Shown here in pieces: positions 1 through 64,000 of a DNA stretch of 64,000 nt. Source of the DNA: Haloarcula salinisoli (GTDB lineage: Archaea; Halobacteriota; Halobacteria; Halobacteriales; Haloarculaceae). The position numbers were made by a program, and so were the translations under genes. The notes under the pieces are model-generated. The model was not told the origin of the DNA. It saw only the letters and a program-made list of their open reading frames with translations, and ran no database searches. How positions within the stretch are numbered: the first letter of the stretch is position 1; each line of letters starts with the position of its first letter. The stretch covers positions 1,426,001 to 1,490,000 of the forward strand of contig NZ_RKLQ01000001.1 of the NCBI RefSeq assembly GCF_019599405.1, given 5' to 3'.

Positions 1-330
1 GTCGTCGTCGTCCATGATGTCGTCGTGGATGAGCGTGAAGGTCTGGATGACCTCGATGGCGATGGCCGCCGACAGCAGGTCGACCTCCCCGTCCTCGAGC
101 GTGGGGAACGCACGGTAGTCGGCCCCTCGCGGTTCGACGGAAAGCAGCGACTCACCGACCAGGAGGAGGACGGTCGGCCGGAGCCGCTTGCCGCCGGCGT
201 CGAGCAGGTATCGAGTCGCCTCGTAGAGCCCCTCCGGTCGGGTGACCGGCAGCGCCTCCGGGAGCGCCTCGTTGATCCGCTCGCGACGGGCGAGGATAGC
301 TTGTTCGACCTGCTGGTGGCGTTCTGACAT
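1..330 (-). CDS. idsA: Geranylgeranyl/polyprenyl diphosphate synthase (partial, N-terminal 110 residues)
   Basis: Short-chain trans-isoprenyl diphosphate synthase, which condenses IPP with allylic diphosphates to give the C20 (or C25) chains of archaeal lipids. The window keeps only the N-terminus. The substrate-binding GGKRLRP motif is at residues 46-52 and the first aspartate-rich motif (DDIMD) at 103-107, right at the edge; the second DDxxD and the rest lie outside. The ATG at 330 is 2 nt after the stop of the RNase J gene, so the two are almost certainly cotranscribed. The upstream genes mvk and ipk feed it with IPP. The family call is secure; the exact chain length made cannot be read from this fragment. 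Confidence 0.93.
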   Translation of the reverse strand, partial: MSERHQQVEQAILARRERINEALPEALPVTRPEGLYEATRYLLDAGGKRLRPTVLLLVGESLLSVEPRGADYRAFPTLEDGEVDLLSAAIAIEVIQTFTLIHDDIMDDDD

Positions 331-332
331 GC

Positions 333-1679
333 TTATTCGGTGAGCTGAATCATATTCCCGTTGCGGGTGATATGCAGGTCGCGACCGACCTTGAGGCCAA
401 AGTCCTCGGCGAGGTCCACGTAGGGCGCGAACCCTTTGAGGCTCTGGTGGGCCGGGATGACGTGCTGTGGCTGCAGTGCCTCTAGCATCTGGTAGTGCCC
501 CTCCTCGCGGAGGTGGCCCGAAACGTGGATGTCGTCGTAGATGCGGGCGCCCTGCATGCCCAGCAGCTTCTCGGACTGGTAGCGCTGGCCCTCGTTGGTC
601 GGCTCCGGGATGACCCGGGCCGAGAACAGGACCTTGTCACCGTCGGACAGTTCGTAGGGCGTCTCGCCACGGCCCATACGGGTGAGCATCGCGCGGGGCT
701 CGCCCTGGTGGCCCGTGACGATGGGCAGGAAGTTCTCCTTGCCCTCGTTCATGATTCGCTTGAACGTGCGGTCGACGGACTTGCGGTGGCCGTACATCCC
801 GAGGTCGTCCGGGAAGTCGACGAAGTCGAGTCGTTCCGCAGTCCCCGAGTACTTCTCCATCGAACGACCCAGCAGGACCGGCTGACGGCCCATGTCCTCT
901 GCGAACTCGACGAGGCTCTTCACGCGGGCGATGTGGGAGGAGAACGTCGTGGCGACGATACCGCCGTCGTAGTCCTCGATGCTCGTCATGACGTCCTTGA
1001 GGTGGGTCCGGGCGACGTTCTCGGAGGGGGTTCGGCCCTTCCGGCCGGCGTTCGTACAGTCCTCGATGTAACAGAGGACGCCCTCGTCCTCGCGAGCGAT
1101 CTCGCGGAACCGCTTCATGTCGATGGGGTCACCGATGACCGGCGTGTGGTCCATCCGCTTGTCCAGCCCGTAGACGACGGCGCCCTCGGGGGTGTGCAAG
1201 ACCGGGTTGATTGCGTCGATGATGGAGTGGGTGACGTTGACGAACTCGAGTTCGTTGCGCTCGCCGATCTGCATCGTCTCGCCGGCTTCCATCTTGACGA
1301 GGTCGTTCTGGACCCCGAACTTCTCCTCGCCCTTGATCTGCTGTTTGACCAGCTCGATGGTAAACGGCGTCGCGACGATGGGGGCATCGTAGCGGTGGGC
1401 CAGCTTCGAGATGGCACCGATGTGGTCGAGGTGACCGTGGGTCGGGACGATGGCCTTCACGTCGCCTTCGAGTTCGGACATGACCCGGTCGTCCGGGATA
1501 GCGCCCATGTCGATGAGGTCGAGCGAGTGCATCCGCTCGGTCTCGACGTTGTCGTGAATCAGTACCTTCGAGAGGTTGAGGCCCATGTCGAAGATGACGA
1601 CGTCGTCGCCCGCTCGAACGGCCGTCATCTGTCGGCCCACAGCCTCGTATCCGCCAATTGTTGCGATTTCGACTTCCAT
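333..1679 (-). CDS. rnj: Archaeal RNase J-type beta-CASP ribonuclease
   Basis: Metallo-beta-lactamase/beta-CASP nuclease of about 448 residues, the expected size for archaeal RNase J, a 5'-3' exoribonuclease acting in mRNA decay. The zinc-binding HGHLDH motif is at residues 81-86, and later motifs include a TGHQGEP block and a C-terminal HVSGH-type motif. The reading frame stays open far upstream to 2786, but that extension is arginine/proline-rich shadow of the neighbouring gene, so the ATG at 1679 ([17 protein letters not shown]) is chosen. It lies between an acidic membrane protein gene and idsA. Genes of this family often sit in the archaeal isoprenoid operon without an obvious biochemical link. 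Confidence 0.95.
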
Positions 1680-1944
1680 GGTTGTAGCTCCGAGTAGGAG
1701 CCGCCCGCGAGCACGCGGTCGGGGCTGGCAACGACGGTAACGGCTGAAACGGCGTCTCGGTTCCTTGAGCGAGGCCGGCCGGGTGTCGCCCGTAGCCTCG
1801 CTGTCCGTCGCGGAAGGGACTCGTGTCCCGACGACTGTTCCCGTCGTCTGCCGGCCGCCGACCCGTCGCGGGCGGCCGTGCGCTCGGTTACCGACGGATA
1901 CAACGCCAGTTCTTAAAACGATGTGGGTTCCGAGTCGTCGACGA
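1680..1944. other. 265-bp non-coding gap upstream of rnj
   Basis: No ORF with plausible codon use is seen. On the minus strand a TTTTAAGA A/T box at about 1912-1919 could be a promoter for rnj and idsA, but it would leave a leader of about 200 nt. This is a weak call; cotranscription from upstream is equally possible. Confidence 0.35.
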
Positions 1945-3141
1945 CTACGAGTCCTCGAGCGCGTCCGAGAGCGGGTCGCTATCTGATTTCGTCTCGAAGG
2001 GCGTCGATTCCCCGGACTCCTCGTCCAGGTCCTCGGAGGGTTCCTCGTCACCGCTGTCCGCTTCTGGTGTCTCCTCGTCTCCGGAGAACAGTCCCGAGAC
2101 GTCCTCTGCCGACTCTTCTCCTCCGTCGTCCGTCTCGCCGAAGAGGTCGTCGGCCGTCCGGGGACCGTCCGACGACTCCTCGTCGCCATCTCCCATCTCC
2201 CAGCCAGACGACTCCTCGGCCCTCGGGGACTCCGCAGCCGGCTCCGTGGTCCCGGACTCGTCGGCGGCCTCGCTTTCGGCGGGCACCGCCGTCTCGAACT
2301 CCGAGGGGTCCGGCGGCGACCACTCCTCCGGCTGTGTTTCGACCGGTCCGGAGTCGGTCTCTGCTGTCTCGGCCGGTTCGGGGTCGGTCTCTGCTGTCTC
2401 GGCCGGTTCGTCCTCCCCGCCTGTGGTCGACTGTTCGACCCACTCGTTCGAGTCGGTCGTCTCCGGTGGGGACTCGTCGGGCGCGTCCCCACGCTCGTCG
2501 TCCAGGACGGGTTCGTCGGGCGGGGGCGCTGCGTCCGCGGTCGCGTCCGCTGGTGATGCGGGTTGGCTCTCCGGCTCGGGGGATTCCTCGACGACGGTCT
2601 GTTCGTCGGTGGCTGGCTCCGACTGGGAGTCAGGCGCGGGCTCGTCTTCGGTGGAGTCCGGTCCCGGCTCTCCCTGGGCCGTCTCGGTGGCGTCTTCGGC
2701 GCCATCGGACGGTGACTCCTCGTCCACCGTGTCGGTGGCCGCCGTGGCTGCACCCGTGGTCCCGGCGATGTCCCCGGGAGTATCATCGTCGGTGGCCGCC
2801 ACCTCGTCGTCGGTCGCGTCGCCGTCGGCGGGCTCGGTGGCTGCCACGTCGACAGTCTGGCCCTGCACGAGGCCGGCCGTCGTCGCGTCGGCGACGAGTT
2901 TGTACGCCAGACCGACCAGGCCCGACAGGAGGAGCAACACGCCGATAGTTATGAGCGCGATAGCGGCCACCACGGGACCAGTCGCCGCCCCGGCGGCGCC
3001 ACCGGCGACGTCGGTGAGTACACGACCGCCCACGATGACTCCGGTGCCGACGAAGACGCCGGCGACCAGCGTCACCGCGAGGAGGTAGCCGACGAAGCGG
3101 ACACCGTATCGATAGACATCTGATAACCCAGCAGCAGACAT
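1945..3141 (-). CDS. Membrane protein with two helices and a long acidic low-complexity tail
   Basis: About 398 residues. Two hydrophobic helices lie near residues 10-40 and 52-85, with a Gly/Ala-rich turn between them. They are followed by roughly 300 residues dominated by Glu, Asp, Ser, Thr and Pro, with no recognisable fold. The tail is probably cytoplasmic and disordered. The ATG at 3141 ([13 protein letters not shown]) is chosen because residues upstream of it fall into ipk. The gene sits inside the mevalonate operon between ipk and rnj. A 28-bp stretch is duplicated in tandem inside the tail. I do not recognise the family; the ordering suggests a membrane-linked partner of lipid synthesis or RNA decay, but that is inference only. 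Confidence 0.75.
2353..2410. repeat. Two tandem 28-bp copies (30-bp period) inside the acidic-tail gene
   Basis: An identical 28-bp block occurs at 2353-2380 and 2383-2410. The 30-bp period adds exactly ten codons, so it is an in-frame duplication of an EPAETAETD-type peptide in the disordered tail. It is probably a slippage or unequal exchange product tolerated because the tail is unstructured. Confidence 0.85.
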
Positions 3142-3184
3142 AATCGGACAAATGATAACTGCAGTAAAATAGGTTACGACGGGA

Positions 3185-3931
3185 TTACGTCGTCCCGTCG
3201 CCGGCGACGGTCGTCCCGGGGTCGCCACCGGCGAGGAAGGTGCCGAGTGCCGCTGGGCCGAAGACGTGGGCCGGCGAGGAGAGCGCGAGCAGCGCCCGTA
3301 TCTTCCCGGCCATCCCGCCCGAGACGTCGGTCGCCTCACTGGCGCCCAGTGCCGACGCCACCTCGTCGAAGGCCGTTATACGGTCGATAACCTCGCCCTC
3401 GTCGTCAAGGACACCCGGGACCGTCGAGCAGACGCCGACCCGGTCGGCCTCGACCGCCGGGGCCAGTTCGACCACGAGTTCGTCGCCGCTCAGGACTGTG
3501 GTGCCCTCGCCCCGGTGGGCCACGAGGTCACCGTGGAGGACGGGGACAAACCCCTCCGCGAGCAGTGTCCGAACCTGTTCGGTCGGGAGGTCGAGGGCCC
3601 CCGCAGCGTCGCGGCTCGCGGCCGAGAACGGGTGGACCGGGACGGCGGGGACGCCCCGCTCGGCCAGCGCCGTGACGACGGCGTCGTTGAGCCGTTTCAT
3701 CGCGCCGTGGATGGCGGCGACCCCGGCCGCGTCGTGGGTGCCATCGGTCGTGCTGACGCCGTAGTCGGCGGCGTGGTGGTGGCCGAAACTGCCGCCGCCG
3801 TGGACCACGACGAGGTCGTCGTCGCTGGCTGCGACGGCGTCGGCGGCCGCCGCGAGCGCGTCGTCGTCGACAGTCTCGGGCTCGTCTTTCTCGGTGACCA
3901 CGCTCCCGCCGAGTTTCAGAACGACGGTCAC
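3185..3931 (-). CDS. ipk: Isopentenyl phosphate kinase
   Basis: Amino acid kinase-fold enzyme of 248 residues that phosphorylates isopentenyl phosphate to isopentenyl diphosphate in the archaeal mevalonate pathway. Visible features are the N-terminal LKLGGS loop (residues 5-10) and the HGGGSFGHHHAADYG block at about 44-58, which carries the substrate-contacting histidine of the family; a GGMAGK motif follows near the C-terminus. The start overlaps the mvk stop by 4 nt (ATGA), indicating translational coupling. Together with mvk and idsA it gives most of the dedicated steps from mevalonate to C20 diphosphate, apart from the mevalonate phosphate steps, which are not in this window. Confidence 0.95.
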   Translation of the reverse strand: MTVVLKLGGSVVTEKDEPETVDDDALAAAADAVAASDDDLVVVHGGGSFGHHHAADYGVSTTDGTHDAAGVAAIHGAMKRLNDAVVTALAERGVPAVPVHPFSAASRDAAGALDLPTEQVRTLLAEGFVPVLHGDLVAHRGEGTTVLSGDELVVELAPAVEADRVGVCSTVPGVLDDEGEVIDRITAFDEVASALGASEATDVSGGMAGKIRALLALSSPAHVFGPAALGTFLAGGDPGTTVAGDGTT

Positions 3932-4911
3932 TCCGCCCGGACCCCCTCGGTGTCCAGCGCCGCCCGGAACGCCTCGTCACAGCCCGGCGTGTACTTCAGT
4001 GCCGTCAGTGCGGCGTCCGTCTCGTCGAGGGCGACGACACAGCCCCCGCCGCCGGCGCCGGTGAGCTTCGCACCCATCGCGCCAGCGTCGCGGGCCGCCC
4101 AGACCATCGTATCGAGCGAGCGCGAGGATACCCCCAGCGCCCCGAGTAAGCCGTGATTGAAGTCCATCAGCTCGCCCAGCGTCTCCGTGTCCTCGGTGCC
4201 GAGCACGGACTCGCCCTCCCGGACGATATCACCGATTGCCTCGACGGTGTCGGCCGCGAAGTCGTACTCCTCGCGGAGCTCGCGGACGCCCGCGACGAGT
4301 TCGCCAGTGTCCCCGGCCCCGCCGTCGTAGCCGATGACGAACGGCAGGTTTCCGACCCCCTCGAGGCGGCGGCAGTCGTCGCCCTCGACGCGGACCGCCC
4401 CGCCCATCGCCGAGCAGAACGTATCCGCGCGGGAGGCCTCCCCGTCCTGGACCGCTGCCTCTACCTGATAGGCCCGGTCGGCTATCTCCGCGCGCGGCAG
4501 TTCGACGCCAAGTTCCCGACAGCCCGCGTCGATGGCCGCACAGGCGACGCCAGCGGACGAGCCAAGCCCCGCACCGAGGGGAATATCGCTCTCTATCCAT
4601 ATCTCGAAGCCCGCATCGGGTGCGTCTGCTGCGTCTCTGACCTGAGCGACGGCCTCGTTGACGTAGCCCGTGGCCGCCTCCACCAGGGAGTTCTCGGCGT
4701 CGACGTCGGGGTGGTCGGTGTCGTCGCCGACGTACTCGACGGTAAAGCCGTCGAGCTGGAGGTCGTCGGCGTGGACGACCAGCCCCTCGTCGATCTCCTC
4801 TGCCGTGACGCGAGCCCGGCGCTCGATGGCACACGGGACCGCCGGTTCGCCGTAGACGACTGCGTGCTCCCCGAACAGGTACACCTTGCCGGGAGCGCTC
4901 GACGTGACCAT
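3928..4911 (-). CDS. mvk: Mevalonate kinase (GHMP family)
   Basis: A 327-residue GHMP kinase that phosphorylates mevalonate with ATP. The N-terminal APGKVYLFGEHAVVYG block is at residues 6-21, the phosphate-binding loop with GLGSSA at 115-120, and the third GHMP motif (KLTGAGGGGC) near the C-terminus. Length is normal for archaeal enzymes. It is the first visible gene of the operon mvk-ipk-membrane protein-rnj-idsA and overlaps ipk by 4 nt. Galactokinase or homoserine kinase are excluded by the EHAVVYGEPA motif and by the ipk neighbour. Confidence 0.95.
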   Translation of the reverse strand: MVTSSAPGKVYLFGEHAVVYGEPAVPCAIERRARVTAEEIDEGLVVHADDLQLDGFTVEYVGDDTDHPDVDAENSLVEAATGYVNEAVAQVRDAADAPDAGFEIWIESDIPLGAGLGSSAGVACAAIDAGCRELGVELPRAEIADRAYQVEAAVQDGEASRADTFCSAMGGAVRVEGDDCRRLEGVGNLPFVIGYDGGAGDTGELVAGVRELREEYDFAADTVEAIGDIVREGESVLGTEDTETLGELMDFNHGLLGALGVSSRSLDTMVWAARDAGAMGAKLTGAGGGGCVVALDETDAALTALKYTPGCDEAFRAALDTEGVRAE

Positions 4912-4983
4912 ACCCCTGCCTGTGCGTGCAGGGTGTTAGGTGTTTTCGGAGACGACTGCGGCCGCTCGACACTCCCCCCTCGG

Positions 4984-5361
4984 TCACCGATACGCTTCGA
5001 GCAGGTCGTCGAGCAACAGACAGCGCGGGTCGGTCACCGGGTAGGCCGTATCGATGTACTCCTCTGCGGTCTCGATGTCGCCCCGGACGGCGTACTGCCT
5101 GACACGGGCCGCGTTCTCGTAGAAAGCCTCGTTCAGTTCGGCGGCGTCGTGGGCGTCGGCGGTCGCCGGCCCCGAGGTGAACAGTTCGCTCCGTATCTCC
5201 TCGAAGTCGACCATCTCGGCCTCGTACTCCCCGAGTTCCGAGAGGACGTACTCCACGGCGAAGCGCTGGAACTCCGACTTGCTCGAGAAGACGTCGTCCT
5301 CGACCATCTCCTCGACGCGGTCCATCACCGCCTCGGGGAAGCGAACTGTAGATTTGACCAC
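4984..5361 (-). CDS. Ribbon-helix-helix (CopG-like) DNA-binding protein
   Basis: About 125 residues. The N-terminus (VKSTVRFPEAVMDRVEEMVE, then a helix with SKSEFQRFAVEYVL) fits the beta strand plus two helices of a ribbon-helix-helix domain, residues about 2-45. The rest is an acidic helical region of unknown role. The GTG at 5361 is chosen because a TATA box lies about 30 bp upstream and the homologous region begins there; the frame upstream is not protein-like. Many such haloarchaeal proteins are autoregulators or nucleoid-associated factors. The target is unknown; the adjacent lipoprotein and P450 genes are candidates only by position. Confidence 0.8.
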   Translation of the reverse strand: MVKSTVRFPEAVMDRVEEMVEDDVFSSKSEFQRFAVEYVLSELGEYEAEMVDFEEIRSELFTSGPATADAHDAAELNEAFYENAARVRQYAVRGDIETAEEYIDTAYPVTDPRCLLLDDLLEAYR

Positions 5362-5385
5362 GTTGTTCGACCCAGACAGTGAACC

Positions 5386-5396
5386 AGTATAAATCC
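5386..5396 (-). promoter_or_regulatory. TATA box of the ribbon-helix-helix gene
   Basis: Read on the minus strand the sequence is ATTTATAC, centred about 30 bp before the GTG at 5361. This spacing predicts a transcript beginning at or next to the start codon and decides the start choice. Confidence 0.6.
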
Positions 5397-5632
5397 ACCT
5401 CAGCGTGCAAGCTTTCCGACAGATTCGCCCCGACGGTCGACCGCACCGATAGGTCCCGTCGGACGTGCCCGGCGTTGCCGTACCAGCCCGGCCGTGCCTG
5501 CTGGGCACTAGTTCCGTCAACCACGGACACGCCGGGCTGGCACGCTCTCTGTCCGCAAACCGGTCGGGTGCCACGATTCGTGCATCTCGTGTACACCTGA
5601 AAACATTTACCGGCCCCTCGAAATACCCGAGT

Positions 5633-6496
5633 ATGAACCGACGCCGACTGATTGTGTCCTGCAGCGGGTGTCTCGCCGCACTCGCCGGTTGCCTCACCGA
5701 ATCCACCGAGACGCCAACCGGACCTGCCGGGTCGGGGAACGAGTCACCAACCGAGCCTCCCGGGACGACGCCGACGGGCCAGCCCCCGGCCGTCGGTGTC
5801 GAGAACGTCGTCGCGCAGAAAGCCGTCACGTACAGTTCTGTGTACGGGTCCGGCGGCGTTCGGACCGACCCGAACACGCAGTACGTCGTCGCCTCGATAA
5901 CCGACGCATCGAAGCGGAACCCGCCGGAGTTCGTCCTCGAGACGGACAGCCAGACGTTCGAGTCGGGGCTCTCGAACACTCGGGGCTACACGCGGTACGG
6001 CGTCGCGGGCTACACCCGACCCTATCTCGTCTTTCCGGTCCCGTCCCCGTTGTCGGTATCGAACCCCCGCATCAGACTGACCGAGAGGGACGGTGCGGGG
6101 TACACCTGGTCGCTGCCGGAGCGCGCGACCGAGACGCTCGCGGCGCCAGCTCCACGGTTCGAACTGGAGTCGCTGACCGTGCCCGACAGCGTCGGCCGGC
6201 GCGAGGACCTGACAGTTTCGCTGACAGTTCGAAACGTCTCCGACACCGACGGCCGGTTCCTCGCGGCCGCCTACTGGCCGACGACCACCGTCGACGACGA
6301 CGAGTCACACGTCGTCGAGGCGACCGTCCCGGCGGGCGAAACGGCAGCCCGCTCGCTCGATATCTACGCCCGCGGCGCCGAGACGGCCGACGGCGTCGCC
6401 ACGCTGACCGTCGAGGGCCACGTCAGCGCCAGCCGCACGGTCCAGGTCGACGAGCGCAGGCGAACCGACGACCGGACGACCGAGGCGCCTCCCTGA
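5633..6496 (+). CDS. Tat-type lipoprotein of unknown function
   Basis: 287 residues. The N-terminus has arginines (MNRRRLIV), a short hydrophobic stretch and a lipobox ending LAGC at about residue 20, so it is expected to be exported by Tat and lipid-anchored outside the cell. A Pro/Thr/Gly-rich linker follows (to about 50), then a beta-rich body, including a C-terminal part that resembles an Ig-like domain (residues about 180-275, with alternating Val/Thr strands). An A/T box (CATTTACC, 5604-5611) sits 26 bp upstream of the ATG, consistent with a leaderless mRNA. Its stop is 2 bp from the convergent P450 stop. Function is not recognised. Confidence 0.75.
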   Translation: MNRRRLIVSCSGCLAALAGCLTESTETPTGPAGSGNESPTEPPGTTPTGQPPAVGVENVVAQKAVTYSSVYGSGGVRTDPNTQYVVASITDASKRNPPEFVLETDSQTFESGLSNTRGYTRYGVAGYTRPYLVFPVPSPLSVSNPRIRLTERDGAGYTWSLPERATETLAAPAPRFELESLTVPDSVGRREDLTVSLTVRNVSDTDGRFLAAAYWPTTTVDDDESHVVEATVPAGETAARSLDIYARGAETADGVATLTVEGHVSASRTVQVDERRRTDDRTTEAPP

Positions 6497-6498
6497 GT

Positions 6499-7839
6499 CT
6501 AGGGCCGCTCGCCGACACAGAACGACATCTCCTGGCGCGGGTGGGCCGTGAGCGACGGCATCAGTTCCAGGGGCGTCTCGCCCAGAAAGTCCAGTTCGTA
6601 CTGCTTTGCCGTCGTCGCGACGATGAGCTGGGCCTCGAGCATCGCCAGGTGCTTGCCGATGCAGTGGCGCGGCCCGCCGCCGAAGGGGAAGTAGGCAAAG
6701 CGGGGCCGCTCTTTGGCCCGCTCCGGTCGCCACCGCTCCGGGTCGAACGTGTCGGGGTCGTCGTAGAACCGCTCGGAGCGATGGACGCCCCACTGCGGGA
6801 GCATCAGCGTCTGGCCGCTGTCGATGCGGTAGTCCGACAGCGTCACGTCCTCCGTAGGTTCGCGGAACATCACGTACACGGGCGGGTAGAGCCGCATCGC
6901 CTCCTGGATGACCCACTCCAGATACTCAAGCTCCCGAACGTGTTCCATCCCGGGACGGTCGTCGCCGACGACCTCGTCTATCTCCTCGTGGACCCGCCGC
7001 TCGACCTCGGGGTGTTCCGACAGCAGGAACCACGTGTAGGTCAGCGTCAGCGCCGTGGTGTCGTGGCCCGCCAACAGCATCGTCATCATCTCGTCGCGCA
7101 GTTGCTCGGGCGACTCGACGCCGTCGTCCCGGGCGCGAATGAGCACCGAGAGGAAGTCCATCGGGCCGTCGTCGCCGCTGCCGGCCGTCTTCTCACGGAC
7201 CGCGATGATGTCGTCGAGAATTCCATCGAGCGTCTCGACGGCCGCGTCGAACTCCGCGTCGTCGGGCATCGGCATCCACTCCGGCGCGGCAAAGCGAAGC
7301 GGGTCCGGCTCGAAGCGCTGGCCCAGCGGCAGCAGCTGCTGTTCTATCGTCTCGACGCGCTCCTCGCTCAGCTGGACGCCCATCATCAGGTCGAGGATGA
7401 CGTCGAGTGTCGTCCGTGTCATCGCCCGCTCGACGTTGACCACGTCGCCTTCGCCCCAGTCGGCCAGCCGGTCCTCGGCGTGGTCCGTGATGCGGTCGGC
7501 CATCCCCGCCAGCCGACGCATCGAGAACGCCGGGTTCGCCAGCTGGCGCTGTTGCTCCCAGGTGTCGCCCTCGGAGAGCAGCAAGCCATCGCCCAGCAGG
7601 TCCCCCAGCGCGTCGCCCTGGAAGTCGGGTTTCCGGAAGCGGTCGGCCTCCGAGACCAGCACCCGCTCGATAGCGGTCGGGTCCGACAGCATCACCGTCT
7701 CCATCGGGCCCATGTCGAAGTAGGCCACGTCGCCGTAGGCATCTTCGAGCGCCGAGATGAATCTGAACGGGTCCGAGGCGTAGGTCCGACTGCTCCCGAA
7801 CAGCGGTTCGCCCTTCGGTCCGGGTGGCGTTTCTGCCAT
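6499..7839 (-). CDS. Cytochrome P450
   Basis: 446-residue soluble P450 monooxygenase. The heme-binding loop FGGGPRHCIGKHLAM near residue 390 supplies the cysteine ligand; the I-helix oxygen-activation motif is LLAGHDTTALTLT, the K-helix has an E-x-x-R pair (EAMRLYPP), and the PERW motif is present. No membrane anchor is visible, as expected for archaeal forms. No ferredoxin or reductase lies beside it, so electron donors must come from elsewhere. Substrate is unknown; carotenoid or terpenoid hydroxylation is a speculation prompted only by the nearby isoprenoid operon. The gene stands alone, with a weak A/T box about 30 bp before the ATG. Confidence 0.95.
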   Translation of the reverse strand: MAETPPGPKGEPLFGSSRTYASDPFRFISALEDAYGDVAYFDMGPMETVMLSDPTAIERVLVSEADRFRKPDFQGDALGDLLGDGLLLSEGDTWEQQRQLANPAFSMRRLAGMADRITDHAEDRLADWGEGDVVNVERAMTRTTLDVILDLMMGVQLSEERVETIEQQLLPLGQRFEPDPLRFAAPEWMPMPDDAEFDAAVETLDGILDDIIAVREKTAGSGDDGPMDFLSVLIRARDDGVESPEQLRDEMMTMLLAGHDTTALTLTYTWFLLSEHPEVERRVHEEIDEVVGDDRPGMEHVRELEYLEWVIQEAMRLYPPVYVMFREPTEDVTLSDYRIDSGQTLMLPQWGVHRSERFYDDPDTFDPERWRPERAKERPRFAYFPFGGGPRHCIGKHLAMLEAQLIVATTAKQYELDFLGETPLELMPSLTAHPRQEMSFCVGERP

Positions 7840-7934
7840 CGACGCGAGTTAGGACCGGACACTCTTGAATTACGTGCCAACTCCGACGTGTTGGGATATC
7901 GGTAGTCGTGACTGCACCACCGGACGCCTCGCGG

Positions 7935-8315
7935 TTACAACCACCGCGTGGGGTCTAGGTCCCAGTCGGTGTTTGTACGGGCCCACGTCCCGCCCAGCCC
8001 GCCGACGGCGCTCAAGCCGACGGTGTAGCCGAGGAAAAATAGGAAGACGAGCGCGAGGAAGATACCGTATCCCGGTGCCGACGGCGGGATGCCGAATCCC
8101 AGCATCCCAGCGACGAACAGGGACGGGACGAACAACGCAAGCAGTGGAATCATCGCGGCGACGCCGGCGAGCGTCCCGAGCCACAGGCCGCTGCGGTAAC
8201 CGCCGCCGTGGCGGTACGCCGCCGCAGCGCCGCCGGCGACCGAGGAAAACGGGACAATCGAAAGCGCCAGCGTCACCAGCGCACCCAGACCGGCATCGAC
8301 GAACGTCTCTCGCAT
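7935..8315 (-). CDS. DUF5518-type four-helix membrane protein
   Basis: 126 residues, largely hydrophobic. About four transmembrane segments can be drawn (roughly 8-28, 45-65, 66-78 and 84-108) with Gly-rich turns. The pattern GALVTLALSIVPFSSVAGGAAAAY followed by Gly-Gly fits the haloarchaeal DUF5518 family, whose function is unknown. A GTATATTACC box at 8342-8350 lies about 31 bp upstream of the ATG. A shorter relative is encoded just upstream. The call rests on remembered family pattern, not on a search. Confidence 0.7.
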   Translation of the reverse strand: MRETFVDAGLGALVTLALSIVPFSSVAGGAAAAYRHGGGYRSGLWLGTLAGVAAMIPLLALFVPSLFVAGMLGFGIPPSAPGYGIFLALVFLFFLGYTVGLSAVGGLGGTWARTNTDWDLDPTRWL

Positions 8316-8383
8316 CCTGTCTGTCGGTGTCGGTAGCGGGGGTAATATACTGTGGGGTCACACCCAGCTGGCGACGGCGCCGC

Positions 8384-8593
8384 TCACAGCTCCATCTCGT
8401 ACTTCGCGTAGTTGCCCAGCCACCCGCCCAGTGCGCTCAGCCCGACAGTGTAGAGCGCACTGACCACTGCGGCAAAGAGGAAAAACAGGAGTCCGAGCGC
8501 GCCGAACGCCCCCGGAGCACCTGAACCGAAGTAGAACACCCCGAAGAAGAGAACGAAGAGCCCGAAGAAGACCGCGCCGGCGAGCAGACTCAT
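8384..8593 (-). CDS. Short DUF5518-like membrane protein (lacks the N-terminal half)
   Basis: 69 residues with two to three hydrophobic helices. Its C-terminal part (VGLSALGGWLGNYAK) matches the end of the full-length neighbour (VGLSAVGGLGGTWAR), so it is a paralogue. The N-terminal helix pair and GG loop are missing, and the frame upstream of the ATG at 8593 is not hydrophobic. An A/T box (CATACTATCG, about 8613-8621) sits about 24 bp upstream, so the short form has its own promoter and may be expressed rather than being a dead fragment. Alternatively it is a decaying 5'-truncated duplicate. Confidence 0.6.
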   Translation of the reverse strand: MSLLAGAVFFGLFVLFFGVFYFGSGAPGAFGALGLLFFLFAAVVSALYTVGLSALGGWLGNYAKYEMEL

Positions 8594-8683
8594 GACCCCT
8601 GCGATAGTATGGGTTGGGAGGGGTGAAAACGCGGTCACAGCGTCCACTGGGGCACCGAGTCGCTGACTGTGGGAGCGGGAGAA

Positions 8684-8696
8684 CGGAAAAGGAAAC
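8684..8696 (-). terminator. Pyrimidine-rich terminator after rps2
   Basis: Just past the rps2 stop the minus strand reads GTTTCCTTTTCCG, the T-rich pattern at which archaeal RNA polymerase stops. It fits the end of the long ribosomal/enolase transcript. Confidence 0.45.
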
Positions 8697-8702
8697 TCGG
8701 GC

Positions 8703-9494
8703 TTACAGCTCGGACTCGAAGTCGTCGAGCCCGTAGGACGGCTCGGCACCGCGGCGGTCGAGCGTCTCGTTGGCCAGCAGCCAGTAGACGACCGACAGCG
8801 CTTTTCGCCCCTTGTTGTTGGTCGGGACGACAAGGTCCACGTTGGACGTGGTGTTGTTGGAGTCACACATCGCGATGACCGGGATGCCGACCGTGATGGC
8901 CTCCTTGACGGCCTGGGCGTCGCCGATGGGGTCAGTGACGACCACGACGTCGGGCTCGATGTAGCCGTCGTAGTCCGGGTTCGTCAGCGTCCCGGGGATG
9001 AATCGGCCAGTTCGGGCTCGGGCGCCGACGGCGTCGGCGAACTTCTCGGCCGGGAACCGGCCGTACTGGCGCGAGGAGGCCACGAGAATCTGCTCGGGCT
9101 CGTAGTTGGCCAGGAAGTCCGCGGCGGTGCGGATGCGCGAGTCCGTCATCGAGACGTCCAGCACGTAGAGCCCGTCGGTCCGCACGCGGTGGATGAACCG
9201 CTCCATGTCCTGGGTCTTCTGCTGGGTCCCGATGTGGACACCGGCGCCCAGATAGTCCTCTACGGGGATGAGGAGGTCGGCCTCGCTCTGCTCGTCGGGC
9301 ATGACGTCCTCGTCGAGCTGTGGGGCGTCCTCTTCCTCCTCGTCGGCTGTCTCGGCCTCGGTCGCCTCGTCGGCGGCGTCGGCGGGCTGTTCGACGTCTT
9401 CGGTCTCTGCGTCGGCGTCGGGCTCGGCGTCCTCCTCGGACGGGTCGAACTCCGACTCCTCAGCGTCGAGACCTTCTTTGTCGTTGCCGCTCAT
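8703..9494 (-). CDS. rps2: 30S ribosomal protein S2
   Basis: 263 residues. The conserved S2 core starts near residue 75 ([21 protein letters not shown]) and runs to about 250. It is preceded by an unusually long Glu/Asp/Ala-rich N-terminal extension of about 70 residues, a known haloarchaeal trait that makes the protein highly acidic. It binds the small subunit near S1/S21 positions and the mRNA exit. The start overlaps the enolase stop by 4 nt; it is the last gene of the tRNA/ribosomal/RNA polymerase cluster. Confidence 0.97.
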
Positions 9495-10696
9495 ACTGCG
9501 TTGTCCTCGATACGGATGAGTTCGTTCAGCTTGGCAGTTCGCTCGCCACCGACGGCGCCCGTCTTGATGAACTCGGCGCCGGTCGCCACGGCGAGGTGTG
9601 CGATGGTCGTGTCCTCGGTCTCGCCGCTCCGGTGGGAGACGACTGAGGCGTAGCCGTTCTCGGTCGCCAGTTCGATGGCGTCGACGGCGTCCGACAGCGT
9701 CCCGATCTGGTTGGGCTTGATGAGGATGGAGTTGCCAGCGTCCTGCTGGATGCCGGTCTGCAGGCGGGAGACGTTCGTGACGAACAGGTCGTCACCGCAG
9801 ATGAGCGTCTGGTCGCCGACCCGCTCGGTCAGCTCCGCGTGACCCTCGTAGTCGTTCTCGTCGAGGGGGTCCTCGACGTAGACGAGGTCGTACTCCTCGA
9901 CCTTCTGGGCGATGTAGTCGATCATCTCGTCGGTCGACTTGACGCCGTCGTCGAAGACGTAGCCGTCCTCCTCGTCGTCGTACAGCTCCGCGCCGGCGAC
10001 GTCCAGACCGAACTGGATAGCGAAGCCGACGTCGTCCGCGACGGTCTCGACGGCCTCGGCCATGATTTCGAAGGCCTCGTCGTCCGAAACCGACGGCGCC
10101 CAGGCGCCCTCGTCGCCCTTGCCAGCCGGGATGCCCCGGTCGGCGAGCATGTCGTGGACTTCCTGGTGGACCGCCGCGTTGGCGAAGACGGCCTCCTCGA
10201 CGCTCGGCGCGCCGATGGGAGCCGACAGGAACTCCTGGATGTTGGTGGCGTCCGCGGCGTGTTCGCCGCCGCCGACGATGTTGCCCAGCGGCGTCGGGAA
10301 CTCGTTGCCACGGAAGGTGCCACCGAGGTGCTGGTACAGCGGTGCACCGAGCACGTCCGCGCCAGCCGCAGCGGCCGCCATCGAGATGGCGACGGCGGAG
10401 TTTGCGCCGATACTGGAGAAGTCGTCCGTACCGTCGGCCGCGCGGAGCGCGTTGTCGACGTCGCGCTGGTTGCCGGCGTGAACCTCGCCGACGAGGCGGG
10501 GAAGCGCGTCTTCGCGAGCGTTCGCGATGGCTTCCTGAGCCGGCAGCTCCAGAGCCTCGTATTCGCCGGTGCTTGCGCCGCTCGGTGCCTTGCCGCGACC
10601 GAAGCCCCCACTCTCGGTGAGAACGTCGGCCTCGACTGTCGCGTTGCCACGCGAGTCGAGGACGCGGCGGAGTCGGATGTCAGTGATTAGCGTCAT
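9491..10696 (-). CDS. eno: Enolase
   Basis: 401-residue glycolytic enzyme that interconverts 2-phosphoglycerate and phosphoenolpyruvate, with Mg. The N-terminus has the [10 protein letters not shown] motif, the flexible loop [13 protein letters not shown] at about 40-52, and the C-terminal [18 protein letters not shown] signature. Metal ligands fit the Asp/Glu/Asp triad in the [18 protein letters not shown] and LICGDDL segments. The ATG overlaps the rpoK stop (ATGA). Its place between RNA polymerase subunit genes and rps2 is a conserved archaeal arrangement. Confidence 0.97.
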
Positions 10697-10872
10697 TTGT
10701 GGTCACCTCGTTTGACGGTGAACGGAAGGACGCCAGCGTCGTACTCCTCGGCCGCGATGAGGATTGGCTGGGTGTGTTCCGTCTCGATGAGCACGGGTGC
10801 GCCGTGGGCCAGCTGGAGCGCTCGTGCGCCCAGTTTGCGGGCCTTCTCGTATCGGCTTTCCTGTGCGTTCAT
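10693..10872 (-). CDS. rpoK: RNA polymerase subunit Rpo6 (K / omega)
   Basis: 59-residue small RNA polymerase subunit, the homologue of bacterial omega and eukaryotic RPB6, which helps fold and hold the largest subunit. The sequence starts [20 protein letters not shown] and carries the conserved [11 protein letters not shown] helix and P-I-L-I-A-x-E-E-Y segment. It overlaps both neighbours by 4 nt: its ATG shares bases with the rpoN stop and its TGA with the eno start. Length is typical of archaeal Rpo6. Confidence 0.95.
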
Positions 10873-11069
10873 TGATAGGGAGCGACGATGTCGACCAGGT
10901 CTTTGTGCGAGACGAGCATCCGGCGACAGCAGTGTCGCTCGACGCCGAGCTCGTCGAGGACCATCTCGGGGTCCTCGGGCTCTTCGGCCTCGCGGGTGCG
11001 GGCCTTGAACTCCTCCCAGTGCTCGCCGACAACGTTACCGCACGTGAAACACCGGACCGGTACCATCAT
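10869..11069 (-). CDS. rpoN: RNA polymerase subunit Rpo10 (N)
   Basis: 66-residue zinc-binding subunit (RPB10 family) of the polymerase assembly platform with Rpo3 and Rpo11. The family zinc site is visible as CFTCG near the N-terminus and an adjacent CC pair in [15 protein letters not shown]. Two ATG codons lie side by side; MM or M-V-P-V are both possible starts. It sits 12 bp after rps9 and overlaps rpoK. Confidence 0.96.
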
Positions 11070-11081
11070 ATCCTGATCACC

Positions 11082-11480
11082 TCAGCGGTAGGATTTCTGG
11101 TAGCGGGCCCGAGCGCCGGGACCGCCCCACTTCTTGGGTTCGGACTGGCGCACGTCGTTGACCAGCAGCGAACGGTCGAACTCCATGAACGCGTCGCGGA
11201 GTTCGGCGTCGTTGGTGAAGTCGACGAGGCCGCGGGCGATGGCGGTGCGGGCCGCGTCGGCCTGCCCCATCACGCCGCCACCCTCGACGGAGACATCGAC
11301 GTCGATGTCGTCGCGAAGGTCCTCGTCTGCGATGCGGAACGGCTCCAGCATCTTCAGCTGAGCCAGCTCCGGATCGACCAGTTCGACCGGCTGGGAGTCG
11401 ATACGCACGCGACCCTCGCCCTCGCGAATCGTGGCGCGAGCGACGGCGGTCTTCTTTTTGCCAGACGTGTTCGTTACCAT
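11082..11480 (-). CDS. rps9: 30S ribosomal protein S9
   Basis: 132 residues, standard archaeal S9 (uS9). The long C-terminal tail ends in [17 protein letters not shown], which reaches the P-site tRNA in known ribosome structures. The [20 protein letters not shown] core is diagnostic. Its ATG overlaps the rpl13 stop by 7 nt. Confidence 0.97.
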
Positions 11481-11911
11481 GTCTTGTTCGCTCCGAGTGT
11501 CTCGCTCACTTCCGCGAGCGTGACGAATTTGATGTTCGAGAGTCGGTCCAGCGACGTTCCCGAAAGCACTTCGCCGTCCTCGTCGTGGTGGTTACCCACG
11601 TAGACACGGACGTTCTCGAACGCGTCACGGCCACGCTGCTTCTTGTGGGGCAGCATGCCGCGGATGCAGCGTTTGAGGATGCCGTCCGGTCGCTTGGGGT
11701 AGAAGTACGCGTTGTCGTCGCCGATGTCGACGCGCTTCTTGTACTTCTCCTTGATCTGCTCTTCGCGGCCAGTGATGACCGCGCGTTCGGCGTTGATGAC
11801 GGCCACGGTCTGGCCGTCGAGCGCTTTCTCGGCCACCTGCGAGGCGACCCGGCCCATGATACAGTCGCGGGCGTCGACGACGACGTCGGCGTCGAACTCG
11901 GCGACGCTCAT
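11474..11911 (-). CDS. rpl13: 50S ribosomal protein L13
   Basis: 145-residue uL13. Diagnostic segments are [21 protein letters not shown] near the start and [20 protein letters not shown] in the middle. It lies between rpl18e and rps9 with 4-nt and 7-nt overlaps, the conserved archaeal order L18e-L13-S9. Confidence 0.97.
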
Positions 11912-12258
11912 CGAATCACCCGGACGTGAGAGCCTTCTGGGTTGTTCTCGATTGCCTGTTCTAGCGATACAGCCTCTCCGACCTTGTCGATCTTCGTCTC
12001 GGCGGTTCCGGAGAAGTCGACGGCGGCGACGGTGACGTCCTTCTGCAGGACGCCGGAGCCGAGCACCTTGCCCGGAACGACGACGGTCTCGTCTTCCTGT
12101 GCGTACCGCTCGATGCGGCCCAGGTTGACTTCGGCGTGTGTACGCCGCGGCTTCTGCAGCCGTTCGGCGACGTCGCCCCAGACTGCGCCGCCCGAGTTGC
12201 GGGCGGCCGACTTCAGGTCGGCGATGAGACTACTGAGTCTCGGATTCGTCTTGCTCAT
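11908..12258 (-). CDS. rpl18e: 50S ribosomal protein L18e
   Basis: 116-residue archaeal/eukaryal-type large subunit protein (eL18). It begins [20 protein letters not shown] and ends EGSHVRVIR. The ATG at 12258 is fixed by a strong Shine-Dalgarno AGGAGG 6 bases before it; longer frames run into the tRNA-Leu gene. The gene therefore appears to be read from the same transcript as the tRNA immediately upstream. Confidence 0.96.
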
Positions 12259-12264
12259 AGGGTT

Positions 12265-12270
12265 CCTCCT
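12265..12270 (-). promoter_or_regulatory. Shine-Dalgarno of rpl18e
   Basis: AGGAGG on the minus strand, 6 nt before the ATG at 12258. A strong ribosome-binding site is notable here because many nearby first genes look leaderless; it supports translation from a processed tRNA-mRNA transcript. Confidence 0.7.
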
Positions 12271-12282
12271 TGGGAGTAAAAG

Positions 12283-12367
12283 TGCAGGGAGCAGGATTTG
12301 AACCTGCGGACCCCTACGGGACAGCGCCCTGAACGCTGCGCCGTTGGCCAAACTTGGCTATCCCTGC
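12283..12367 (-). tRNA. tRNA-Leu (anticodon CAG)
   Basis: 85-nt tRNA with a seven-base acceptor stem (GCAGGGA with TCCCTGC), an anticodon stem CAGCG/CGCTG around loop TTCAGGG, giving anticodon CAG for CUG codons, a long variable arm typical of leucine tRNA, and the T-loop GTTCAAATC. Discriminator base is A, as required for leucine. CCA is not encoded. It lies between the Rpo3 and L18e genes. Confidence 0.95.
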
Positions 12368-12391
12368 TCGCATTAGTTGGTTCTTGATGCC

Positions 12392-12402
12392 CCGTAAAAC
12401 CC
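12392..12402 (-). promoter_or_regulatory. Promoter A/T box of tRNA-Leu and rpl18e
   Basis: GGTTTTACGG on the minus strand with a CGAAAGG BRE-like element just before it. Its centre is about 27-29 bp from the mature tRNA 5' end, so initiation would fall at or within a few bases of nucleotide 1 of the tRNA. Confidence 0.5.
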
Positions 12403-12469
12403 CTTTCGGTCCTCGCGCTCGGGGAGCGGGCGGTCATCGGCGTCGAAGGGGTGTTTCGGGACATTGGCG

Positions 12470-13252
12470 TTACAGTTGGACCGCGTCTTTCAGCTCTGTC
12501 GCACGGTCACGTAGCGTCTCGACCGCGCGAAGCAGGAGTTCGTCGGTGGTAAACGAGCCGTCGGTCTCGACGTGGAACACGAACGCGTTCTCGACGTCGG
12601 TGACCTCGACCTCCTTGCCCGGATACCGCTGGGTGAGGTCGTTCCCGAACTCGTCGGTCGGGACGAGGTCACCGTCCGCGGCGTCGGGGTCGGCGGCGTG
12701 CTCGGCTGCACCCTCCTCGATGACGCCCCGAAGGATGTTGGGTTCCTCGTCCTCGAACTCGCCCGTGTCGCCGACGACCTCGACGCGCTGAAGGTGTCGG
12801 TAGCCGACGGCCACGCCGCCCTGGTGTTTGGCGTGTTCCTTCCCCGTATCGAGGACGGCGTCGGCCTCGACTTCGAGGCGCTGGCCGTCTTTCAGGTCGA
12901 TGATGGGGATGTTGTCGTCGGCGGGTTCCACCAGCGCGTCACCGGAGACGAGGTCGCTGGAGTAGGCCGTGTTCGGCCCGTCGACGGACAGCGACAGCGT
13001 CACCTCGTCACCGAGCTCGAAGTCGTCGAGGTCGGTGGAAAGCGGGACCAGCCCCAGTCGGAGGCCGATCTGCTCGTTGAACATCACGCTGGTGTTCTCG
13101 ATGACGCGGACGGTGTCGATGCTGAACGTGGGCACGTCGGCCACCATCGCCCGGCGGATACCGTTGGCGAAGGCCGGCGTGATGCCACGCACGAGCACGA
13201 GCGACTCCCGCTCGCCGCGTTCGACGAACTCAACCTCGTAATCCTGTGTCAT
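12470..13252 (-). CDS. rpoD: RNA polymerase subunit Rpo3 (D)
   Basis: 260-residue homologue of the bacterial alpha N-terminal domain and eukaryotic RPB3; it dimerises with Rpo11 and nucleates polymerase assembly. The [20 protein letters not shown] segment in the first 45 residues is the family hallmark. The ferredoxin-like cysteine insert of some archaeal Rpo3 proteins is absent: no cysteine cluster is seen in residues 160-210. It follows rps11 by 3 bp within the S13-S4-S11-Rpo3 operon. Confidence 0.96.
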
Positions 13253-13255
13253 TGG

Positions 13256-13645
13256 TTAGAACCCGGAGTTCTTGGGTGCGCGGGTGCCGTCGTGGGGCGT
13301 CGGGGTGACGTCCTCGATGCGGCCGATTTCGAGGCCGGCGCGAGCCAGCGCTCGGATGGTGGCCTGTGCGCCCGGCCCGGGGGACGTCTGCTGGTTCCCA
13401 CCGGGACCACGGACGCGGACATCGACACCTTCGACGCCGCGGTCGAGAGCCTTCTCGGCGACGACCTCGGCCATCTGCATCGCAGCGTAGGGCGACGCTT
13501 CGTCGCGGTTCTGCTTGACGACCGTCCCGCCGGAGCTCTTCGCGAGCGTCTCCGCGCCGGTCTGGTCGGTGATGGTGATGATGGTATTGTTGAACGATGC
13601 GTGAACGTGGGCGATACCCCAGATGTCGTCAGGTGCTTCGCTCAT
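13256..13645 (-). CDS. rps11: 30S ribosomal protein S11
   Basis: 129-residue uS11 with the conserved [18 protein letters not shown] start and [28 protein letters not shown] core. The C-terminus [20 protein letters not shown] matches the family ending. It overlaps rps4 by 4 nt. Confidence 0.97.
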
Positions 13646-14157
13646 TCTTGGGCCTCCGCGCGCTCAGGATGCAGTTCGTCCGACAGCGAGCTGTTCTCGT
13701 CGAAACCGACCGAGCTCTCGACGGCGACGTCGACCTTCATCGACGGTCGGGTGACGCGTGCGTCGTCGAGCTCGATGTGGCCGTGGACGATGAACTGTCG
13801 CGCCTGCTCGGGCGTGTTCGCGTAGCCCTTGCGGTAGACGACCGTCTGGAGCCGGCGTTCGAGGACGTCGGTGACGTCAAGCGACAGGACGTCGTCGAGC
13901 TGGTCCTGCTCGTTCAGGATGCCGTAGCGCTTGAGTCGGGCGAGGAACTCCTCGGCCTCGAGGTCGGTCCCCTCGGTGCTACCCAGCAGTTTCCGGGCCT
14001 CGCGGCGGTAGCCACGCAGCTCGGACTGGGCGCGCCAGAGCTCTTCCTTGTTCTTCAGGCCGTAGCGGCCAAGCAGGTTGCTCTCGTCGGCGATTCGCTC
14101 GCCCTGGTAGGGGTGGTTCGGCGTCTCGTAGAACTTCGTGTTGGAACCGAGCGCCAT
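13642..14157 (-). CDS. rps4: 30S ribosomal protein S4
   Basis: 171-residue uS4 of the short archaeal type. The S4 RNA-binding domain occupies about residues 100-150, with [22 protein letters not shown] and the GHIEL strand. Start and stop touch both neighbours (1 nt with rps13, 4 nt with rps11). Confidence 0.97.
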
Positions 14158-14687
14158 TATTCGTCATCCTCCTCTGCGGCGGCTTCCTCTGCCTGTTCTT
14201 CCTTGATGGCCTCGACGTTGACGCCGATGGTCCCCTCGGTACGACCGGTGGACTTCGTGCGCTGGCCGCGGACCTTCTGGCCGCGTTTGTGGCGGACACC
14301 GCGGTAGGAGTCGATCATCTTCATGCGGTTGATGTCCTGCCGACGGGTGAGCTGGAGGTCGTTACCCGTCTCGTGGGTGGTCTCACCGGTGAAGTAGTCC
14401 TTCTGGTGGTTGGTCATCCACTCGGGGACGTTGTCGGCGAAGTTCTGCACCTGGTCGACGACCTCGTCGATGACGTCGTCGTCCAGCTTGCCGAAGACCG
14501 CGCGGCGGTCCACGTCAGCGCGCTGGGCGATGATGCGGGCGGCGCGGTGGCCGATGCCGTTCAGTTCTGTCAGTGCTCGCTCGACGGACTTCGTGCCGTC
14601 GAGGTCTGTCTGTCCGATGCGAACGAAGTAGCGGATGTCCTCCTCCTCATCCACGTCCTCGCCCGCGTCTGGGTCTTCTGCACTCAT
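14157..14687 (-). CDS. rps13: 30S ribosomal protein S13
   Basis: 176-residue archaeal uS13. An acidic N-terminus of about 18 residues precedes IRYFVRIGQTDLDGTKSVER; the C-terminal half has DSYRGVRHKRGQKVRGQRTK, which contacts the ribosome head, and a Glu/Ala-rich tail. It is the first protein gene after tRNA-Ser and starts the S13-S4-S11-Rpo3 string. Confidence 0.97.
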   Translation of the reverse strand: MSAEDPDAGEDVDEEEDIRYFVRIGQTDLDGTKSVERALTELNGIGHRAARIIAQRADVDRRAVFGKLDDDVIDEVVDQVQNFADNVPEWMTNHQKDYFTGETTHETGNDLQLTRRQDINRMKMIDSYRGVRHKRGQKVRGQRTKSTGRTEGTIGVNVEAIKEEQAEEAAAEEDDE

Positions 14688-14706
14688 ATGTTGGTGGTTG
14701 GGTGAG

Positions 14707-14791
14707 CGTCGTGGCTGGGATTCGAACCCAGGAGGCTGTACGCCACAGAGTTAGCAACCCTGCGCCTTGGGCCAGGCTTGGCTACCACGAC
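14707..14791 (-). tRNA. tRNA-Ser (anticodon GCT)
   Basis: 85-nt tRNA with acceptor stem GTCGTGG/CCACGAC, anticodon stem CAGGG/CTCTG around loop TTGCTAA, anticodon GCT for AGC/AGU codons, a long variable arm, T-loop GTTCGAATC, and discriminator G typical of serine. CCA is not encoded. It sits 19 bp upstream of rps13 and is probably on the same primary transcript. Confidence 0.95.
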
Positions 14792-14875
14792 ACGCTTGCT
14801 TGATACTCGCGCCCGCAGCACACGGACTCGGGAGCCGGTCCCCCTACACGAGTCTGTTCGTACGTATCTCGGGGT

Positions 14876-14888
14876 TGTATTTAAACGC
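14876..14888 (-). promoter_or_regulatory. Promoter of tRNA-Ser and the rps13 operon
   Basis: GCGTTTAAATACAAC on the minus strand is one of the best TATA boxes in the window. Initiation near 14855 would give a leader of about 60 nt before the tRNA, then rps13. Confidence 0.7.
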
Positions 14889-14970
14889 AACGAAGGGCCG
14901 CGGGCGCGTCAGGGCGGGCCATGAGTCACCGTGTCAAAACCCAGTTGTGGGCGACGGACCTACCGGACGT

Positions 14971-15258
14971 ATGGACGACAGTGCGACGGTCGACCCGACC
15001 GACAGGGAGACACTCCGGGGGCATCTTGAACGCTTTGCCACCCCCGATAGCGTAACAGCGGACGCTGATGGGACCCTGACCGCCCGCTTCAGTTCGTCAA
15101 CGTACGTCTCGATAGACCCCGAGGGACACGTTCGAACCGGGATGCCGCTGCACGCCTTCGACGGGCCCGCCGAACGACTGCATTTCGACCACGGTGATGG
15201 CGAACTGCACGTCGCGACGGCCGAGGAAGCTATCAGTTACACGTTCCGGCGACCGTAG
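14971..15258 (+). CDS. Small conserved-looking haloarchaeal protein of unknown function
   Basis: 95 residues, acidic, no membrane segment or cysteines. The sequence alternates charged strands (TARFSSSTYVSIDPEGHVRTG and GELHVATAEEAISYTF), which suggests a small beta-sheet domain after an N-terminal helix with TLRGHLERFATPDSV. Codon use is like its neighbours. No clear TATA box at leaderless distance. Function not recognised. Confidence 0.65.
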   Translation: MDDSATVDPTDRETLRGHLERFATPDSVTADADGTLTARFSSSTYVSIDPEGHVRTGMPLHAFDGPAERLHFDHGDGELHVATAEEAISYTFRRP

Positions 15259-15314
15259 TCGAGAGACGACCCGGGAACGGTGTACTGAGTGCCGACCCGG
15301 GCCGGCGTAGACGG

Positions 15315-15653
15315 CTAGCAGTCGGCCGAAACCGACTCGAACACCGCAGTCAGGGGTGCTGTCTCCGATGGCTCACACACCTTGATGCGGCCATCCCCCG
15401 AGACAAAGACGTTCCAGCCAGAGAGACGGAGACTGAGAACGCCACAGGTGTCCGGCGCCGAATTCGATAACAATCGGTCGAACGCTTCGAAGTCAATTTC
15501 CTCGGAAAGCGGTGTGAGTTCCATCGGGTCGACGCCCTCGGCGGCAGCCACCGCCTCGACAATCGCCATCGACGGCGGTTGCCGACTGCCCGTCCACTCG
15601 GTTTCATAGACAGGCGTGCATCTGCACTGAGCGGGGTCATTATCTGTAGTCAT
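15315..15653 (-). CDS. HalOD1-type output domain protein
   Basis: About 112 residues. The segment SMAIVEAVAAAEGVDPMELTPLSEEIDFEALD-like, followed by a short beta hairpin ending in GDGRIKV, matches the haloarchaeal HalOD1 output domain pattern, often found alone or attached to sensors. The start is placed at the ATG at 15653, 27 bp from a good TATA box; in-frame ATG codons at 15674 and 15695 lie on or before the TATA box and would need a different promoter. Role is presumably regulatory; no partner is encoded beside it. Confidence 0.7.
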   Translation of the reverse strand: MTTDNDPAQCRCTPVYETEWTGSRQPPSMAIVEAVAAAEGVDPMELTPLSEEIDFEAFDRLLSNSAPDTCGVLSLRLSGWNVFVSGDGRIKVCEPSETAPLTAVFESVSADC

Positions 15654-15676
15654 AGCTACCTGTTCGTCGGTCGCCA

Positions 15677-15684
15677 TATAAAAA
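15677..15684 (-). promoter_or_regulatory. TATA box setting the HalOD1 gene start
   Basis: TTTTTATA on the minus strand. Spacing to the ATG at 15653 is about 27 bp, the leaderless distance. Confidence 0.65.
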
Positions 15685-15785
15685 CTCTCCTCCATTCTAA
15701 TCGAGTATGGCAGCTGATAGCGGTGGGCACGGTAGCCCTCGACCAGCTGTTGTCTGGCCCACTAGCGTCGGCGACACCGCCCGTC

Positions 15786-16826
15786 TCAGTCGTCGTCCGC
15801 GGCCAGCGGTTCCTCGACCGGCCCACGCTCTATGTACTCCTCGTTGACGACCCACTCACCGTCGTCGTTCTGGACCATGTACTCCCCGTAATAGGGCACC
15901 CGGTTGGCGACGGTCTCGCGGAACGTCTCGCGGATTTCGGCTTTCGTCATCTCACCCATCGACCGGAGGTCGTCCGTGCGATTGAGACACCCCTTCAGTT
16001 TGCCGTCGTGGGTCACGCGCACGCGATGGCAGTTGTCACAGAAGTCGGTGTTCTCCACGGGGTCGACGATTTCGACCATCCCCTCGCCCGACCCGTCGTC
16101 GGCGCTCACCCAGTAGCGCTTGCGGTCGTGCATCTCCCGTACCTCGATGCGGTCGGCCTGTTCGGCCAGCCAGTCGTGGACCCGCTGGATGTCGATGGCC
16201 CACTCCGGGCGGCCGACGAGTTCCGGCATGTATTCGATGAGCTGGAGCCGGAGCCCGTCGTTTTCGGCGACGTGGTCGACCATCTCCGGAACGTACCCCG
16301 CGGTGGGTTCGAAGACGACCATGTTCAGTTTCACCGGGTCCAGCCCGGCATCGAGGGCCGCCTCGACGCCCTCGATGACCTGCTCGTAGGCGCCACTCTT
16401 CGTTATCTCGGCGAAGGCCTCCTGGTCGATTGCGTCCTGGGAGACGTTCACCCGGTCGAGTCCCGCGTCGACGAGGTCCGGCGCGCGCCCCGGCAGGAAG
16501 GTGCCGTTCGTGGTCATCGACACCTCCATCGCGTCTGGCGTCCGGCGGATTATCTCCTCCAGGTCGCCCCGGAGCATCGGCTCGCCGCCGGTGAACTTGA
16601 CGGCCTCGACGTCGAACTCACGGGCGACCTCTAAAAAGGCGACCACGTCGTCGGTCTCCATCTCGTGGTCCTGGGCCTCCATCGGCCCGCGCGTGTCCCC
16701 CAGCCCCTCGTTGTGACAGTAGACACAGTCGAAGTTACAGCGGTCTGTCAGGGAGACGCGGACCTGTGACACCTCCCGCCCGTGGTCGTCCTCTAGCACA
16801 CTCGCCCGTACTGCGCCCAGCGTCAT
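15786..16826 (-). CDS. moaA: GTP 3',8-cyclase (molybdenum cofactor biosynthesis)
   Basis: 346-residue radical SAM enzyme making the first pterin intermediate of molybdopterin from GTP. The N-terminal cluster ligands are C30, C34 and C37 (CNFDCVYC). The SAM-binding GGEP motif follows at about residue 80. The C-terminal second cluster is visible as CDNC plus a cysteine 14 residues on (GCLN) near residues 260-278. Both clusters are needed for MoaA activity, so this is not a generic radical SAM protein. No other moa gene is adjacent. Confidence 0.94.
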
Positions 16827-16913
16827 AAAACGTCACAACAGTACCAAATCTGTCCCCACTCCCACGTGGCGGCCACGACCGCTCGCTTGTTCGTGAACCA
16901 TTACCCTGCGGTC

Positions 16914-16942
16914 GGAGCCGTCTCACTGTGTTCGACGGCTCC
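16914..16942. repeat. Hairpin with 9-bp stem and 11-nt loop (constant-loop class)
   Basis: Stem GGAGCCGTC (16914-16922) pairs perfectly with GACGGCTCC (16934-16942); loop is TCACTGTGTTC. It lies between divergent moaA and the Mrp gene. Loop and loop length resemble those at 16977 and 57132. Confidence 0.75.
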
Positions 16943-16976
16943 CTGCTCGCGGGTCGTTCCTCCCCGCTCGCATTGA

Positions 16977-17005
16977 CGAGATGACTCCCTGCGGTCGTCA
17001 TCTCG
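16977..17005. repeat. Hairpin with 9-bp stem and 11-nt loop (constant-loop class)
   Basis: Stem CGAGATGAC (16977-16985) pairs perfectly with GTCATCTCG (16997-17005); loop TCCCTGCGGTC. The stem is unrelated to the one at 16914 while the loop is similar. A weaker 5-bp inverted pair (GCGGG/CCCGC, 16949-16967) lies between the two. Confidence 0.75.
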
Positions 17006-17052
17006 CTTCCCACGTCACAATCCTTATCGCACCTCCACGGCCTACCGGAGGT

Positions 17053-18156
17053 ATGAACGAGCAGGACGTCCGTGAGCGGCTCCGGGCGGTCGAGGACCCG
17101 GACCTGGGCGACGACATCGTGACGCTGGGCCTCGTGAACAGCGTCGAGATAGATGACGAGGAGATACGCATCGACCTCGCGCTCGGTGCGCCCTACTCAC
17201 CGACGGAGACGGGGATGGCCAACGCCGTCCGCGAAGCGCTGGGCGACCTCGACCGGCGCATCGACCTCTCGGCGAGTGTCGACCGCGGGGTCAGCGAGGA
17301 GGAAGACCCCCTGCCGAACGTCAGGAACGTCATCGCCGTCGCGTCCGGGAAGGGCGGTGTCGGCAAGTCGACTATCGCCGTGAACATCGCGGCCGGACTC
17401 TCGCGTCTGGGCGCTCGCGTCGGCCTCTTCGACGCCGACGTCTACGGACCGAACGTGCCGCGGATGCTCGACGCCGACGAGTCCCCCCAAGCCACCGAAG
17501 AAGACGAGATAATCCCGGTGGAAAAGTACGGGATGAAGCTGATGAGTATGGACTTCCTCGTCGGCAAGGACGACCCGGTCATCTTCCGCGGGCCGATGGT
17601 CGACAACGTCCTCACACAGCTCTGGTCGGACGTCCTCTGGGGGACCCTGGACTACATGATAGTCGACCTGCCGCCGGGCACCGGCGACACGCAGCTGACG
17701 ATGCTCCAGCGGGTCCCCGTCTCCGGGGCCGTCATCGTCACCACGCCACAGGAGGTCGCGCTGGACGACGCTCGAAAGGGGCTCCGGATGTTCGGGCGCC
17801 ACGAGACGCCGGTGCTTGGAATCGTCGAGAACATGTCCACGTTCGTCTGTCCCGACTGTGGCGGCAGCCACGACATCTTCGGCAGCGGCGGCGGCCACGA
17901 CTTCGCCGACGAGACCGACATGCCGTTCCTCGGCGAGGTCCCGCTCGACCCCAGCGTCCGCGAGGGCGGTGACAGCGGCGAACCCCTGGTACTCGACGAC
18001 GAGAGCGCGACCGGCGACGCGTTCCGCGAGATAGCCGCCAACACCGCCAACATGCAGGGTATCATCCACCGCAAGCGCCAGTCCGACAGCCGGACCACCC
18101 CGGACCAGGCGGCGAAGGCAGACCAGACGGACGAAGAGAGTCAGGCCGAGCAGTAG
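17053..18156 (+). CDS. apbC: Mrp/NBP35-type P-loop ATPase, iron-sulfur carrier
   Basis: 367 residues. An N-terminal MIP18/DUF59 domain (about 1-85) is followed by a MinD-like ATPase domain with the deviant Walker A GKGGVGKST at 99-107 and a Walker B-type segment (MIVDLPPGTGDTQ). A CxxC pair (CPDCGG) near residue 260 is the family's cluster-binding site at the dimer interface. It is expected to carry Fe-S clusters to target proteins; the adjacent moaA encodes such a target, but no direct link is shown. An A/T box (TCCTTATCGC) about 25 bp upstream fits a leaderless start at 17053. The C-terminus is an acidic Gln/Lys-rich tail. Confidence 0.93.
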   Translation: MNEQDVRERLRAVEDPDLGDDIVTLGLVNSVEIDDEEIRIDLALGAPYSPTETGMANAVREALGDLDRRIDLSASVDRGVSEEEDPLPNVRNVIAVASGKGGVGKSTIAVNIAAGLSRLGARVGLFDADVYGPNVPRMLDADESPQATEEDEIIPVEKYGMKLMSMDFLVGKDDPVIFRGPMVDNVLTQLWSDVLWGTLDYMIVDLPPGTGDTQLTMLQRVPVSGAVIVTTPQEVALDDARKGLRMFGRHETPVLGIVENMSTFVCPDCGGSHDIFGSGGGHDFADETDMPFLGEVPLDPSVREGGDSGEPLVLDDESATGDAFREIAANTANMQGIIHRKRQSDSRTTPDQAAKADQTDEESQAEQ

Positions 18157-18195
18157 CCGTCGCTACGGGGGTTCGAGAACTGGATAGAAGACCGA

Positions 18196-18387
18196 TTACG
18201 CTTCGACCGGGCGGTTGTACTTGCGCGTGACGTAGCCTGCGATGCGGTTACGGACGCCCTTGGACTCGATGTTCGTGACCTCGGTGACGACTTCCTTGTT
18301 GTGCTCGAAGTCGGCGCCGAAGGCGTCTGGGTACTTCTCCATGATGAGTCGCCCTGTCTTCTTGACGTAGGCGGGTTTGATTGCCAT
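18196..18387 (-). CDS. rps17e: 30S ribosomal protein S17e
   Basis: 63-residue eS17 of the short archaeal type, beginning MAIKPAYVKKTGRLIMEKYP and containing NKEVVTEVTNIESKGVRNRIAGYVT. The ATG at 18387 is preferred over an upstream in-frame ATG because all archaeal homologues start here and a CCTTTTTGAAGG box lies 28 bp upstream. Confidence 0.96.
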   Translation of the reverse strand: MAIKPAYVKKTGRLIMEKYPDAFGADFEHNKEVVTEVTNIESKGVRNRIAGYVTRKYNRPVEA

Positions 18388-18440
18388 GCGCCAATGTTGC
18401 CTGCTGGCCTTCAAAAAGGGTTCGACTTCGTGACCGGGCG

Positions 18441-18452
18441 CGAACGTTTATC
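18441..18452 (+). promoter_or_regulatory. Plus-strand promoter-like element without a downstream ORF
   Basis: CGAACGTTTATC reads as a BRE plus TATA pair directed rightward. No ORF starts near the expected initiation point (about 18475); instead a palindrome-rich segment follows. Confidence 0.4.
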
Positions 18453-18493
18453 ACCGGGAACGGGACCAGACGGCCCCATGCGCTGACCAGACG

Positions 18494-18566
18494 GGTGGCG
18501 TGTCCCGCGGTTGTGCGACACCGCACGCCACCGAGCGCCGGTGTCTTACTCCGACACCGCGGTGTC
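18494..18566. repeat. Cluster of perfect inverted repeats, candidate structured RNA
   Basis: GGTGGCGTG (18494-18502) pairs with CACGCCACC (18524-18532). CGGTGTC (18539-18545) pairs with GACACCG (18553-18559). GACACCGCGGTGTC (18553-18566) is itself a palindrome. A 10-bp direct repeat GACCAGACGG precedes the cluster. It could be a small RNA read from the promoter at 18441 or a 3' structure of the DUF447 transcript. Confidence 0.55.
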
Positions 18567-18575
18567 GCCTGTTCG

Positions 18576-19169
18576 CTACCACTCCGCGTCGACCAGCTCG
18601 CGAACGCGGTCGAAAGCCGCCCGTTCGGGCTCGCTCCCGGCCGTCTCGACGACCGACTCGAAGTACGCGAGCCGGGAGAGCAGCTCGTCGCGGTCGTACG
18701 CCGGCACGTCCAGTCGCGATGCCGCGACGGTCGCCTCGACGACGGCGGCGTGGCCGCGGTTCGTCGTCGGGACCACGCGCCGTTCGACCCGCGATTCCTC
18801 GGGCACGAGCGCCCACTCGACCCACTGTGTCCCGTCGTCCTCGCCGTCGGCCAGCCGCTCGACGCGCACCCGGACCCAGGCGTCGGCACTCGTAAGCACC
18901 GGCTCGGACTCCTCGCGGACCGACAGCGCCGCCTCGGCGAAGTCGACCGGGTCCCGCGTGAACTGGACGTACCCCTCGCCGCGCTCGTCGAAGTTCCGCC
19001 AGGTTCGGGTTCGTCCCCACGTCGTCGCCGTCACCGGGCCGTCGTCTTCGGGTTCGTGCAGTCCCAGGGCGGCAACGTTCCACAGCTCGTTGGGCCCCAG
19101 TGTGGTCACCACGGATTCGGTGACGCCAGCGAGGTCAACGGGCCAGGCCGCTTCGCTCGCGCCAGTCAT
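18576..19169 (-). CDS. DUF447 family protein
   Basis: 197 residues, matching the archaeal DUF447 pattern (GVTESVVTTLGPNELWNVAALGL near the start, a TWGRTRTWRNF segment, and a C-terminal helical region). The fold in this family resembles FMN-binding split barrels; a bound flavin is plausible but unproven. It is the last gene of an operon in which every junction overlaps (cofD, Dus-like, CitG-like, DUF447), so a role in the same cofactor or modification pathway is likely. Confidence 0.75.
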   Translation of the reverse strand: MTGASEAAWPVDLAGVTESVVTTLGPNELWNVAALGLHEPEDDGPVTATTWGRTRTWRNFDERGEGYVQFTRDPVDFAEAALSVREESEPVLTSADAWVRVRVERLADGEDDGTQWVEWALVPEESRVERRVVPTTNRGHAAVVEATVAASRLDVPAYDRDELLSRLAYFESVVETAGSEPERAAFDRVRELVDAEW

Positions 19170-20005
19170 ACCACCAGCCCCCGTTCAAGCGCGACGAACA
19201 GTGCGCCGGCCACGAGGTCGGCCGTCGTCCCGGGGTTGATGTCGCGGGCGACCAGTTCCTCCGCCAGCTCGGTGGCATCTTCCTCGCCGTCGAGCACGGC
19301 TTGAGCCCGACGCTGTACCTCGGCCGCAGCGTCGGGACTGTTGCGCGTCACGACGAAGGTGTCGACGTCCTCGGCCAGCAACTTGAGGAAGACCCGGGAG
19401 GCACGGTCGGGGACCGGCCCGTCGTCGGCAAGCAGCGCCTCGGCAGCTTCGAAGACACGCGCGAACCCACCGGCCCACTCGGCGGCGATACCGTCGACGT
19501 CGGCACTCTCGGCCATCACATCGAACAGCGTGAGCCCTTGCGCTTCCAACTCCGGAATCGCATCACTCCCGTGGCGGACGTCCAGCGGCTCCATCCCCTC
19601 GGGCGGGTCGTCGACGGCGACGTCGACGTGTTCGAAGGCCCGGTAGAAGGCCGCGGCGTCCGCCACAGTAGTCCCTCGGACCACGCGGTCGACTCCGGCA
19701 GGAGTCAGGTCGCCCTCGCCCGCGGCGGCGACCAGCGGCGCGAGCAGGAGCAGTGCGCCAAACTGCGTATTGCCCGCCGACTGGTCGGCCATGCCGGCGA
19801 CGGCGTGCTCGAATGCCCGCCCCACCGGCTCGCCGTCGGCCGCTAGTCCCAGGCCGGGCCGGGCGCCGACGGCGCCGGCCATGAAGTGCTCGAAGCGCAG
19901 GTCGGCGAAGTCCCGTTCGCGGTCGACGTTGCCGGGCTTGGGCGTCCCGGTGACTTCGAGCAACAGCGCCAGTTCGGCGTTCTGGACCGGCGTTCGGTCG
20001 CTCAT
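19166..20005 (-). CDS. Triphosphoribosyl-dephospho-CoA synthase (CitG-like) family protein
   Basis: 279 residues. The GTPKPGNVDRERDFADL motif (about 20-37) and the second conserved block near GMADQSAGNTQFGALLLLAPL (about 111-131) are hallmarks of the CitG/MdcB family, which transfers ribosyl groups from ATP. A classical role in citrate or malonate lyase prosthetic group synthesis is unlikely because no lyase genes are nearby. In archaea, family members travel with DUF447 and coenzyme genes, which suggests a different ribosyl acceptor. Overlaps both neighbours by 4 nt. Confidence 0.8.
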   Translation of the reverse strand: MSDRTPVQNAELALLLEVTGTPKPGNVDRERDFADLRFEHFMAGAVGARPGLGLAADGEPVGRAFEHAVAGMADQSAGNTQFGALLLLAPLVAAAGEGDLTPAGVDRVVRGTTVADAAAFYRAFEHVDVAVDDPPEGMEPLDVRHGSDAIPELEAQGLTLFDVMAESADVDGIAAEWAGGFARVFEAAEALLADDGPVPDRASRVFLKLLAEDVDTFVVTRNSPDAAAEVQRRAQAVLDGEEDATELAEELVARDINPGTTADLVAGALFVALERGLVV

Positions 20006-20748
20006 CGCGTGACCTCCTGTGTGAACCAGTCGTCGGTCGCCTCGCGGACGGCGGCCAGCACGGCGGGGTCGTCGCTCGCCCGGCCGACACTCACCGCATC
20101 AGCCCCGTATTCGAGATACTCGCGGGCCGTATCGGGCCCGCGGACACCGTTGTTCGCGACGACGAACAGGTCGGTCGCGGTCGCGATATCGTCGACGACC
20201 GACTCCGAGTCCATCGCGTCGACGTGGATGGCGTCGGCGCCGGCCTCGTCGATGCAGCGTGCCAGCCGAGGGAGGTCGACACCGGGGACCTCCGCCCGGA
20301 CCTTCACCGAGACCGCGGCACCGGTATCGGCGGCGGTCCGGACCTGCTCGGCGAGCCTATCCGCGTCCCGCAACAGCGACTCGCCGCCGCCGACGGCGCA
20401 CATCTCGTCCTGTCGGCAGTGGGCGTTCAGTTCCAGGATAGCGTCGTGGTCCCGGCAGACGCCAGCGGCACGCTCGAGGGGGGCAAGCGTCGTGGAACGG
20501 ACGTTGAACGCGCCACGGAGCGGGGACTTGTCGAGCGCCCCGAGCTGGGTGTCGACGAATGCTATCGGGTCCGCGGGCAGGAACTCCGAGCGGTCGCGGT
20601 CTGTCAACGCTTGGGCGGCCTCGCGCGAGGCCTCGTCGAGCGCGATACCGCCCAGGAAGGCACAGCCGACGTGGTCGGTGGCGGCCCGCGCCCAGTCGGC
20701 GTCGGCCTCGCCGCTGAGACTCGCCAGGGCGACCCGCGGGCGGAACAT
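20002..20748 (-). CDS. Dus-like flavin TIM-barrel protein
   Basis: 248 residues related to tRNA-dihydrouridine synthase/dihydroorotate dehydrogenase barrels: ELNAHCRQDEMCAVGGGESLL (with a cysteine near residue 112), VSVKVRAEVPGVD, and a C-terminal VVANNGVRG..EYGADAVSVGRA phosphate-binding segment. It is shorter than true Dus enzymes (about 300 or more) and appears to lack the C-terminal tRNA-binding helical domain, so it may act on a small molecule. The ATG at 20748 shares its A with the cofD stop codon (TGATG). Confidence 0.75.
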   Translation of the reverse strand: MFRPRVALASLSGEADADWARAATDHVGCAFLGGIALDEASREAAQALTDRDRSEFLPADPIAFVDTQLGALDKSPLRGAFNVRSTTLAPLERAAGVCRDHDAILELNAHCRQDEMCAVGGGESLLRDADRLAEQVRTAADTGAAVSVKVRAEVPGVDLPRLARCIDEAGADAIHVDAMDSESVVDDIATATDLFVVANNGVRGPDTAREYLEYGADAVSVGRASDDPAVLAAVREATDDWFTQEVTR

Positions 20749-21740
20749 CAGGCCACCTCCGCGAGCGCGTCGGCTACCGTTCGGGCTACGCGCTCGGCGT
20801 CGCCCTCGGTCTCCATCGTCGTGTCCGTCCGGACCACGGGACGGTCGAGGGCGGTATCGTCCTCGCCGTCGAGGACGAACGCGTCGGCGAAGGGGTACGC
20901 CTCGGCGACCCCGGCCGTACTGGGCTCCCGGCCCACCCCGGCCATCAGGTCGGCGGCAGGTCCGGAGAACACCTCGTTCTCGACGAACGGCGAGACGGCG
21001 ACGACGGGGGTGTCGGCGAGCGCTCCGGCGACCCCGTCGACGGCGAGCATCGGTCCCAGCGACGTGACTGGGTTCGACGGGCCGACGACGACGGGCTCGG
21101 AGAGGGCATCCAGCACGGCCTCGGTCGCCGAGGCCTGGTCGCCGCCGCGGAACTCGACGTCCTCGACGGGTGGTTCGCCGTTGCGACCGACCCACCACTC
21201 CTGGAAGTGCATCGGTCCCTGGGGCGTGTGAATCATCGTCGCCACGGGGTCGTCGCTCATCGGCAGGAGCTCGCGGTCGAGCCCGAAGGCGTCTGCCAGC
21301 TGCCGGGTCACCTCGGTCAGGGAGTAGCCAGCGTCGAGCAGCGAGGTCCGGGTGACGTGGACCGCGCGGTCCCGGTCCCCGATGTGCATGAACTCCGCGA
21401 CGCCGGAGAAGCGTCTATATCGGGCGATATCGCGCCCGCTGGTCTGGGCGTCCTCTGGGAGATATTGGGGGCCGGTCGGGAGGTCGGCCGCCGCCGCCAG
21501 CCGGTGGAGTTCGTCGTGCGTTGCCGCCGTATCGTCCGCGATACCCCACCACGTCTCCCGGTCGAGTTCGCCGCCGTCCAGAAACAGCACCGTGTCGAGG
21601 TCGGGACAGACCAGGTGTCCGCCCAGCTCGATGTCGTCGCCGGTGTTGGCGACGACCGTGGTTCGCTCGGGAGCGAACACGTCGCCGGCACCGGAGAGCA
21701 GCTTCGGCGTGCCGGTCCCGCCGGCGAGGAACGTAACCAT
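20748..21740 (-). CDS. cofD: 2-phospho-L-lactate transferase (coenzyme F420 biosynthesis)
   Basis: 330-residue CofD that joins the phospholactyl group to the deazaflavin Fo to form F420-0. The N-terminus has the GGTGTPKLL nucleotide-binding loop, followed by [20 protein letters not shown], the signature of the family. The HFQEWWVGR and [14 protein letters not shown] motifs are also present. It leads the operon; a TATA box 28 bp before the ATG predicts a leaderless mRNA. It implies that the organism makes F420. Confidence 0.95.
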
Positions 21741-21763
21741 ACGCCGACGTAGGGGAGACGGGC

Positions 21764-21773
21764 GGTATAAACG
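21764..21773 (-). promoter_or_regulatory. TATA box of the cofD operon
   Basis: CGTTTATACC on the minus strand, centred 28 bp before the cofD ATG. Confidence 0.65.
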
Positions 21774-21884
21774 TGGCCCTGTGTCACGGGGTTCGTATCA
21801 ACCGCCTGAGAATCACTGCTGAGAACTGCGCGGGTACACTCAATAGTGTTCACTCTGAGGATGACCTGTTGGGGTCAATCAACC

Positions 21885-22415
21885 GTGAACGCACACCGAT
21901 TCGCGCCCGCAGCCCCGGACGAAGCCTACGTCTACGGGGCCTGCACGCCGGGCTGGCACTCGGCCGCCGGCCGCGACGCTGCCATCGACGACTGGGTCGA
22001 ATTTATGCGATCGGAGGGTATCGAGCGGGTCTGTTGTCTGCTGACTGGCTGTCAACTGGACGACTGCGGCGCCGTGCTGGACCGCTACGCGGCGGCATTC
22101 GGTGAGGGGAACGTGTTACACGCACCGGTCCGGGACCACCACCTGGTGCCCGAAGACGTGCTCGTCGAGGAGATACTTCCGTTCCTGGCCGAGAGCCGCG
22201 ATGTCGAGGAGCCGGTCGTCGTCCACTGTCTGGCGGGTATCGGTCGGACCGGACAGGTACTGGCCGCCTGGCTCGTCTACAACCGAGATTACGGCCCGGA
22301 GCGCGCCATCGAGACGGTCACGGACAACGGCCGGGACCCGACGGACGCCGTCAGGATGGGCAACGCGACCGAAGACGAACTGGTGGCGCTGCTGGAGACC
22401 GTCGCGCGGCTGTAG
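21885..22415 (+). CDS. Dual-specificity/tyrosine phosphatase-like protein
   Basis: About 176 residues. The active-site loop VVHCLAGIGRTGQVLA near residue 120 fits the C-x5-R-T/S signature of cysteine-based protein phosphatases; an upstream Asp in VRDHHLVPED may be the general acid. Substrate is unknown (phosphoprotein, RNA cap-like or phosphoinositol). The start is uncertain: GTG at 21885 (VNAHRFAPAAPDE) looks best, with ATG codons at 21861 and 21846 in the same frame. Confidence 0.85.
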   Translation: MNAHRFAPAAPDEAYVYGACTPGWHSAAGRDAAIDDWVEFMRSEGIERVCCLLTGCQLDDCGAVLDRYAAAFGEGNVLHAPVRDHHLVPEDVLVEEILPFLAESRDVEEPVVVHCLAGIGRTGQVLAAWLVYNRDYGPERAIETVTDNGRDPTDAVRMGNATEDELVALLETVARL

Positions 22416-22472
22416 GCGGGCGGCATCGGCAGTCGGGAGTACTGTTTTGCCCGCTGCAGGCCAACGGGGAGT

Positions 22473-23696
22473 ATGACCACTATCAAGGACAGTGTCCACG
22501 ACCACATCGCGGTCGAGGGCGTCGCCGCCGACCTCCTGGAGACGCCACCGGTCCAGCGGCTCCGCCGGGTCAAGCAGCTGGGGACGGTGACGATGGTCTA
22601 CCCCTCGGCGAACCACACGCGCTTCGAGCACTCGCTGGGGGTCTACCACCTGGCCGACCGCGCACTCTCCCACCTCGGCATCGAGGGACGACAGGCCGAA
22701 CGGGTGCGGGCGGCGGCCCTGTTGCACGACGTTGGCCACTCTCCCTACAGCCACAATATCGAGGAGATAGTCCACCGGAAGACGGGGAAGTACCACGACG
22801 ACGTGGCCGAGCTGCTGGACAGGGGTGAGGTCGCTCGTGTGCTGGCGGACCACGACCTCTCCCCGTCGAAGGTCGCCGGGCTGGTCGGGGGCGAGGGGGA
22901 ACTCGGCCAGCTGGTCTCGGGCGAACTCGACGTCGACCGGATGGACTATCTGGTGCGGGACGCCCACCACACCGGCGTTCCCTATGGCACCATCGACCAC
23001 GAGCGGCTGGTTCGAGAACTCCGCTTCGTCGAGGGCGACCTGGTGCTCGACGAGGGGAACGTCCAGACGGCCGAGTCGCTGCTGCTCGCGCGGGCGCTGA
23101 TGAACCCGACCGTCTACGCCCACCACGTCGCCCGCATCGCCAAATCGATGTTGCGTCGCGGGACCGAGCGGCTGCTGCGGGAGACGGACGTGACCGCCGA
23201 GAAACTCAGGCGGTGGGACGACTGTGACCTGCTGGTCGGGTTGCGCGAGAGCGACGCCACGAGCGAGTACGCCCGGCGGCTGAGCGAACGCGACCTGTTC
23301 AAACGGGCGGTGTGGGCCGAACGGCCGGCCGTGCCCGACGAGCTACTGGCGGCCGACCACGACGATATCCGCGAACTGGAGGAAGAGATAGCCGACGCCG
23401 CGAACGTCTCGCCGGCGGCCGTCGTCCTGGACATCCCCGCGGCGCCCTCGATGACGGAGTCGTCCAGTCGAGTGCTCGTCAACGGGGCGGTCCGCCGGCT
23501 GGGCGAGCAGTCGACGCTGGTCAACGCCATCCGGGCCGCCCAGACGGACCAGTGGCGGCTGGGCGTGTACGCGCCGTCGGCCGACAGCGAGCGGGTCGGC
23601 GAGGCCGCCGTCCGCGAACTCGGACTGGACCTGGACGGGACGCGCGTCCGCGACGTGCGACGCGGTATCCACGCCACCCTCGACGAATTTAACTGA
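22473..23696 (+). CDS. HD-domain phosphohydrolase (dNTPase-like)
   Basis: 407 residues. The HD metal site is visible as ALLHDVGHSPYSH near residue 82-94, with the upstream histidine in NHTRFEHSLGVYHLA and the downstream aspartate in ELDVDRMDYLVRDAHHTG. This arrangement is shared with archaeal and SAMHD1-type dNTP/phosphomonoester hydrolases. The N-terminal DSVHDHI..VEG and PVQRLRRVKQLG segments also match that family. A CTGTTTTGCC box about 27 bp upstream fits a leaderless ATG. The C-terminal 130 residues are variable. Confidence 0.9.
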   Translation: MTTIKDSVHDHIAVEGVAADLLETPPVQRLRRVKQLGTVTMVYPSANHTRFEHSLGVYHLADRALSHLGIEGRQAERVRAAALLHDVGHSPYSHNIEEIVHRKTGKYHDDVAELLDRGEVARVLADHDLSPSKVAGLVGGEGELGQLVSGELDVDRMDYLVRDAHHTGVPYGTIDHERLVRELRFVEGDLVLDEGNVQTAESLLLARALMNPTVYAHHVARIAKSMLRRGTERLLRETDVTAEKLRRWDDCDLLVGLRESDATSEYARRLSERDLFKRAVWAERPAVPDELLAADHDDIRELEEEIADAANVSPAAVVLDIPAAPSMTESSSRVLVNGAVRRLGEQSTLVNAIRAAQTDQWRLGVYAPSADSERVGEAAVRELGLDLDGTRVRDVRRGIHATLDEFN

Positions 23697-23717
23697 ACCA
23701 GGCGGAGAGATACGTGT

Positions 23718-24737
23718 ATGATTATCGAGGGTATCGTCCTCCGCGGGCGCGAGTTCGAGCCTGTCGAGGGCCGCGTCGTCGTCGAGGACGGTGAGATAGC
23801 CGCCGTCGAGGAAGCCAGCGTCGACGGGACCGCCATCGTCTGCCCGGCCTTCGTCAACGCCCACACCCACATCGGCGACTCCATCGCGAAGGAGGCCGGC
23901 GAGGGGCTCTCGCTTTCGGAACTGGTCGCCCCGCCAGACGGGCTGAAACACCGCCTCCTCCGGGCGGCCGACCGCGAGGAACTGGTCGCGGCGATGGCCC
24001 GGTCGCTGTCGTACATGGAGCAGTCCGGGACCGGCGCGTTCGTCGAGTTCCGCGAGGGCGGTGTCGACGGGGTGGAAGCCATCAGGGCCGCGCTGGAGGG
24101 GCCGGACCTGGAGAGCGTCGTCCTCGGTCGGGAGACGGTCGAGGCGATGGAGCGGGCCGACGGGTTCGGGGCCAGCGGTGCCAACGACGCGGATTTCGTC
24201 GCGGAACGCCGGGCGACACGAGAGGCCGGGAAGCTCTTTGGCATCCACGCGGGCGAGGTCGACAGCTCCGACATCAACCAGGCGCTGGACCTCGACCCGG
24301 ACTTCCTGGTCCACATGGTCCACGCCGAGGAGCTACACATGGACCGGGTCGCCGACAGCGAGATACCCGTCGTCGTCTGCCCGCGGTCGAACTGTACCAC
24401 CGGCGTCGGCCAGCCGCCCGTCGAGGCGCTGACTACACGCACGACGGTCGCGCTGGGGACCGACAACGTCTTTCTCAACAGCCCGTCGATGTTCCGCGAG
24501 ATGGCCCTGACCGCGCAGCTGTACGACCTCTCGGCTCGCGAAATCCTCCGGATGGCGACGGTCAACGGCGCCGAAATCGCCGGGATAGACGGTGGCCTCG
24601 TCGAGGCGGGCCAGCCCGCTCGGCTCTGCGTGCTCGACGGCGATTCGGACAACCTCTGTGGCGTCCACGACCCGGTGCGGGCCGTCGTCCGCCGGGCTGG
24701 GACCGCCGACGTGGAGCGGGTCGTGCTGGCTGGGTAA
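23718..24737 (+). CDS. Amidohydrolase superfamily deaminase-like protein
   Basis: 339 residues, compact for the family. The first metal motif is FVNAHTHIGDS; a histidine in GIHAGEV, another in HMVHAEELH, and the aspartate in ALGTDNVFLN complete a mononuclear site of the cytosine/guanine/SAH deaminase type. The GLVEAGQPARLCVLDGD C-terminus is the usual beta-sandwich. The exact base or nucleoside substrate cannot be assigned. It starts 21 bp after the HD gene and has its own AATTTAACTG box inside the HD gene's 3' end. Confidence 0.85.
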   Translation: MIIEGIVLRGREFEPVEGRVVVEDGEIAAVEEASVDGTAIVCPAFVNAHTHIGDSIAKEAGEGLSLSELVAPPDGLKHRLLRAADREELVAAMARSLSYMEQSGTGAFVEFREGGVDGVEAIRAALEGPDLESVVLGRETVEAMERADGFGASGANDADFVAERRATREAGKLFGIHAGEVDSSDINQALDLDPDFLVHMVHAEELHMDRVADSEIPVVVCPRSNCTTGVGQPPVEALTTRTTVALGTDNVFLNSPSMFREMALTAQLYDLSAREILRMATVNGAEIAGIDGGLVEAGQPARLCVLDGDSDNLCGVHDPVRAVVRRAGTADVERVVLAG

Positions 24738-24794
24738 AGAGTGGTGTGGTAGCACATACCAACTACTATGCTGTCGGCCGGCCTACAGTAGCGT

Positions 24795-25253
24795 ATGTAC
24801 GACCGGATACTGGTGCCGACGGACGGGTCACCCAGCATGCAGTCGGTCGTGGACCACGCGACGGAACTCGCCGCCGTCCACGACGCGACACTCCACGGGC
24901 TCTACGTCGTGGATACCGGCAGCTTCGCCACGCTCCCGGTCGAGACGACGTGGGACGGCGTGACGGAGATGCTGCGGGAAGAGGGCGAACTGGCGCTGTC
25001 GGAGTTCACCGAGCGGGCCGGTGACGCACCCGTCGAAACCGCAATCATGAACGGCAATCCGAGCAGCGAAATCGTCGAGTACGCCCGGGAACACGACTGT
25101 GACACAATCGTCATGGGAACCCACGGGCGGGGTGGCATCGACAGACTGCTGCTGGGGAGCGTCGCAGAGCGCGTCGTGCGCGCCGCCCCGATTCCGGTGG
25201 TAACGGTGCCGATCAGCGAGGGCGAGACGGACGTCGAAGCCGCTCGCTCATAA
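24795..25253 (+). CDS. Universal stress protein (UspA family)
   Basis: 152 residues. Begins MYDRILVPTDGS and ends with the ATP-binding G-x2-G-x9-G-S/T signature (GTHGRGGIDRLLLGSVAERVVRAAPIPVV). It is predicted to bind ATP and form dimers. Its TAA overlaps the convergent birA stop by 6 nt. Confidence 0.93.
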   Translation: MYDRILVPTDGSPSMQSVVDHATELAAVHDATLHGLYVVDTGSFATLPVETTWDGVTEMLREEGELALSEFTERAGDAPVETAIMNGNPSSEIVEYAREHDCDTIVMGTHGRGGIDRLLLGSVAERVVRAAPIPVVTVPISEGETDVEAARS

Positions 25254-26189
25254 CGGTCGAAGGTGGTCGCAGTCGCCTGCTGCGACGGTGACGCGTTCCT
25301 CGCCGGTGTCGACGACGAGCGAGCCCGGATACTCGATGTCGACGGCCTCGCCGACGACCTCGCCGTCCGGGGTGTCGATGCGGACCTCGCGACCGAGTGT
25401 CGAGGCGTACTCGCGCCACTCGTCGAGGATAGCCTCGGGGTCGGTGCCGACAGTGTCGAACGTCTCCAGCACCCGCTGGGTGAACCGTCGTCGGTCCACT
25501 GGCTCGCCCCGGATCGCCGAGAGACTCATCGCGTCGGCCTCGCTCGGCAGGTCGTCGGGGTCGACGTTGGCGTTGATACCGATGCCGACGACCACCCACG
25601 AGACGCGGTCGGCCTCCCCCTCCATCTCCGTGAGGATACCCACCAGTTTCCGCTCCTCGCCGTCGACCTCGACGAGTACGTCGTTAGGCCACTTGATGAC
25701 CGCTTCGACGCCGGCCTCGCGGGCCGCACGCGTGACCGCGACGGCGGCCGCCAGCGTAAACACCGGCGTCCCCGCCATCGGCACGTCGGGGCGAAAGAGG
25801 ACCGACAGCCAGATACCGCCACTGGGTGAGTGCCAGGTCCGGTCGAGCCGGCCGCGCCCGCCTGTCTGTTCGTCGGCCAGCACCACGACGTCGGTCGCGC
25901 CCTCGCCAGCGAGTTCCCGGGCGCGCGCGTTCGTGCTCGGGATGGCGTCGTGGTACTCTATCTCGAAGGGTGCGTCGAGTTCGTACGCCACGGCCGGCCC
26001 GCCGAAATCTGGGACCCCACTGAGGAGGTACCCGTCGTCCTCGCTCGTGATGGTAAACCCCGCCTCCCGGAGCGCCTCGACGTGTTTCCAGACCGCCGCG
26101 CGGGAGACGTCGAGTCGCGACGCGATATCCGGCCCGGAGACCGGCCCGTCGGCGATAGCAGAAAGCACCTGCTCGCGTGTCTCGTGCAT
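25248..26189 (-). CDS. birA: Biotin--protein ligase with N-terminal HTH (BirA)
   Basis: About 313 residues. A winged-helix domain occupies residues 1-60 (GPDIASRLDVSRAAVWKHVEALREAG), then the catalytic domain with GGRGRLDRTWHSPSGGIW, the biotin loop, and KWPNDVLV with the catalytic lysine. The C-terminal SH3-like domain ends the protein. It biotinylates the carrier lysine of acyl-CoA carboxylase, whose gene lies about 0.8 kb away, and the HTH suggests it may also repress genes. The ATG at 26189 is 27 bp from a TTTTTTAGG box; a GTG at 26198 is an alternative. Confidence 0.94.
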   Translation of the reverse strand: MHETREQVLSAIADGPVSGPDIASRLDVSRAAVWKHVEALREAGFTITSEDDGYLLSGVPDFGGPAVAYELDAPFEIEYHDAIPSTNARARELAGEGATDVVVLADEQTGGRGRLDRTWHSPSGGIWLSVLFRPDVPMAGTPVFTLAAAVAVTRAAREAGVEAVIKWPNDVLVEVDGEERKLVGILTEMEGEADRVSWVVVGIGINANVDPDDLPSEADAMSLSAIRGEPVDRRRFTQRVLETFDTVGTDPEAILDEWREYASTLGREVRIDTPDGEVVGEAVDIEYPGSLVVDTGEERVTVAAGDCDHLRPL

Positions 26190-26211
26190 AGCCCCCACTT
26201 TTTCCGGTGTC

Positions 26212-26220
26212 CTAAAAAAC
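26212..26220 (-). promoter_or_regulatory. A/T box of birA
   Basis: GTTTTTTAG on the minus strand, centred 27 bp before the birA ATG. Confidence 0.55.
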
Positions 26221-26225
26221 GCGTG

Positions 26226-26888
26226 TCATCGCGTGCCGGTGTGGCCCCGTTTATGCTCGACCCTGCGGACGAGGGCGTCGGTGTCACCGTCCGTCGCCGA
26301 GAGCTCGGCCCCGTTCATCCCCCGGATACCGATGGCGACGACGTAATCCCCCTCGTGTTGGACTTTCGCGACGCTGACGACCACGTCGTGACTGGTCTCG
26401 TTATCGTCGACCATCGTCGCGTTGAACACCCGCACGTCTGCCTCTTTCCCGAGCATCGTGACCTGTCGTGTCTCCCGTTCTTCGACGTCGGTCAGGTTCT
26501 CGTACTGGTCGAACTGCCCCGAGAACTCCGTCAGGAGGTCCCGCTGTGACCAGTCCGCGACCGGATTCATCTCCTCCCCGAACAGCCGGACCTGGGGCGA
26601 GCTGACGACGGCGAAGGCGGCCCCCGGCGAACCGTCCGCGGTCCGGTTGACGTACAGCTCCGCGTGGTTCGAGACCGTCACTTCCCGCTCCTGGCCGGCG
26701 GCTTCGACCGACCGTGTGACGTTCTGTGTCTCGGTGGTGTTGTGGGTGTAGGCCAGTTCGTCCGCCTCGTTCACGCTCGCCTCACCAGCGACGAATCTCG
26801 TCTCCTCCTGCAGGAGCAACCCCGTACAGCCCGCAACCGACAGGAGCACGCAGACCGCGAGGACCGCACCGGTCCGTCTGAGTCTCAT
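26226..26888 (-). CDS. DUF6517-type lipoprotein
   Basis: 220 residues. An N-terminal signal with arginines and lipobox LLSVAGC (cysteine at about 21) is followed by a hydrophilic body with several Asn-x-Thr sites (possible N-glycosylation) and repeated strands. The pattern (FVAGEASVNEADELAYTHN, RTADGSPGAAFAVVSSPQV, GKEADVRVFNAT) fits the haloarchaeal DUF6517 group of unknown function, expected on the outer face of the membrane. It lies between birA and the biotin carboxylase but has no evident part in biotin metabolism. Confidence 0.75.
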   Translation of the reverse strand: MRLRRTGAVLAVCVLLSVAGCTGLLLQEETRFVAGEASVNEADELAYTHNTTETQNVTRSVEAAGQEREVTVSNHAELYVNRTADGSPGAAFAVVSSPQVRLFGEEMNPVADWSQRDLLTEFSGQFDQYENLTDVEERETRQVTMLGKEADVRVFNATMVDDNETSHDVVVSVAKVQHEGDYVVAIGIRGMNGAELSATDGDTDALVRRVEHKRGHTGTR

Positions 26889-26980
26889 CTTCAGGAACTC
26901 TACCGGTGACTGTTATAGGGTTTTTGAGACGCAGATGGAATCGCAGGACGTGACAGCGAGAACGGGTGAACGCGAGGGCG

Positions 26981-28834
<1,854 letters not shown>

Positions 28835-28857
28835 ACACGCTCATACCGAGACTCGCC

Positions 28858-28866
28858 TCATAAAAC
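28858..28866 (-). promoter_or_regulatory. Internal TATA box before the biotin carboxylase gene
   Basis: AGTTTTATG on the minus strand, centred 28 bp from the ATG at 28834, so the carrier subunit can be expressed independently of the carboxyltransferase. Confidence 0.55.
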
Positions 28867-28928
28867 TAGGCGGATTCACAGCCGACCCGGCGACCCACGA
28901 GGGTAGCGACCGCCCGGCCGGACACTCA

Positions 28929-30479
28929 CTACAGCGGGATGTTGCCGTGTTTCCGGTCGGGCTGGTCTTTGCGCTTGCCCCGCAGGAGTTCGAGGTCCGA
29001 GATGAGCCGCGGCCGGGTCTCAGCGGGTTCGAGCACGTCGTCGACGAAGCCCCGTTCGGCGGCGATGTAGGGGTTGGCGAAGGCGTCGCGGTACTCGTCG
29101 ATGAGCTGCTGGCGGCGGGCCTCGACGTCCTCGGCGTCTTTCAGCTCGTCGCTGTAGAGGACGTTGACCGCGCCCTGGGGCCCCATCACGGCGATCTCGG
29201 CCATCGGCCAGGCGTAGTTCATATCCGCGCCGATGTGTTTCGAGGCCATCACGTCGTAGGCGCCGCCGTACGCTTTCCGGGTGATAACTGTCAGTAGCGG
29301 CACCGTCGCCTCGCTGTAGGCGTAGAGTAGCTTCGCGCCGTGGGTGATGATACCGTTTTTCTCCTGGTCCTTGCCGGGCATGAAGCCGGGCACGTCGACG
29401 AAGGTGACGATGGGGATGTTAAAGGCGTCACAGAAGCGGACGAACCGGGCGCCCTTCTTCGAGGCGTCGATATCGAGCGTCCCGGCGTTGACCCGTGGCT
29501 GGTTGCCGACGACGCCGACCGAGTGGCCGTCGAGTCGAGCGAAGCCCGTGACGATGTTCCGGGCGAAGTCCTTCCCGACCTCGAAGAAGGAGTCTTCGTC
29601 GAGGACGCTCCCGATGACCTCGGTCATATCGTAGGGCTTCTGTGGGGCGTCGGGGACGGTGTCGACCAGGCTCTCGTCCCGCCGTTCGGGGTCGTCCCAG
29701 GGCTCGACGCGGGGCGGGTCCGCGACGTTGTTCGGCGGGAGATAGGAGAGCAGGTAGCGGATGTCGTCCAGCGCATCCTTCTCGTCGGCCGCGGTGAAGT
29801 GTGCGACCCCCGACTCGGTGGCGTGGGTCGTGGCCCCGCCCAGTTCGTCGAAGCCGACCTCCTCGCCGGTGACCGTCTCGATGACGTCCGGCCCGGTGAT
29901 GAACATGTGGCTGGTCTCCTCGACCATGTAGACGAAGTCGGTGATGGCCGGGGAGTACACCGCGCCGCCCGCACACGGTCCCATGATGGCCGAAATCTGG
30001 GGGACGACGCCGCTCGCTTGCTGGTTTCGATGGAAGATATCGGCGTAGCCCGCAAGCGAGTCGATACCCTCCTGGATTCGCGCGCCCGCGGAGTCGTTGA
30101 GCCCGATGATTGGCGCACCGTTCTCGATGGCCTTGTCCATCACTTTGCAGACCTTCTGGGCGAAGGCCTCACCGAGCGAGCCGCCGAAGACGGTGAAGTC
30201 GTGGGCGAAGACGTAGACGCGCTCGCCGTTGACCTTCCCGTAGCCGACGACGACGCCGTCGCCGGGGACGTGGTTGTCCTCCATGTCGAAGTTCGTCGAG
30301 CGGTGCTCCCGCAGCGCGTCTATCTCGACGAACGAGCCGTCGTCGAGGAAGTAGTCGATACGCTCGCGTGCGGTGAGTTTCCCCTTCTCGTGTTGGGACT
30401 CGATACGCTCCTCGCCACCGCCCTTCTCGGCCGCTGCCTTGCGCTCGCGGAGGTCCTCGATGCGGTCCTCGTGGCTCAT
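28929..30479 (-). CDS. pccB: Acyl-CoA carboxylase carboxyltransferase subunit
   Basis: 516-residue carboxyltransferase of the PccB/MmdA type. N-terminal and C-terminal crotonase-like halves are seen, with conserved [19 protein letters not shown] and [12 protein letters not shown] in the first, and [28 protein letters not shown] and [19 protein letters not shown] in the second. It transfers the carboxyl group from carboxybiotin to the acyl-CoA. It could alternatively be a methylmalonyl-CoA decarboxylase alpha subunit, but the adjacent biotin carboxylase argues for the carboxylase. Confidence 0.94.
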
Positions 30480-30559
30480 CTGGTATCACCGTACTGGGAC
30501 CTGTTCATGTCCCTTCCGTAGGGGCCGGGTGAGAAAAGCGTTGCCCGGGGTCGGAATCG

Positions 30560-31033
30560 CTACTCGGTCCCGAAAAACGGGCTGCGTGGGTGGGTGAGCG
30601 CGAACACGAGCACCGCAGCGACGACGAACGCGGCTCCCAGCACAGGCAGTTGCCCCCACGGGAGTTCGACCGGCTCGGGGCCGAAGCCGAACGCGGGGTC
30701 CGCCCGGGTCTGACCCAGTAGCAGCCAAACGCCGATTGTGAAGAGGACTGTCGGGACGTATCTGTGTGCTATCTCTCCGGGCCCCGAAGTCCGGGTCGGT
30801 GTCTGCGTCACGGGGTCAGCCGCGCTGGTCTCGGATTCCGAGTCGGACCCCTCGTACCACCCGGCGTACCACCCAACATACAGCACCACGACACCGAGTG
30901 CAGCGACGGCGATTCCGGCCTGTCGGTTCCCAACGGGGAGGTCGAGCCACGCGGAAGGGACAAAAGACAGCACAATTCCGGCAATGATGAGGAGTGAGGG
31001 GAGGTTACCGAGCGCCGAATCGAGGACCTTCAT
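30560..31033 (-). CDS. Four-helix membrane protein of unknown function
   Basis: 157 residues. Four hydrophobic segments (about 12-28, 38-57, 92-107 and 129-147) are separated by an acidic cytoplasmic or external loop at about 60-85 (GSDSESETSAADP). It ends with RSPFFGTE. A TTTACATTAA box about 27 bp before the ATG fits a leaderless mRNA. No family recognised. Confidence 0.7.
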   Translation of the reverse strand: MKVLDSALGNLPSLLIIAGIVLSFVPSAWLDLPVGNRQAGIAVAALGVVVLYVGWYAGWYEGSDSESETSAADPVTQTPTRTSGPGEIAHRYVPTVLFTIGVWLLLGQTRADPAFGFGPEPVELPWGQLPVLGAAFVVAAVLVFALTHPRSPFFGTE

Positions 31034-31134
31034 ACCGCAGGGTTTCGCGCGGATTAATGTAAATTGTGCGATAGTACTTGGACGGGCCGGACGAGCGTCT
31101 CTCCAGCGTCGAACTGTAGCATCGAAGCGGAACA

Positions 31135-31806
31135 ATGGCCGAAACCGTCGGAGTTTTGCCGACCTCCCCCCTCACACCGTCCGTGAAGAACATCACGGCA
31201 ACACTGCACAACCCCTTTGGCTTCGAGGCGCCGTGTGAGCCGTTCGTCCCGGGGTACGGTGACGCCAACGCCGACTTCCACGTCATCGGTGACAACCCCC
31301 GCGTCCACGGCGGGACCGACTCCGGCATCCCCTTTACCGGGACACCGGCCGCCGAGCGGCTCCAGGGGGCGCTCGTGGCGGGCGGCTTGCTCTCCGAGAC
31401 CGGCACACCCCCGACCGTCGAGAAGACGTACCTCTCCTATCTGTACATGTGTGGAGACCGCGACCCGACCGAGGGCGACTACGCGGACCACGAGCCGCTG
31501 CTGGATACAGAAATCCGGGCCATCACCTCCCACGTCCTGTTCCCGGTCGGCGAGCGGGCGACGAGACACGTCTTCGCGAACATGACCCCCGAGCGCGCCG
31601 ACGACGTCGATATGGAACGGCTCCACGCGACGGAGGTCCGGGGCAGCGGCTGGCTGGTCTACCCCATCAAGGAGCCGGCCGACTGGACCGACGCCGACGA
31701 GGACGCGCTGGTAGCCGCGCTGACGGCCCTGCTGGCGACGGACTACCGACAGGAGGCGGAGCTCGGACGGTTCCTGCCCAACGACGACGTCTGGCGGGTG
31801 CGGTGA
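31135..31806 (+). CDS. Uracil-DNA glycosylase superfamily protein
   Basis: 223 residues. DANADFHVIGDNPRVHGG followed by SGIPFTG resembles the water-activating G-[DE]-x-P segment of the UDG superfamily, and VYPIKEPADW sits where a C-terminal motif would be. Typical family-4 iron-sulfur cysteines are absent, and the second canonical motif (HPSP) is not evident, so this is a divergent member whose substrate is unclear. The ATG at 31135 or the GTG at 31183 (VKNITATLHNPFG) could be the start; the latter begins the conserved part. Confidence 0.7.
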   Translation: MAETVGVLPTSPLTPSVKNITATLHNPFGFEAPCEPFVPGYGDANADFHVIGDNPRVHGGTDSGIPFTGTPAAERLQGALVAGGLLSETGTPPTVEKTYLSYLYMCGDRDPTEGDYADHEPLLDTEIRAITSHVLFPVGERATRHVFANMTPERADDVDMERLHATEVRGSGWLVYPIKEPADWTDADEDALVAALTALLATDYRQEAELGRFLPNDDVWRVR

Positions 31807-31813
31807 GCCAGGG

Positions 31814-32602
31814 TCACGGCTCGAGGGCGTCTGGGGTCAGCGGCTCCGAGTGCACGCGGTAGTGTTCGTAGCGCCGCTCGGCCCACTCCCTGACCGCGTC
31901 GTCGGTCGTATCGACCGAGGCCTGCACCACGCCCCGGTCGTCCCGGACCAGAATGTTGACCACGTCGTCAGCGATGGTAACCGCCACCGGGATGTCGTCC
32001 TCGGCCACCCGGACGCCGGCCGACGGGGCCGAGACCACGCGGCGAAGACGTTCCCGGAGCGTATCGTCGGCGACCAGTGAGTCGACGGCGCCCCGCGTCA
32101 ACACTGCCTCGAACTCCTGGTCTCCGAGCCGGTCCGCGACGACCGAGAGGCTCTGGTCGTTGAGGGCATGGGAGAAGGCCGTCACCGACGCCGCCTCCCG
32201 CATCAGTCCGAGCAGTCGCTGGAGCGGCGCGTTCGGCCGCGTCTCGGAGGGCGTGACGATTGTCGCCTCGGCCAGGTGGCGGAGGTCGAAATCCATCGAC
32301 TCGGTCGGCAGGTACGCGACCACGTCGCGCAGCTCTCGCTCGGCCGCCATCACGTCAAGGAGGGCCCGAAACCCCTCGGCGACGAGTCGACCGGTCGCCG
32401 TCGCAGCGTAGGCCCCCTCGGTCCGCCGGACCCACTCGCGGTCCTCGAAGTCGCCGAGAATCCGACCCAGCGTCGCCTGTGAGGCCCCCGTCGTCTCGGC
32501 CAGCTCGGACCGACTCCGGCGACCCTCCGCGAGGGACTCGAGCACGGTGACCCGGTTGGGCGAGAGCGCGAGGAACTCTATCTCGGAAAGCGTCTCCTCC
32601 AT
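31814..32602 (-). CDS. Winged-HTH regulator with FilR1-like C-terminal domain
   Basis: 262 residues. The N-terminal 80 residues form an ArsR-like winged helix (SRSELAETTGASQATLGRILGDFEDREWVRR). The remainder (about 110-255) matches the DUF1724/FilR1-like ligand or output domain pattern found in archaeal regulators, with a phosphate-like FSHALNDQSLSVVADRL section. A GTTTGTATCG box lies about 26 bp upstream. It is divergent from the EamA exporter and may control it. The stop is 7 bp from the convergent UDG-like gene. Confidence 0.8.
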   Translation of the reverse strand: MEETLSEIEFLALSPNRVTVLESLAEGRRSRSELAETTGASQATLGRILGDFEDREWVRRTEGAYAATATGRLVAEGFRALLDVMAAERELRDVVAYLPTESMDFDLRHLAEATIVTPSETRPNAPLQRLLGLMREAASVTAFSHALNDQSLSVVADRLGDQEFEAVLTRGAVDSLVADDTLRERLRRVVSAPSAGVRVAEDDIPVAVTIADDVVNILVRDDRGVVQASVDTTDDAVREWAERRYEHYRVHSEPLTPDALEP

Positions 32603-32718
32603 ACCGCTCGGTGACCGGCCCGATACAAACCGTTTTCGTGTCGTGAAATCCTTGCACGCCATGAAATCGAGGGGGTAGGCTGTTAGTTCTCGGTCGACGT
32701 GTAAGGATTTCTGAACGG

Positions 32719-32728
32719 ACCTATACCG
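32719..32728 (+). promoter_or_regulatory. Weak A/T box upstream of the small ORF and exporter
   Basis: GACCTATACC lies about 29 bp before the ATG at 32753. If used, the mRNA starts near that ATG and the exporter is internal to it. Confidence 0.35.
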
Positions 32729-32752
32729 TTGCCCACCGTAGGAGGAAGTACA

Positions 32753-32827
32753 ATGGAACAGTCGCCCTCACTCGGTTTCCTGGTGAAGTATCCCAGCCCT
32801 TCCACCCACATCCTGGAGGTAGTATAA
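32753..32827 (+). CDS. 24-codon small ORF coupled to the downstream exporter
   Basis: ATG preceded by AGGAGG (about 32741-32746) encodes MEQSPSLGFLVKYPSPSTHI plus four residues and stops 2 nt before the TTG of the exporter. G/C at third positions is about 70 percent, close to real genes. A second Shine-Dalgarno (GGAGGT) lies inside its last codons, placed for the TTG. It may be a leader peptide or a translational coupler. Without conservation data it remains a prediction. Confidence 0.45.
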   Translation: MEQSPSLGFLVKYPSPSTHILEVV

Positions 32828-32829
32828 TA

Positions 32830-33768
32830 TTGGTATCACGAAAAACCATCCTGCTCGGTGCGCTGGTGAGCGTCCTCTTTGGCGGGACCTTCGTCGCAAC
32901 GAAAGCGGGATTGGCACAGTTCCCGCCGCTGCTGTTCGTTGCGCTTCGTTACCACGTCGCCGCGGTCGTACTGGGAGCCTACGTCCTCCTCACGCGCTCG
33001 GGCGCAGCGCTGCGTCCGGGGCGAGACGATATCGCCGGCATTCTCGCGACCGGCCTCGTCGTACTCGGCCTGACGAACGCGCTCCTGTTCGTGGGCCAGG
33101 CGGACGCGACCAGCGCCGTCGGTGCCATCCTCTTCAGCCTCAACCCGATTCTGACGCCCGTCTTCGCCGCCGTGTTGCTGGCCGACGAGCGGCTCTCCCC
33201 GCGGGGCGCGGTCGGGCTCGCCGTCGGACTCGTCGGCGTCGCACTGGTCGTCGACCCCGACCCGGCGATGTTCACCGACGGTGGCATCGGCAAGCTGTTG
33301 CTCTTTGGCGGCGCGGTCACCGGCGCGCTGGGCAGTGTCCTCATCCGCCGGAGCGGCGGGACCCTCGACAGCACCGTCCGAACGGCGTGGGGTCTGCCGG
33401 TCGGTGCGGTGTTCTGTCACGCCCTCAGCCTCGGCGCGGGCGAATCCGTCGCCGCGATTCAGTGGGGCCTCCCGGCCGTGCTCGCACTCGGGTACGTCGG
33501 CGTCTTCGCCGGGGCCGTGGCCTACGTGGCCTACTTCGGGCTGCTCGACCGCGCCGGCGCGACCCACGGCAACCTCGTGTTCTACGTGGTCCCCGTCGTC
33601 TCGACGCTGGGCGGGTGGGCGCTGCTGGGCGAGACTATCGCACCGATGGCCGGCGTCGGCTTCCTGGTCGTCTTCGCCGGGTTCGCTATTCTGGGCAGCG
33701 AGTCCATCTCCCTGCCGTTCTCGGACGAACCGCCCCGTCGTAACACCGACTACGTCGACGCCGACTAG
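32830..33768 (+). CDS. EamA/DMT-family transporter
   Basis: 312 residues, ten predicted transmembrane helices in two EamA repeats (about 1-140 and 150-290), the standard drug/metabolite exporter layout. The start is unusual: TTG at 32830, with GGAGGT 10 nt before it, and no ATG available in frame; a GTG at 32866 would remove part of helix 1. It is divergent from a winged-HTH regulator. Substrate unknown, often an amino acid or other metabolite. Confidence 0.85.
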   Translation: MVSRKTILLGALVSVLFGGTFVATKAGLAQFPPLLFVALRYHVAAVVLGAYVLLTRSGAALRPGRDDIAGILATGLVVLGLTNALLFVGQADATSAVGAILFSLNPILTPVFAAVLLADERLSPRGAVGLAVGLVGVALVVDPDPAMFTDGGIGKLLLFGGAVTGALGSVLIRRSGGTLDSTVRTAWGLPVGAVFCHALSLGAGESVAAIQWGLPAVLALGYVGVFAGAVAYVAYFGLLDRAGATHGNLVFYVVPVVSTLGGWALLGETIAPMAGVGFLVVFAGFAILGSESISLPFSDEPPRRNTDYVDAD

Positions 33769-33813
33769 TCAGCCGGGCGAACCTTCTTAGTATTGGCCAG
33801 TGAACATACTGCC

Positions 33814-34233
33814 ATGGACTGCAGAGTTGTCGTCGAGGCTGCCGTCCCGGTTTACGACGTGGGCACGGCCGACGAGGCCGTCCGCATCGCCATCTCGAAG
33901 ACTGGCGAGATGCTCAACCCGGACCTGAACTACGTCGAGATCAACATGGGTGAGCGCGTCTGTCCCCACTGCCACGAGCAACTCGAACCGGCCTTCATCG
34001 CGGCCGACGAGAGCCTCGTCGCGCTCGAACTGGAGATGACGGTGTTCAACGTCGAGCGCGACGAACACGCGTCCCGCATCGCGCGCAAGGAGATCGGGCA
34101 GCGACTGACGAACATCCCTCTCGAAATCGTGGAGATAGAGCGGCTACCCGACGAAGAAACGGACACGAGCGAGGAAAGCGAGGCGTCGAAAGGGGACGTA
34201 CTCCCCGAGTTCGAGGAGCTTATCGACGAGTGA
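33814..34233 (+). CDS. DUF555 family protein
   Basis: 139 residues, archaeal DUF555: VVEAAVPVYDVGTADEAVRIAISKTGEML, then a CPHCHE pair (residues about 50-55) and the IARKEIGQRLTNIPLEIVEIE segment. A single CxxC could bind metal in a dimer. An A/T box (TTCTTAGTA) is centred about 27 bp upstream. Function is unknown but it is widespread in euryarchaea, suggesting a housekeeping role. Confidence 0.85.
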   Translation: MDCRVVVEAAVPVYDVGTADEAVRIAISKTGEMLNPDLNYVEINMGERVCPHCHEQLEPAFIAADESLVALELEMTVFNVERDEHASRIARKEIGQRLTNIPLEIVEIERLPDEETDTSEESEASKGDVLPEFEELIDE

Positions 34234-34277
34234 CCTCTGGCTACGCGGGTAGCTGACGGAAGTGGAGAAATCGAATC

Positions 34278-34514
34278 TTAGTCCGCGGCGGCAGAAACCG
34301 GCTCTTTCTCCTCGGCGGTCATCTCCGAGGTGATACCGTTCGCGATAGCAAAGACGGCGGCCTTGTGGTCTGTCTTCGACTTGTGAATCGATGTCGGCTT
34401 GACGCCCAGTTCGGCGTACTCGTCGTGTTCCACCTCGGAACCCGACTCCGCTTCGTAGTGGTTCTGTACTTGTGCAAGCAGGCCGTGAAGGTGAATAAGC
34501 TCCTGCTTCTTCAT
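34278..34514 (-). CDS. UPF0058 family small protein
   Basis: 78 residues starting MKKQELIHLHGLLAQVQNHY, an alpha-helical archaeal family of unknown function. The ATG at 34514 is 27 bp from an ACTATAACC box at about 34537-34545, fitting a leaderless start; a GTG two codons upstream is an alternative. Confidence 0.85.
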   Translation of the reverse strand: MKKQELIHLHGLLAQVQNHYEAESGSEVEHDEYAELGVKPTSIHKSKTDHKAAVFAIANGITSEMTAEEKEPVSAAAD

Positions 34515-34689
34515 GGTCACCCTCTGCTAGAAACCGAGGGGTTATAGTACTACTCTGAGGAGGGTTAACACACTTCCCCAACATGATAGAACGTGAAGAA
34601 CAGGGCCGGAGATGCCGGAAATCAGGTGCCGGCTGGGAACCCCCTCCGAGCCTGAAAGGTTTTTCAGGACTGCCCGACGACCCCCGTGT

Positions 34690-35100
34690 ATGGACTACGA
34701 CGACATGCTCGACAGAGCGGCCAGCGAGACCTCCGAGGTTACCGGCACGGACGAACGACTCTCCGTCCCTGACCCGGACGTCCGTCAGGAGGGGTCGGTC
34801 ACCGTCGTCGAGAACTTCCAGACGCTGTGTGACCGCCTCGGCCGGGAACCGACGCATCTGTTGCAGTTCTTCCAGCGGGAGGTCGGCACCAGCGGACACA
34901 TCGACGAGAGCGGGCGTGCCCGGATAACCGGCGCCTTCGACGCGGGCCGCATCGGCGACGCTATCGAGGCGTACGTCGATGGGTTCGTCCGCTGTTCGGA
35001 GTGTGGCCTGCCCGATACGCGACTGGAGAAAGAAAACGGCGTGACGGTGCTGCGATGTGAGGCCTGCGGTGCCCAATCGGCCACGCCGAGCGAGGACTAG
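34690..35100 (+). CDS. Translation initiation factor aIF2 subunit beta
   Basis: 136 residues. The core domain (about 35-100, VVENFQTLCDRLGREPTHLLQFFQREVGTSG) and the C-terminal zinc ribbon (CSECGLPD...LRCEACGA at about 103-128) are those of aIF2-beta, which with alpha and gamma delivers initiator tRNA to the 30S subunit. The N-terminal helix that binds the gamma subunit is present in residues 1-20. Gamma and alpha genes are not in this window. Confidence 0.93.
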   Translation: MDYDDMLDRAASETSEVTGTDERLSVPDPDVRQEGSVTVVENFQTLCDRLGREPTHLLQFFQREVGTSGHIDESGRARITGAFDAGRIGDAIEAYVDGFVRCSECGLPDTRLEKENGVTVLRCEACGAQSATPSED

Positions 35101-35108
35101 AAGCCGAC

Positions 35109-35288
35109 TTACTGCAGTCCTTTTAACGTCTGTAGGTCGTGGTCTGTCCGGGTGAACACGGCGAGCCGACGGCTCGCGTGACAGTTCGGACAGTGGTAGA
35201 CAGTGTCGTGGGTCGGAAGCTCCGAAGGGGCCGACTCCCAGTCCTTGTCACACTCCGGACAGCGCAGTCGCACATAGGCTTCTTCCAT
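35109..35288 (-). CDS. Small zinc-ribbon protein (DUF7836-like)
   Basis: 59 residues with two CxxC pairs (CPECDKDW and CPNCHASR) forming one zinc ribbon, and a C-terminal helix ending TLKGLQ. ATG at 35288 is taken; an ATG at 35297 would add MLH. An ATCTTTTAGTG box near 35316-35324 favours the shorter form by spacing. Likely a nucleic-acid or protein-binding microprotein; function unknown. Confidence 0.75.
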   Translation of the reverse strand: MEEAYVRLRCPECDKDWESAPSELPTHDTVYHCPNCHASRRLAVFTRTDHDLQTLKGLQ

Positions 35289-35347
35289 GTGTAACATTGA
35301 CACTCACGGGAAATCACTAAAAGATTCCGTCGGCAGCGGTACCGAGA

Positions 35348-36331
35348 CTACGCCGGAACGTCGTCGGCTTCGAGCAACTCCTTGTAGCGGTTCCGGATCG
35401 TGACCTCGGAGATGTTGGCTACGTCGCTGACCTCGCTCTGGGTTACCTTGTCGTTGGTGAGCAAGGCGGCCGCGTAGACGGCTGCGGCAGCGAGCCCGAC
35501 CGGCGACTTGCCCGAAAGCAGGCCGGCCCGACGGGCTCGCTCGATGAGTTCCCGGGCTCGGCGCTCGGTCTCGTCGGTGAGGTCGAGGTCTGACACGAAT
35601 CGCGGGAGGTACTGCTCGGGGTCGGCGGGCTGGACCTCGAGGTTCAGCTCCCGGACGATGTAGCGGTAGGTCCGTGTAAGCTCCATCTTATCGACCCGTG
35701 AGACGACGGCCATCTCGTCGAGCGACCGGGGGCTGCCTGCCATCCGTGCGGAGGCATACAGTGCAGCCGTCGCCACGCCCTCGATAGAGCGCCCCGGGAG
35801 CAGGTCGTCTCCCAGCGCCCGGCGGTAGATGACGCTCGCGGTCTCGCGGACGTTCTGGGGCAGCCCCAGCGCCGAGGCCATGCGGTCGATCTCGCCGAGG
35901 GCCTGCTTGAGGTTGCGCTCCTTGGAGTCACGGGTGCGGAACCGCTCGTTCCACGTGCGCAGGCGCTGCATCTTCTGACGCTGCTCGCTGGACAGGGAGC
36001 GCCCGTAGGCGTCCTTGTTCTGCCAGCCGATGTTGGTCGAGAGCCCCTTGTCGTGCATCATGTTCGTCGTCGGGGCGCCGACGCGGGACTTGCGGTCGCG
36101 CTCGGCGGAGTCGAAGGCGCGCCACTCCGGGCCGCGGTCGATGCTGTCCTCTTCGATGACGAGCCCGCAGTCCTTACAGACCGTCTCGCCGTGCTCGGTG
36201 TCCGTCGCGACGTTACCGCTGCACTCGGGACAGACGTCCTGCTGTTCTGTCTCCTGCTCGCTGGTCTCCTCGTTGACCTTCTCGTTCTGTGTTCGTTCCC
36301 TCGTGTTGCTGCGTACTGGTGATTCACTCAT
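35348..36331 (-). CDS. tfb: Transcription initiation factor TFB
   Basis: 327-residue TFIIB homologue. The N-terminal zinc ribbon is CPEC...CKDCG (about 34-56), followed by the B-finger/linker (VIEEDSIDRGPEWRAFDS) and two cyclin-like repeats (about 125-215 and 225-320) with GRSIEGVATAALYASARM and GKSPVGLAAAAVYAAALL, the latter holding the BRE-recognition HTH. Haloarchaea carry several TFB paralogues; which one this is cannot be told here. Its own promoter implies a leader of about 60 nt, unlike most neighbours. Confidence 0.96.
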   Translation of the reverse strand: MSESPVRSNTRERTQNEKVNEETSEQETEQQDVCPECSGNVATDTEHGETVCKDCGLVIEEDSIDRGPEWRAFDSAERDRKSRVGAPTTNMMHDKGLSTNIGWQNKDAYGRSLSSEQRQKMQRLRTWNERFRTRDSKERNLKQALGEIDRMASALGLPQNVRETASVIYRRALGDDLLPGRSIEGVATAALYASARMAGSPRSLDEMAVVSRVDKMELTRTYRYIVRELNLEVQPADPEQYLPRFVSDLDLTDETERRARELIERARRAGLLSGKSPVGLAAAAVYAAALLTNDKVTQSEVSDVANISEVTIRNRYKELLEADDVPA

Positions 36332-36412
36332 GATGGTTGGGGACCGGTCTTGCCTTATCCGTAATGTTCAAACATCGCTTACCGATTCTCTCTTACCTTT
36401 AGTTAGTCCGAA

Positions 36413-36424
36413 AAGTATATAAAG
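36413..36424 (-). promoter_or_regulatory. Strong TATA box of the tfb gene
   Basis: CTTTATATACTT on the minus strand is close to the consensus. Initiation near 36390 leaves about 60 nt of untranslated leader before the ATG at 36331, room for a ribosome-binding site or autoregulation. Confidence 0.7.
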
Positions 36425-36477
36425 ATTTCGTAGGTCGTGGTACCGAATCGCACTGCCAGCGACCGGTGGTTCCGAGG

Positions 36478-38505
36478 CTATCGCTGGCTGCGAACGGCGA
36501 GAAGCGCCGCGGCGACGAGCGCCATTAGCGCGACGATACCGGTGAAGCCGGGCCCGGAGCCGCCGGTCGTCTGGACCGCCGTGCCCTCGGTCATCGTCTC
36601 CGTCATCTCCTCGGTCATCTGGTCGCCGTCCATCTCGTTACCCATGTCACCGCCGTCCATCGTCTGGACGGTCACCGGTGCGGAGGCCACGACTGCGCCG
36701 GGTGCGAAGCTGGTCGCGTACGGACCGTCCGCGCTCCCGCCGCTCTCCTCGAAGGTGTAGGCCTCGTCACCGTCGGTGTCTCGGTGGGCCATCGGGACGA
36801 GCGTCGTGTTCTCGGAGAGGGGCTCGTCGAGGGTCACAGTGACGTTCTCGTGCGTGCCCGGGCCGAGGTACATCGACGTGCCGCGGATGCTGTCGAAGGT
36901 CGCACCCTCGAGCAGCGTCGCGTCGTGAATCGTCACGAAGCCGCCGTCCTGTAGCGTGACCGAATCGATGGTCACGCTCTCGCCGTCGCTGGACTGGGCC
37001 GCAAAGTCGATGTTGGCCTCGACGACGACCTCGGCGCTATCGACAACGGCGCCGTCGGCGTCGGTGTACGGACCGTCGTCCGCGCCGTCACTGGTCACGA
37101 AGTCGTACGTATCGTCGCCGTCCGTGTCGAAGTGTGGCATCGCGGTGAGTGCCTGGCTGCTGGTCAGTCGCTCGTCGAGCGCCACCGGGACGTCCTCGTG
37201 GACGCCCGCGGCGAGGTACTCGGAGGAGCCAACGACAGCGCCGGTCGGCCCGTGGATGGCGACGAAGCCGCCCTCGCTCATGTCCACGCTGTCGACCACG
37301 ACGGCGTTCCCGCCGCTGAGCTGGGAGTCCATCGAAACGGTCGCCGAGACCGTCACCGCAGCGTTGTCGGTCACAGCACCGGTGCCGTCGGTGTATGGAC
37401 CGTCAGCGCTGCCGTCGCTCTCGACGAAGGTGTAGCTCTCGTCCCCGTCGGTGTCCTTGTGGGGCATCGCGACGAGCGTGGTGTCGTTGGTCACCGCGCT
37501 GTCGAGCGAGACAGTCACGTCCGTGTGGTAGCCGGCTTCGAGGTACGTCGAGGTACCCCGAACGCTGTCGAAGGTCTCGCCGTCGTTCAGCGAGCTGTCG
37601 TGTATCGTCACGAAGCCGCCCTCGGGGACGTAGACGGAGTCGACCGTCACGGCGTTGCCGCCGGTGACCTGGTCGTTCATCGACGCCATGGCATCCTGAC
37701 CCACCGTCACGGCGGCCGTATCGACGACGGCGCCGTCAGCGTTCGTGTAGGGTCCGTCGGTGGACGTGTTCTCCGGGAAGGTGTAGGCCTGGTTGTCGTC
37801 AGTATCCATGTGAGCCATCGGGACCAGCGTGGTGTTCTCGGTCACGGGGTCGTCCAGCGAGACGCGTACGTCCTCGTGGACGCCCGCGGAGAGGTACGTC
37901 GACGTCCCGCGGATGCTGTCGAGGACTGCACCCTCGTTGACCGAGGCGTCGTGAATCGTGACGAAGCCGCCCTCGCTCAGGACGACGCGGTCGACGACGA
38001 CGCTGTCGCCGGTGGTCGGCTGGTCGGACATCGAGACGGTCGCCGACGGGGTGACGGTCGCGCTGTCGACGACCGCGCCGTCAGCGTTCGTGTAGGGACC
38101 GTCGACCCCGGCGTTCGAGGCGACGAACTCGTACGTCTGGTCACCGTCGGTCTCCTGGTGGGCCATCGCCGTGTAGCTCCCCTCGCTCACGGGGTCGGTG
38201 AGCGTCACGGTGACGTTCTCGTGCGTGCCCGGGCCGAGGTACTCGGAGGTACCCGCGACGCTGCCGAGCGTGTCACCGTCGGCCAGCGACGGGCCGTGGA
38301 TGGTGACGTAGCCGCCCTCCGGCAGCGTCACCGAATCGACGGTGACGGTGTCGCCGCCGGTGGTCTGGTTCTCGAACGTGACACTCGCTGCGTCGGCCTG
38401 CTGTGCCAGTTCGGCGTCGGTTCCGGTCTCGGCCGCAGTCACGCCGGCGAGGCCGGAGGTGACGACGGTGAGTGCGATCAGTGCTGTAAGGATGCGTTTC
38501 CGCAT
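36478..38505 (-). CDS. Surface protein with five DUF7282-type repeats and PGF-CTERM anchor
   Basis: 675 residues. Residues 1-25 form a Sec-type signal peptide (MRKRILTALIALTVVTSGLAG). Five tandem repeats of about 110 residues follow (starting near 42, 150, 268, 385 and 495), each with a D-S-V-x-x-x-x-G-G-[FY]-V-[TA]-I-H segment, a T-[SM]-x-YL-[GS]-x-G-x-H block and a D-T-D-[GD]-[DN] near the end. The C-terminus has a Met/Glu/Thr-rich linker, then GSGPGFTGIVALMALVAAALLAVRSQR-like sequence: a PGF motif, a hydrophobic helix and basic residues, the archaeosortase-type lipid-anchoring signal. Probably a cell-envelope protein; ligand unknown. Confidence 0.85.
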   Translation of the reverse strand: MRKRILTALIALTVVTSGLAGVTAAETGTDAELAQQADAASVTFENQTTGGDTVTVDSVTLPEGGYVTIHGPSLADGDTLGSVAGTSEYLGPGTHENVTVTLTDPVSEGSYTAMAHQETDGDQTYEFVASNAGVDGPYTNADGAVVDSATVTPSATVSMSDQPTTGDSVVVDRVVLSEGGFVTIHDASVNEGAVLDSIRGTSTYLSAGVHEDVRVSLDDPVTENTTLVPMAHMDTDDNQAYTFPENTSTDGPYTNADGAVVDTAAVTVGQDAMASMNDQVTGGNAVTVDSVYVPEGGFVTIHDSSLNDGETFDSVRGTSTYLEAGYHTDVTVSLDSAVTNDTTLVAMPHKDTDGDESYTFVESDGSADGPYTDGTGAVTDNAAVTVSATVSMDSQLSGGNAVVVDSVDMSEGGFVAIHGPTGAVVGSSEYLAAGVHEDVPVALDERLTSSQALTAMPHFDTDGDDTYDFVTSDGADDGPYTDADGAVVDSAEVVVEANIDFAAQSSDGESVTIDSVTLQDGGFVTIHDATLLEGATFDSIRGTSMYLGPGTHENVTVTLDEPLSENTTLVPMAHRDTDGDEAYTFEESGGSADGPYATSFAPGAVVASAPVTVQTMDGGDMGNEMDGDQMTEEMTETMTEGTAVQTTGGSGPGFTGIVALMALVAAALLAVRSQR

Positions 38506-38873
38506 ACACTCATTTACCGATAGGTTGTAAAAAGGGATTTACCTAACTAGGGCCGGACTGTCACCCAATTTGCGCCAGATTTCCCCAGACGTGTAGCGAT
38601 TTTTCCGAGCGTGCCGATGGGAAGGTAGACGCTCGGTATCGGATTGGAGTATAAAAATACGAGCGGACGTGGCGACGCGAATTCGGTATCGTTGTCCGTC
38701 GGCACTGCTCAATCCTGCGAGCCGCTTCGCGCCCACTGACCATCGCAGCGGCAAGGCCGCTGCTCAGTCCTGCGAGACGCTCCGCGTCTCGCAACCCTCG
38801 CGAACGCTCCGCGTTCGCTCAGTCCCAGTGGCCGCTTCGCGCCCACTGACCATCGCAGAGCCTTCGGCTCTGC
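38506..38873. other. 368-bp non-coding gap with hairpin array and orphan TATA box
   Basis: No convincing gene. It holds the promoter region of the DUF7282 gene (CTTTTTACAAC near 38527-38537), a stronger minus-strand TATA box at 38649-38659 that could give a 120-nt leader or an independent small RNA, and the hairpin array at 38711-38876. Confidence 0.6.
38649..38659 (-). promoter_or_regulatory. Orphan TATA box
   Basis: TATTTTTATAC on the minus strand with no ATG or GTG at leaderless distance. Either a distal promoter of the DUF7282 gene or a non-coding RNA promoter. Confidence 0.4.
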
Positions 38874-38876
38874 TCA
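38711..38876. repeat. Array of short hairpins with GGACTGAGC linkers
   Basis: Perfect hairpins with 3-nt loops: 38745-38763 (8-bp stem), 38771-38793 (10-bp stem), 38800-38818 (8-bp), 38855-38873 (8-bp), plus 38826-38848 (9 bp with one C-C mismatch). An exact 28-bp direct repeat is at 38721-38748 and 38831-38858. On the minus strand the linkers GGACTGAGC or GGATTGAGC recur four times and equal the last codons plus stop of the gene ending at 38874. Confidence 0.85.
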
Positions 38877-39179
38877 GTCCCACGTGATCCAGGCCAGAAC
38901 CGCGAGCGCCACCGTTTCGAAGACGTGCAGCGCCATCATCGCCTGCCAGGCCGGGTCGGGGACAGCGGTGCTGAACCACGCCGAAAGCAGCGGGTCCAGC
39001 GAGTAGAAGTACATCGCGATAGCGTTCTCGCCGAGCAACAGCAGGGCAAAGAGGAGGAGCCCGAGCGTGTGCTTCGAGCGGATGTGGTAGTAGTTCCGAC
39101 CCCACACGTAGATGAGCGCCAGCAGGAGGAGCATATTGAGCCCGACGGCGGCTCGTGCGAGGTCAATCCAGGCGACCAT
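38874..39179 (-). CDS. DUF7521-like membrane protein
   Basis: 101 residues, three to four hydrophobic helices (about 5-25, 37-58, 65-80 and 82-98). ATG at 39179 has GGAGGAA 4-6 nt before it; an earlier in-frame ATG at 39227 would add a glycine-rich stretch and is rejected. The stop codon lies within the first hairpin linker of the downstream array. It follows a winged-HTH gene on the same strand, an arrangement repeatedly seen in haloarchaea, so the two probably act together, for example in sensing at the membrane. Function unknown. Confidence 0.7.
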   Translation of the reverse strand: MVAWIDLARAAVGLNMLLLLALIYVWGRNYYHIRSKHTLGLLLFALLLLGENAIAMYFYSLDPLLSAWFSTAVPDPAWQAMMALHVFETVALAVLAWITWD

Positions 39180-39278
39180 TGTTTCCTCCTTTCCCCCTCC
39201 CCCGGATATACTCTTTCCCAAATTCAACCATACTCACACGGATTTCTGTGGCGATTTCCCGAGCGTCGACAGTCCCTC

Positions 39279-39590
39279 TCATTCCGTACTCTCCATTATC
39301 TGTTCGACGGTGTCCCAGTAGTTGCGGACGCGGTCCGTCGGGAGGTACACCGCGCCGTAATCGTCCCCGCTGTCTGTGAGAATGTCGTTTTCCTCCAGCA
39401 CGTCGAGGTGGTGTCGGACCGTCTTGTAATCGAGGTCCAGCTCCTCGGCCAGTCTGTTCGCGTTACGCGGCCGTTCGTCCAGCGCCCGCAGAATCCGGAT
39501 GCGGTTCGCTCCGCCCCGCGTACTCGTCAGCACGTACCACAGGACGGCCTCCATCGGTGAGGGCAACTCGGGGTGGCCACGTAAGCCCAC
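39279..39590 (-). CDS. Winged-helix transcriptional regulator
   Basis: About 103 residues from GTG at 39590. The winged helix is clear: STRGGANRIRILRALDERPRNANRLAEELDLDYKTVRHHLDVLEENDIL (about residues 20-70), then a short wing and C-terminal helix. Alternatives are ATG at 39554 (removing the EAVGLRGHPELPSP lead) and GTG at 39677, which lies about 30 bp from a TTAAAAT box and would give a 132-residue protein. It is divergent from a lipoprotein gene and upstream of the membrane protein at 38874. Confidence 0.8.
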   Translation of the reverse strand: MGLRGHPELPSPMEAVLWYVLTSTRGGANRIRILRALDERPRNANRLAEELDLDYKTVRHHLDVLEENDILTDSGDDYGAVYLPTDRVRNYWDTVEQIMESTE

Positions 39591-39703
39591 CGCCTCTGGG
39601 TCGAAACGGACAGTGACACCACACGATGGCCGGAGATATGGGTCGGTTCGCTCCCGCTTCTCACCCAGCGCAGCCACTGTGAACCACACCCGGTAACCAG
39701 ATT

Positions 39704-39717
39704 TTAATTCCTGGCGT
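39704..39717. promoter_or_regulatory. Shared divergent A/T box
   Basis: ATTTTAATTC reads as a TATA element in both directions: leftward (ATTAAAAT) toward the regulator and rightward (TTTTAATT) about 33 bp before the lipoprotein ATG at 39746. Both genes would compete for one element. Confidence 0.45.
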
Positions 39718-39745
39718 CTGTCACTTCGGTCGAGTGTCTTCTGCT

Positions 39746-40183
39746 ATGAACAGGAGAGCGTTCCTGACCACGGGCGTCACCGTGACGCTGTTGGCAGGGT
39801 GTCTGGAAGGGGACAGCGGGTCCGCTGAAATCGCTATCAGTGGGGGATACGTCGAGCGACAGTCGAGTGGCGTTTTCGAGGTCGTGCTGGAACTGGAGCG
39901 AACAGGCGCGAGCGGCGAATACGCCATCAGTATCCAGCTCAGTGACGAGAGTGGAACCATCGTCAGGCGGCAGCTGTCGGACCAGGTAAACGAGGGGACT
40001 GACCGATGGAAGGCGACAAAGCGGATAGACCTCGCCGATATCGACGGAGTCAGTGAACTCGGAGCGGCGTACGAGGCGACCGCACAGGTGAAAGACAGTG
40101 ACGCCGACACAGTGGAGTTGGAGAGACGCGAATCGTACGGAACCAGTTCGTCGGCCCGGCAAAGCGCGACGAGTGATGAGTAG
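39746..40183 (+). CDS. Tat-type lipoprotein of unknown function
   Basis: 145 residues. MNRRAFLTTGVTVTLLAGC contains twin arginine and a lipobox with cysteine at residue 19. The mature part (about 20-130) is a likely beta-sandwich with alternating strands (VFEVVLELERTGASGEYAISIQL), resembling FxLYD/transglutaminase-adjacent stalk domains but not recognised with confidence. Ser/Gln-rich C-terminus. Confidence 0.7.
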   Translation: MNRRAFLTTGVTVTLLAGCLEGDSGSAEIAISGGYVERQSSGVFEVVLELERTGASGEYAISIQLSDESGTIVRRQLSDQVNEGTDRWKATKRIDLADIDGVSELGAAYEATAQVKDSDADTVELERRESYGTSSSARQSATSDE

Positions 40184-40376
40184 GTGCGCCTCAGTCGGTG
40201 TCCAAGCCCGGGAGTGCGCTCCGTACGCTCTCGTACCAGTAGAGAAGGCGCCGCCAGCGTGCCGACGGCGTCCGCCCCTGAGGGAAAAGGCGGACAGTGG
40301 CGGAACTCTCAGGCGACCCGTTGGCCGCTTGCACCCCGGTCGGGCGACGACTGGCAGCCAGCCACACCCAGCCGTC

Positions 40377-41195
40377 TCAGTGGTCGGCGTCGTCGCTACG
40401 CCCGGCGTCTTCGGGCGGTCCGCGTCCCTCGCCGTCACCACGGCCGAACGGGGCGGCTTCTTCGTAGGCGGTCACCAGCTCGAACTCGGCATCGTCGGTG
40501 ATAAAGCCCATGGCGAACACCGTCAGCACCTCGCCGTCACGCACTTCGACGTCGGTGGGACCGAAGACGGCCTCGTCGAGGTCCTCGTCGGCACCGGCCG
40601 GGAACACCGCGACCGAGTAGGTCCCTGCCTCGGCCTCGACGTTCTCGCCCGCCTCGCCGAACTCGATGTCCTCGGCGAGTGTCAGCACCGTCGCCCCGTC
40701 GTCGTCGACGACCCGCACGTCGACAGCGGGGGCGTCGGGCGACGCGTGGACGATACGGACGCGCCCGGTGTCCTCGTCGAGAACGCCGAGACTGTCCTCG
40801 TAGATAGCCACGCGGAACTCCTCGTCGCTCACGTCAGGGTCCAGTTCGCCGATAGCCGCGACGGTGTAGTCCTCGCCCTCGAAGGTGACGTCCTCTTGGA
40901 AGACGACCGTCTCGGCGTCGTCCGGGTCCTCCGCGTCGCTGGCGCCCGCGATAGTCACCTCGTAGGTGTCCGCGGGCAGTTCGAGGTAGCCGCTCACGGT
41001 CGTATAGGGCACGTCGGCGAGGACCTTCTCGTCGTCGACGAACACGTCGACGTTCGGCGCGTCCGGCGAGGCGTGGGCGACCCGCACCTTCGCGTCACCG
41101 TCGTCGCCCTGGGCGGCTGCGGTCCCGGAGCCGACCACCAGTACGGCTGTTCCCGCCCCGATACTCCGCAGTACACCGCGTCTTGTTGGCTTCAT
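40377..41195 (-). CDS. DUF4397 domain protein with Tat signal
   Basis: 272 residues. The signal MKPTRRGVLRSIGAGTAVLV carries the twin arginine motif and an AAA-Q cleavage site near 30. Two copies of the DUF4397 unit follow: VRVAHASPDAPNVDVFVDDEKV (about 37-58) and VRIVHASPDAPAVDVRVVDDDG (about 146-167), the repeated HASPDAP being the hallmark. Acidic tail after 250. Expected to be extracellular; function unknown. A GATTTACGT box is about 40 bp upstream, so a short leader is likely. Confidence 0.9.
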   Translation of the reverse strand: MKPTRRGVLRSIGAGTAVLVVGSGTAAAQGDDGDAKVRVAHASPDAPNVDVFVDDEKVLADVPYTTVSGYLELPADTYEVTIAGASDAEDPDDAETVVFQEDVTFEGEDYTVAAIGELDPDVSDEEFRVAIYEDSLGVLDEDTGRVRIVHASPDAPAVDVRVVDDDGATVLTLAEDIEFGEAGENVEAEAGTYSVAVFPAGADEDLDEAVFGPTDVEVRDGEVLTVFAMGFITDDAEFELVTAYEEAAPFGRGDGEGRGPPEDAGRSDDADH

Positions 41196-41273
41196 GATAT
41201 AACCCAGGAGAACCAAAGGACTGATAGTACGTAAATCATTCCTAGATTCTAACTAGAATTGAGCTCCGTCCGC

Positions 41274-41558
41274 TCACTGCGTAAATAGGTGTCCCTCGGT
41301 CGGCACGTCGAAGAGGCCGATGCGGGCGCCCGCGTCCAGCCACGCGTGCCCGTAGGAGAACGCGGCCAGGGCGTTGACGAGGTCCTCTTCCTCGCGGAAG
41401 TGGCGGCCGTCCTCCAGATACGACGTCGCCATCTCCGCACACTCCATGGCGGCGTCGTGCATCGGCGTCCCCTCGGGTGGCGCGATATCGGCGGCGTCGA
41501 CGGCCTCGGCGAGCAGTCCCTCGTAGCGGTCGGTCTTCTCATCGATGTCGGCTGGCAT
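41274..41558 (-). CDS. DUF357 family protein
   Basis: 94 residues, fully helical prediction: KTDRYEGLLAEAVDAADIAPP and CAEMATSYLEDGRHFREEEDLVNALAAFSYGHAWLDAGARIGL match DUF357, a small archaeal helical-bundle family often beside nucleic acid genes. Function unknown. Confidence 0.88.
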   Translation of the reverse strand: MPADIDEKTDRYEGLLAEAVDAADIAPPEGTPMHDAAMECAEMATSYLEDGRHFREEEDLVNALAAFSYGHAWLDAGARIGLFDVPTEGHLFTQ

Positions 41559-41666
41559 ACGGGAAAAACCCGCGGCGGCGGCCTAATTCTACCGACTCGG
41601 CGCTCGTCTGTGCGCCCTCGCCACGACAGCGCAACCTACAAACCGAATCGTACCTAACCGGGAGCC

Positions 41667-42713
41667 ATGACCGACGACGCTATCGAACACCGCCGACTCA
41701 TCGTCGCGGGGACCGGTATCGCCGGACTCACCGCAGCCATCTACGCGGCCCGCTCGAACAACGACCCGCTCGTCCTGGAGGGCGACGAGCCAGGCGGCCA
41801 GCTCACACTCACGAGCGAGGTCGAGAACTACCCCGGCTTCCCGGAGGGACTGTCGGGGCCGGACCTCATCAACAAGATGAAAGAGCAGGCCTCGCAGTTC
41901 GGGTCGGACCTGGAACACGGCATCGTCACGGCCGTCGAGGGCGACGAGCGTCCGTTCCGCGTCGAACTCCGGGACGGCACCGTCTACACCTGTGACGCGT
42001 TCATCGCCGCCTCCGGCGCCAGTGCCCGCACGCTAGGGGTTCCCGGCGAGGACGAGCTGATGGGCTACGGCGTCTCGACCTGTGCGACCTGTGACGGCGC
42101 GTTCTTCCGTGGCGAGGACATGCTCGTCGTCGGCGGTGGCGACGCGGCCATGGAGGAGGCCCACTTCCTCACGAAGTTCGCCGACACCGTCTACATCGCC
42201 CACCGCCGCGAGGAGTTCCGCGCCGAGGACTACTGGATCGACAAGGTCGAGAAGAAGGTCGAGTCCGGCGAGATAGAGATTATGCGCAACACCGAGCTGC
42301 TGGAGATACACGGCTCCGCCGAGGACGGCGTCGACCACGTCACGCTCGCGCAAAACAACGATGGGTACCCCTCCGAAAACCTCGACGAGGACGGGACCGA
42401 GACGTTCGACTTCGACGTCGGCGCCGTCTTCATGGCTATCGGCCACACGCCAAACACCGACTATCTGGAGGGCACGGATGTCGAGCTGGACGAGACGGGC
42501 TACATCGTCGCGAAGGGCGGCAAGGGCGGCGGCCAGACCGCGACGGACGTGGAGGGTATCTTCGGTGCCGGCGACGTCGTCGACTACCACTACCAGCAGG
42601 CCGTGACGGCCGCTGGGATGGGCTGTAAAGCCGCTATCGACGCCGACGAGTACCTCGAAGACCTGCCCGAGGTCGAGGCGGAGTCCGAAGCCGCCGCGGA
42701 AGCCGACGACTGA
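41667..42713 (+). CDS. trxB: Thioredoxin-disulfide reductase
   Basis: 348 residues. FAD-binding loop GTGIAGL (15-21), redox pair C139-A-T-C142 in the second domain, NAD(P) loop GGGDAAMEE and a C-terminal GIFGAGDVVD FAD motif. The arrangement is that of low-molecular-weight thioredoxin reductase. HRREEFRAE in the nucleotide-binding domain resembles the HRR motif linked to NADPH preference. Ends in an acidic tail. Thioredoxin is not adjacent. Confidence 0.93.
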   Translation: MTDDAIEHRRLIVAGTGIAGLTAAIYAARSNNDPLVLEGDEPGGQLTLTSEVENYPGFPEGLSGPDLINKMKEQASQFGSDLEHGIVTAVEGDERPFRVELRDGTVYTCDAFIAASGASARTLGVPGEDELMGYGVSTCATCDGAFFRGEDMLVVGGGDAAMEEAHFLTKFADTVYIAHRREEFRAEDYWIDKVEKKVESGEIEIMRNTELLEIHGSAEDGVDHVTLAQNNDGYPSENLDEDGTETFDFDVGAVFMAIGHTPNTDYLEGTDVELDETGYIVAKGGKGGGQTATDVEGIFGAGDVVDYHYQQAVTAAGMGCKAAIDADEYLEDLPEVEAESEAAAEADD

Positions 42714-42919
42714 TACTGCAGTTGTAGCCTCGCTTTTCCGCAGGAGCGGTGTACGCTGTGCGTTCTGCTACGATTGGAGTGCGAGACACAGAGCGCGTCG
42801 TCGGCACTGCGAAACGACCAGTGTGACGCCCGCTGCCGGCAAGCGACAGTAATAACCGCTTTTATTTCATATTTGAGCCGCCAAAAAATTAATGTGTGCA
42901 TGAACTGAGTACAACCCGT

Positions 42920-43102
42920 ATGGCACATTGTCCCGGCTGTGGGAACACAGTCTCGACCGCTGGAGACGTTACGTTCACGGAGATGAATGAAGACGAAGGG
43001 CTTTCCATTACTTTTGGAATGGATAGCAGTTACTTCATCATGAGTTGCGGACAGTGTAACCGAATGTTGGGTGGCGGCGTCGGATCCTATGGTGCGGGGT
43101 AA
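42920..43102 (+). CDS. Small zinc-ribbon protein, first of a tandem pair
   Basis: 60 residues with a CPGCGN pair near the N-terminus and SCGQCNRMLGGGVG near the C-terminus, forming one zinc ribbon with an intervening two-strand segment. ATG at 42920 (MAHCPGCGN) or GTG at 42896, which fits the A/T box CTTTTATTTC better. Third-position bases are less GC-biased than in neighbours (for example ATT ACT TTT GGA), hinting at different history or expression. Confidence 0.7.
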   Translation: MAHCPGCGNTVSTAGDVTFTEMNEDEGLSITFGMDSSYFIMSCGQCNRMLGGGVGSYGAG

Positions 43103-43104
43103 TA

Positions 43105-43293
43105 ATGCACAGTAACGAAACTACGTGTCCCAGTTGTGAGGCGTCAATCACGGCCGACAACGATGTCGAGTTTATCGAAATAGATACAGAGGGGACGGAA
43201 ATGTTTTCGCTCGGCGCGCCGACGAAGATGTACGTGATTGCCTGTGGGAACTGCGAGGTTATACTCGGCGGCGGCGTCGGTATTGCGAGCTAA
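43105..43293 (+). CDS. Small zinc-ribbon protein, second of a tandem pair
   Basis: 62 residues starting 2 nt after the previous stop. Same layout: CPSCEAS near the start, an acidic strand DNDVEFIEID, and ACGNCEVILGGGVG at the end. The shared C-x-x-C ... GGGVG ending shows that the two are paralogues from a tandem duplication. Function unknown; possible heterodimer. Confidence 0.7.
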   Translation: MHSNETTCPSCEASITADNDVEFIEIDTEGTEMFSLGAPTKMYVIACGNCEVILGGGVGIAS

Positions 43294-43339
43294 CCGGCGC
43301 AATCGGCCCCTCGGGTGGTACGTACCGCACGAGCGCGGG

Positions 43340-43450
43340 TCAGTCGGCGCCGCGGCAGTCCACCCACCCACAGGCCTCACAGACCGGGGCGCCGTCCCGG
43401 GGGTGCATACGCGCCTCGCAGCGAGCACAGACGGTGACGGTTTCAGTCAT
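43340..43450 (-). CDS. 36-residue CxxC microprotein coupled to the aldehyde dehydrogenase gene
   Basis: ATG at 43450 overlaps the ALDH stop in ATGACTGA. The protein reads MTETVTVCARCEARMHPRDG then APVCEACGWVDCRGAD: two CxxC pairs 13 residues apart plus an extra cysteine, the layout of a haloarchaeal small zinc finger. Codon third positions are almost all G or C, as in genuine genes. It is too short for standard gene finders. It may regulate or chaperone the enzyme, or be an unrelated RNA-binding microprotein using the operon for expression. Confidence 0.7.
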   Translation of the reverse strand: MTETVTVCARCEARMHPRDGAPVCEACGWVDCRGAD

Positions 43451-44966
43451 CGTCCTCGGTGATGATATCGGCCGACAGCCCCTGGGCCATCTGAATCTCC
43501 TTTGAGTTGTTCAGCGTCCAGGCGGTCCGGTCGGTGACGGCCTCGATTATCTCGCGGGCCGAGGGGTAGCCGTTGCCCGATTTCTTCACGCCGCCGAAGG
43601 GGAGCTGGACCTCCGCGCCGATACACGGAAGATTCCCGTAGGCCAGCCCGAGTTCGGCGTGGTCGCGGTAGTAGTTTATCTGGCGGTAGTCCTCCGAGAC
43701 GATGGCCCCGGCCAGCCCGTAGTCGGTGTCGTTCTGAATCTCGACGGCGCGCTCGATGTCGCCGTCGTACGGAAGCAAGGCGACGTGGGGGCCGAAGACC
43801 TCCTCTTGCGTACAGCGGAGGTCGGCGTCGGGGTCGGCCTCGTAGACGAACGGGCCGACCCAGTGACCGTCCTCGTGCCCGTCGGGAATCTCGTCGGCGT
43901 CTAGCTCTGTGCGGTCGACCAGCACCTCGACGCCCTCCTCGCGGGCGAGGTCGCGGTACTCGGTCACTTTCTCCTTGTGCTCGCCCTCGATGAGCGGCCC
44001 CATGAACGTGTCCTCCTGCAGGGGGTCACCCACGGCGACCGAACTCGCCGCGTCGACGAACCGCTCCTTGAACTCGTCGTAGACGTCCCTGTGGACGATG
44101 ATGCGCTCCGAGGAGACACAGCGCTGGCCGGTGGTCTTGAACGAGGACATCACGGCCGAGTGGACGGCGATGTCCAGGTCGGCTTCCTCGGTGATGACGA
44201 CGGCGTTTTTCCCACCCATCTCGCAGGCCGCGCGCTTGCCTGACTCGCCGCCGACCGAGTCGGCTATCTGGTGGCCGACTTCGGCCGACCCGGTAAAGAG
44301 CACCGTGGGCACGCGGTCGTCGTCGACGATAGCGGCCCCGGCGTCGCCGAAGCCCTGGACCATGTTGAACACGCCCTCGGGGATACCGGCGTCTTCGAAC
44401 ATCTCCGCGACGATCTGGGCACACCAGGGCGTCTGTTCGGCGGGCTTCCAGACGACGGTGTTGCCCTCGACCAGCGCGACAGCCATGTGCCAGTAGGGGA
44501 TGGCGATGGGGAAGTTCCACGGCGTGATACAGCCGGTGACTCCCCGTGGCTTGCGTCGCATATAGGCGTCCTTGGCTGCGATTTCGGATGGGATGATGTC
44601 GCCGCTCGGGTGGCGGGCGTCGCCGGCGGCCCACTCGACCATGTGGGCGGCCTCGACCACGTCGGCTTTCCCTTCGCTGATCTCTTTCCCGCACTCCTTG
44701 GTGACGATTTCGCCCAGTTCGTCGGTCCGCTCCCGGAGTTCGTGGTAGACGTCCCAGAGGTACTCCGCGCGGTCGATGCGGGAGAGTTCGCGCCACTCCC
44801 CGTAGGCCTCGTCAGCGGCCGCGATGGCCTCGTCGACATCCGCCGGTGTCCCTCGCTGGAACTCGCCCAGTGACTCGCCCGTCGCCGGGTTCTCGCTCTC
44901 GAACGTCTCGGTGCTGTTGCCGGTCACCCACTCACCGTCGATGTAGTGTTGGTACGTCTCTGCCAT
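43443..44966 (-). CDS. Aldehyde dehydrogenase, probable 1-pyrroline-5-carboxylate dehydrogenase
   Basis: 507 residues. NAD-dependent ALDH with TPWNFPIAIPYWHMAVALVEGNTVVWKPAE, the catalytic glutamate region CEMGGKNAVV, and the catalytic cysteine in TTGQRCVSSERI. Proline dehydrogenase 0.9 kb away and the shared operator-like site make glutamate-gamma-semialdehyde (P5C) the most likely substrate, yielding glutamate. Sequence alone would allow another ALDH. The ATG at 44966 (MAETYQHYIDGEWV) is chosen; a long open extension upstream is non-coding and holds the promoter. Confidence 0.85.
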   Translation of the reverse strand: MAETYQHYIDGEWVTGNSTETFESENPATGESLGEFQRGTPADVDEAIAAADEAYGEWRELSRIDRAEYLWDVYHELRERTDELGEIVTKECGKEISEGKADVVEAAHMVEWAAGDARHPSGDIIPSEIAAKDAYMRRKPRGVTGCITPWNFPIAIPYWHMAVALVEGNTVVWKPAEQTPWCAQIVAEMFEDAGIPEGVFNMVQGFGDAGAAIVDDDRVPTVLFTGSAEVGHQIADSVGGESGKRAACEMGGKNAVVITEEADLDIAVHSAVMSSFKTTGQRCVSSERIIVHRDVYDEFKERFVDAASSVAVGDPLQEDTFMGPLIEGEHKEKVTEYRDLAREEGVEVLVDRTELDADEIPDGHEDGHWVGPFVYEADPDADLRCTQEEVFGPHVALLPYDGDIERAVEIQNDTDYGLAGAIVSEDYRQINYYRDHAELGLAYGNLPCIGAEVQLPFGGVKKSGNGYPSAREIIEAVTDRTAWTLNNSKEIQMAQGLSADIITEDDD

Positions 44967-44989
44967 TGGTCCACATACGAACGTCCCAG

Positions 44990-45000
44990 TCCAAAATACC
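44990..45000 (-). promoter_or_regulatory. A/T box of the aldehyde dehydrogenase gene
   Basis: GGGTATTTTGG on the minus strand, about 29 bp before the ATG, directly following the palindromic site at 44999-45018. Confidence 0.6.
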
Positions 45001-45018
45001 CGTCCGACCATGGACGGG
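44999..45018. promoter_or_regulatory. Operator-like inverted repeat (site 1)
   Basis: CCCGTCC and GGACGGG arms around GACCAT. On the minus strand it contains CCATGGTCGG immediately upstream of the ALDH A/T box. Confidence 0.65.
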
Positions 45019-45066
45019 AACCGAGAATAAGGGGGCATTCGGGCCCACAGGGACCGTTTTTCGGCC

Positions 45067-45086
45067 CACCCGACCATGGTCGGGTG
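45067..45086. promoter_or_regulatory. Perfect 20-bp palindrome, operator-like (site 2)
   Basis: CACCCGACCATGGTCGGGTG. It is followed rightward by TGTAATTTGG, a likely A/T box of the regulator gene at 45136. Confidence 0.75.
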
Positions 45087-45135
45087 TAATTTGGTAGACC
45101 AACACATGGAAGCACTTACAACGTGAATTGTACCT

Positions 45136-45858
45136 ATGGCCGCGATTGACCAGACCACCACGACGTGGCTCACCCTCGACCTGTGGCATCCGAACTGCTG
45201 GGCTATCAAGGCGACCGGAGAGACTACCGGTGGCGTGCTGGCCCACTCCATCTACACCTCGCCGAAGACAGACGGGAACCACAGCGGGAAGGTAAAGGGG
45301 CTGTTCACCGCGTTCGCCGACGACGAACCGGCGGTAAACGACCTGCTGGACGCGATTCGGGACTCCGAGCACGCCGGCGAGCTCTCCGAGCTCCAGGAAC
45401 GCTTCGGACGCGAACGCAACGCCCCCGGGAACGTGGTCCGGGAGTTCTTCCTCGAGTACGACCCCGACGACATGGTGTGTCCGACCCTGCTGGAACACGG
45501 CTTCGTCCACAACGCCCCGGTCCGCATCGAGAACGGGCGCGAGGAGTGGCAGGTCTGTTTCGTGGACGAACGCTCCCAGATAGACGACGCGCTGGAGCGG
45601 GTTCGCGAGCAGGCCGGCGCGGAGGTCACCGTCGACTCCATCACCACGGGCGAGGCCGCCGCAACCACCGCCCGGGACCAGCGACTCGACACGCTCACCG
45701 CCAAACAGCGGGACGTGTTCGAACACGCACGCGAGGCGGGCTACTACGAGTGGCCACGGCAGTGTGACACGCGCGAACTGGCAGACGACCTCGGCGTCTC
45801 GAAGACCACGCTGCTGGAACACCTCAGAAAAGCCGAAGCGAAGCTGCTGGACCCGTAG
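45136..45858 (+). CDS. Bat-type HTH transcriptional regulator
   Basis: 240 residues. The C-terminal HTH_10 domain (about 185-238) is LTAKQRDVFEHAREAGYYEWPR...TRELADDLGVSKTTLLEHLRKAEAKLL, as in haloarchaeal bacterio-opsin activator-like proteins. The N-terminal 160 residues form a putative ligand-sensing domain (WHPNCWAI and HGFVHNAPVRI segments) without known cofactor sites. It lies between the ALDH and convergent proline dehydrogenase genes (1 bp from the latter), so it is the prime candidate to control them, and site 2 in its own promoter suggests autoregulation. Confidence 0.85.
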   Translation: MAAIDQTTTTWLTLDLWHPNCWAIKATGETTGGVLAHSIYTSPKTDGNHSGKVKGLFTAFADDEPAVNDLLDAIRDSEHAGELSELQERFGRERNAPGNVVREFFLEYDPDDMVCPTLLEHGFVHNAPVRIENGREEWQVCFVDERSQIDDALERVREQAGAEVTVDSITTGEAAATTARDQRLDTLTAKQRDVFEHAREAGYYEWPRQCDTRELADDLGVSKTTLLEHLRKAEAKLLDP

Positions 45859-45859
45859 A

Positions 45860-46687
45860 TCAGGAACCGACCACGGCACGGAGCGCGAACAGCGCGTTCT
45901 GCTTGCGCTCGCGGATACGCCGGTAGAAGTAGGAGAACCATTTGCTGCCGTAGGGGATGTACTGGTACACCTCGTACTCCTCGGCCAGTTCGAACTGGGC
46001 GCTCTCGCGTACGCCCGTGAGCATCTGAATCTCGAAGGGGGTGCCGTGTTCCTCGTGGAGCTCCCTGGCGAGGTCTGTCATCGCGGGGTCGTGGCTCCCG
46101 ACGGCGATACCGTCGTCGAATTCCTCGAACATGTAGGTCAGGTACTCCCGATACATCTCGTCGACTTTCGACTTCTCCGTGTAGGCAATCTCGGCCGGCG
46201 GGTCGTACGCTCCCTTCACGAGTCTGACCTTCCCCGGACAGTCGGCCAGCCGTTCGAGCGTCTCGCCGGTCCGCCTGAGGTTCGCCTGCACGCAGACGCC
46301 GACGTTTCCGTCCGTCTCGCGGGCGTGGCGCTCGAAGGCGTCGAGGGTCACGTCGACCGTGTCGTGGTCCTCCATATCGACCCAGACGAAGCAGTCGGCG
46401 GCCTCGACGATGCGTGCGAGGTTCTCCTCGAAGGCGTCGTCGCCCACTTCGAGCCCGATCTGGCTCGGCTTGACCGAGATACACCCATCGAGGTCCCGGC
46501 GGGCCAGCCCCTCGGCGAGGTCGATGTACGCCTCGGCGTCGGCGTCAGCGTCCGCGCGGTCCTCGTAGTGTTCGCCCAGCAAATTGAGGATGCCTTTCAC
46601 GCCCCGTGCGTTCAGCTCCTCCACGTGGTCCAGCGCTTCCGCGGCAGTCTCGCCGGCCACGAAGTTGTTCGCTATGGGGGGTATCAT
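45860..46687 (-). CDS. Proline dehydrogenase
   Basis: 275-residue FAD-dependent PRODH barrel of the monofunctional type, oxidising proline to 1-pyrroline-5-carboxylate. Visible motifs are SVKPSQIG, VWVDMEDHDTVDVTLDAFE, VCVQANLRRTGE, VRLVKGAYDPP and, at the C-terminus, YIPYGSKWFSYFYRRIRERK, which holds the paired arginines that bind substrate. Works with the ALDH upstream. The promoter-like site 3 lies about 110 bp before the ATG, implying a leader of about 75-80 nt, or a nearer start from GGATATACG. Confidence 0.93.
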   Translation of the reverse strand: MIPPIANNFVAGETAAEALDHVEELNARGVKGILNLLGEHYEDRADADADAEAYIDLAEGLARRDLDGCISVKPSQIGLEVGDDAFEENLARIVEAADCFVWVDMEDHDTVDVTLDAFERHARETDGNVGVCVQANLRRTGETLERLADCPGKVRLVKGAYDPPAEIAYTEKSKVDEMYREYLTYMFEEFDDGIAVGSHDPAMTDLARELHEEHGTPFEIQMLTGVRESAQFELAEEYEVYQYIPYGSKWFSYFYRRIRERKQNALFALRAVVGS

Positions 46688-46784
46688 ACACTGTCACACG
46701 CGCCAGACCATCGTATATCCGGACCCTACCAAATATTTCTGACATTTTGTGTTCGAAACCAACGGACAAAGGCCGGAAATCCTC

Positions 46785-46816
46785 ATGAAATTATGCCCGA
46801 CCGACCATGGTAGGGG
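46785..46816. promoter_or_regulatory. Operator-like site 3 between prodh and livJ
   Basis: Minus strand CCATGGTCGG followed by TCGGGCATAATTTC, the same order and spacing as at the ALDH promoter. The core ACCATGGT is palindromic at 46804-46811. It lies in a 147-bp divergent gap and may serve both the proline dehydrogenase and the ABC importer. Confidence 0.6.
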
Positions 46817-46834
46817 CACCATTGAGGCGCATCT

Positions 46835-48073
46835 ATGATGACCATTGAACTACCCATGCGAGAATATACCACGAACGGGATAGACCGACGGACCATGCTG
46901 AAACTGACCGGCGGTGTCGGAATCGCCGGCCTGGCCGGCTGTAGTGGTTCCTCAGGTGACGAGGCGTACAACATCGGGATGGTCGACGCCCAGACGGGGT
47001 CGCTGTCGGCTTTCGGCGAGCGCAACCAACGCGGGAAAGACCTCGCCCTCTCGGCGGTCAATGAGGTCGGTATCGGCGGCAGCGAGCTACAGGTCACCGT
47101 CGAGGACTCCGGCAGCGAGAACCAGGGTGGCATTTCGGCCGCCCAGAAGCTCGTCAACCAGGACGGCGTCCCGTTCCTCATCGGAGCCGTCGGCTCGGGC
47201 GTCTCGCTGGCTATCTACGAGAGTGTCGTGGAAGGGACCGACGTGGTCCAGCTTTCCCAGAACTCTACCGGCCTCGGACTGACCGACTTTCCGGAGCTCC
47301 TCCGAATGTCACCGCCGGGGAGCACGCAGGCGACCGCCCTCGCGGACATCATCGCCGAGGACGGCTACGACAGCGTCGCGCTCACGTACGTGAACAACAA
47401 CTACGGCCAGAGCCTGGCCGAGGCCTTCACGAACGCCTGGGACGGCGATGTCGCCTACAACAACTCTCACGACCAGGAACAGCAGTCTTACTCCAGTGTT
47501 ATCTCGGAGATGAACAACGCCAGCGCGGACGCATGGCTGTTTATCACCTACCAGGCGGAGTTCTCCACGATGGTCAACGAGATATTCTCGAGTGGCTACG
47601 AGGCCCAGCTCTACGGCGCGGACTCCGTCTCGGGCGAGAACGTTCTCGAGAACACCCCCGACGGGAGCATGGAAGGGATGAAAATCGTCGTTCCCTCGGC
47701 CCCCGTAGAGGAGCAGAACTACCAGGACTTCGCCTCGACGTTCGAGGAGGAGTACGGTCAGGCCCCGACCTCGTGGGCGGCCTACGCCTACGACTGCGTC
47801 ATCAACGCGGCGCTGGCCATCCAGGCTGCGGACTCCTTTACCGGGGCCGCGCTTGGCGAAGTCGTCCGCGACGTCAGCCGGCCGGAGGGTGAGCAGGTCA
47901 CCTCCTTCGAAGCGGCGAGCGATATCCTCTCGGACGGCAGTCCGAGCGACGTGGACTATCAGGGCGTCAGCGGTCCCATCGACTTCGACGAGAACGGTGA
48001 CCCAGTCGGCTTCCTGCAGGTTCTCGAGGTCCAGGACCACAGTTACCAGGGCGTCGACTTCATCAGTTCCTGA
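46835..48073 (+). CDS. livJ: Amino acid ABC transporter substrate-binding lipoprotein
   Basis: 412 residues from ATG 46835 (GAGG 7 nt upstream); ATG 46856 is an alternative. Signal with RRTMLKLTGG and lipobox GLAGC near residue 35, then a two-lobed Leu/Ile/Val-type binding protein (IGMVDAQTGSLSAFGERNQRGKDLALSAVN at the start of lobe 1, GYDSVALTYVNNNYGQSLAE at the start of lobe 2). First gene of livJHMGF with gaps of 7, 1, overlap 4 and 2 nt. Divergent from proline dehydrogenase, so proline or a related amino acid is a reasonable ligand guess, but Liv-type proteins also carry branched-chain amino acids, amides or urea. Confidence 0.92.
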   Translation: MMTIELPMREYTTNGIDRRTMLKLTGGVGIAGLAGCSGSSGDEAYNIGMVDAQTGSLSAFGERNQRGKDLALSAVNEVGIGGSELQVTVEDSGSENQGGISAAQKLVNQDGVPFLIGAVGSGVSLAIYESVVEGTDVVQLSQNSTGLGLTDFPELLRMSPPGSTQATALADIIAEDGYDSVALTYVNNNYGQSLAEAFTNAWDGDVAYNNSHDQEQQSYSSVISEMNNASADAWLFITYQAEFSTMVNEIFSSGYEAQLYGADSVSGENVLENTPDGSMEGMKIVVPSAPVEEQNYQDFASTFEEEYGQAPTSWAAYAYDCVINAALAIQAADSFTGAALGEVVRDVSRPEGEQVTSFEAASDILSDGSPSDVDYQGVSGPIDFDENGDPVGFLQVLEVQDHSYQGVDFISS

Positions 48074-48080
48074 CCGACCG

Positions 48081-48989
48081 ATGGTACTCGACCTACTCGC
48101 CAGCGGGCTGGTCTTCAGCAGCATCATCGTACTCGGCAGTATCGGTCTGTCGCTGGTGTACAGCATCGCGAACTTCGCGAACTTCGCCCACGGCGACACG
48201 ATGACCATCGGCGCCTACACGTCGCTGGTCACCTTCGGCGCCGTCGGCGGGCTCGGCGGGTCGGTCCTCGGATTGCCCTTCGGCTTTTTCGTCGCGTTGC
48301 TCGCCGGCATAGCCGTGGCCGCACTCGTCGCGGTCGTCACGGAGAAGCTCGTCTACGACGGGATGGACCTGGACTCCATCGGGCTGCTCATCGTCTCTAT
48401 CGGGCTGGCTTTCATCTACCGCGCGGTCATCCAACTGGGCTTTAGCGCCCAGTCCACACGGTACGGGATTCAGGCACTCCGCCCCATCGAGGCGTTGCTG
48501 CCGTACGGGGTTCGGGTCACCCAGCACGACGTGGCCATCGTCGTCTCCGCCGCCGTGCTGGTCACCGGCCTGCACGTTCTCCTGCAGTACAGCGACCTCG
48601 GCCGGAAGATGCGAGCGATGGCCGACAACCCGGACCTGGCCCGCGTCAGCGGTATCCGGACCGACCGTATCAAGCTGTGGACCTGGGTCATCGGCGCCGG
48701 ACTCGCCGGTGCCGGCGGTGCGTTCCTCGGGCTGTACAGCCAGCTCACGCCCCGAATGGGCTTTAACCTCCTCTTGCTCATCTTCGCCGCGGTCATCCTC
48801 GGCGGCATCGGCTCCGTCTACGGCGCGATGCTCGGCGGCTTCCTCATCGGGGTTATAAACCAGATGACGCCGCTGTTGTCCCAGATAGGCATCCCCATCG
48901 GCATCGAGTACGCCGACGCGATAGCCTTCGTCATCATGGTGGTCGTGTTGCTGTTCCGACCGAACGGTATCGCCGGGGAGGCGACCTGA
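48081..48989 (+). CDS. livH: Branched-chain-type amino acid ABC transporter permease LivH
   Basis: 302 residues, about eight transmembrane helices. The NFAHGDTMTIGAYTS segment near residue 35-50 and the GRKMRAMADNPDLARVSGI coupling-helix motif (EAA-like loop) near 180 are diagnostic. Pairs with LivM to form the membrane channel. Confidence 0.93.
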   Translation: MVLDLLASGLVFSSIIVLGSIGLSLVYSIANFANFAHGDTMTIGAYTSLVTFGAVGGLGGSVLGLPFGFFVALLAGIAVAALVAVVTEKLVYDGMDLDSIGLLIVSIGLAFIYRAVIQLGFSAQSTRYGIQALRPIEALLPYGVRVTQHDVAIVVSAAVLVTGLHVLLQYSDLGRKMRAMADNPDLARVSGIRTDRIKLWTWVIGAGLAGAGGAFLGLYSQLTPRMGFNLLLLIFAAVILGGIGSVYGAMLGGFLIGVINQMTPLLSQIGIPIGIEYADAIAFVIMVVVLLFRPNGIAGEAT

Positions 48990-48990
48990 G

Positions 48991-50142
48991 ATGTCGCTCA
49001 CCACTGACCCGAAAGGGTACTGGACCGACCTCACCGTCGCCGAGAAAGGAGTCTCCGTCGGCGTCGTCCTGTTTGCCGCCGCGCTACTCTTTAGCCTGCT
49101 CACCGGCGGGCTCGCACCGACGTACTTCCTCTATCTCGTCGGCCTCGCGGGGATGTACGCGCTGCTCTCGCTGGGCCTGAACTCCCAGTGGGGCTTTTCG
49201 GGGCTCATCAACTTCAGCGTCGCCGCCTTCTTCGGCATCGGTGCCTACGGCACCGCACTCGCCAGCGCGAGCGGCTCGCCGATAGCGGGCGGCCTGCCCC
49301 CGGTCGTGGGACTGCTCGCCGCGCTGGCGCTCGCGACGATGCTGGCGCTATTTATCGGTATCCCGACGCTCCGGCTCCGGGCCGACTACCTCGCCATCGC
49401 CTCTATCGGGCTGGCCGAGGTCGTTCGTATCATCGTCCGTAACCAGGACGACTGGACGAACGGCAGCGCCGGCGTCCGCGGCATCCCGAGCTTCTTCGAG
49501 GGGTGGCCGGTCCTGGAGACGCTCCCGGAGACGTTGCCGACGCTCGTCTTTGGCTCCGGGCCCGGTGCCACGGTGCTCAACGCGCCGTTCTGGCAGGCAC
49601 TGCTGAACGTCGGGCTGGTGCTCGCGTTCGTCGGTCTGTGCTACCTGGTCCTGCGCAGGGCCCACCGATCGCCGTGGGGGCGCGTGCTCCGGACGATTCG
49701 CTCCGACGAAGACCTCGCACGCGCGCTGGGCAAGAACACCTACGGCTTCAAGATGCAGTCGTTCGTCCTCGGGAGCCTCATCATGGCGCTCGCGGGCGTC
49801 TTCTACGCCCACCTGAACCTCTATGTCAGCCCCGGCGACTTAGACCCCATCACGACGTTCTACGTCTGGGTCGCGGTCATCCTGGGCGGGAGCGGTTCCA
49901 ACCGCGGCGCGCTCTTTGGCGGCGTCGTCATCGTCGCGATTCGGGAGGGGACGCGAGCCCTGCCAGTGGATGCCGCCCCCATGCGACTACTGTTCATCGG
50001 GCTCATCATCGTCTTCCTGATGCGGTTCCGTCCGCAGGGCGTCTTACCCCCACAGAAGGAGCTCATCTGGCCTGGGACCGTCGACGAGACGCCCCAGCAA
50101 CCGGACTCCGGCGTGCGAGAGACGAAAGCAGGTGAACAATGA
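48991..50142 (+). CDS. livM: Branched-chain-type amino acid ABC transporter permease LivM
   Basis: 383 residues, about ten helices. GLNSQWGFSGLINFSVAAFFGIGAYG in the N-terminal half and GRVLRTIRSDEDLARALGKNTYGFKMQSFVLG as the coupling loop fit LivM. Overlaps livG by 4 nt. Confidence 0.93.
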   Translation: MSLTTDPKGYWTDLTVAEKGVSVGVVLFAAALLFSLLTGGLAPTYFLYLVGLAGMYALLSLGLNSQWGFSGLINFSVAAFFGIGAYGTALASASGSPIAGGLPPVVGLLAALALATMLALFIGIPTLRLRADYLAIASIGLAEVVRIIVRNQDDWTNGSAGVRGIPSFFEGWPVLETLPETLPTLVFGSGPGATVLNAPFWQALLNVGLVLAFVGLCYLVLRRAHRSPWGRVLRTIRSDEDLARALGKNTYGFKMQSFVLGSLIMALAGVFYAHLNLYVSPGDLDPITTFYVWVAVILGGSGSNRGALFGGVVIVAIREGTRALPVDAAPMRLLFIGLIIVFLMRFRPQGVLPPQKELIWPGTVDETPQQPDSGVRETKAGEQ

Positions 50143-50942
50143 GCGAACAGACCACCGACACCCAGACTGCGGCAACGATGTCTAAAGACGACGTGGTGTT
50201 GCGCGTCGACAACCTCGTGAAGACCTTCGGCGCGCTCGTCGCTACCGACCACGCCACCTTCGAGGTCGAACGCGGCACCATCACGGGACTTATCGGCCCG
50301 AACGGGGCCGGGAAGTCGACGCTTTTCAACCTCATCTCGGGGTTCTACGAGGCCGATTCGGGCAGCGTCTCGGTCAACGGGACCGACGTCACGGGCCAGG
50401 AGCCCTACGAGATAGCCGACCACGGGCTGATTCGGACCTTCCAGACGCCCCGCAAAGTCGAGGGGATGACAGTCCGGGAGGCGATGCTCGTCGGGCCGCG
50501 CAACCAGCCCGGCGAGTCGTTCCTGAAACTGTTCACCGCCCCCGGTGAGGTCGGCGAGGCCGAATCGAAGAACATGGACGACGTCAACCGAATCCTAGAG
50601 GAGTTCGAAATCGACCATCTGGCCACCCAGCCCGCGACGAAGATATCGGGCGGCCAGATGAAACTGGTCGAACTGGCCCGTGCGATGCTCTCTGAGCCCG
50701 AAATCCTGCTGCTGGACGAGCCGGCCGCGGGCGTGAACCCCACCCTCAGGAACAAGCTCGCCGAGCAGATTCGCCGGCTCAACGAGCAAGGGACGACGAT
50801 GTTGCTCATCGAACACGACATGGAGTTCGTGATGAGCCTGGCCGACCCGGTCATCGTCCTCGACCAGGGGTCGGTCCTGATGGAGGGACGCCCCGACGAA
50901 GTCCAGAGCGACACCCGTGTCATCGACGCGTACCTCGGATAA
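50139..50942 (+). CDS. livG: ABC transporter ATP-binding protein LivG
   Basis: 267 residues. Walker A GPNGAGKST near residue 51, the Q-loop, the signature KISGGQMKLVELARAM, and Walker B ILLLDEPAAGVNP. The C-terminal QSDTRVIDAYLG matches the LivG ending. Couples ATP hydrolysis to amino acid uptake. Confidence 0.94.
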   Translation: MSEQTTDTQTAATMSKDDVVLRVDNLVKTFGALVATDHATFEVERGTITGLIGPNGAGKSTLFNLISGFYEADSGSVSVNGTDVTGQEPYEIADHGLIRTFQTPRKVEGMTVREAMLVGPRNQPGESFLKLFTAPGEVGEAESKNMDDVNRILEEFEIDHLATQPATKISGGQMKLVELARAMLSEPEILLLDEPAAGVNPTLRNKLAEQIRRLNEQGTTMLLIEHDMEFVMSLADPVIVLDQGSVLMEGRPDEVQSDTRVIDAYLG

Positions 50943-50944
50943 CC

Positions 50945-51700
50945 ATGACCGGAGACACTACTACGACCCAGGAGACCGCGAGCGCCGAACCGACCGACCA
51001 CGTCGTCGAACTGTCGGGCGTCGACAGCGGCTACGGCGAGGTACAGGTACTGGACGACTGCTCGCTGCATCTCGACGCCGAGGAGATCGTCTGTCTCATC
51101 GGCCCCAACGGTGCCGGGAAATCGACCGTCCTCAAGACGGTGTTCGGGATGTTGACCCCCTGGGAGGGGTCGGTCACGTACCACGGCGAGGACATCGGCG
51201 GGATGGCCCCCGAAGAGATCGTCCGCGAAGGCATCGGGTACGTCCCCCAGACGGACAACGTCTTCGGCTCGCTCAGCATCGACGAGAACCTCCGGATGGG
51301 CGGGGTCGCCCGCGAGAGCGGCCTCGAACCGGTCATGGACAAGCTCTACGACCGCTTCCCGCTGCTCGACAAGAAGCGCACAGCGAAAGCCAGGACCCTC
51401 TCGGGCGGCCAGCGGCAGGTGCTCGCCTTCGCTCGGGCCTTGGTCATGGAACCCGACGTGTTGCTCATCGACGAGCCGTCGGCGGGGCTGGCCCCCAACA
51501 CCGCCAAAGACGTCTTCGGCCACGTCGAAGCCGTCAACGACCTCGACACGGCCATCCTGATGGTCGAACAGAACGCCACGGAGGGGCTCGGTATCTCCGA
51601 CCGCGGCTACGTCCTCGACCAGGGGACCGTCCGCTTTGGCGGCGCGGCGGACTCGCTGCTGGACAACGAAGAGGTGTCGAAGCTATATCTCGGCGGATGA
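50945..51700 (+). CDS. livF: ABC transporter ATP-binding protein LivF
   Basis: 251 residues. Walker A GPNGAGKST near 54, signature TLSGGQRQVLAFARAL, Walker B VLLIDEPSAGLAP, ending VSKLYLGG as usual for LivF. The second nucleotide-binding subunit, completing the importer. Confidence 0.94.
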   Translation: MTGDTTTTQETASAEPTDHVVELSGVDSGYGEVQVLDDCSLHLDAEEIVCLIGPNGAGKSTVLKTVFGMLTPWEGSVTYHGEDIGGMAPEEIVREGIGYVPQTDNVFGSLSIDENLRMGGVARESGLEPVMDKLYDRFPLLDKKRTAKARTLSGGQRQVLAFARALVMEPDVLLIDEPSAGLAPNTAKDVFGHVEAVNDLDTAILMVEQNATEGLGISDRGYVLDQGTVRFGGAADSLLDNEEVSKLYLGG

Positions 51701-51716
51701 CCGTCGCTCAGTAACC

Positions 51717-52664
51717 GTGAGCGGGCTCAGACGATACGCCTTCGCCCTCGGCCCGCTCGCCGCGGCCGCCCTCTGGGGCGTGATGTTCGTCGTCAGCAAG
51801 TGGAGCTTCGCGCTCGTCCCGCCGGTGACCCTCGGATTCTTCCGTGTCGCGCTCGGCGCAGCGGCGCTGTGGGTCGGCCTCCGACTCGTCGGCGACCCGG
51901 CGACACCCGGTCGCGAGGACTGGCCGGCGCTCGTCGGCCTCGGCGGCTGGGTGACCGTCACCATCGTGGCCCAGTTTCTCGGCACCGAGCTCACGAACGC
52001 GAGTCAGGGCTCGCTACTGACGGTGCTGACACCGATTTTCGTGGTCCTCCTCTCTGGGGCGCTGCTGGGCGAGCGCGTCACGAAGACGAAGGCGCTCGGT
52101 ATCGCCCTCGCTGCTGTCGGGACCGCCGTCGTCGTCGCCGGCCAGTACCACCTGCGTCGTATCGCCGTCGGCAACGCCGCCGGGGTGGCACTGCTCGTCG
52201 TGGCGAGTTTCGCGTGGGCCGGCTACACCGTGTGGGGCGTGGCAGTCGTCCGGAAGTTCTCGGCGCTGACCGCCGCGACCTACTCGACCATCGCCGCCAC
52301 CCCGATGCTCGGGGTACTCGCTGTCGCCGAACTGTGGTATCTGGGTCGCGGTATCGCCACGATACCGCTCAGCGGGCCGTCCCTGCTCTCGGTCGCGTTT
52401 CTCGGGTTCGGGTCGACGGCCGCGGCCTGGTACCTCTGGTACAAGGGCCTGGAGTACGTCCCGGCCGGGACCGTCGCCGTGTTCTACTTCCTCCAGCCGG
52501 TCGTCGGCACGGCGCTCGCGGCGGCGCTGCTCGACGAGCAGGTCGGCGCGTGGTTCGTCGCTGGGAGTCTCACTATCGGCGCCGGCGTCTGGGTCGTCAG
52601 CCGCGAGCGGGCCGACGAGCCAGCGCGGAACCGACACGGCGACGGGAGTGAACTGCGTGAGTGA
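51717..52664 (+). CDS. EamA/DMT-family transporter (first of two)
   Basis: 315 residues, ten transmembrane helices in two EamA repeats. GTG at 51717 is the start (VSGLRRYAFALGPLAAAALWG), 16 nt after livF, so it is probably read from the same transcript. It is predicted to be an exporter or metabolite carrier; its position behind an amino acid importer suggests overflow control. Confidence 0.85.
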   Translation: MSGLRRYAFALGPLAAAALWGVMFVVSKWSFALVPPVTLGFFRVALGAAALWVGLRLVGDPATPGREDWPALVGLGGWVTVTIVAQFLGTELTNASQGSLLTVLTPIFVVLLSGALLGERVTKTKALGIALAAVGTAVVVAGQYHLRRIAVGNAAGVALLVVASFAWAGYTVWGVAVVRKFSALTAATYSTIAATPMLGVLAVAELWYLGRGIATIPLSGPSLLSVAFLGFGSTAAAWYLWYKGLEYVPAGTVAVFYFLQPVVGTALAAALLDEQVGAWFVAGSLTIGAGVWVVSRERADEPARNRHGDGSELRE

Positions 52665-53577
52665 CCCCGAAGGAAGCTGGATGCCCGGACCGTTCGCGAC
52701 ACTCGATAAGTCGGTGCCACCCGGCGTCGGACTCGCCGTCGCCGTCGTCGCCGTCAGTACCGGGGCCATCCTCGTCCGCCTCAGCGACGCTCCCTCGACC
52801 GTCGCCGCCTTCTACCGCGTCCTGTTCACGACGCTCCCGCTCGCGGTGATTGCAATCTGGCGCTACCGGAGCGAGTTCGGCCACATTGGCCGTCGTGACC
52901 TGCTGTTCGCGACGCTGTCGGGCGTCGCGCTCGCGGTCCACTTCGCCGCCTGGTTCGAGAGTCTGAGCTGGACCAGTGTGGCCGCGAGCGTCACCCTCGT
53001 CCAGTCCCAGCCGCTGTTCGTCGCGCTGGGGGCGTGGCTCCTGCTCGACGAGCGGCTGAGTCTCCGCATCGTCGGCGGCATCCTCGTCGCCGTCGCCGGC
53101 ATGGTGACGATGGCACTCGGCGACCTGCTCACCGGCGTGCTCGTCGGGCCAGCGCCGTTATACGGCAACGCCCTCGCGCTGCTGGGCGCGGTGATGGCGG
53201 CCGGCTACGTCCTCGCCGGTCGGTCACTGCGCCAGCGCGTCTCGCTGGTGCCCTACGTCGTGGTCGTCTACAGCGTCTGTACCGTCGTTCTGCTCGCCAT
53301 CGTCCTGGCACAGGGAGCGCCGCTGACCGGCTATCCGACCCGGGAGTGGCTCCTCTTTGCCGGCCTCGCGCTGGGCCCCGGCATCTTCGGCCACACGGTC
53401 ATCAACTGGGCGCTCGCGCACCTCCGGTCGAGCGTCGTCTCCGTCTCACTGCTCGGTGAACCCGTCGGCTCGACCCTGCTTGCGTTCCTCCTGCTGTCGG
53501 AGGCGCCGACGCTGTTCACCGTCGGCGGCGGCGTCGCCGTCCTCGGGGGTATCGCGGTGACCGCGACAGACAAATGA
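52657..53577 (+). CDS. EamA/DMT-family transporter (second of two)
   Basis: About 306 residues, ten helices. GTG at 52657 overlaps the previous stop by 8 nt (GTGAGTGA); ATG at 52681 (MPGPFATLDKSVPPG) is an alternative. The second EamA repeat has GPGIFGHTVINWALAHLRSSVVSVSLLGEPVGS, the typical block near helix 8. Only distant from the upstream paralogue, so not a recent duplicate; a paired function is possible. Confidence 0.85.
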   Translation: MSDPEGSWMPGPFATLDKSVPPGVGLAVAVVAVSTGAILVRLSDAPSTVAAFYRVLFTTLPLAVIAIWRYRSEFGHIGRRDLLFATLSGVALAVHFAAWFESLSWTSVAASVTLVQSQPLFVALGAWLLLDERLSLRIVGGILVAVAGMVTMALGDLLTGVLVGPAPLYGNALALLGAVMAAGYVLAGRSLRQRVSLVPYVVVVYSVCTVVLLAIVLAQGAPLTGYPTREWLLFAGLALGPGIFGHTVINWALAHLRSSVVSVSLLGEPVGSTLLAFLLLSEAPTLFTVGGGVAVLGGIAVTATDK

Positions 53578-53699
53578 GCGTCCCCGAGCAGGCTGTCGAA
53601 CCGGTCCCTCAGCGGGTCGCTTGGCGGCCACGGGGCCGTGTTGCAGCCCCTGGACACGAACCCGACAGACCCTTCTGTCCGGTGGGCGAATCGGGGTGC

Positions 53700-53984
53700 A
53701 TGGCAAACGACACTGTCACACTCACCATCGAAGGCGAGGATGACGAAGACGAACTGACCGTGCCGACCGAGCTACTGGACCTCCTGCGAGAGAACGACGA
53801 GACGGACCCGGCCGTCGTCGGTGACATCGCGATGTTCGGACTGGCCCAGCGAATCCACGGCGCCGTCCACCACGGCCAGGGCGAGGCCGACCAGGGAATC
53901 CAGGACCTCGAAGAGCTCACGCTCGACCTCTTCGAGGAGCGATTTGGCGCCTCCTTCGCCGAGCTGACCGGCCACGACCACTAA
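53700..53984 (+). CDS. Small acidic DUF7545-like protein
   Basis: 94 residues, strongly acidic, no cysteines. MANDTVTLTIEGEDDEDELTVP is followed by a helical region (VVGDIAMFGLAQRIHGAVHHGQGEADQGIQDLEELTLDLFEERFG). A haloarchaeal family of unknown function; family number recalled, not checked. Its stop overlaps the convergent arfC stop. Confidence 0.7.
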   Translation: MANDTVTLTIEGEDDEDELTVPTELLDLLRENDETDPAVVGDIAMFGLAQRIHGAVHHGQGEADQGIQDLEELTLDLFEERFGASFAELTGHDH

Positions 53985-54655
53985 CTGTCGCTTTCTTCTA
54001 CGGTCCAGGTCAGCAAGACGCCGTCGTCGACCTGTTCGACCGACTCGAGGGCGAGTTCAGGGAACGACTCGACGAAGCCATCGCCGTCGGCCAGCGTCGG
54101 CGCGTCCCGACCCCCGAGTACCTTCGCGCCGATGTAGACGCGGAGTTCGTCGACCAGCCCGGCCTCGAAGAGGCTGAAGATGAGTTCGCCGCCGCCCTCG
54201 ACCATCAGCCGCTCGATACCCTCACCCTCTAGCTTTGCCAGCGCCGTCGTCAGGTCCACGCGGTCCTCACCGGCCGCCAGGACGTACGCGCCGGCCTCCT
54301 CCATCTGTTCGATGAAATCGGTCGGGGCGGCCTCGCTGGTGAGCAGGTACGTCTCGGCGTCGTCGTCCAGTACTGTCGCGTCCGGCGGCGTCCGGATACG
54401 CGAGTCAGCGACGACGCGGGCCGGGTTCTTCGGCTCGCGGCGATCGAGTCGCGCCGAGTGACGGTCGGCGTCCTTGACTGTCAGCGACGGGTCGTCTGCC
54501 AGCACCGTCCCGACACCGACCATGACGGCGTCGCTGTCGGCCCGGAGCTGGTCCACGCGGTCGAAGTCCTCGCGCCCGGAGATGGCCAGCTGTTCGCGCC
54601 GGCGAGAGGCGAGCTTCCCGTCCGCGCTCATCGCGGCATTGACGACGACGTGCAT
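53981..54655 (-). CDS. arfC: 2,5-diamino-6-ribosylamino-4(3H)-pyrimidinone 5'-phosphate reductase
   Basis: 224-residue RibD C-terminal/dihydrofolate-reductase-fold enzyme of archaeal riboflavin and F420 synthesis. MHVVVNAAMSADGKLASRRRE at the N-terminus, VMVGVGTVLADDPSLTVK, and ERLMVEGGGELIFSLFEAGLVDELRVYIGAKVLGG are family signatures. It reduces the ribose ring using NAD(P)H. No other rib genes are adjacent. A CGTTTTCCC box is about 29 bp upstream. Confidence 0.93.
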   Translation of the reverse strand: MHVVVNAAMSADGKLASRRREQLAISGREDFDRVDQLRADSDAVMVGVGTVLADDPSLTVKDADRHSARLDRREPKNPARVVADSRIRTPPDATVLDDDAETYLLTSEAAPTDFIEQMEEAGAYVLAAGEDRVDLTTALAKLEGEGIERLMVEGGGELIFSLFEAGLVDELRVYIGAKVLGGRDAPTLADGDGFVESFPELALESVEQVDDGVLLTWTVEESDS

Positions 54656-54704
54656 ACAGTGGGCCCAGGGAGGTAACGGGAAAACGGGTTTCGGTTCCGC
54701 TCGC

Positions 54705-55163
54705 CTACGCAGTCTCTCGGTCGGGACGCGTGGCCAGTTTCCGGGTGTCGACCGACTTCGTCTCGCCGTCTGCCGTCCGGAGCTTCAGCGTCGCGCCGTC
54801 GACGACCAGCTCGTCTACGTCCAGTGTCGCCTCGGTCGTCCACCCCTGGAGGCGGAGCATTCCCGCCTCGTCGATTTCGACGAACGTCCGGGGTTTCTCG
54901 ACGGCGCCCATGTCCCAGGACTCCCCGCCCAGCGATACCGCCGTCTGGTCGCCCCGCGTCCGTGCGAACACACAGACGTGCTGGCGACGGGGCTCGTCGC
55001 CACGGGCGTGGTCGACGCGTTCCCACTCCTCGTAGTCCGCACCGAAGTGAGCGGCCCACAGCTCCAGATACTCGAAGTCGAACCGCTTCTTGCCGTCGTT
55101 GTCCCGACCGCTCCGCCAGACGACGTGTGCGTCGGAGGGCTTGGACCCGAACAACCCACCCAC
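54705..55163 (-). CDS. Haloarchaeal protein of unknown function
   Basis: 152 residues from GTG 55163 (VGGLFGSKPSDAHVVWRSG). Mixed beta strands with Trp/Tyr-rich N-terminal half (RFDFEYLELWAAHFGADYEEWERVDHARG) and a C-terminal acidic strand pair. No transmembrane helix, no cysteine pair. A 36-codon upstream ORF ends 1 nt before its start codon. Family not recognised. Confidence 0.65.
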   Translation of the reverse strand: MGGLFGSKPSDAHVVWRSGRDNDGKKRFDFEYLELWAAHFGADYEEWERVDHARGDEPRRQHVCVFARTRGDQTAVSLGGESWDMGAVEKPRTFVEIDEAGMLRLQGWTTEATLDVDELVVDGATLKLRTADGETKSVDTRKLATRPDRETA

Positions 55164-55164
55164 G

Positions 55165-55275
55165 CTATCTCACCCGCCGAGTATCACCGTCTGAAGCCAC
55201 GGCCAGCGGTCCCCCTGACGCCCGAGACCGCGGACCATCGCTACCAGTAGCTCCCCCCGTCGGTATGTGACCCAT
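55165..55275 (-). CDS. 36-codon upstream ORF (low confidence)
   Basis: ATG at 55275 lies exactly 27 bp from a TTTTTATAT box, so it would be a leaderless start. The ORF (MGHIPTGGATGSDGPRSRAS then GGPLAVASDGDTRRVR) stops 1 nt before the GTG of the next gene. Against it: only about half of its third codon positions are G or C. It may instead be an untranslated leader. Confidence 0.35.
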   Translation of the reverse strand: MGHIPTGGATGSDGPRSRASGGPLAVASDGDTRRVR

Positions 55276-55522
55276 ACACACGGAATCCGCAGTATCGGAT
55301 ATAAAAACACGGGCTTCCTCAGAGTGGACTGACAGGAGGGACACTGAGCCTTATCGTATATTTGTCAATCTGTAATCCGAGACCGCCCGTACATATTAAT
55401 GTATTATAGGTATTTTGGGCCATATGCACGAAATAGTTTACACATCCTCCGTCGTGTGGCAAAGTATGCTCACTCTCCACACATCGGACGGCTGAGACAG
55501 ACCGCCGTCCGCTCGGGCCCCG
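55276..55522. other. AT-rich non-coding region
   Basis: Contains the minus-strand TATA box at about 55299-55307 and an A/T-rich stretch 55391-55440 (GTACATATTAATGTATTATAGG) with near-palindromic ATATTAAT, the most AT-rich segment of this part. It probably holds the promoter for the GCS-like gene; no other gene is evident. Confidence 0.5.
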
Positions 55523-56761
55523 ATGACGGTGGGCCGAGCACGAAAACAGCCGCCGAGACAGACGCAGCCAGTCGGTCAGTCGCAGGGCGCACCGACACCG
55601 AACGATATCGCACGTGGTGGCACAGACGCCACCGATACCGCACGCACCGTGTCCGAATCCCAATCCGAACCGATACGACGGAGCATCGAGGTCGAATACT
55701 GGGTCGTCGACAGCGACGGGCGACTCACAGAACCGGGTCCGCTCGTCGCTGCCGCCCCGGGCGTCGAACGCGAGTTCGTCGAACCGGTCCTGGAGATAAA
55801 GACGACACCCTGTGAGACGACGCCACAGCTCCGGGCGGAACTGTTCGAGCGCATCGGCAAGGTGCTCGCAGTCGCCGACGAACACGACATGGGGTTGGTT
55901 CCGCTGGCGACGCCGCTGAACCACGACGAGATAGCGGACCTGCCCAGCGAACGCACCCGGATACAGCAGGAGATTATCGGCTCGGACTTCGAGTACGTCC
56001 GCCACTGTGCGGGCACACACATCCACGTCGAACAGATACCGGGGCGTGCCATCGACCAGCTCAACACGCTGGTCGCGATAGACCCCGCGCTGGCGCTCGT
56101 CAACTCCGCGCGTCGGTTCCGGGGCCGGCCACTGGCCGACGGCGCCCGGTCGAAGCTCTACCGATGGATGGCGTACGACGGACTGGCCCATCAGGGACGG
56201 CTCTGGCGGTACATCGAATCGCGGGAAGACTGGGACCGCCGGCTCCAGCGGCGATACGAGGAGTTCGAGCGGGCGGCACTGGAGTCGGGTATCGACCGGC
56301 AGACGTTCACGTCCTCGTTCGACCCCGAGAGCGCGGTCTGGACGCCCGTCCAGCTCCGTTCCGAGTTCGGGACCGTCGAGTGGCGCTCGCCGGACACCGC
56401 CCTGCCCAGCAGCGTCGTCGAACTGGCCGACACCGTGGCCAGGACGGTCGAACACCTCAGGGACACCGAGATCCGCATCGAGGGCGACACCGGCCGCGTC
56501 ACCGACAGCCAGATCGTCCTCCCGGAGTTCACCCACGTGCTGGAGTACGTCAACGCCGCCATCCGCGACGGGCTCGCGTCCGAATCGCTGTGTGGCTATC
56601 TCGAACGGATGGGGTTCGACGTCGAGGCCTACGACCCCATCTCCCGCCAGGGGGACGACCGTGGGATGCTGTCGGTGGCCCAGGCACGAGAACGGCGACT
56701 CAGCTACGCGGAGCGGCTCGAACGGGACGTGACGGAGGCCCAGTCGATGCGCGCCGACTGA
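55523..56761 (+). CDS. Glutamate-cysteine ligase family (GCS2-like) protein
   Basis: 412 residues from ATG 55523; GTG at 55649 (VSESQSEPIRRS) would begin just before the conserved fold, which suggests that the first 42 residues (Gln/Pro/Thr-rich) may be untranslated. Conserved parts are RSIEVEYWVVD (metal-binding glutamates), CAGTHIHVEQI, and GTVEWRSPDTALPSS. These fit the carboxylate-amine ligase superfamily. Whether it makes gamma-glutamylcysteine, the haloarchaeal thiol, or another amide is open because haloarchaea also have a distinct GshA. Confidence 0.75.
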   Translation: MTVGRARKQPPRQTQPVGQSQGAPTPNDIARGGTDATDTARTVSESQSEPIRRSIEVEYWVVDSDGRLTEPGPLVAAAPGVEREFVEPVLEIKTTPCETTPQLRAELFERIGKVLAVADEHDMGLVPLATPLNHDEIADLPSERTRIQQEIIGSDFEYVRHCAGTHIHVEQIPGRAIDQLNTLVAIDPALALVNSARRFRGRPLADGARSKLYRWMAYDGLAHQGRLWRYIESREDWDRRLQRRYEEFERAALESGIDRQTFTSSFDPESAVWTPVQLRSEFGTVEWRSPDTALPSSVVELADTVARTVEHLRDTEIRIEGDTGRVTDSQIVLPEFTHVLEYVNAAIRDGLASESLCGYLERMGFDVEAYDPISRQGDDRGMLSVAQARERRLSYAERLERDVTEAQSMRAD

Positions 56762-56766
56762 CGTCG

Positions 56767-57084
56767 CTACTCCCGAGTCAGTTGGATGAGTCCCTCCCGC
56801 AGCGCCGCCTTGAACCGCTCGTCCAGCGGCATCGACTCCCAGCCCTCGGGCAGTTCCTCGACCGGCAACGAGTCCAGCGACTCGACCAGCGATTCGTGCA
56901 GAAACCGGCCGTTCTCGTCGCACTCCCCGCAGGTCCTGATTATCGACCGTATCTGGAAGGGGCGGGTGACGGTCGATTCACAGTGCGAACAGACGTACGT
57001 CTCGGTCACTGTGGCACAATACTGTCCCAGCGTACTCCTATGTTGCGCATCCACCTTTTTCTTCGTCGCCTTTCCTCGCACCAC
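56767..57084 (-). CDS. Zinc-ribbon protein of unknown function
   Basis: 105 residues, a basic N-terminus (MVRGKATKKKVDAQH) then CSHCES and CGECDE pairs (about residues 32-55) forming a ribbon, then an acidic helical C-terminus. Basic start plus zinc ribbon suggests nucleic acid binding. Family not recognised. Confidence 0.65.
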   Translation of the reverse strand: MVRGKATKKKVDAQHRSTLGQYCATVTETYVCSHCESTVTRPFQIRSIIRTCGECDENGRFLHESLVESLDSLPVEELPEGWESMPLDERFKAALREGLIQLTRE

Positions 57085-57109
57085 GTAGCGGTGCTGCGGG
57101 AAGGCTCCT

Positions 57110-57192
57110 CGAAAAACGTGGGCGAAAAAGGCCGGAATCTCGCTACGCTCGATTCCGGTGAAACCGCGCCTGCGGCGCGGTATGCTACGTTT
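57110..57192 (-). terminator. Terminator-like double hairpin with T runs after ilvD
   Basis: Following the ilvD stop on the minus strand: hairpin ACCGCGCC-GCA-GGCGCGGT (57163-57181), hairpin CCGGAATC with an 11-nt loop (57132-57158), then CCTTTTTCG (about 57124-57131) and CGTTTTTCG (about 57110-57118). The T runs are typical archaeal stop signals. Confidence 0.65.
57132..57158. repeat. Hairpin with 8-bp stem and 11-nt loop (constant-loop class)
   Basis: CCGGAATC (57132-57139) pairs with GATTCCGG (57151-57158); loop TCGCTACGCTC. Loop length and sequence match the loops at 16923 and 16986 (TCNCTRYGNTC). Confidence 0.75.
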
Positions 57193-58920
57193 TCACTCCC
57201 ACTTCGCGCCGGGGTTCGTCACCGCGCCGTTGGCCGCCGAGCCGAAGTCCCGATGATACTTCGCGAGGATGCCGTTGTCGTACTGCGGTTCGGGGTCGTG
57301 GTCCGCCAGGCGCTCCTCTAACTCCTCGTCGGTGAGGTCGACGGAGAGCTCCAGTTCGTCGATGTCGATGGTGATGGTGTCGCCGTCCTCCAGCGCGGCG
57401 ATGGGGCCGCCGGCGAAGGCCTCGGGCGCGACGTGGCCGATGGAGAACCCACGCGTGGCCCCGGAGAACCGACCGTCGGTAAACAGCGCGACGTCCTCGG
57501 CGTGGCCCTGACCGGCGACGGCCGAGGTCACACCGAGCATCTCCCGCATCCCGGGCCCGCCCTGTGGGCCCTCGTTGCGGATGCCGATGACGTCGCCGGA
57601 CTCGACCTTGCCTTCCTGGACGTACTGCATCGCGCTCTCCTCGTCGTCGAAGATTCGGACGGGCCCCTCGTGGTGGAGGTGGTCCTCGCCGGTGATCTTG
57701 ATGACCGCGCCGTCAGGGGCGAGATTCCCGGTGAGGATGCGGATGGCGCCCTGTTCGTTCTTGGGTTCCTCGACAGTGTAGAGGAAGTCGACGTCGAGGT
57801 CCTCGATGGCCGGCGGGTCGATACGTTCGAGACCCTCGGCCAGCGTCTCGCCGGTGACGGTCATGGCGTCGCCGTGGAGCAGGTCCGCATCGAGCAGTGC
57901 CTTGAGGACGACCGGGATGCCGCCGACCTCGAAGAGGTCGTTCATCACGCGAGTCCCGCCCGGCTGGAGGTTGGCAATCTTTGGCGTCCGCTTGCTTATC
58001 TCGTTGAACGTCTCGATGTCGAGGTCGACGTCGGCCTCGGCGGCCATCGCCAGCAGGTGCAGGACGGCGTTGGTCGACCCGCCGGTGGCGACCTGGAGCG
58101 CGATGGCGTTCTCGAACGACTCCCGGGTGAGGATGTCCGAGGGCTTCCGGTCGTTCTCGATGGCGTCGATGGCGACGGCGCCGGCCTCCTCGGCGATCTC
58201 GTAGCGGGCCTCGTGTTCGGCGGGCGCGCCCGAGGAACCGAGCGGTGCCAGGCCGATGGTCTCGGAGATGGAGGCCATCGTGTTCGCGGTGAACATTCCG
58301 CCACAGGAGCCCGCCCCGGGACAGGCGTGGCGTTCCATCTCGTCGAGTTCGTCCTCGGTCATGTCCCCGTCGGCGACGGCGCCCACGCCCTCGAAGACGT
58401 TCTGGATAGTTATCTCGCGGCCGTCGTGCTCGCCGGGCATGATGGAGCCGCCGTAGACGAACACACTCGGCAGGTCCGTCCGGATAGCGGCCATCATCAT
58501 CCCGGGCATGTTCTTGTCACAGCCGCCGATGGTGACGAGGCCGTCCATCCGCTCGCCGAAAGAGACCAGTTCGACGGAGTCGGCGATGACCTCTCGGGAG
58601 ATGAGCGACGCCTTCATCCCCTCGGTCCCCATCGAGACGGCGTCGGAGATAGTGATGGTCCCGAACTCGATAGGCATCCCGCCGGCGTCGTCGATACCCT
58701 CGTAGGCCGCGTCGGCGACATCGTCGAGGTGGACGTTACAGGGCGTGATATCCGCGGCGGGGTTGGCGACGCCGACCATCGGCGAATCGAGGTCCTCGTC
58801 GTCGTAGCCCATCGCCCGGAACATCGCCCGGGAGGGCGCCTGGTCGGTCCCCTCGGTGACTTCGCTGCTCCGCAGGTTCGGGTCCTTGCCCGACTCCTCG
58901 CGGCGTTCCTGCTTGCTCAT
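57193..58920 (-). CDS. ilvD: Dihydroxy-acid dehydratase
   Basis: 575 residues. Branched-chain amino acid enzyme with an iron-sulfur cluster. Cysteine motifs [14 protein letters not shown] and [16 protein letters not shown] are the cluster ligands; the C-terminal [19 protein letters not shown] is also conserved. An in-frame extension upstream is rejected because a CTTAAG box 28 bp before the ATG at 58920 marks the promoter. No other ilv gene is nearby. Confidence 0.96.
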
Positions 58921-58943
58921 ACACCGTCGAAGGCTACGCGGCG

Positions 58944-58951
58944 TCTTAAGC
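58944..58951 (-). promoter_or_regulatory. A/T box of ilvD
   Basis: GCTTAAGA on the minus strand, about 28 bp before the ATG; predicts a leaderless transcript. Confidence 0.55.
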
Positions 58952-59042
58952 GCCGTGACTGACCCGTCGAGATTCGACGTTACTGCGACGGGTGAGGAGT
59001 GGCGAGACCATCGCAATACGGAGGCCTATATTGCTGCCCAGA

Positions 59043-59759
59043 ATGTCAAATATTTATCTAGGTGGGCGAGCTACCGCTCGTTACGTGCCGCCCTCCCTTC
59101 GCTCAGCCTGGGCCATCGGGACAGCTATCGGTGGGGCCACTGCGCTGGTCGGGGTCTTCCTCACCGGCGCCTTCCTCTCGGCCGTTACTGCGGGGGCCCC
59201 TGGTTCAACAGCGCCGTTTACAGAGCTCACAGCGAGAACTGTTAGTCCGCTGCAAGCCACCGTGTGGACCTATTTCGAGCTCAAGGGTGTCCAACCAACC
59301 GTTCAGTGGGAGAGCGCGACCATAACCAGGAGTGTTCTCTACGCTTTGACGGGAGAATCGGACACCTACGCCGCTCTGAGAGTCCTCCCGCCTGTACTAC
59401 TCATGCTCGCCGGGAGCCTGACGGTCGTACTCACAGGGCGGTTATCGGACGGCCCTTCGGATTCGGTGACACCGCTCAGTGGGGCCTACATACTGCTCGG
59501 CTACGCACCCCCGCTGCTCCTGTTGCTCTGGGTGGCATCCGTCCCGGTGGTGGGGCCGGATGCGTCCAGATGGGTTCATGTCGGTAATTCAGTGGTCGAT
59601 GCGGCGTCACTGGCTGGCGTTACCGCTGGACCGGCACCGGTCCCTGCGACGCTGGTCGCGCTCACCTTTCCGGTGTTTTTCGGAGTACTCGGCGGTATCG
59701 TGGCCGAAGTCGTCTCGAACACGGTCGAGCGCGAACAGGGGCTATCGACGGAACGGTGA
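59043..59759 (+). CDS. DUF7978-like membrane protein
   Basis: 238 residues from ATG 59043; GTG 59085 (VPPSLRSAWAIGTAIGG) is favoured by a TATTTATC box about 32 bp upstream and by the conserved-looking start. Five hydrophobic helices (about 25-45, 115-135, 150-170, 180-200, 212-230) with a long extracytoplasmic loop at 50-110. The ARYVPPSLRSAW beginning recalls a haloarchaeal family of unknown function. Confidence 0.65.
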   Translation: MSNIYLGGRATARYVPPSLRSAWAIGTAIGGATALVGVFLTGAFLSAVTAGAPGSTAPFTELTARTVSPLQATVWTYFELKGVQPTVQWESATITRSVLYALTGESDTYAALRVLPPVLLMLAGSLTVVLTGRLSDGPSDSVTPLSGAYILLGYAPPLLLLLWVASVPVVGPDASRWVHVGNSVVDAASLAGVTAGPAPVPATLVALTFPVFFGVLGGIVAEVVSNTVEREQGLSTER

Positions 59760-59890
59760 CCACGCTCCGAGACGACAAGTCGGGTTCGCTGAACTGACTG
59801 GCGCCGCGGTTTGGTACACCAGCGGAGAACGGCTGGCGAAAGCCTCCGGTGACGGTAGGTTCTTTTCCGCGCCACCGCGAACCTCCGGTA

Positions 59891-60862
59891 ATGGCGACGG
59901 TCACGACCGCGGCGAGACTGCACTTTGGCTTCCAGAACCTCTCGCTGGCCCACGAGCGACTCTACGGCGGTGTCGGGCTCGCACTCGACGAGCCCCAGCT
60001 GGTCGTCGAGGCCGAGCCGGCCGAGAAGCTGGACTGTGACGACGAAGCGGCCAAGCCATACGCCCAGCGGGTGGTGGACGTGCTGGACGTGGCCGGTGCG
60101 AAAGTACGGGTCCACGAGCGCTTCCCGCGCCACGTGGGCCTGGGCAGCGGCACACAGCTCGCGCTTGCGACGCTCATCGCCGTCGCACGTGCCCACGACC
60201 TGACGGTCGACGCGCGGACGGTCGCACCACAGCTCGGTCGTGGCGGGCGCAGCGGCGTCGGCGTAGCGACCTTCGAGGCGGGCGGGTTCGTCGTCGACGG
60301 CGGCCATCCGACCGAGCGGTTCACACACAACCCACCGGCCGAAGGAGACTGGGACGTGCCGCCGGTGGTGGCGAGCCATCACGTCCCAGCCGACTGGCGG
60401 TTCCTCCTCGTCGTCCCGGACACCGACCCTGGTCAGAGTGGGAGCGACGAGGACCGCAGCATGCGCACCGCCATCGAGCGGGCCGACCCCGGTATCGCCG
60501 ACCAGATATCTGCACTGCTCACCCGCCGGTTGTTGCCAGCAATCGCGACGCGCAGCCGGCGTGATTTCGGTGGGGCTGCAGCGCGGCTCGGCCGACTCAA
60601 CGGCGCGTGGTACGCCGACGAGCAGGGGGGCGTCTACCGGCCACCCGCGGGCAGTATCGTCGAACACCTCGCGGATGCGCCGACTGTCACCGGCGCGGGC
60701 CAGTCCTCCTGGGGACCGACGGTGTGGGGCCTGACCGACACCGACGGGATGGGGAAGGCGAAGGAAGCGGGCTACCGGGCGCTGGAGGCCGCGGGCGTCG
60801 GCGGCGAGGTCCACGTGGCCGCCCCGCGAAACCGCGGGGCGACGCTCGACGACAGCGGATAA
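59891..60862 (+). CDS. Beta-ribofuranosylaminobenzene 5'-phosphate synthase
   Basis: 323-residue GHMP-fold enzyme that couples p-aminobenzoate (or 4-hydroxybenzoate) with PRPP, the first committed step to tetrahydromethanopterin. AARLHFGF at the N-terminus, LGSGTQLALATLIAVAR (phosphate loop), QLGRGGRSGVGVATFEAGGFVVDGG and GQSSWGPTVWGL near the C-terminus are the family signatures. Its presence in a non-methanogen suggests a methanopterin-like cofactor. A GTTCTTTTCC box is 26 bp upstream. Confidence 0.92.
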   Translation: MATVTTAARLHFGFQNLSLAHERLYGGVGLALDEPQLVVEAEPAEKLDCDDEAAKPYAQRVVDVLDVAGAKVRVHERFPRHVGLGSGTQLALATLIAVARAHDLTVDARTVAPQLGRGGRSGVGVATFEAGGFVVDGGHPTERFTHNPPAEGDWDVPPVVASHHVPADWRFLLVVPDTDPGQSGSDEDRSMRTAIERADPGIADQISALLTRRLLPAIATRSRRDFGGAAARLGRLNGAWYADEQGGVYRPPAGSIVEHLADAPTVTGAGQSSWGPTVWGLTDTDGMGKAKEAGYRALEAAGVGGEVHVAAPRNRGATLDDSG

Positions 60863-60944
60863 CTGTCCCACGGGAGAGAGTGCCGATTATCGCCGGCCAA
60901 AATCCGGGCCAAGCGTTTAAGCAGTCACAGTAGCGAAGGCGTGT

Positions 60945-61781
60945 ATGGACCGCATCCCCTTCGGTGTCAAGCAGCTTGATTCCATCATCAACGGGGGCGC
61001 GCCGACGGGGAGCGTCGTGTTGCTGTCGGGCCAGGCCGGTGCCGGCTCGCGGGAGTTCATGCACACCAGCGCGATAATCAACGGGATGGCCGAGGAGGAC
61101 CCCGAACTGTTCGACCTCTACTACGGTGACCCCGCAGAGAAGGCGATACTCCCCGAGGGGGTCCACTACCTCTCCTTCACCGCGAGCGAAGGCCAGCTCG
61201 CCGACGAGATGCGGCTGGCGATGGACGACGAGGTGCTCGACGCGGGACTCACCGGTGTCGAGTTTCACGACATGTCCGAGCGGTACTTCCACATGAGTCC
61301 GGTGCCCAGAGAGTGGTACGCCGACGAGACGCCGTCGATCAAGGACCTCAGGGCGCGCCACGAACGCGAAGACCTGCTGGGCGCACTGGGGAATCGACTC
61401 AGCAACATCGCCCCGAACAACCTCGTCGTCATCGACTCCCTGTCGGACCTGGTGGCGGCGATGGGCGAGGACATCGACTGGGCCGACATCACCTTCCTCG
61501 TCTCGGGCATCCAGAAGGCGGCCCACCAGTGGGGCGGGCTCATCCTCCTGCATCTCAACCACGAGACCCTGTCCGCGACGCGGACGGGCCAGCTCTCCGA
61601 GGCCGCCCACGGCACCATGGAGTTCGCCTGGGAGTCCGGAGGGTCGACCCGGGCCCGGACGCTCGTCGTCAAGCAGTTCCGCGGCGTCCTCTCCCAGATA
61701 GAGGACGAAGATATCGTCCAGTTCGAGACCGAACTCGGCGACGCCGGCTTCGACATCAGCGACGTCCGGAAGATACGCTAG
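60945..61781 (+). CDS. RecA/KaiC-superfamily protein with degenerate Walker A
   Basis: 278 residues with the core of a RecA-type ATPase: RIPFGVKQLDSIINGGAPTGSVVLLSGQ at the start, Walker B-like NNLVVIDSLSDLV (about 160-172) and a downstream HLNHETL segment. The Walker A reads GQAGAGSR at 29-36: the invariant lysine is replaced by serine and the following Ser/Thr by arginine, so ATP hydrolysis is doubtful. It may be a sensor or scaffold. A CGTTTAAGC box 27 bp upstream gives a leaderless start. It leads a three-gene run with the coiled-coil zinc-ribbon protein and DPF-repeat protein. Confidence 0.8.
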   Translation: MDRIPFGVKQLDSIINGGAPTGSVVLLSGQAGAGSREFMHTSAIINGMAEEDPELFDLYYGDPAEKAILPEGVHYLSFTASEGQLADEMRLAMDDEVLDAGLTGVEFHDMSERYFHMSPVPREWYADETPSIKDLRARHEREDLLGALGNRLSNIAPNNLVVIDSLSDLVAAMGEDIDWADITFLVSGIQKAAHQWGGLILLHLNHETLSATRTGQLSEAAHGTMEFAWESGGSTRARTLVVKQFRGVLSQIEDEDIVQFETELGDAGFDISDVRKIR

Positions 61782-61849
61782 AGGTGCCAGTCTCGTCTCC
61801 TGAAATTGGCAGCAAACCCTTAACTATCTCGTCCGTAGAAGGGCACGTA

Positions 61850-62749
61850 ATGGCCAGTGAGTCGACCGACGAGGGGGTGGTCGCCGTCGAACTGCCGCCG
61901 GAGCTCGACGAGTGGCTCGACGAGCGCGCGCGGGAACTGGGCGAACCGCGCGAGGAGCTCGTCACGCAGTTGCTGGCGGCGTACCGCACGACGACGGAGC
62001 GTGACGGGGGCGACCTGGCGACCGCGCTCGACGTCGAAGCCCGCGTCGAGGACGCGATGCAGGACGAACTCGACGCCGCCGTCGCGGCGGCCGTCGACGA
62101 CGTCCTCGAAGAACGCGTCGACTCGACAGTGCGTGACCGGTTGCCCGATATCACCGACGCCGTCGAGTCCCGCGTCGAGGGGCGGCTGGACGCGGTCGAG
62201 GACGACTTCACCGAGAAGATTACCGACGTTCGCCAGCGGGTCGTCCAGCTCAAACGCGAACTGGACGGCAAGGCGCCCGCCGACCACGACGCCTTCGAGA
62301 CGGTCGAGGAACTGGACGGGAGCGTCGCCGAACTGAACCGCGAACTCGTCGCGGCCCGTGACGAGTTCGAGGACGATATGACCGCCCAGACAGAGCGCGT
62401 CGACGACCTGGAGACTCGCTTCGACGAGTTCGAGCAGCGACTCGACGACACCGAGGAGAAGCTCAAACGTGTCGCCTGGGTCGTCAACGACCTGCGGGAC
62501 GACCAGGGCGGCCGCGACGCCCACCAGAAGGCCGTCGACCGCATCAAACGCGCCGCCGCACAGGAGGGTATCTCGTCGGCGTCGTGTCAGAGCTGCGGCG
62601 AGAAAGTCGAGATCGGACTGCTCACCGACCCGCAGTGTCCCCACTGCAGCTCGACGGTCTCGGACGTCCAGCCCGAGGGCGGTATCATCCGCAAGAAGGC
62701 GTCGCTCGTCACCGCCGCACAGCTAGAGGCAGGGCCGACAGATGAGTGA
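61850..62749 (+). CDS. Coiled-coil protein with N-terminal RHH-like domain and C-terminal zinc ribbon
   Basis: 299 residues. Residues 9-45 (VVAVELPPELDEWLDERARELG then EPREELVTQLLAAYR) resemble a ribbon-helix-helix domain. About 50-225 is a long heptad-like coiled coil rich in Asp/Glu/Val/Leu/Arg. Residues about 247-270 hold CQSCGEK...CPHCSS, a zinc ribbon, and the tail is basic then acidic. This could be an SMC-like architectural DNA protein or a scaffold for the ATPase-like protein before it. CCTTAACTATC box about 29 bp upstream. ATG of the next gene overlaps its stop. Confidence 0.75.
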   Translation: MASESTDEGVVAVELPPELDEWLDERARELGEPREELVTQLLAAYRTTTERDGGDLATALDVEARVEDAMQDELDAAVAAAVDDVLEERVDSTVRDRLPDITDAVESRVEGRLDAVEDDFTEKITDVRQRVVQLKRELDGKAPADHDAFETVEELDGSVAELNRELVAARDEFEDDMTAQTERVDDLETRFDEFEQRLDDTEEKLKRVAWVVNDLRDDQGGRDAHQKAVDRIKRAAAQEGISSASCQSCGEKVEIGLLTDPQCPHCSSTVSDVQPEGGIIRKKASLVTAAQLEAGPTDE

Positions 62750-63404
62750 CGACGAGCGCGACGACCCGTTCGAAAACCTCGAGGACCCAGCGGACCGCGA
62801 GGGCGACCCGTTCGAGCGCCTCGGCGATACCGGGCCGGACGAGACGGCGGGGGAGAGCGACGCCGAGCAGGCAGATGGAGACAGTACGCCAGACGCGCCA
62901 GCCGGGACCGGGGGCGACTCGACTACGGACGCCGACGACGAGCCCGCTTTCGAGGAGGAGTTCATCGACGAGGGCGACCCCTTCGAGAGCGGCCCGGGCA
63001 CGACACCCAGCCCGTCGCCCGCGGGCGGCAGCGGTGCCAGCGAGCCAGTGGAAGACGACACGCTCGGCGGTGACGACCCATTCGCGGGGATGGACGGTCG
63101 CGAGGGGGACCCGTTCGGCGAGGGCGAGAGCGCCTTCGAGTCGGTCGACGTCGAGAGCGTCGACGCCGACGAGGTCTGGGAATCGCTGAACGAAGAGCCC
63201 GAAACCGCGACTGTCGAGGGCACCCGCTACACCGACGTATCGAAACACCGCTTCTGCGAGCAGTGTGAGTTCTTCTCGAGTCCGCCCAACGCCCACTGTA
63301 CCCACGAGGAGGCCGAGATAATCGAGTACCTCGATATGGAGACGGTCCGGCTGCTGAACTGTCCCGTCGTCGCCGAGCAGCGCGAGCTCGAAGACGAGGG
63401 GTAA
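62742..63404 (+). CDS. Acidic protein with five DPF motifs and C-terminal cysteine cluster
   Basis: 220 residues. Residues 1-150 are disordered and acidic with five DPF-type motifs (DDPFENLED, GDPFERLGD, GDPFESGPG, DDPFAGMDG and GDPFGEGE). The C-terminal 70 residues contain CEQCEFF, HCTHEEAEI and LNCPVV: four to five cysteines and histidines that may bind a metal or a cluster. Overlaps the coiled-coil gene by 8 nt, so the two are translationally coupled. The repeated DPF looks like a tethering motif for a partner, perhaps the coiled-coil protein. Confidence 0.75.
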   Translation: MSDDERDDPFENLEDPADREGDPFERLGDTGPDETAGESDAEQADGDSTPDAPAGTGGDSTTDADDEPAFEEEFIDEGDPFESGPGTTPSPSPAGGSGASEPVEDDTLGGDDPFAGMDGREGDPFGEGESAFESVDVESVDADEVWESLNEEPETATVEGTRYTDVSKHRFCEQCEFFSSPPNAHCTHEEAEIIEYLDMETVRLLNCPVVAEQRELEDEG

Positions 63405-63436
63405 GACACTTTTGCGGGGGTCGTCGAATACCGCAT

Positions 63437-63754
63437 ATGCAGTTCTGTGACGAGTGCGGGTCGATGATGAAAAAGCAAGACGGCGTGATGCAGTGTACGA
63501 GCTGTGATTATACGGCAGACCAGGACAGCGACGGGGATTTCGTGAGCACGGAGGAACAGTCAGGCGACGAGCTCATCGAGACCGAGGAGGGCGACAATTT
63601 CGAGGGTAAACCCACTGCCGACGACGTCATCTGTGACGAGTGTGGCCACACCAAAGCGTGGTACACCATCAAACAGACCGGCGCGGCCGACGAGCCGCCG
63701 ACTCGATTCTTCAAGTGCCAGGAGTGTGGCTACCGCTGGCGCGAGTACAACTGA
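63437..63754 (+). CDS. tfs: Transcription factor S (TFS)
   Basis: 105 residues. N-terminal ribbon C4, C7, C20, C23 (MQFCDECGSMMKK..MQCTSC), an acidic linker, and the C-terminal ribbon (ICDECGHTKAWY..FFKCQECGYRWREYN) with the conserved ADEPPT tip that donates acidic residues to the polymerase active site for transcript cleavage. CACTTTTGCG box about 26 bp upstream. Confidence 0.95.
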   Translation: MQFCDECGSMMKKQDGVMQCTSCDYTADQDSDGDFVSTEEQSGDELIETEEGDNFEGKPTADDVICDECGHTKAWYTIKQTGAADEPPTRFFKCQECGYRWREYN

Positions 63755-63786
63755 CGCTCCAGCCGGGGTCGAAGTCACCTGAAAGC

Positions 63787-63796
63787 TTTTACATGT
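63787..63796 (+). promoter_or_regulatory. A/T box of the last lipoprotein gene
   Basis: GCTTTTACAT centred about 25 bp before the ATG at 63816. Confidence 0.5.
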
Positions 63797-63815
63797 CTCG
63801 CCGGTAGCGCCAGCC

Positions 63816-64000
63816 ATGCAGCGCCGCCGCCTCCTCGCGCTCGTCGGGTCGCTGGCCGCCGGCAGTGGCTGTACCGGCTCCGGCGACGACCCGTCGGTCG
63901 ACAGCACCGTGACGCCGGCCCCGGTCCCGACGGCGGGCGGGACCCGGACCCCCACGCTGGACGGGGACGTCCAGATAACGGCGGCCATGGTCCAGCCAGG
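63816..64000 (+). CDS. Lipoprotein (partial, runs off the window)
   Basis: Only the first 61 residues are present. MQRRRLLALVGSLAAGSGC has arginines, a short hydrophobic core and a lipobox (SGC at 17-19), followed by a Thr/Pro-rich linker with PTAGGTRTPT. The functional domain is outside the window, so no function can be given. Confidence 0.7.
   Translation, partial: MQRRRLLALVGSLAAGSGCTGSGDDPSVDSTVTPAPVPTAGGTRTPTLDGDVQITAAMVQP

Follow-up and report, generated by a model that had tools for sequence, protein, structure and literature searches.

In Haloarcula salinisoli, the gene for a Bat-type regulator lies between an ALDH gene and a gene for proline dehydrogenase (PRODH), next to the genes of a livJHMGF importer, and the gaps between these genes carry copies of one short palindrome. 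The arrangement raises the question of whether the palindrome is a control site, which of these genes it would serve, and which protein would read it. We analyzed a window of 64,000 nucleotides (C1:1426001-1490000) within the genome of 4,027,253 bases; among named organisms, the locus has its nearest relatives in Haloarcula rara and other Haloarculaceae. The features that enter the argument are listed here in window coordinates.

43443-44966, minus strand: ALDH, a probable P5C/glutamate-semialdehyde dehydrogenase (Pfam Aldedh, E 8e-144)
44991-44998, minus strand: predicted ALDH promoter A/T box, TATTTTGG on that strand, from the sequence; a conserved TTTGG box at a near-fixed offset from the dyad
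45004-45017, no strand: putative operator 1, with sequence CCGACCATGGACGG and its dyad between 45010 and 45011, which is 44 bp upstream of the ALDH ATG
45067-45086, no strand: putative operator 2, with the 20-bp sequence CACCCGACCATGGTCGGGTG, which is a perfect palindrome, and its dyad 59 bp upstream of the regulator ATG
45087-45094, plus strand: predicted regulator-side A/T box, TAATTTGG, from the sequence; conserved in two-site loci
45136-45858, plus strand: HTH_10 (Bat-type) regulator, 240 amino acids (Pfam HTH_10, PF04967, E 2.6e-21, residues 187-238)
45860-46687, minus strand: PRODH (Pfam Pro_dh, PF01619, E 2.5e-28)
46714-46739, minus strand: predicted PRODH promoter element, consisting of the half-site GAAATATTTGGTAGGG (46724-46739) and a TATA box (from 46714)
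46801-46814, no strand: putative operator 3, with sequence CCGACCATGGTAGG and its dyad between 46807 and 46808; it faces livJ, and its flank is conserved on the livJ side only
46821-46827, plus strand: predicted livJ promoter A/T box, ATTGAGG (TTnAG in relatives), from sequence and alignment
46856-48073, plus strand: livJ-type substrate-binding protein (Pfam Peripla_BP_6, E 1.1e-39)
48081-51700, plus strand: livH, livM, livG, and livF, the permeases and ATPases of an ABC importer (Pfam BPD_transp_2 and ABC_tran)

The gene order ALDH-regulator-PRODH-livJ is widely conserved among the loci of relatives. Membership of the ALDH in the Aldedh family is certain, and its role as a P5C dehydrogenase is probable because its pairing with PRODH is kept in relatives. 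No NCBIfam equivalog matched the ALDH above its cutoff, and its top matches in a PDB search were betaine aldehyde dehydrogenases, with a P5C dehydrogenase also among the matches. PRODH scored 192.5 bits against NCBIfam ProDh_Thermus, which is under the cutoff of that model. For livJ, the start at 46856 is more likely than one at 46835, since the upstream ATG is absent from one related locus (L100). Beside the ALDH gene, at 42920-43294, lie two consecutive short open reading frames with paired CxxC motifs that encode small zinc-ribbon-like proteins.

The first-pass annotation had described three CCATGGTCGG sites, and all of them were found where it had placed them, at 45004-45013 (minus strand), 45070-45079 (minus strand)/45074-45083 (plus strand), and 46801-46810 (minus strand). 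The perfect 20-bp palindrome that it reported before the regulator was also confirmed (45067-45086) and contains a symmetrical 14-mer dyad, CCNNCCATGGNNGG, at 45070-45083. Its interval for the shared sites, 44990-46816, was accurate, but it ends before the livJ-side box at 46821-46827, and the PRODH element at 46714-46739 had gone unrecognized.

Conservation of the dyad was assessed in relatives of the regulator, comprising 80 loci from named genomes and 30 loci from the order. The dyad was found in 76 distinct sequences of the ALDH-regulator gap, of which 54 hold a single site and 22 hold two sites, and was absent from this gap only in two loci, L074 and L075. The dyad-bearing gaps come from Haloarcula-type genomes, Halorubrum, Halonotius, Halorussus, Natronomonas, and Haloferax, and their flanks have diverged between genera. 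The sites are kept in related genomes of many genera, a check that the earlier annotation had proposed. The distance from dyad to ALDH ATG is 44 bp in 50 of the 76 loci, and that from dyad to regulator start is 59 to 60 bp in 44 of them. On the evidence of these alignments, the palindrome is a genuine cis-regulatory site that has been conserved, and very probably it controls a dedicated circuit for proline use.

The position of the dyad relative to the promoter is similarly constrained. The A/T-richest stretch starts 12 to 15 bp from the dyad on the ALDH side and 13 to 14 bp from it at most livJ promoters. Considering the ALDH dyads, the livJ dyads, and a half-site before PRODH together, an A/T box starts ~12 to 15 bp away and each element lies directly upstream of the TATA region. 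This conserved spacing supports the original idea of a shared cis-site at that position; the accompanying claim of an A/T box at constant spacing held for sites 1 and 2 but not for site 3, where the conserved box is on the livJ side. In the aligned gaps, no conserved BRE-like consensus was found between dyad and box. In single-site Halorubrum gaps, A/T boxes flank one dyad on both sides at approximately equal distance. A Haloferax locus (L089) has no regulator-side A/T box and Natrialbaceae have no site before the regulator, which indicates that autoregulation is not universal.

A fixed dyad distance, weak boxes, and the lack of a conserved BRE-like sequence would suit an activator that recruits TFB/TBP, and the Halorubrum dyad with boxes on both sides would suit a symmetric dimer that serves a promoter in each of the two directions. 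We therefore consider it likely that the palindrome is an upstream activating site through which an HTH_10 dimer activates ALDH, PRODH, livJ, and, mostly, its own gene. The dimer would bind an operator of consensus CC(G/T)ACCATGG(T/A)CGG, with one TGGTCGG half per HTH. The bound dyad would precede a weak A/T box by ~12 to 15 bp and the leaderless or near-leaderless starts by ~44 bp, so that the regulator, next to or over the TFB-BRE contact region, could recruit TFB/TBP. This would switch on ALDH (the presumed P5C dehydrogenase) and the livJHMGF importer, as well as the regulator itself in most lineages. At PRODH, a single half-site at equal distance, accompanied by a better TATA box, would do the same job; that just one half of the dyad is present there counts against this reading. 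The predicted regulon thus most likely comprises ALDH, livJ, and PRODH, together with the regulator itself in most lineages. The earlier suggestion of a compact regulon with its own transporter was supported.

The same geometry could be read in the opposite direction, with the regulator acting as a repressor that blocks TFB/TBP from the palindrome until freed by an inducer. Many archaeal repressors act at the BRE/TATA region, which the site abuts, and an operator at the regulator's own gene would fit negative autoregulation. However, the dyad is consistently upstream of the box and not over or beyond it, and the boxes are weak (TTTGG and TTGAG) with no conserved BRE-like consensus, as expected for activator-dependent promoters. 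In addition, Bat and DmsR, HTH_10 proteins that have been characterized, both act as activators (PMC1447603). Repression is therefore a rather unlikely reading, and activation is the one that we carry forward.

We also considered which gene is served by site 3, which the first-pass annotation had assigned to proline dehydrogenase. When the PRODH-livJ gap was aligned on the dyad, the livJ side showed a G-rich stretch followed by TTnAG, while nothing beyond the palindrome was conserved on the PRODH side. The CATAATTTC box on the PRODH side of the window is not kept in relatives and is thus no conserved feature. PRODH has an element of its own, with the conserved form GAAAnATTTGGTCGGGTGnCnnTATA and the window version GAAATATTTGGTAGGGTCCGGATATA (minus strand), which holds one half of the dyad, TGGTAGGG. 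Its half-site boundary is 44 bp before the PRODH ATG, matching the distance of the full operator at ALDH. The element was present in 52 distinct gaps, lying exactly 44 bp from the ATG in 46 of them with the TATA box at the same offset, and its TTGGTMGGGNNNNNNTATA portion occurs once in the genome. The assignment of site 3 to PRODH was accordingly not upheld, as the conserved box faces livJ.

It could still be argued that site 3 regulates PRODH, by itself or jointly with livJ. The PRODH ATG is ~120 bp from the site within the divergent gap shared with livJ, a distance from which an activator could work, and the site relocates along with the PRODH-livJ pair: where PRODH has moved from the regulator by 15 kb (G328) or 6 kb (G364), the dyad is still found ~120 bp upstream of it. 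Against this stand the clear conservation on the livJ side, its absence beyond the palindrome on the PRODH side, and the half-site and TATA box that PRODH possesses at 44 bp. We judge control of PRODH from site 3 to be unlikely and retain the view that site 3 would serve livJ. Eight genomes (G234, G242, G358, G263, G328, G049, G137, and G364) carry a second PRODH copy that is 61 to 71% identical to that of the window, and no dyad was found near any second copy in the genomes checked.

We next asked which protein reads the palindrome. For this comparison, the regulator was scored as present when a genome encoded a close homologue with an E value below 1e-60. In one family (f4), the dyad was present in all 52 genomes with the regulator (mean, 2.8 places), whereas among the 41 genomes without it, 20 had the dyad and 21 had none (mean, 0.8 places). 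The co-occurrence gives a Fisher p of 7e-10, although the genomes are related and p values overstate their independence. Within one genus, the dyad was found in 24/24 genomes with the regulator versus 2/8 without it, and the reversed control pattern showed no difference between genomes with and without the regulator. Several genomes have exactly two dyads, both at this locus. The proposed link of the site to the adjacent Bat-type (HTH_10) regulator is therefore supported, in that the dyad tracks the regulator.

PRODH and ALDH are divergent in the loci of Natrialbaceae. There, the site takes the form CCGACCATGATCGG, and the regulators have the recognition helix AKSTLLEHLRRAE in place of SKTTLLEHLRKAE. 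The sequence CCGNCCATGATCGG has one or two occurrences per genome in 8/10 such Natrialbaceae genomes. This pattern, from one lineage, is suggestive of covariation between operator and recognition helix. Regulator homologues that are 57 to 59% identical, with a similar recognition helix, are encoded at three further loci (L083, L091, and L095). These have neither ALDH/PRODH neighbors nor an upstream operator, which counts against the main reading, and are possibly paralogues with another role.

Another protein, such as an HTH_10 paralogue or a general nitrogen regulator, might bind the palindrome and the neighboring regulator be incidental. Haloarchaea do have many HTH_10 paralogues, with tens of first-look candidates per genome, and the corresponding genes of Haloferax volcanii respond to alanine versus ammonium (PMC6801745). 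However, dyad presence tracks this orthologue within one family and one genus, and the operator variant tracks the recognition-helix variant. Moreover, there are three sites here, while a general regulator would have many, and the nitrogen motif proposed in the H. volcanii study, AAAGACTAART, differs from the palindrome (PMC6801745). Binding by some other protein is thus improbable, and the adjacent HTH_10 protein is, from these patterns of occurrence, most likely the reader.

More tentatively, the covariation could be part of a natural HTH_10 specificity code, in which operator and helix change together and a symmetric dimer replaces the missing TFB element at every regulon promoter, including two from one dyad in Halorubrum and PRODH from a half-site. 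We hold this extended idea to be somewhat doubtful.

The regulator protein itself was analyzed by domain and structure prediction. Pfam found HTH_10 alone, with no PAS, GAF, or Lrp/AsnC domain. The protein is accordingly filed in the HTH_10 family rather than as a Bat orthologue, and identity as an Lrp/AsnC-type PutR was ruled out. An AlphaFold2 model (mean pLDDT, 78.7; pTM, 0.61) has two N-terminal alpha/beta units, each roughly beta-alpha-beta-beta-alpha-beta, and a C-terminal HTH. We take this unit topology to be one that also occurs in ACT and RAM domains, which bind small molecules. In a PDB fold search, the best match to residues 7 to 173 was Ta1207 of Thermoplasma acidophilum (5m86; Z, 10.4; rmsd, 3.5; 142 aligned; 10% identity), while residues 172 to 240 matched many HTH proteins; a regulator profile found no relative among PDB sequences at E 0.01. 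The Ta1207 match to the modeled fold would fit a ligand-sensing part and names no ligand. The N-terminal units probably sense a small molecule, the leading candidates being proline or P5C, and proline is a plausible signal. Within the literature searched, no study described an HTH_10 regulator acting on proline genes, nor did binding or expression data for this regulator come up.

The proposed regulon would be a new one of a known kind. In bacteria, PutR (Lrp-type) and PutA (ribbon-helix-helix) likewise provide dedicated control of PRODH and P5C dehydrogenase, with regulators of unrelated families; in Caulobacter, proline utilization is reportedly under the control of PutR. The Bat/bop system of Halobacterium resembles the present locus in having a C-terminal HTH_10 regulator encoded beside its targets and a short upstream site common to a small number of linked genes, next to a TATA box that departs from consensus (PMC1447603). 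At bop, the UAS used by Bat lies near a deviant TATA box (PMC1447603). Unlike the regulator described here, which has HTH_10 only, Bat has N-terminal PAS, GAF, and associated domains, and the predicted targets here are genes for proline catabolism and for an ABC importer, with an operator that is a CCATGG-centered dyad. NarO and DmsR are also HTH_10 regulators without PAS and GAF (PMC11218638), and DmsR positively regulates the dms operon (PMC1447603). Both are short activators of anaerobic respiration, and their target genes differ from those at this locus. An operator or signal is known for few of the HTH_10 regulators of archaea, despite the many encoded per haloarchaeal genome, and this locus supplies a base-resolved operator, a small regulon, and natural variants of operator and recognition helix.

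A likely equivalent exists in the genetically tractable H. volcanii, where HVO_1191 (PRODH) and HVO_1189 (ALDH) are upregulated together on alanine versus ammonium, with log2 fold changes of 2.9 and 2.1, respectively (PMC6801745). The authors of that study call this signal unclear and do not expect raised proline on alanine, and they proposed neither this operator nor a regulator for the coinduced pair (PMC6801745). The H. volcanii ALDH-PRODH coordinates span ~3.25 kb, as does the corresponding block of Haloferax sulfurifontis (L089, 6318-9563). Based on this equal span, HVO_1189 to HVO_1191 are very probably the same gene block, and HVO_1190 is very probably this regulator. Neither the text nor the table of that study names HVO_1190, HVO_1192, or a livJ gene from this locus, and neither importer induction nor autoregulation was seen there. 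The signal for the PRODH/ALDH pair was left open in H. volcanii (PMC6801745). The present locus makes it directly testable how Bat-type regulators activate transcription and how proline use is wired in haloarchaea.

Finally, we determined how often the palindrome occurs in the H. salinisoli genome, using pattern searches with the reversed pattern as a control. The genome scan proposed in the first-pass annotation had a split outcome. The CCATGGTCGG 10-mer occurs at the control rate, with 16 matches versus 13 for the reversed pattern, and was dropped as a genome-wide motif in favor of the 14-bp dyad. This dyad was not at a random rate: CCNNCCATGGNNGG occurs in 3 places, all within the locus, versus 8 for its reversed control. 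As the 14-mer was picked after the sites had been seen, its conservation elsewhere is the decisive test. That the motif is a chance or composition effect of a GC-rich genome is suggested by the bare 10-mer, with its 16 copies close to the control, but this is hardly conceivable for a full dyad that is unique to the locus and whose position and spacing are conserved across many genera.

A dyad search allowing two mismatches returned 63 places, mostly GAC/GTC-rich look-alikes, and was rejected. The 12 CCATGGTCGG matches away from the locus lie within long open frames, with one promoter-like exception (L010:1497-1530), where CTTACCATGGTCGG is followed by TTTATT at the operator-to-box spacing and precedes a 44-amino-acid, zinc-ribbon-like open reading frame. 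It was not accepted as an extra regulon member because its dyad is poor, and it is possibly a weak additional site or a chance occurrence. Outside the locus, CCNNCCATGGNNGG is absent even though the reversed control occurs 8 times; there may be selection against stray dyads, or the genome may avoid CCATGG on other grounds, for example restriction.
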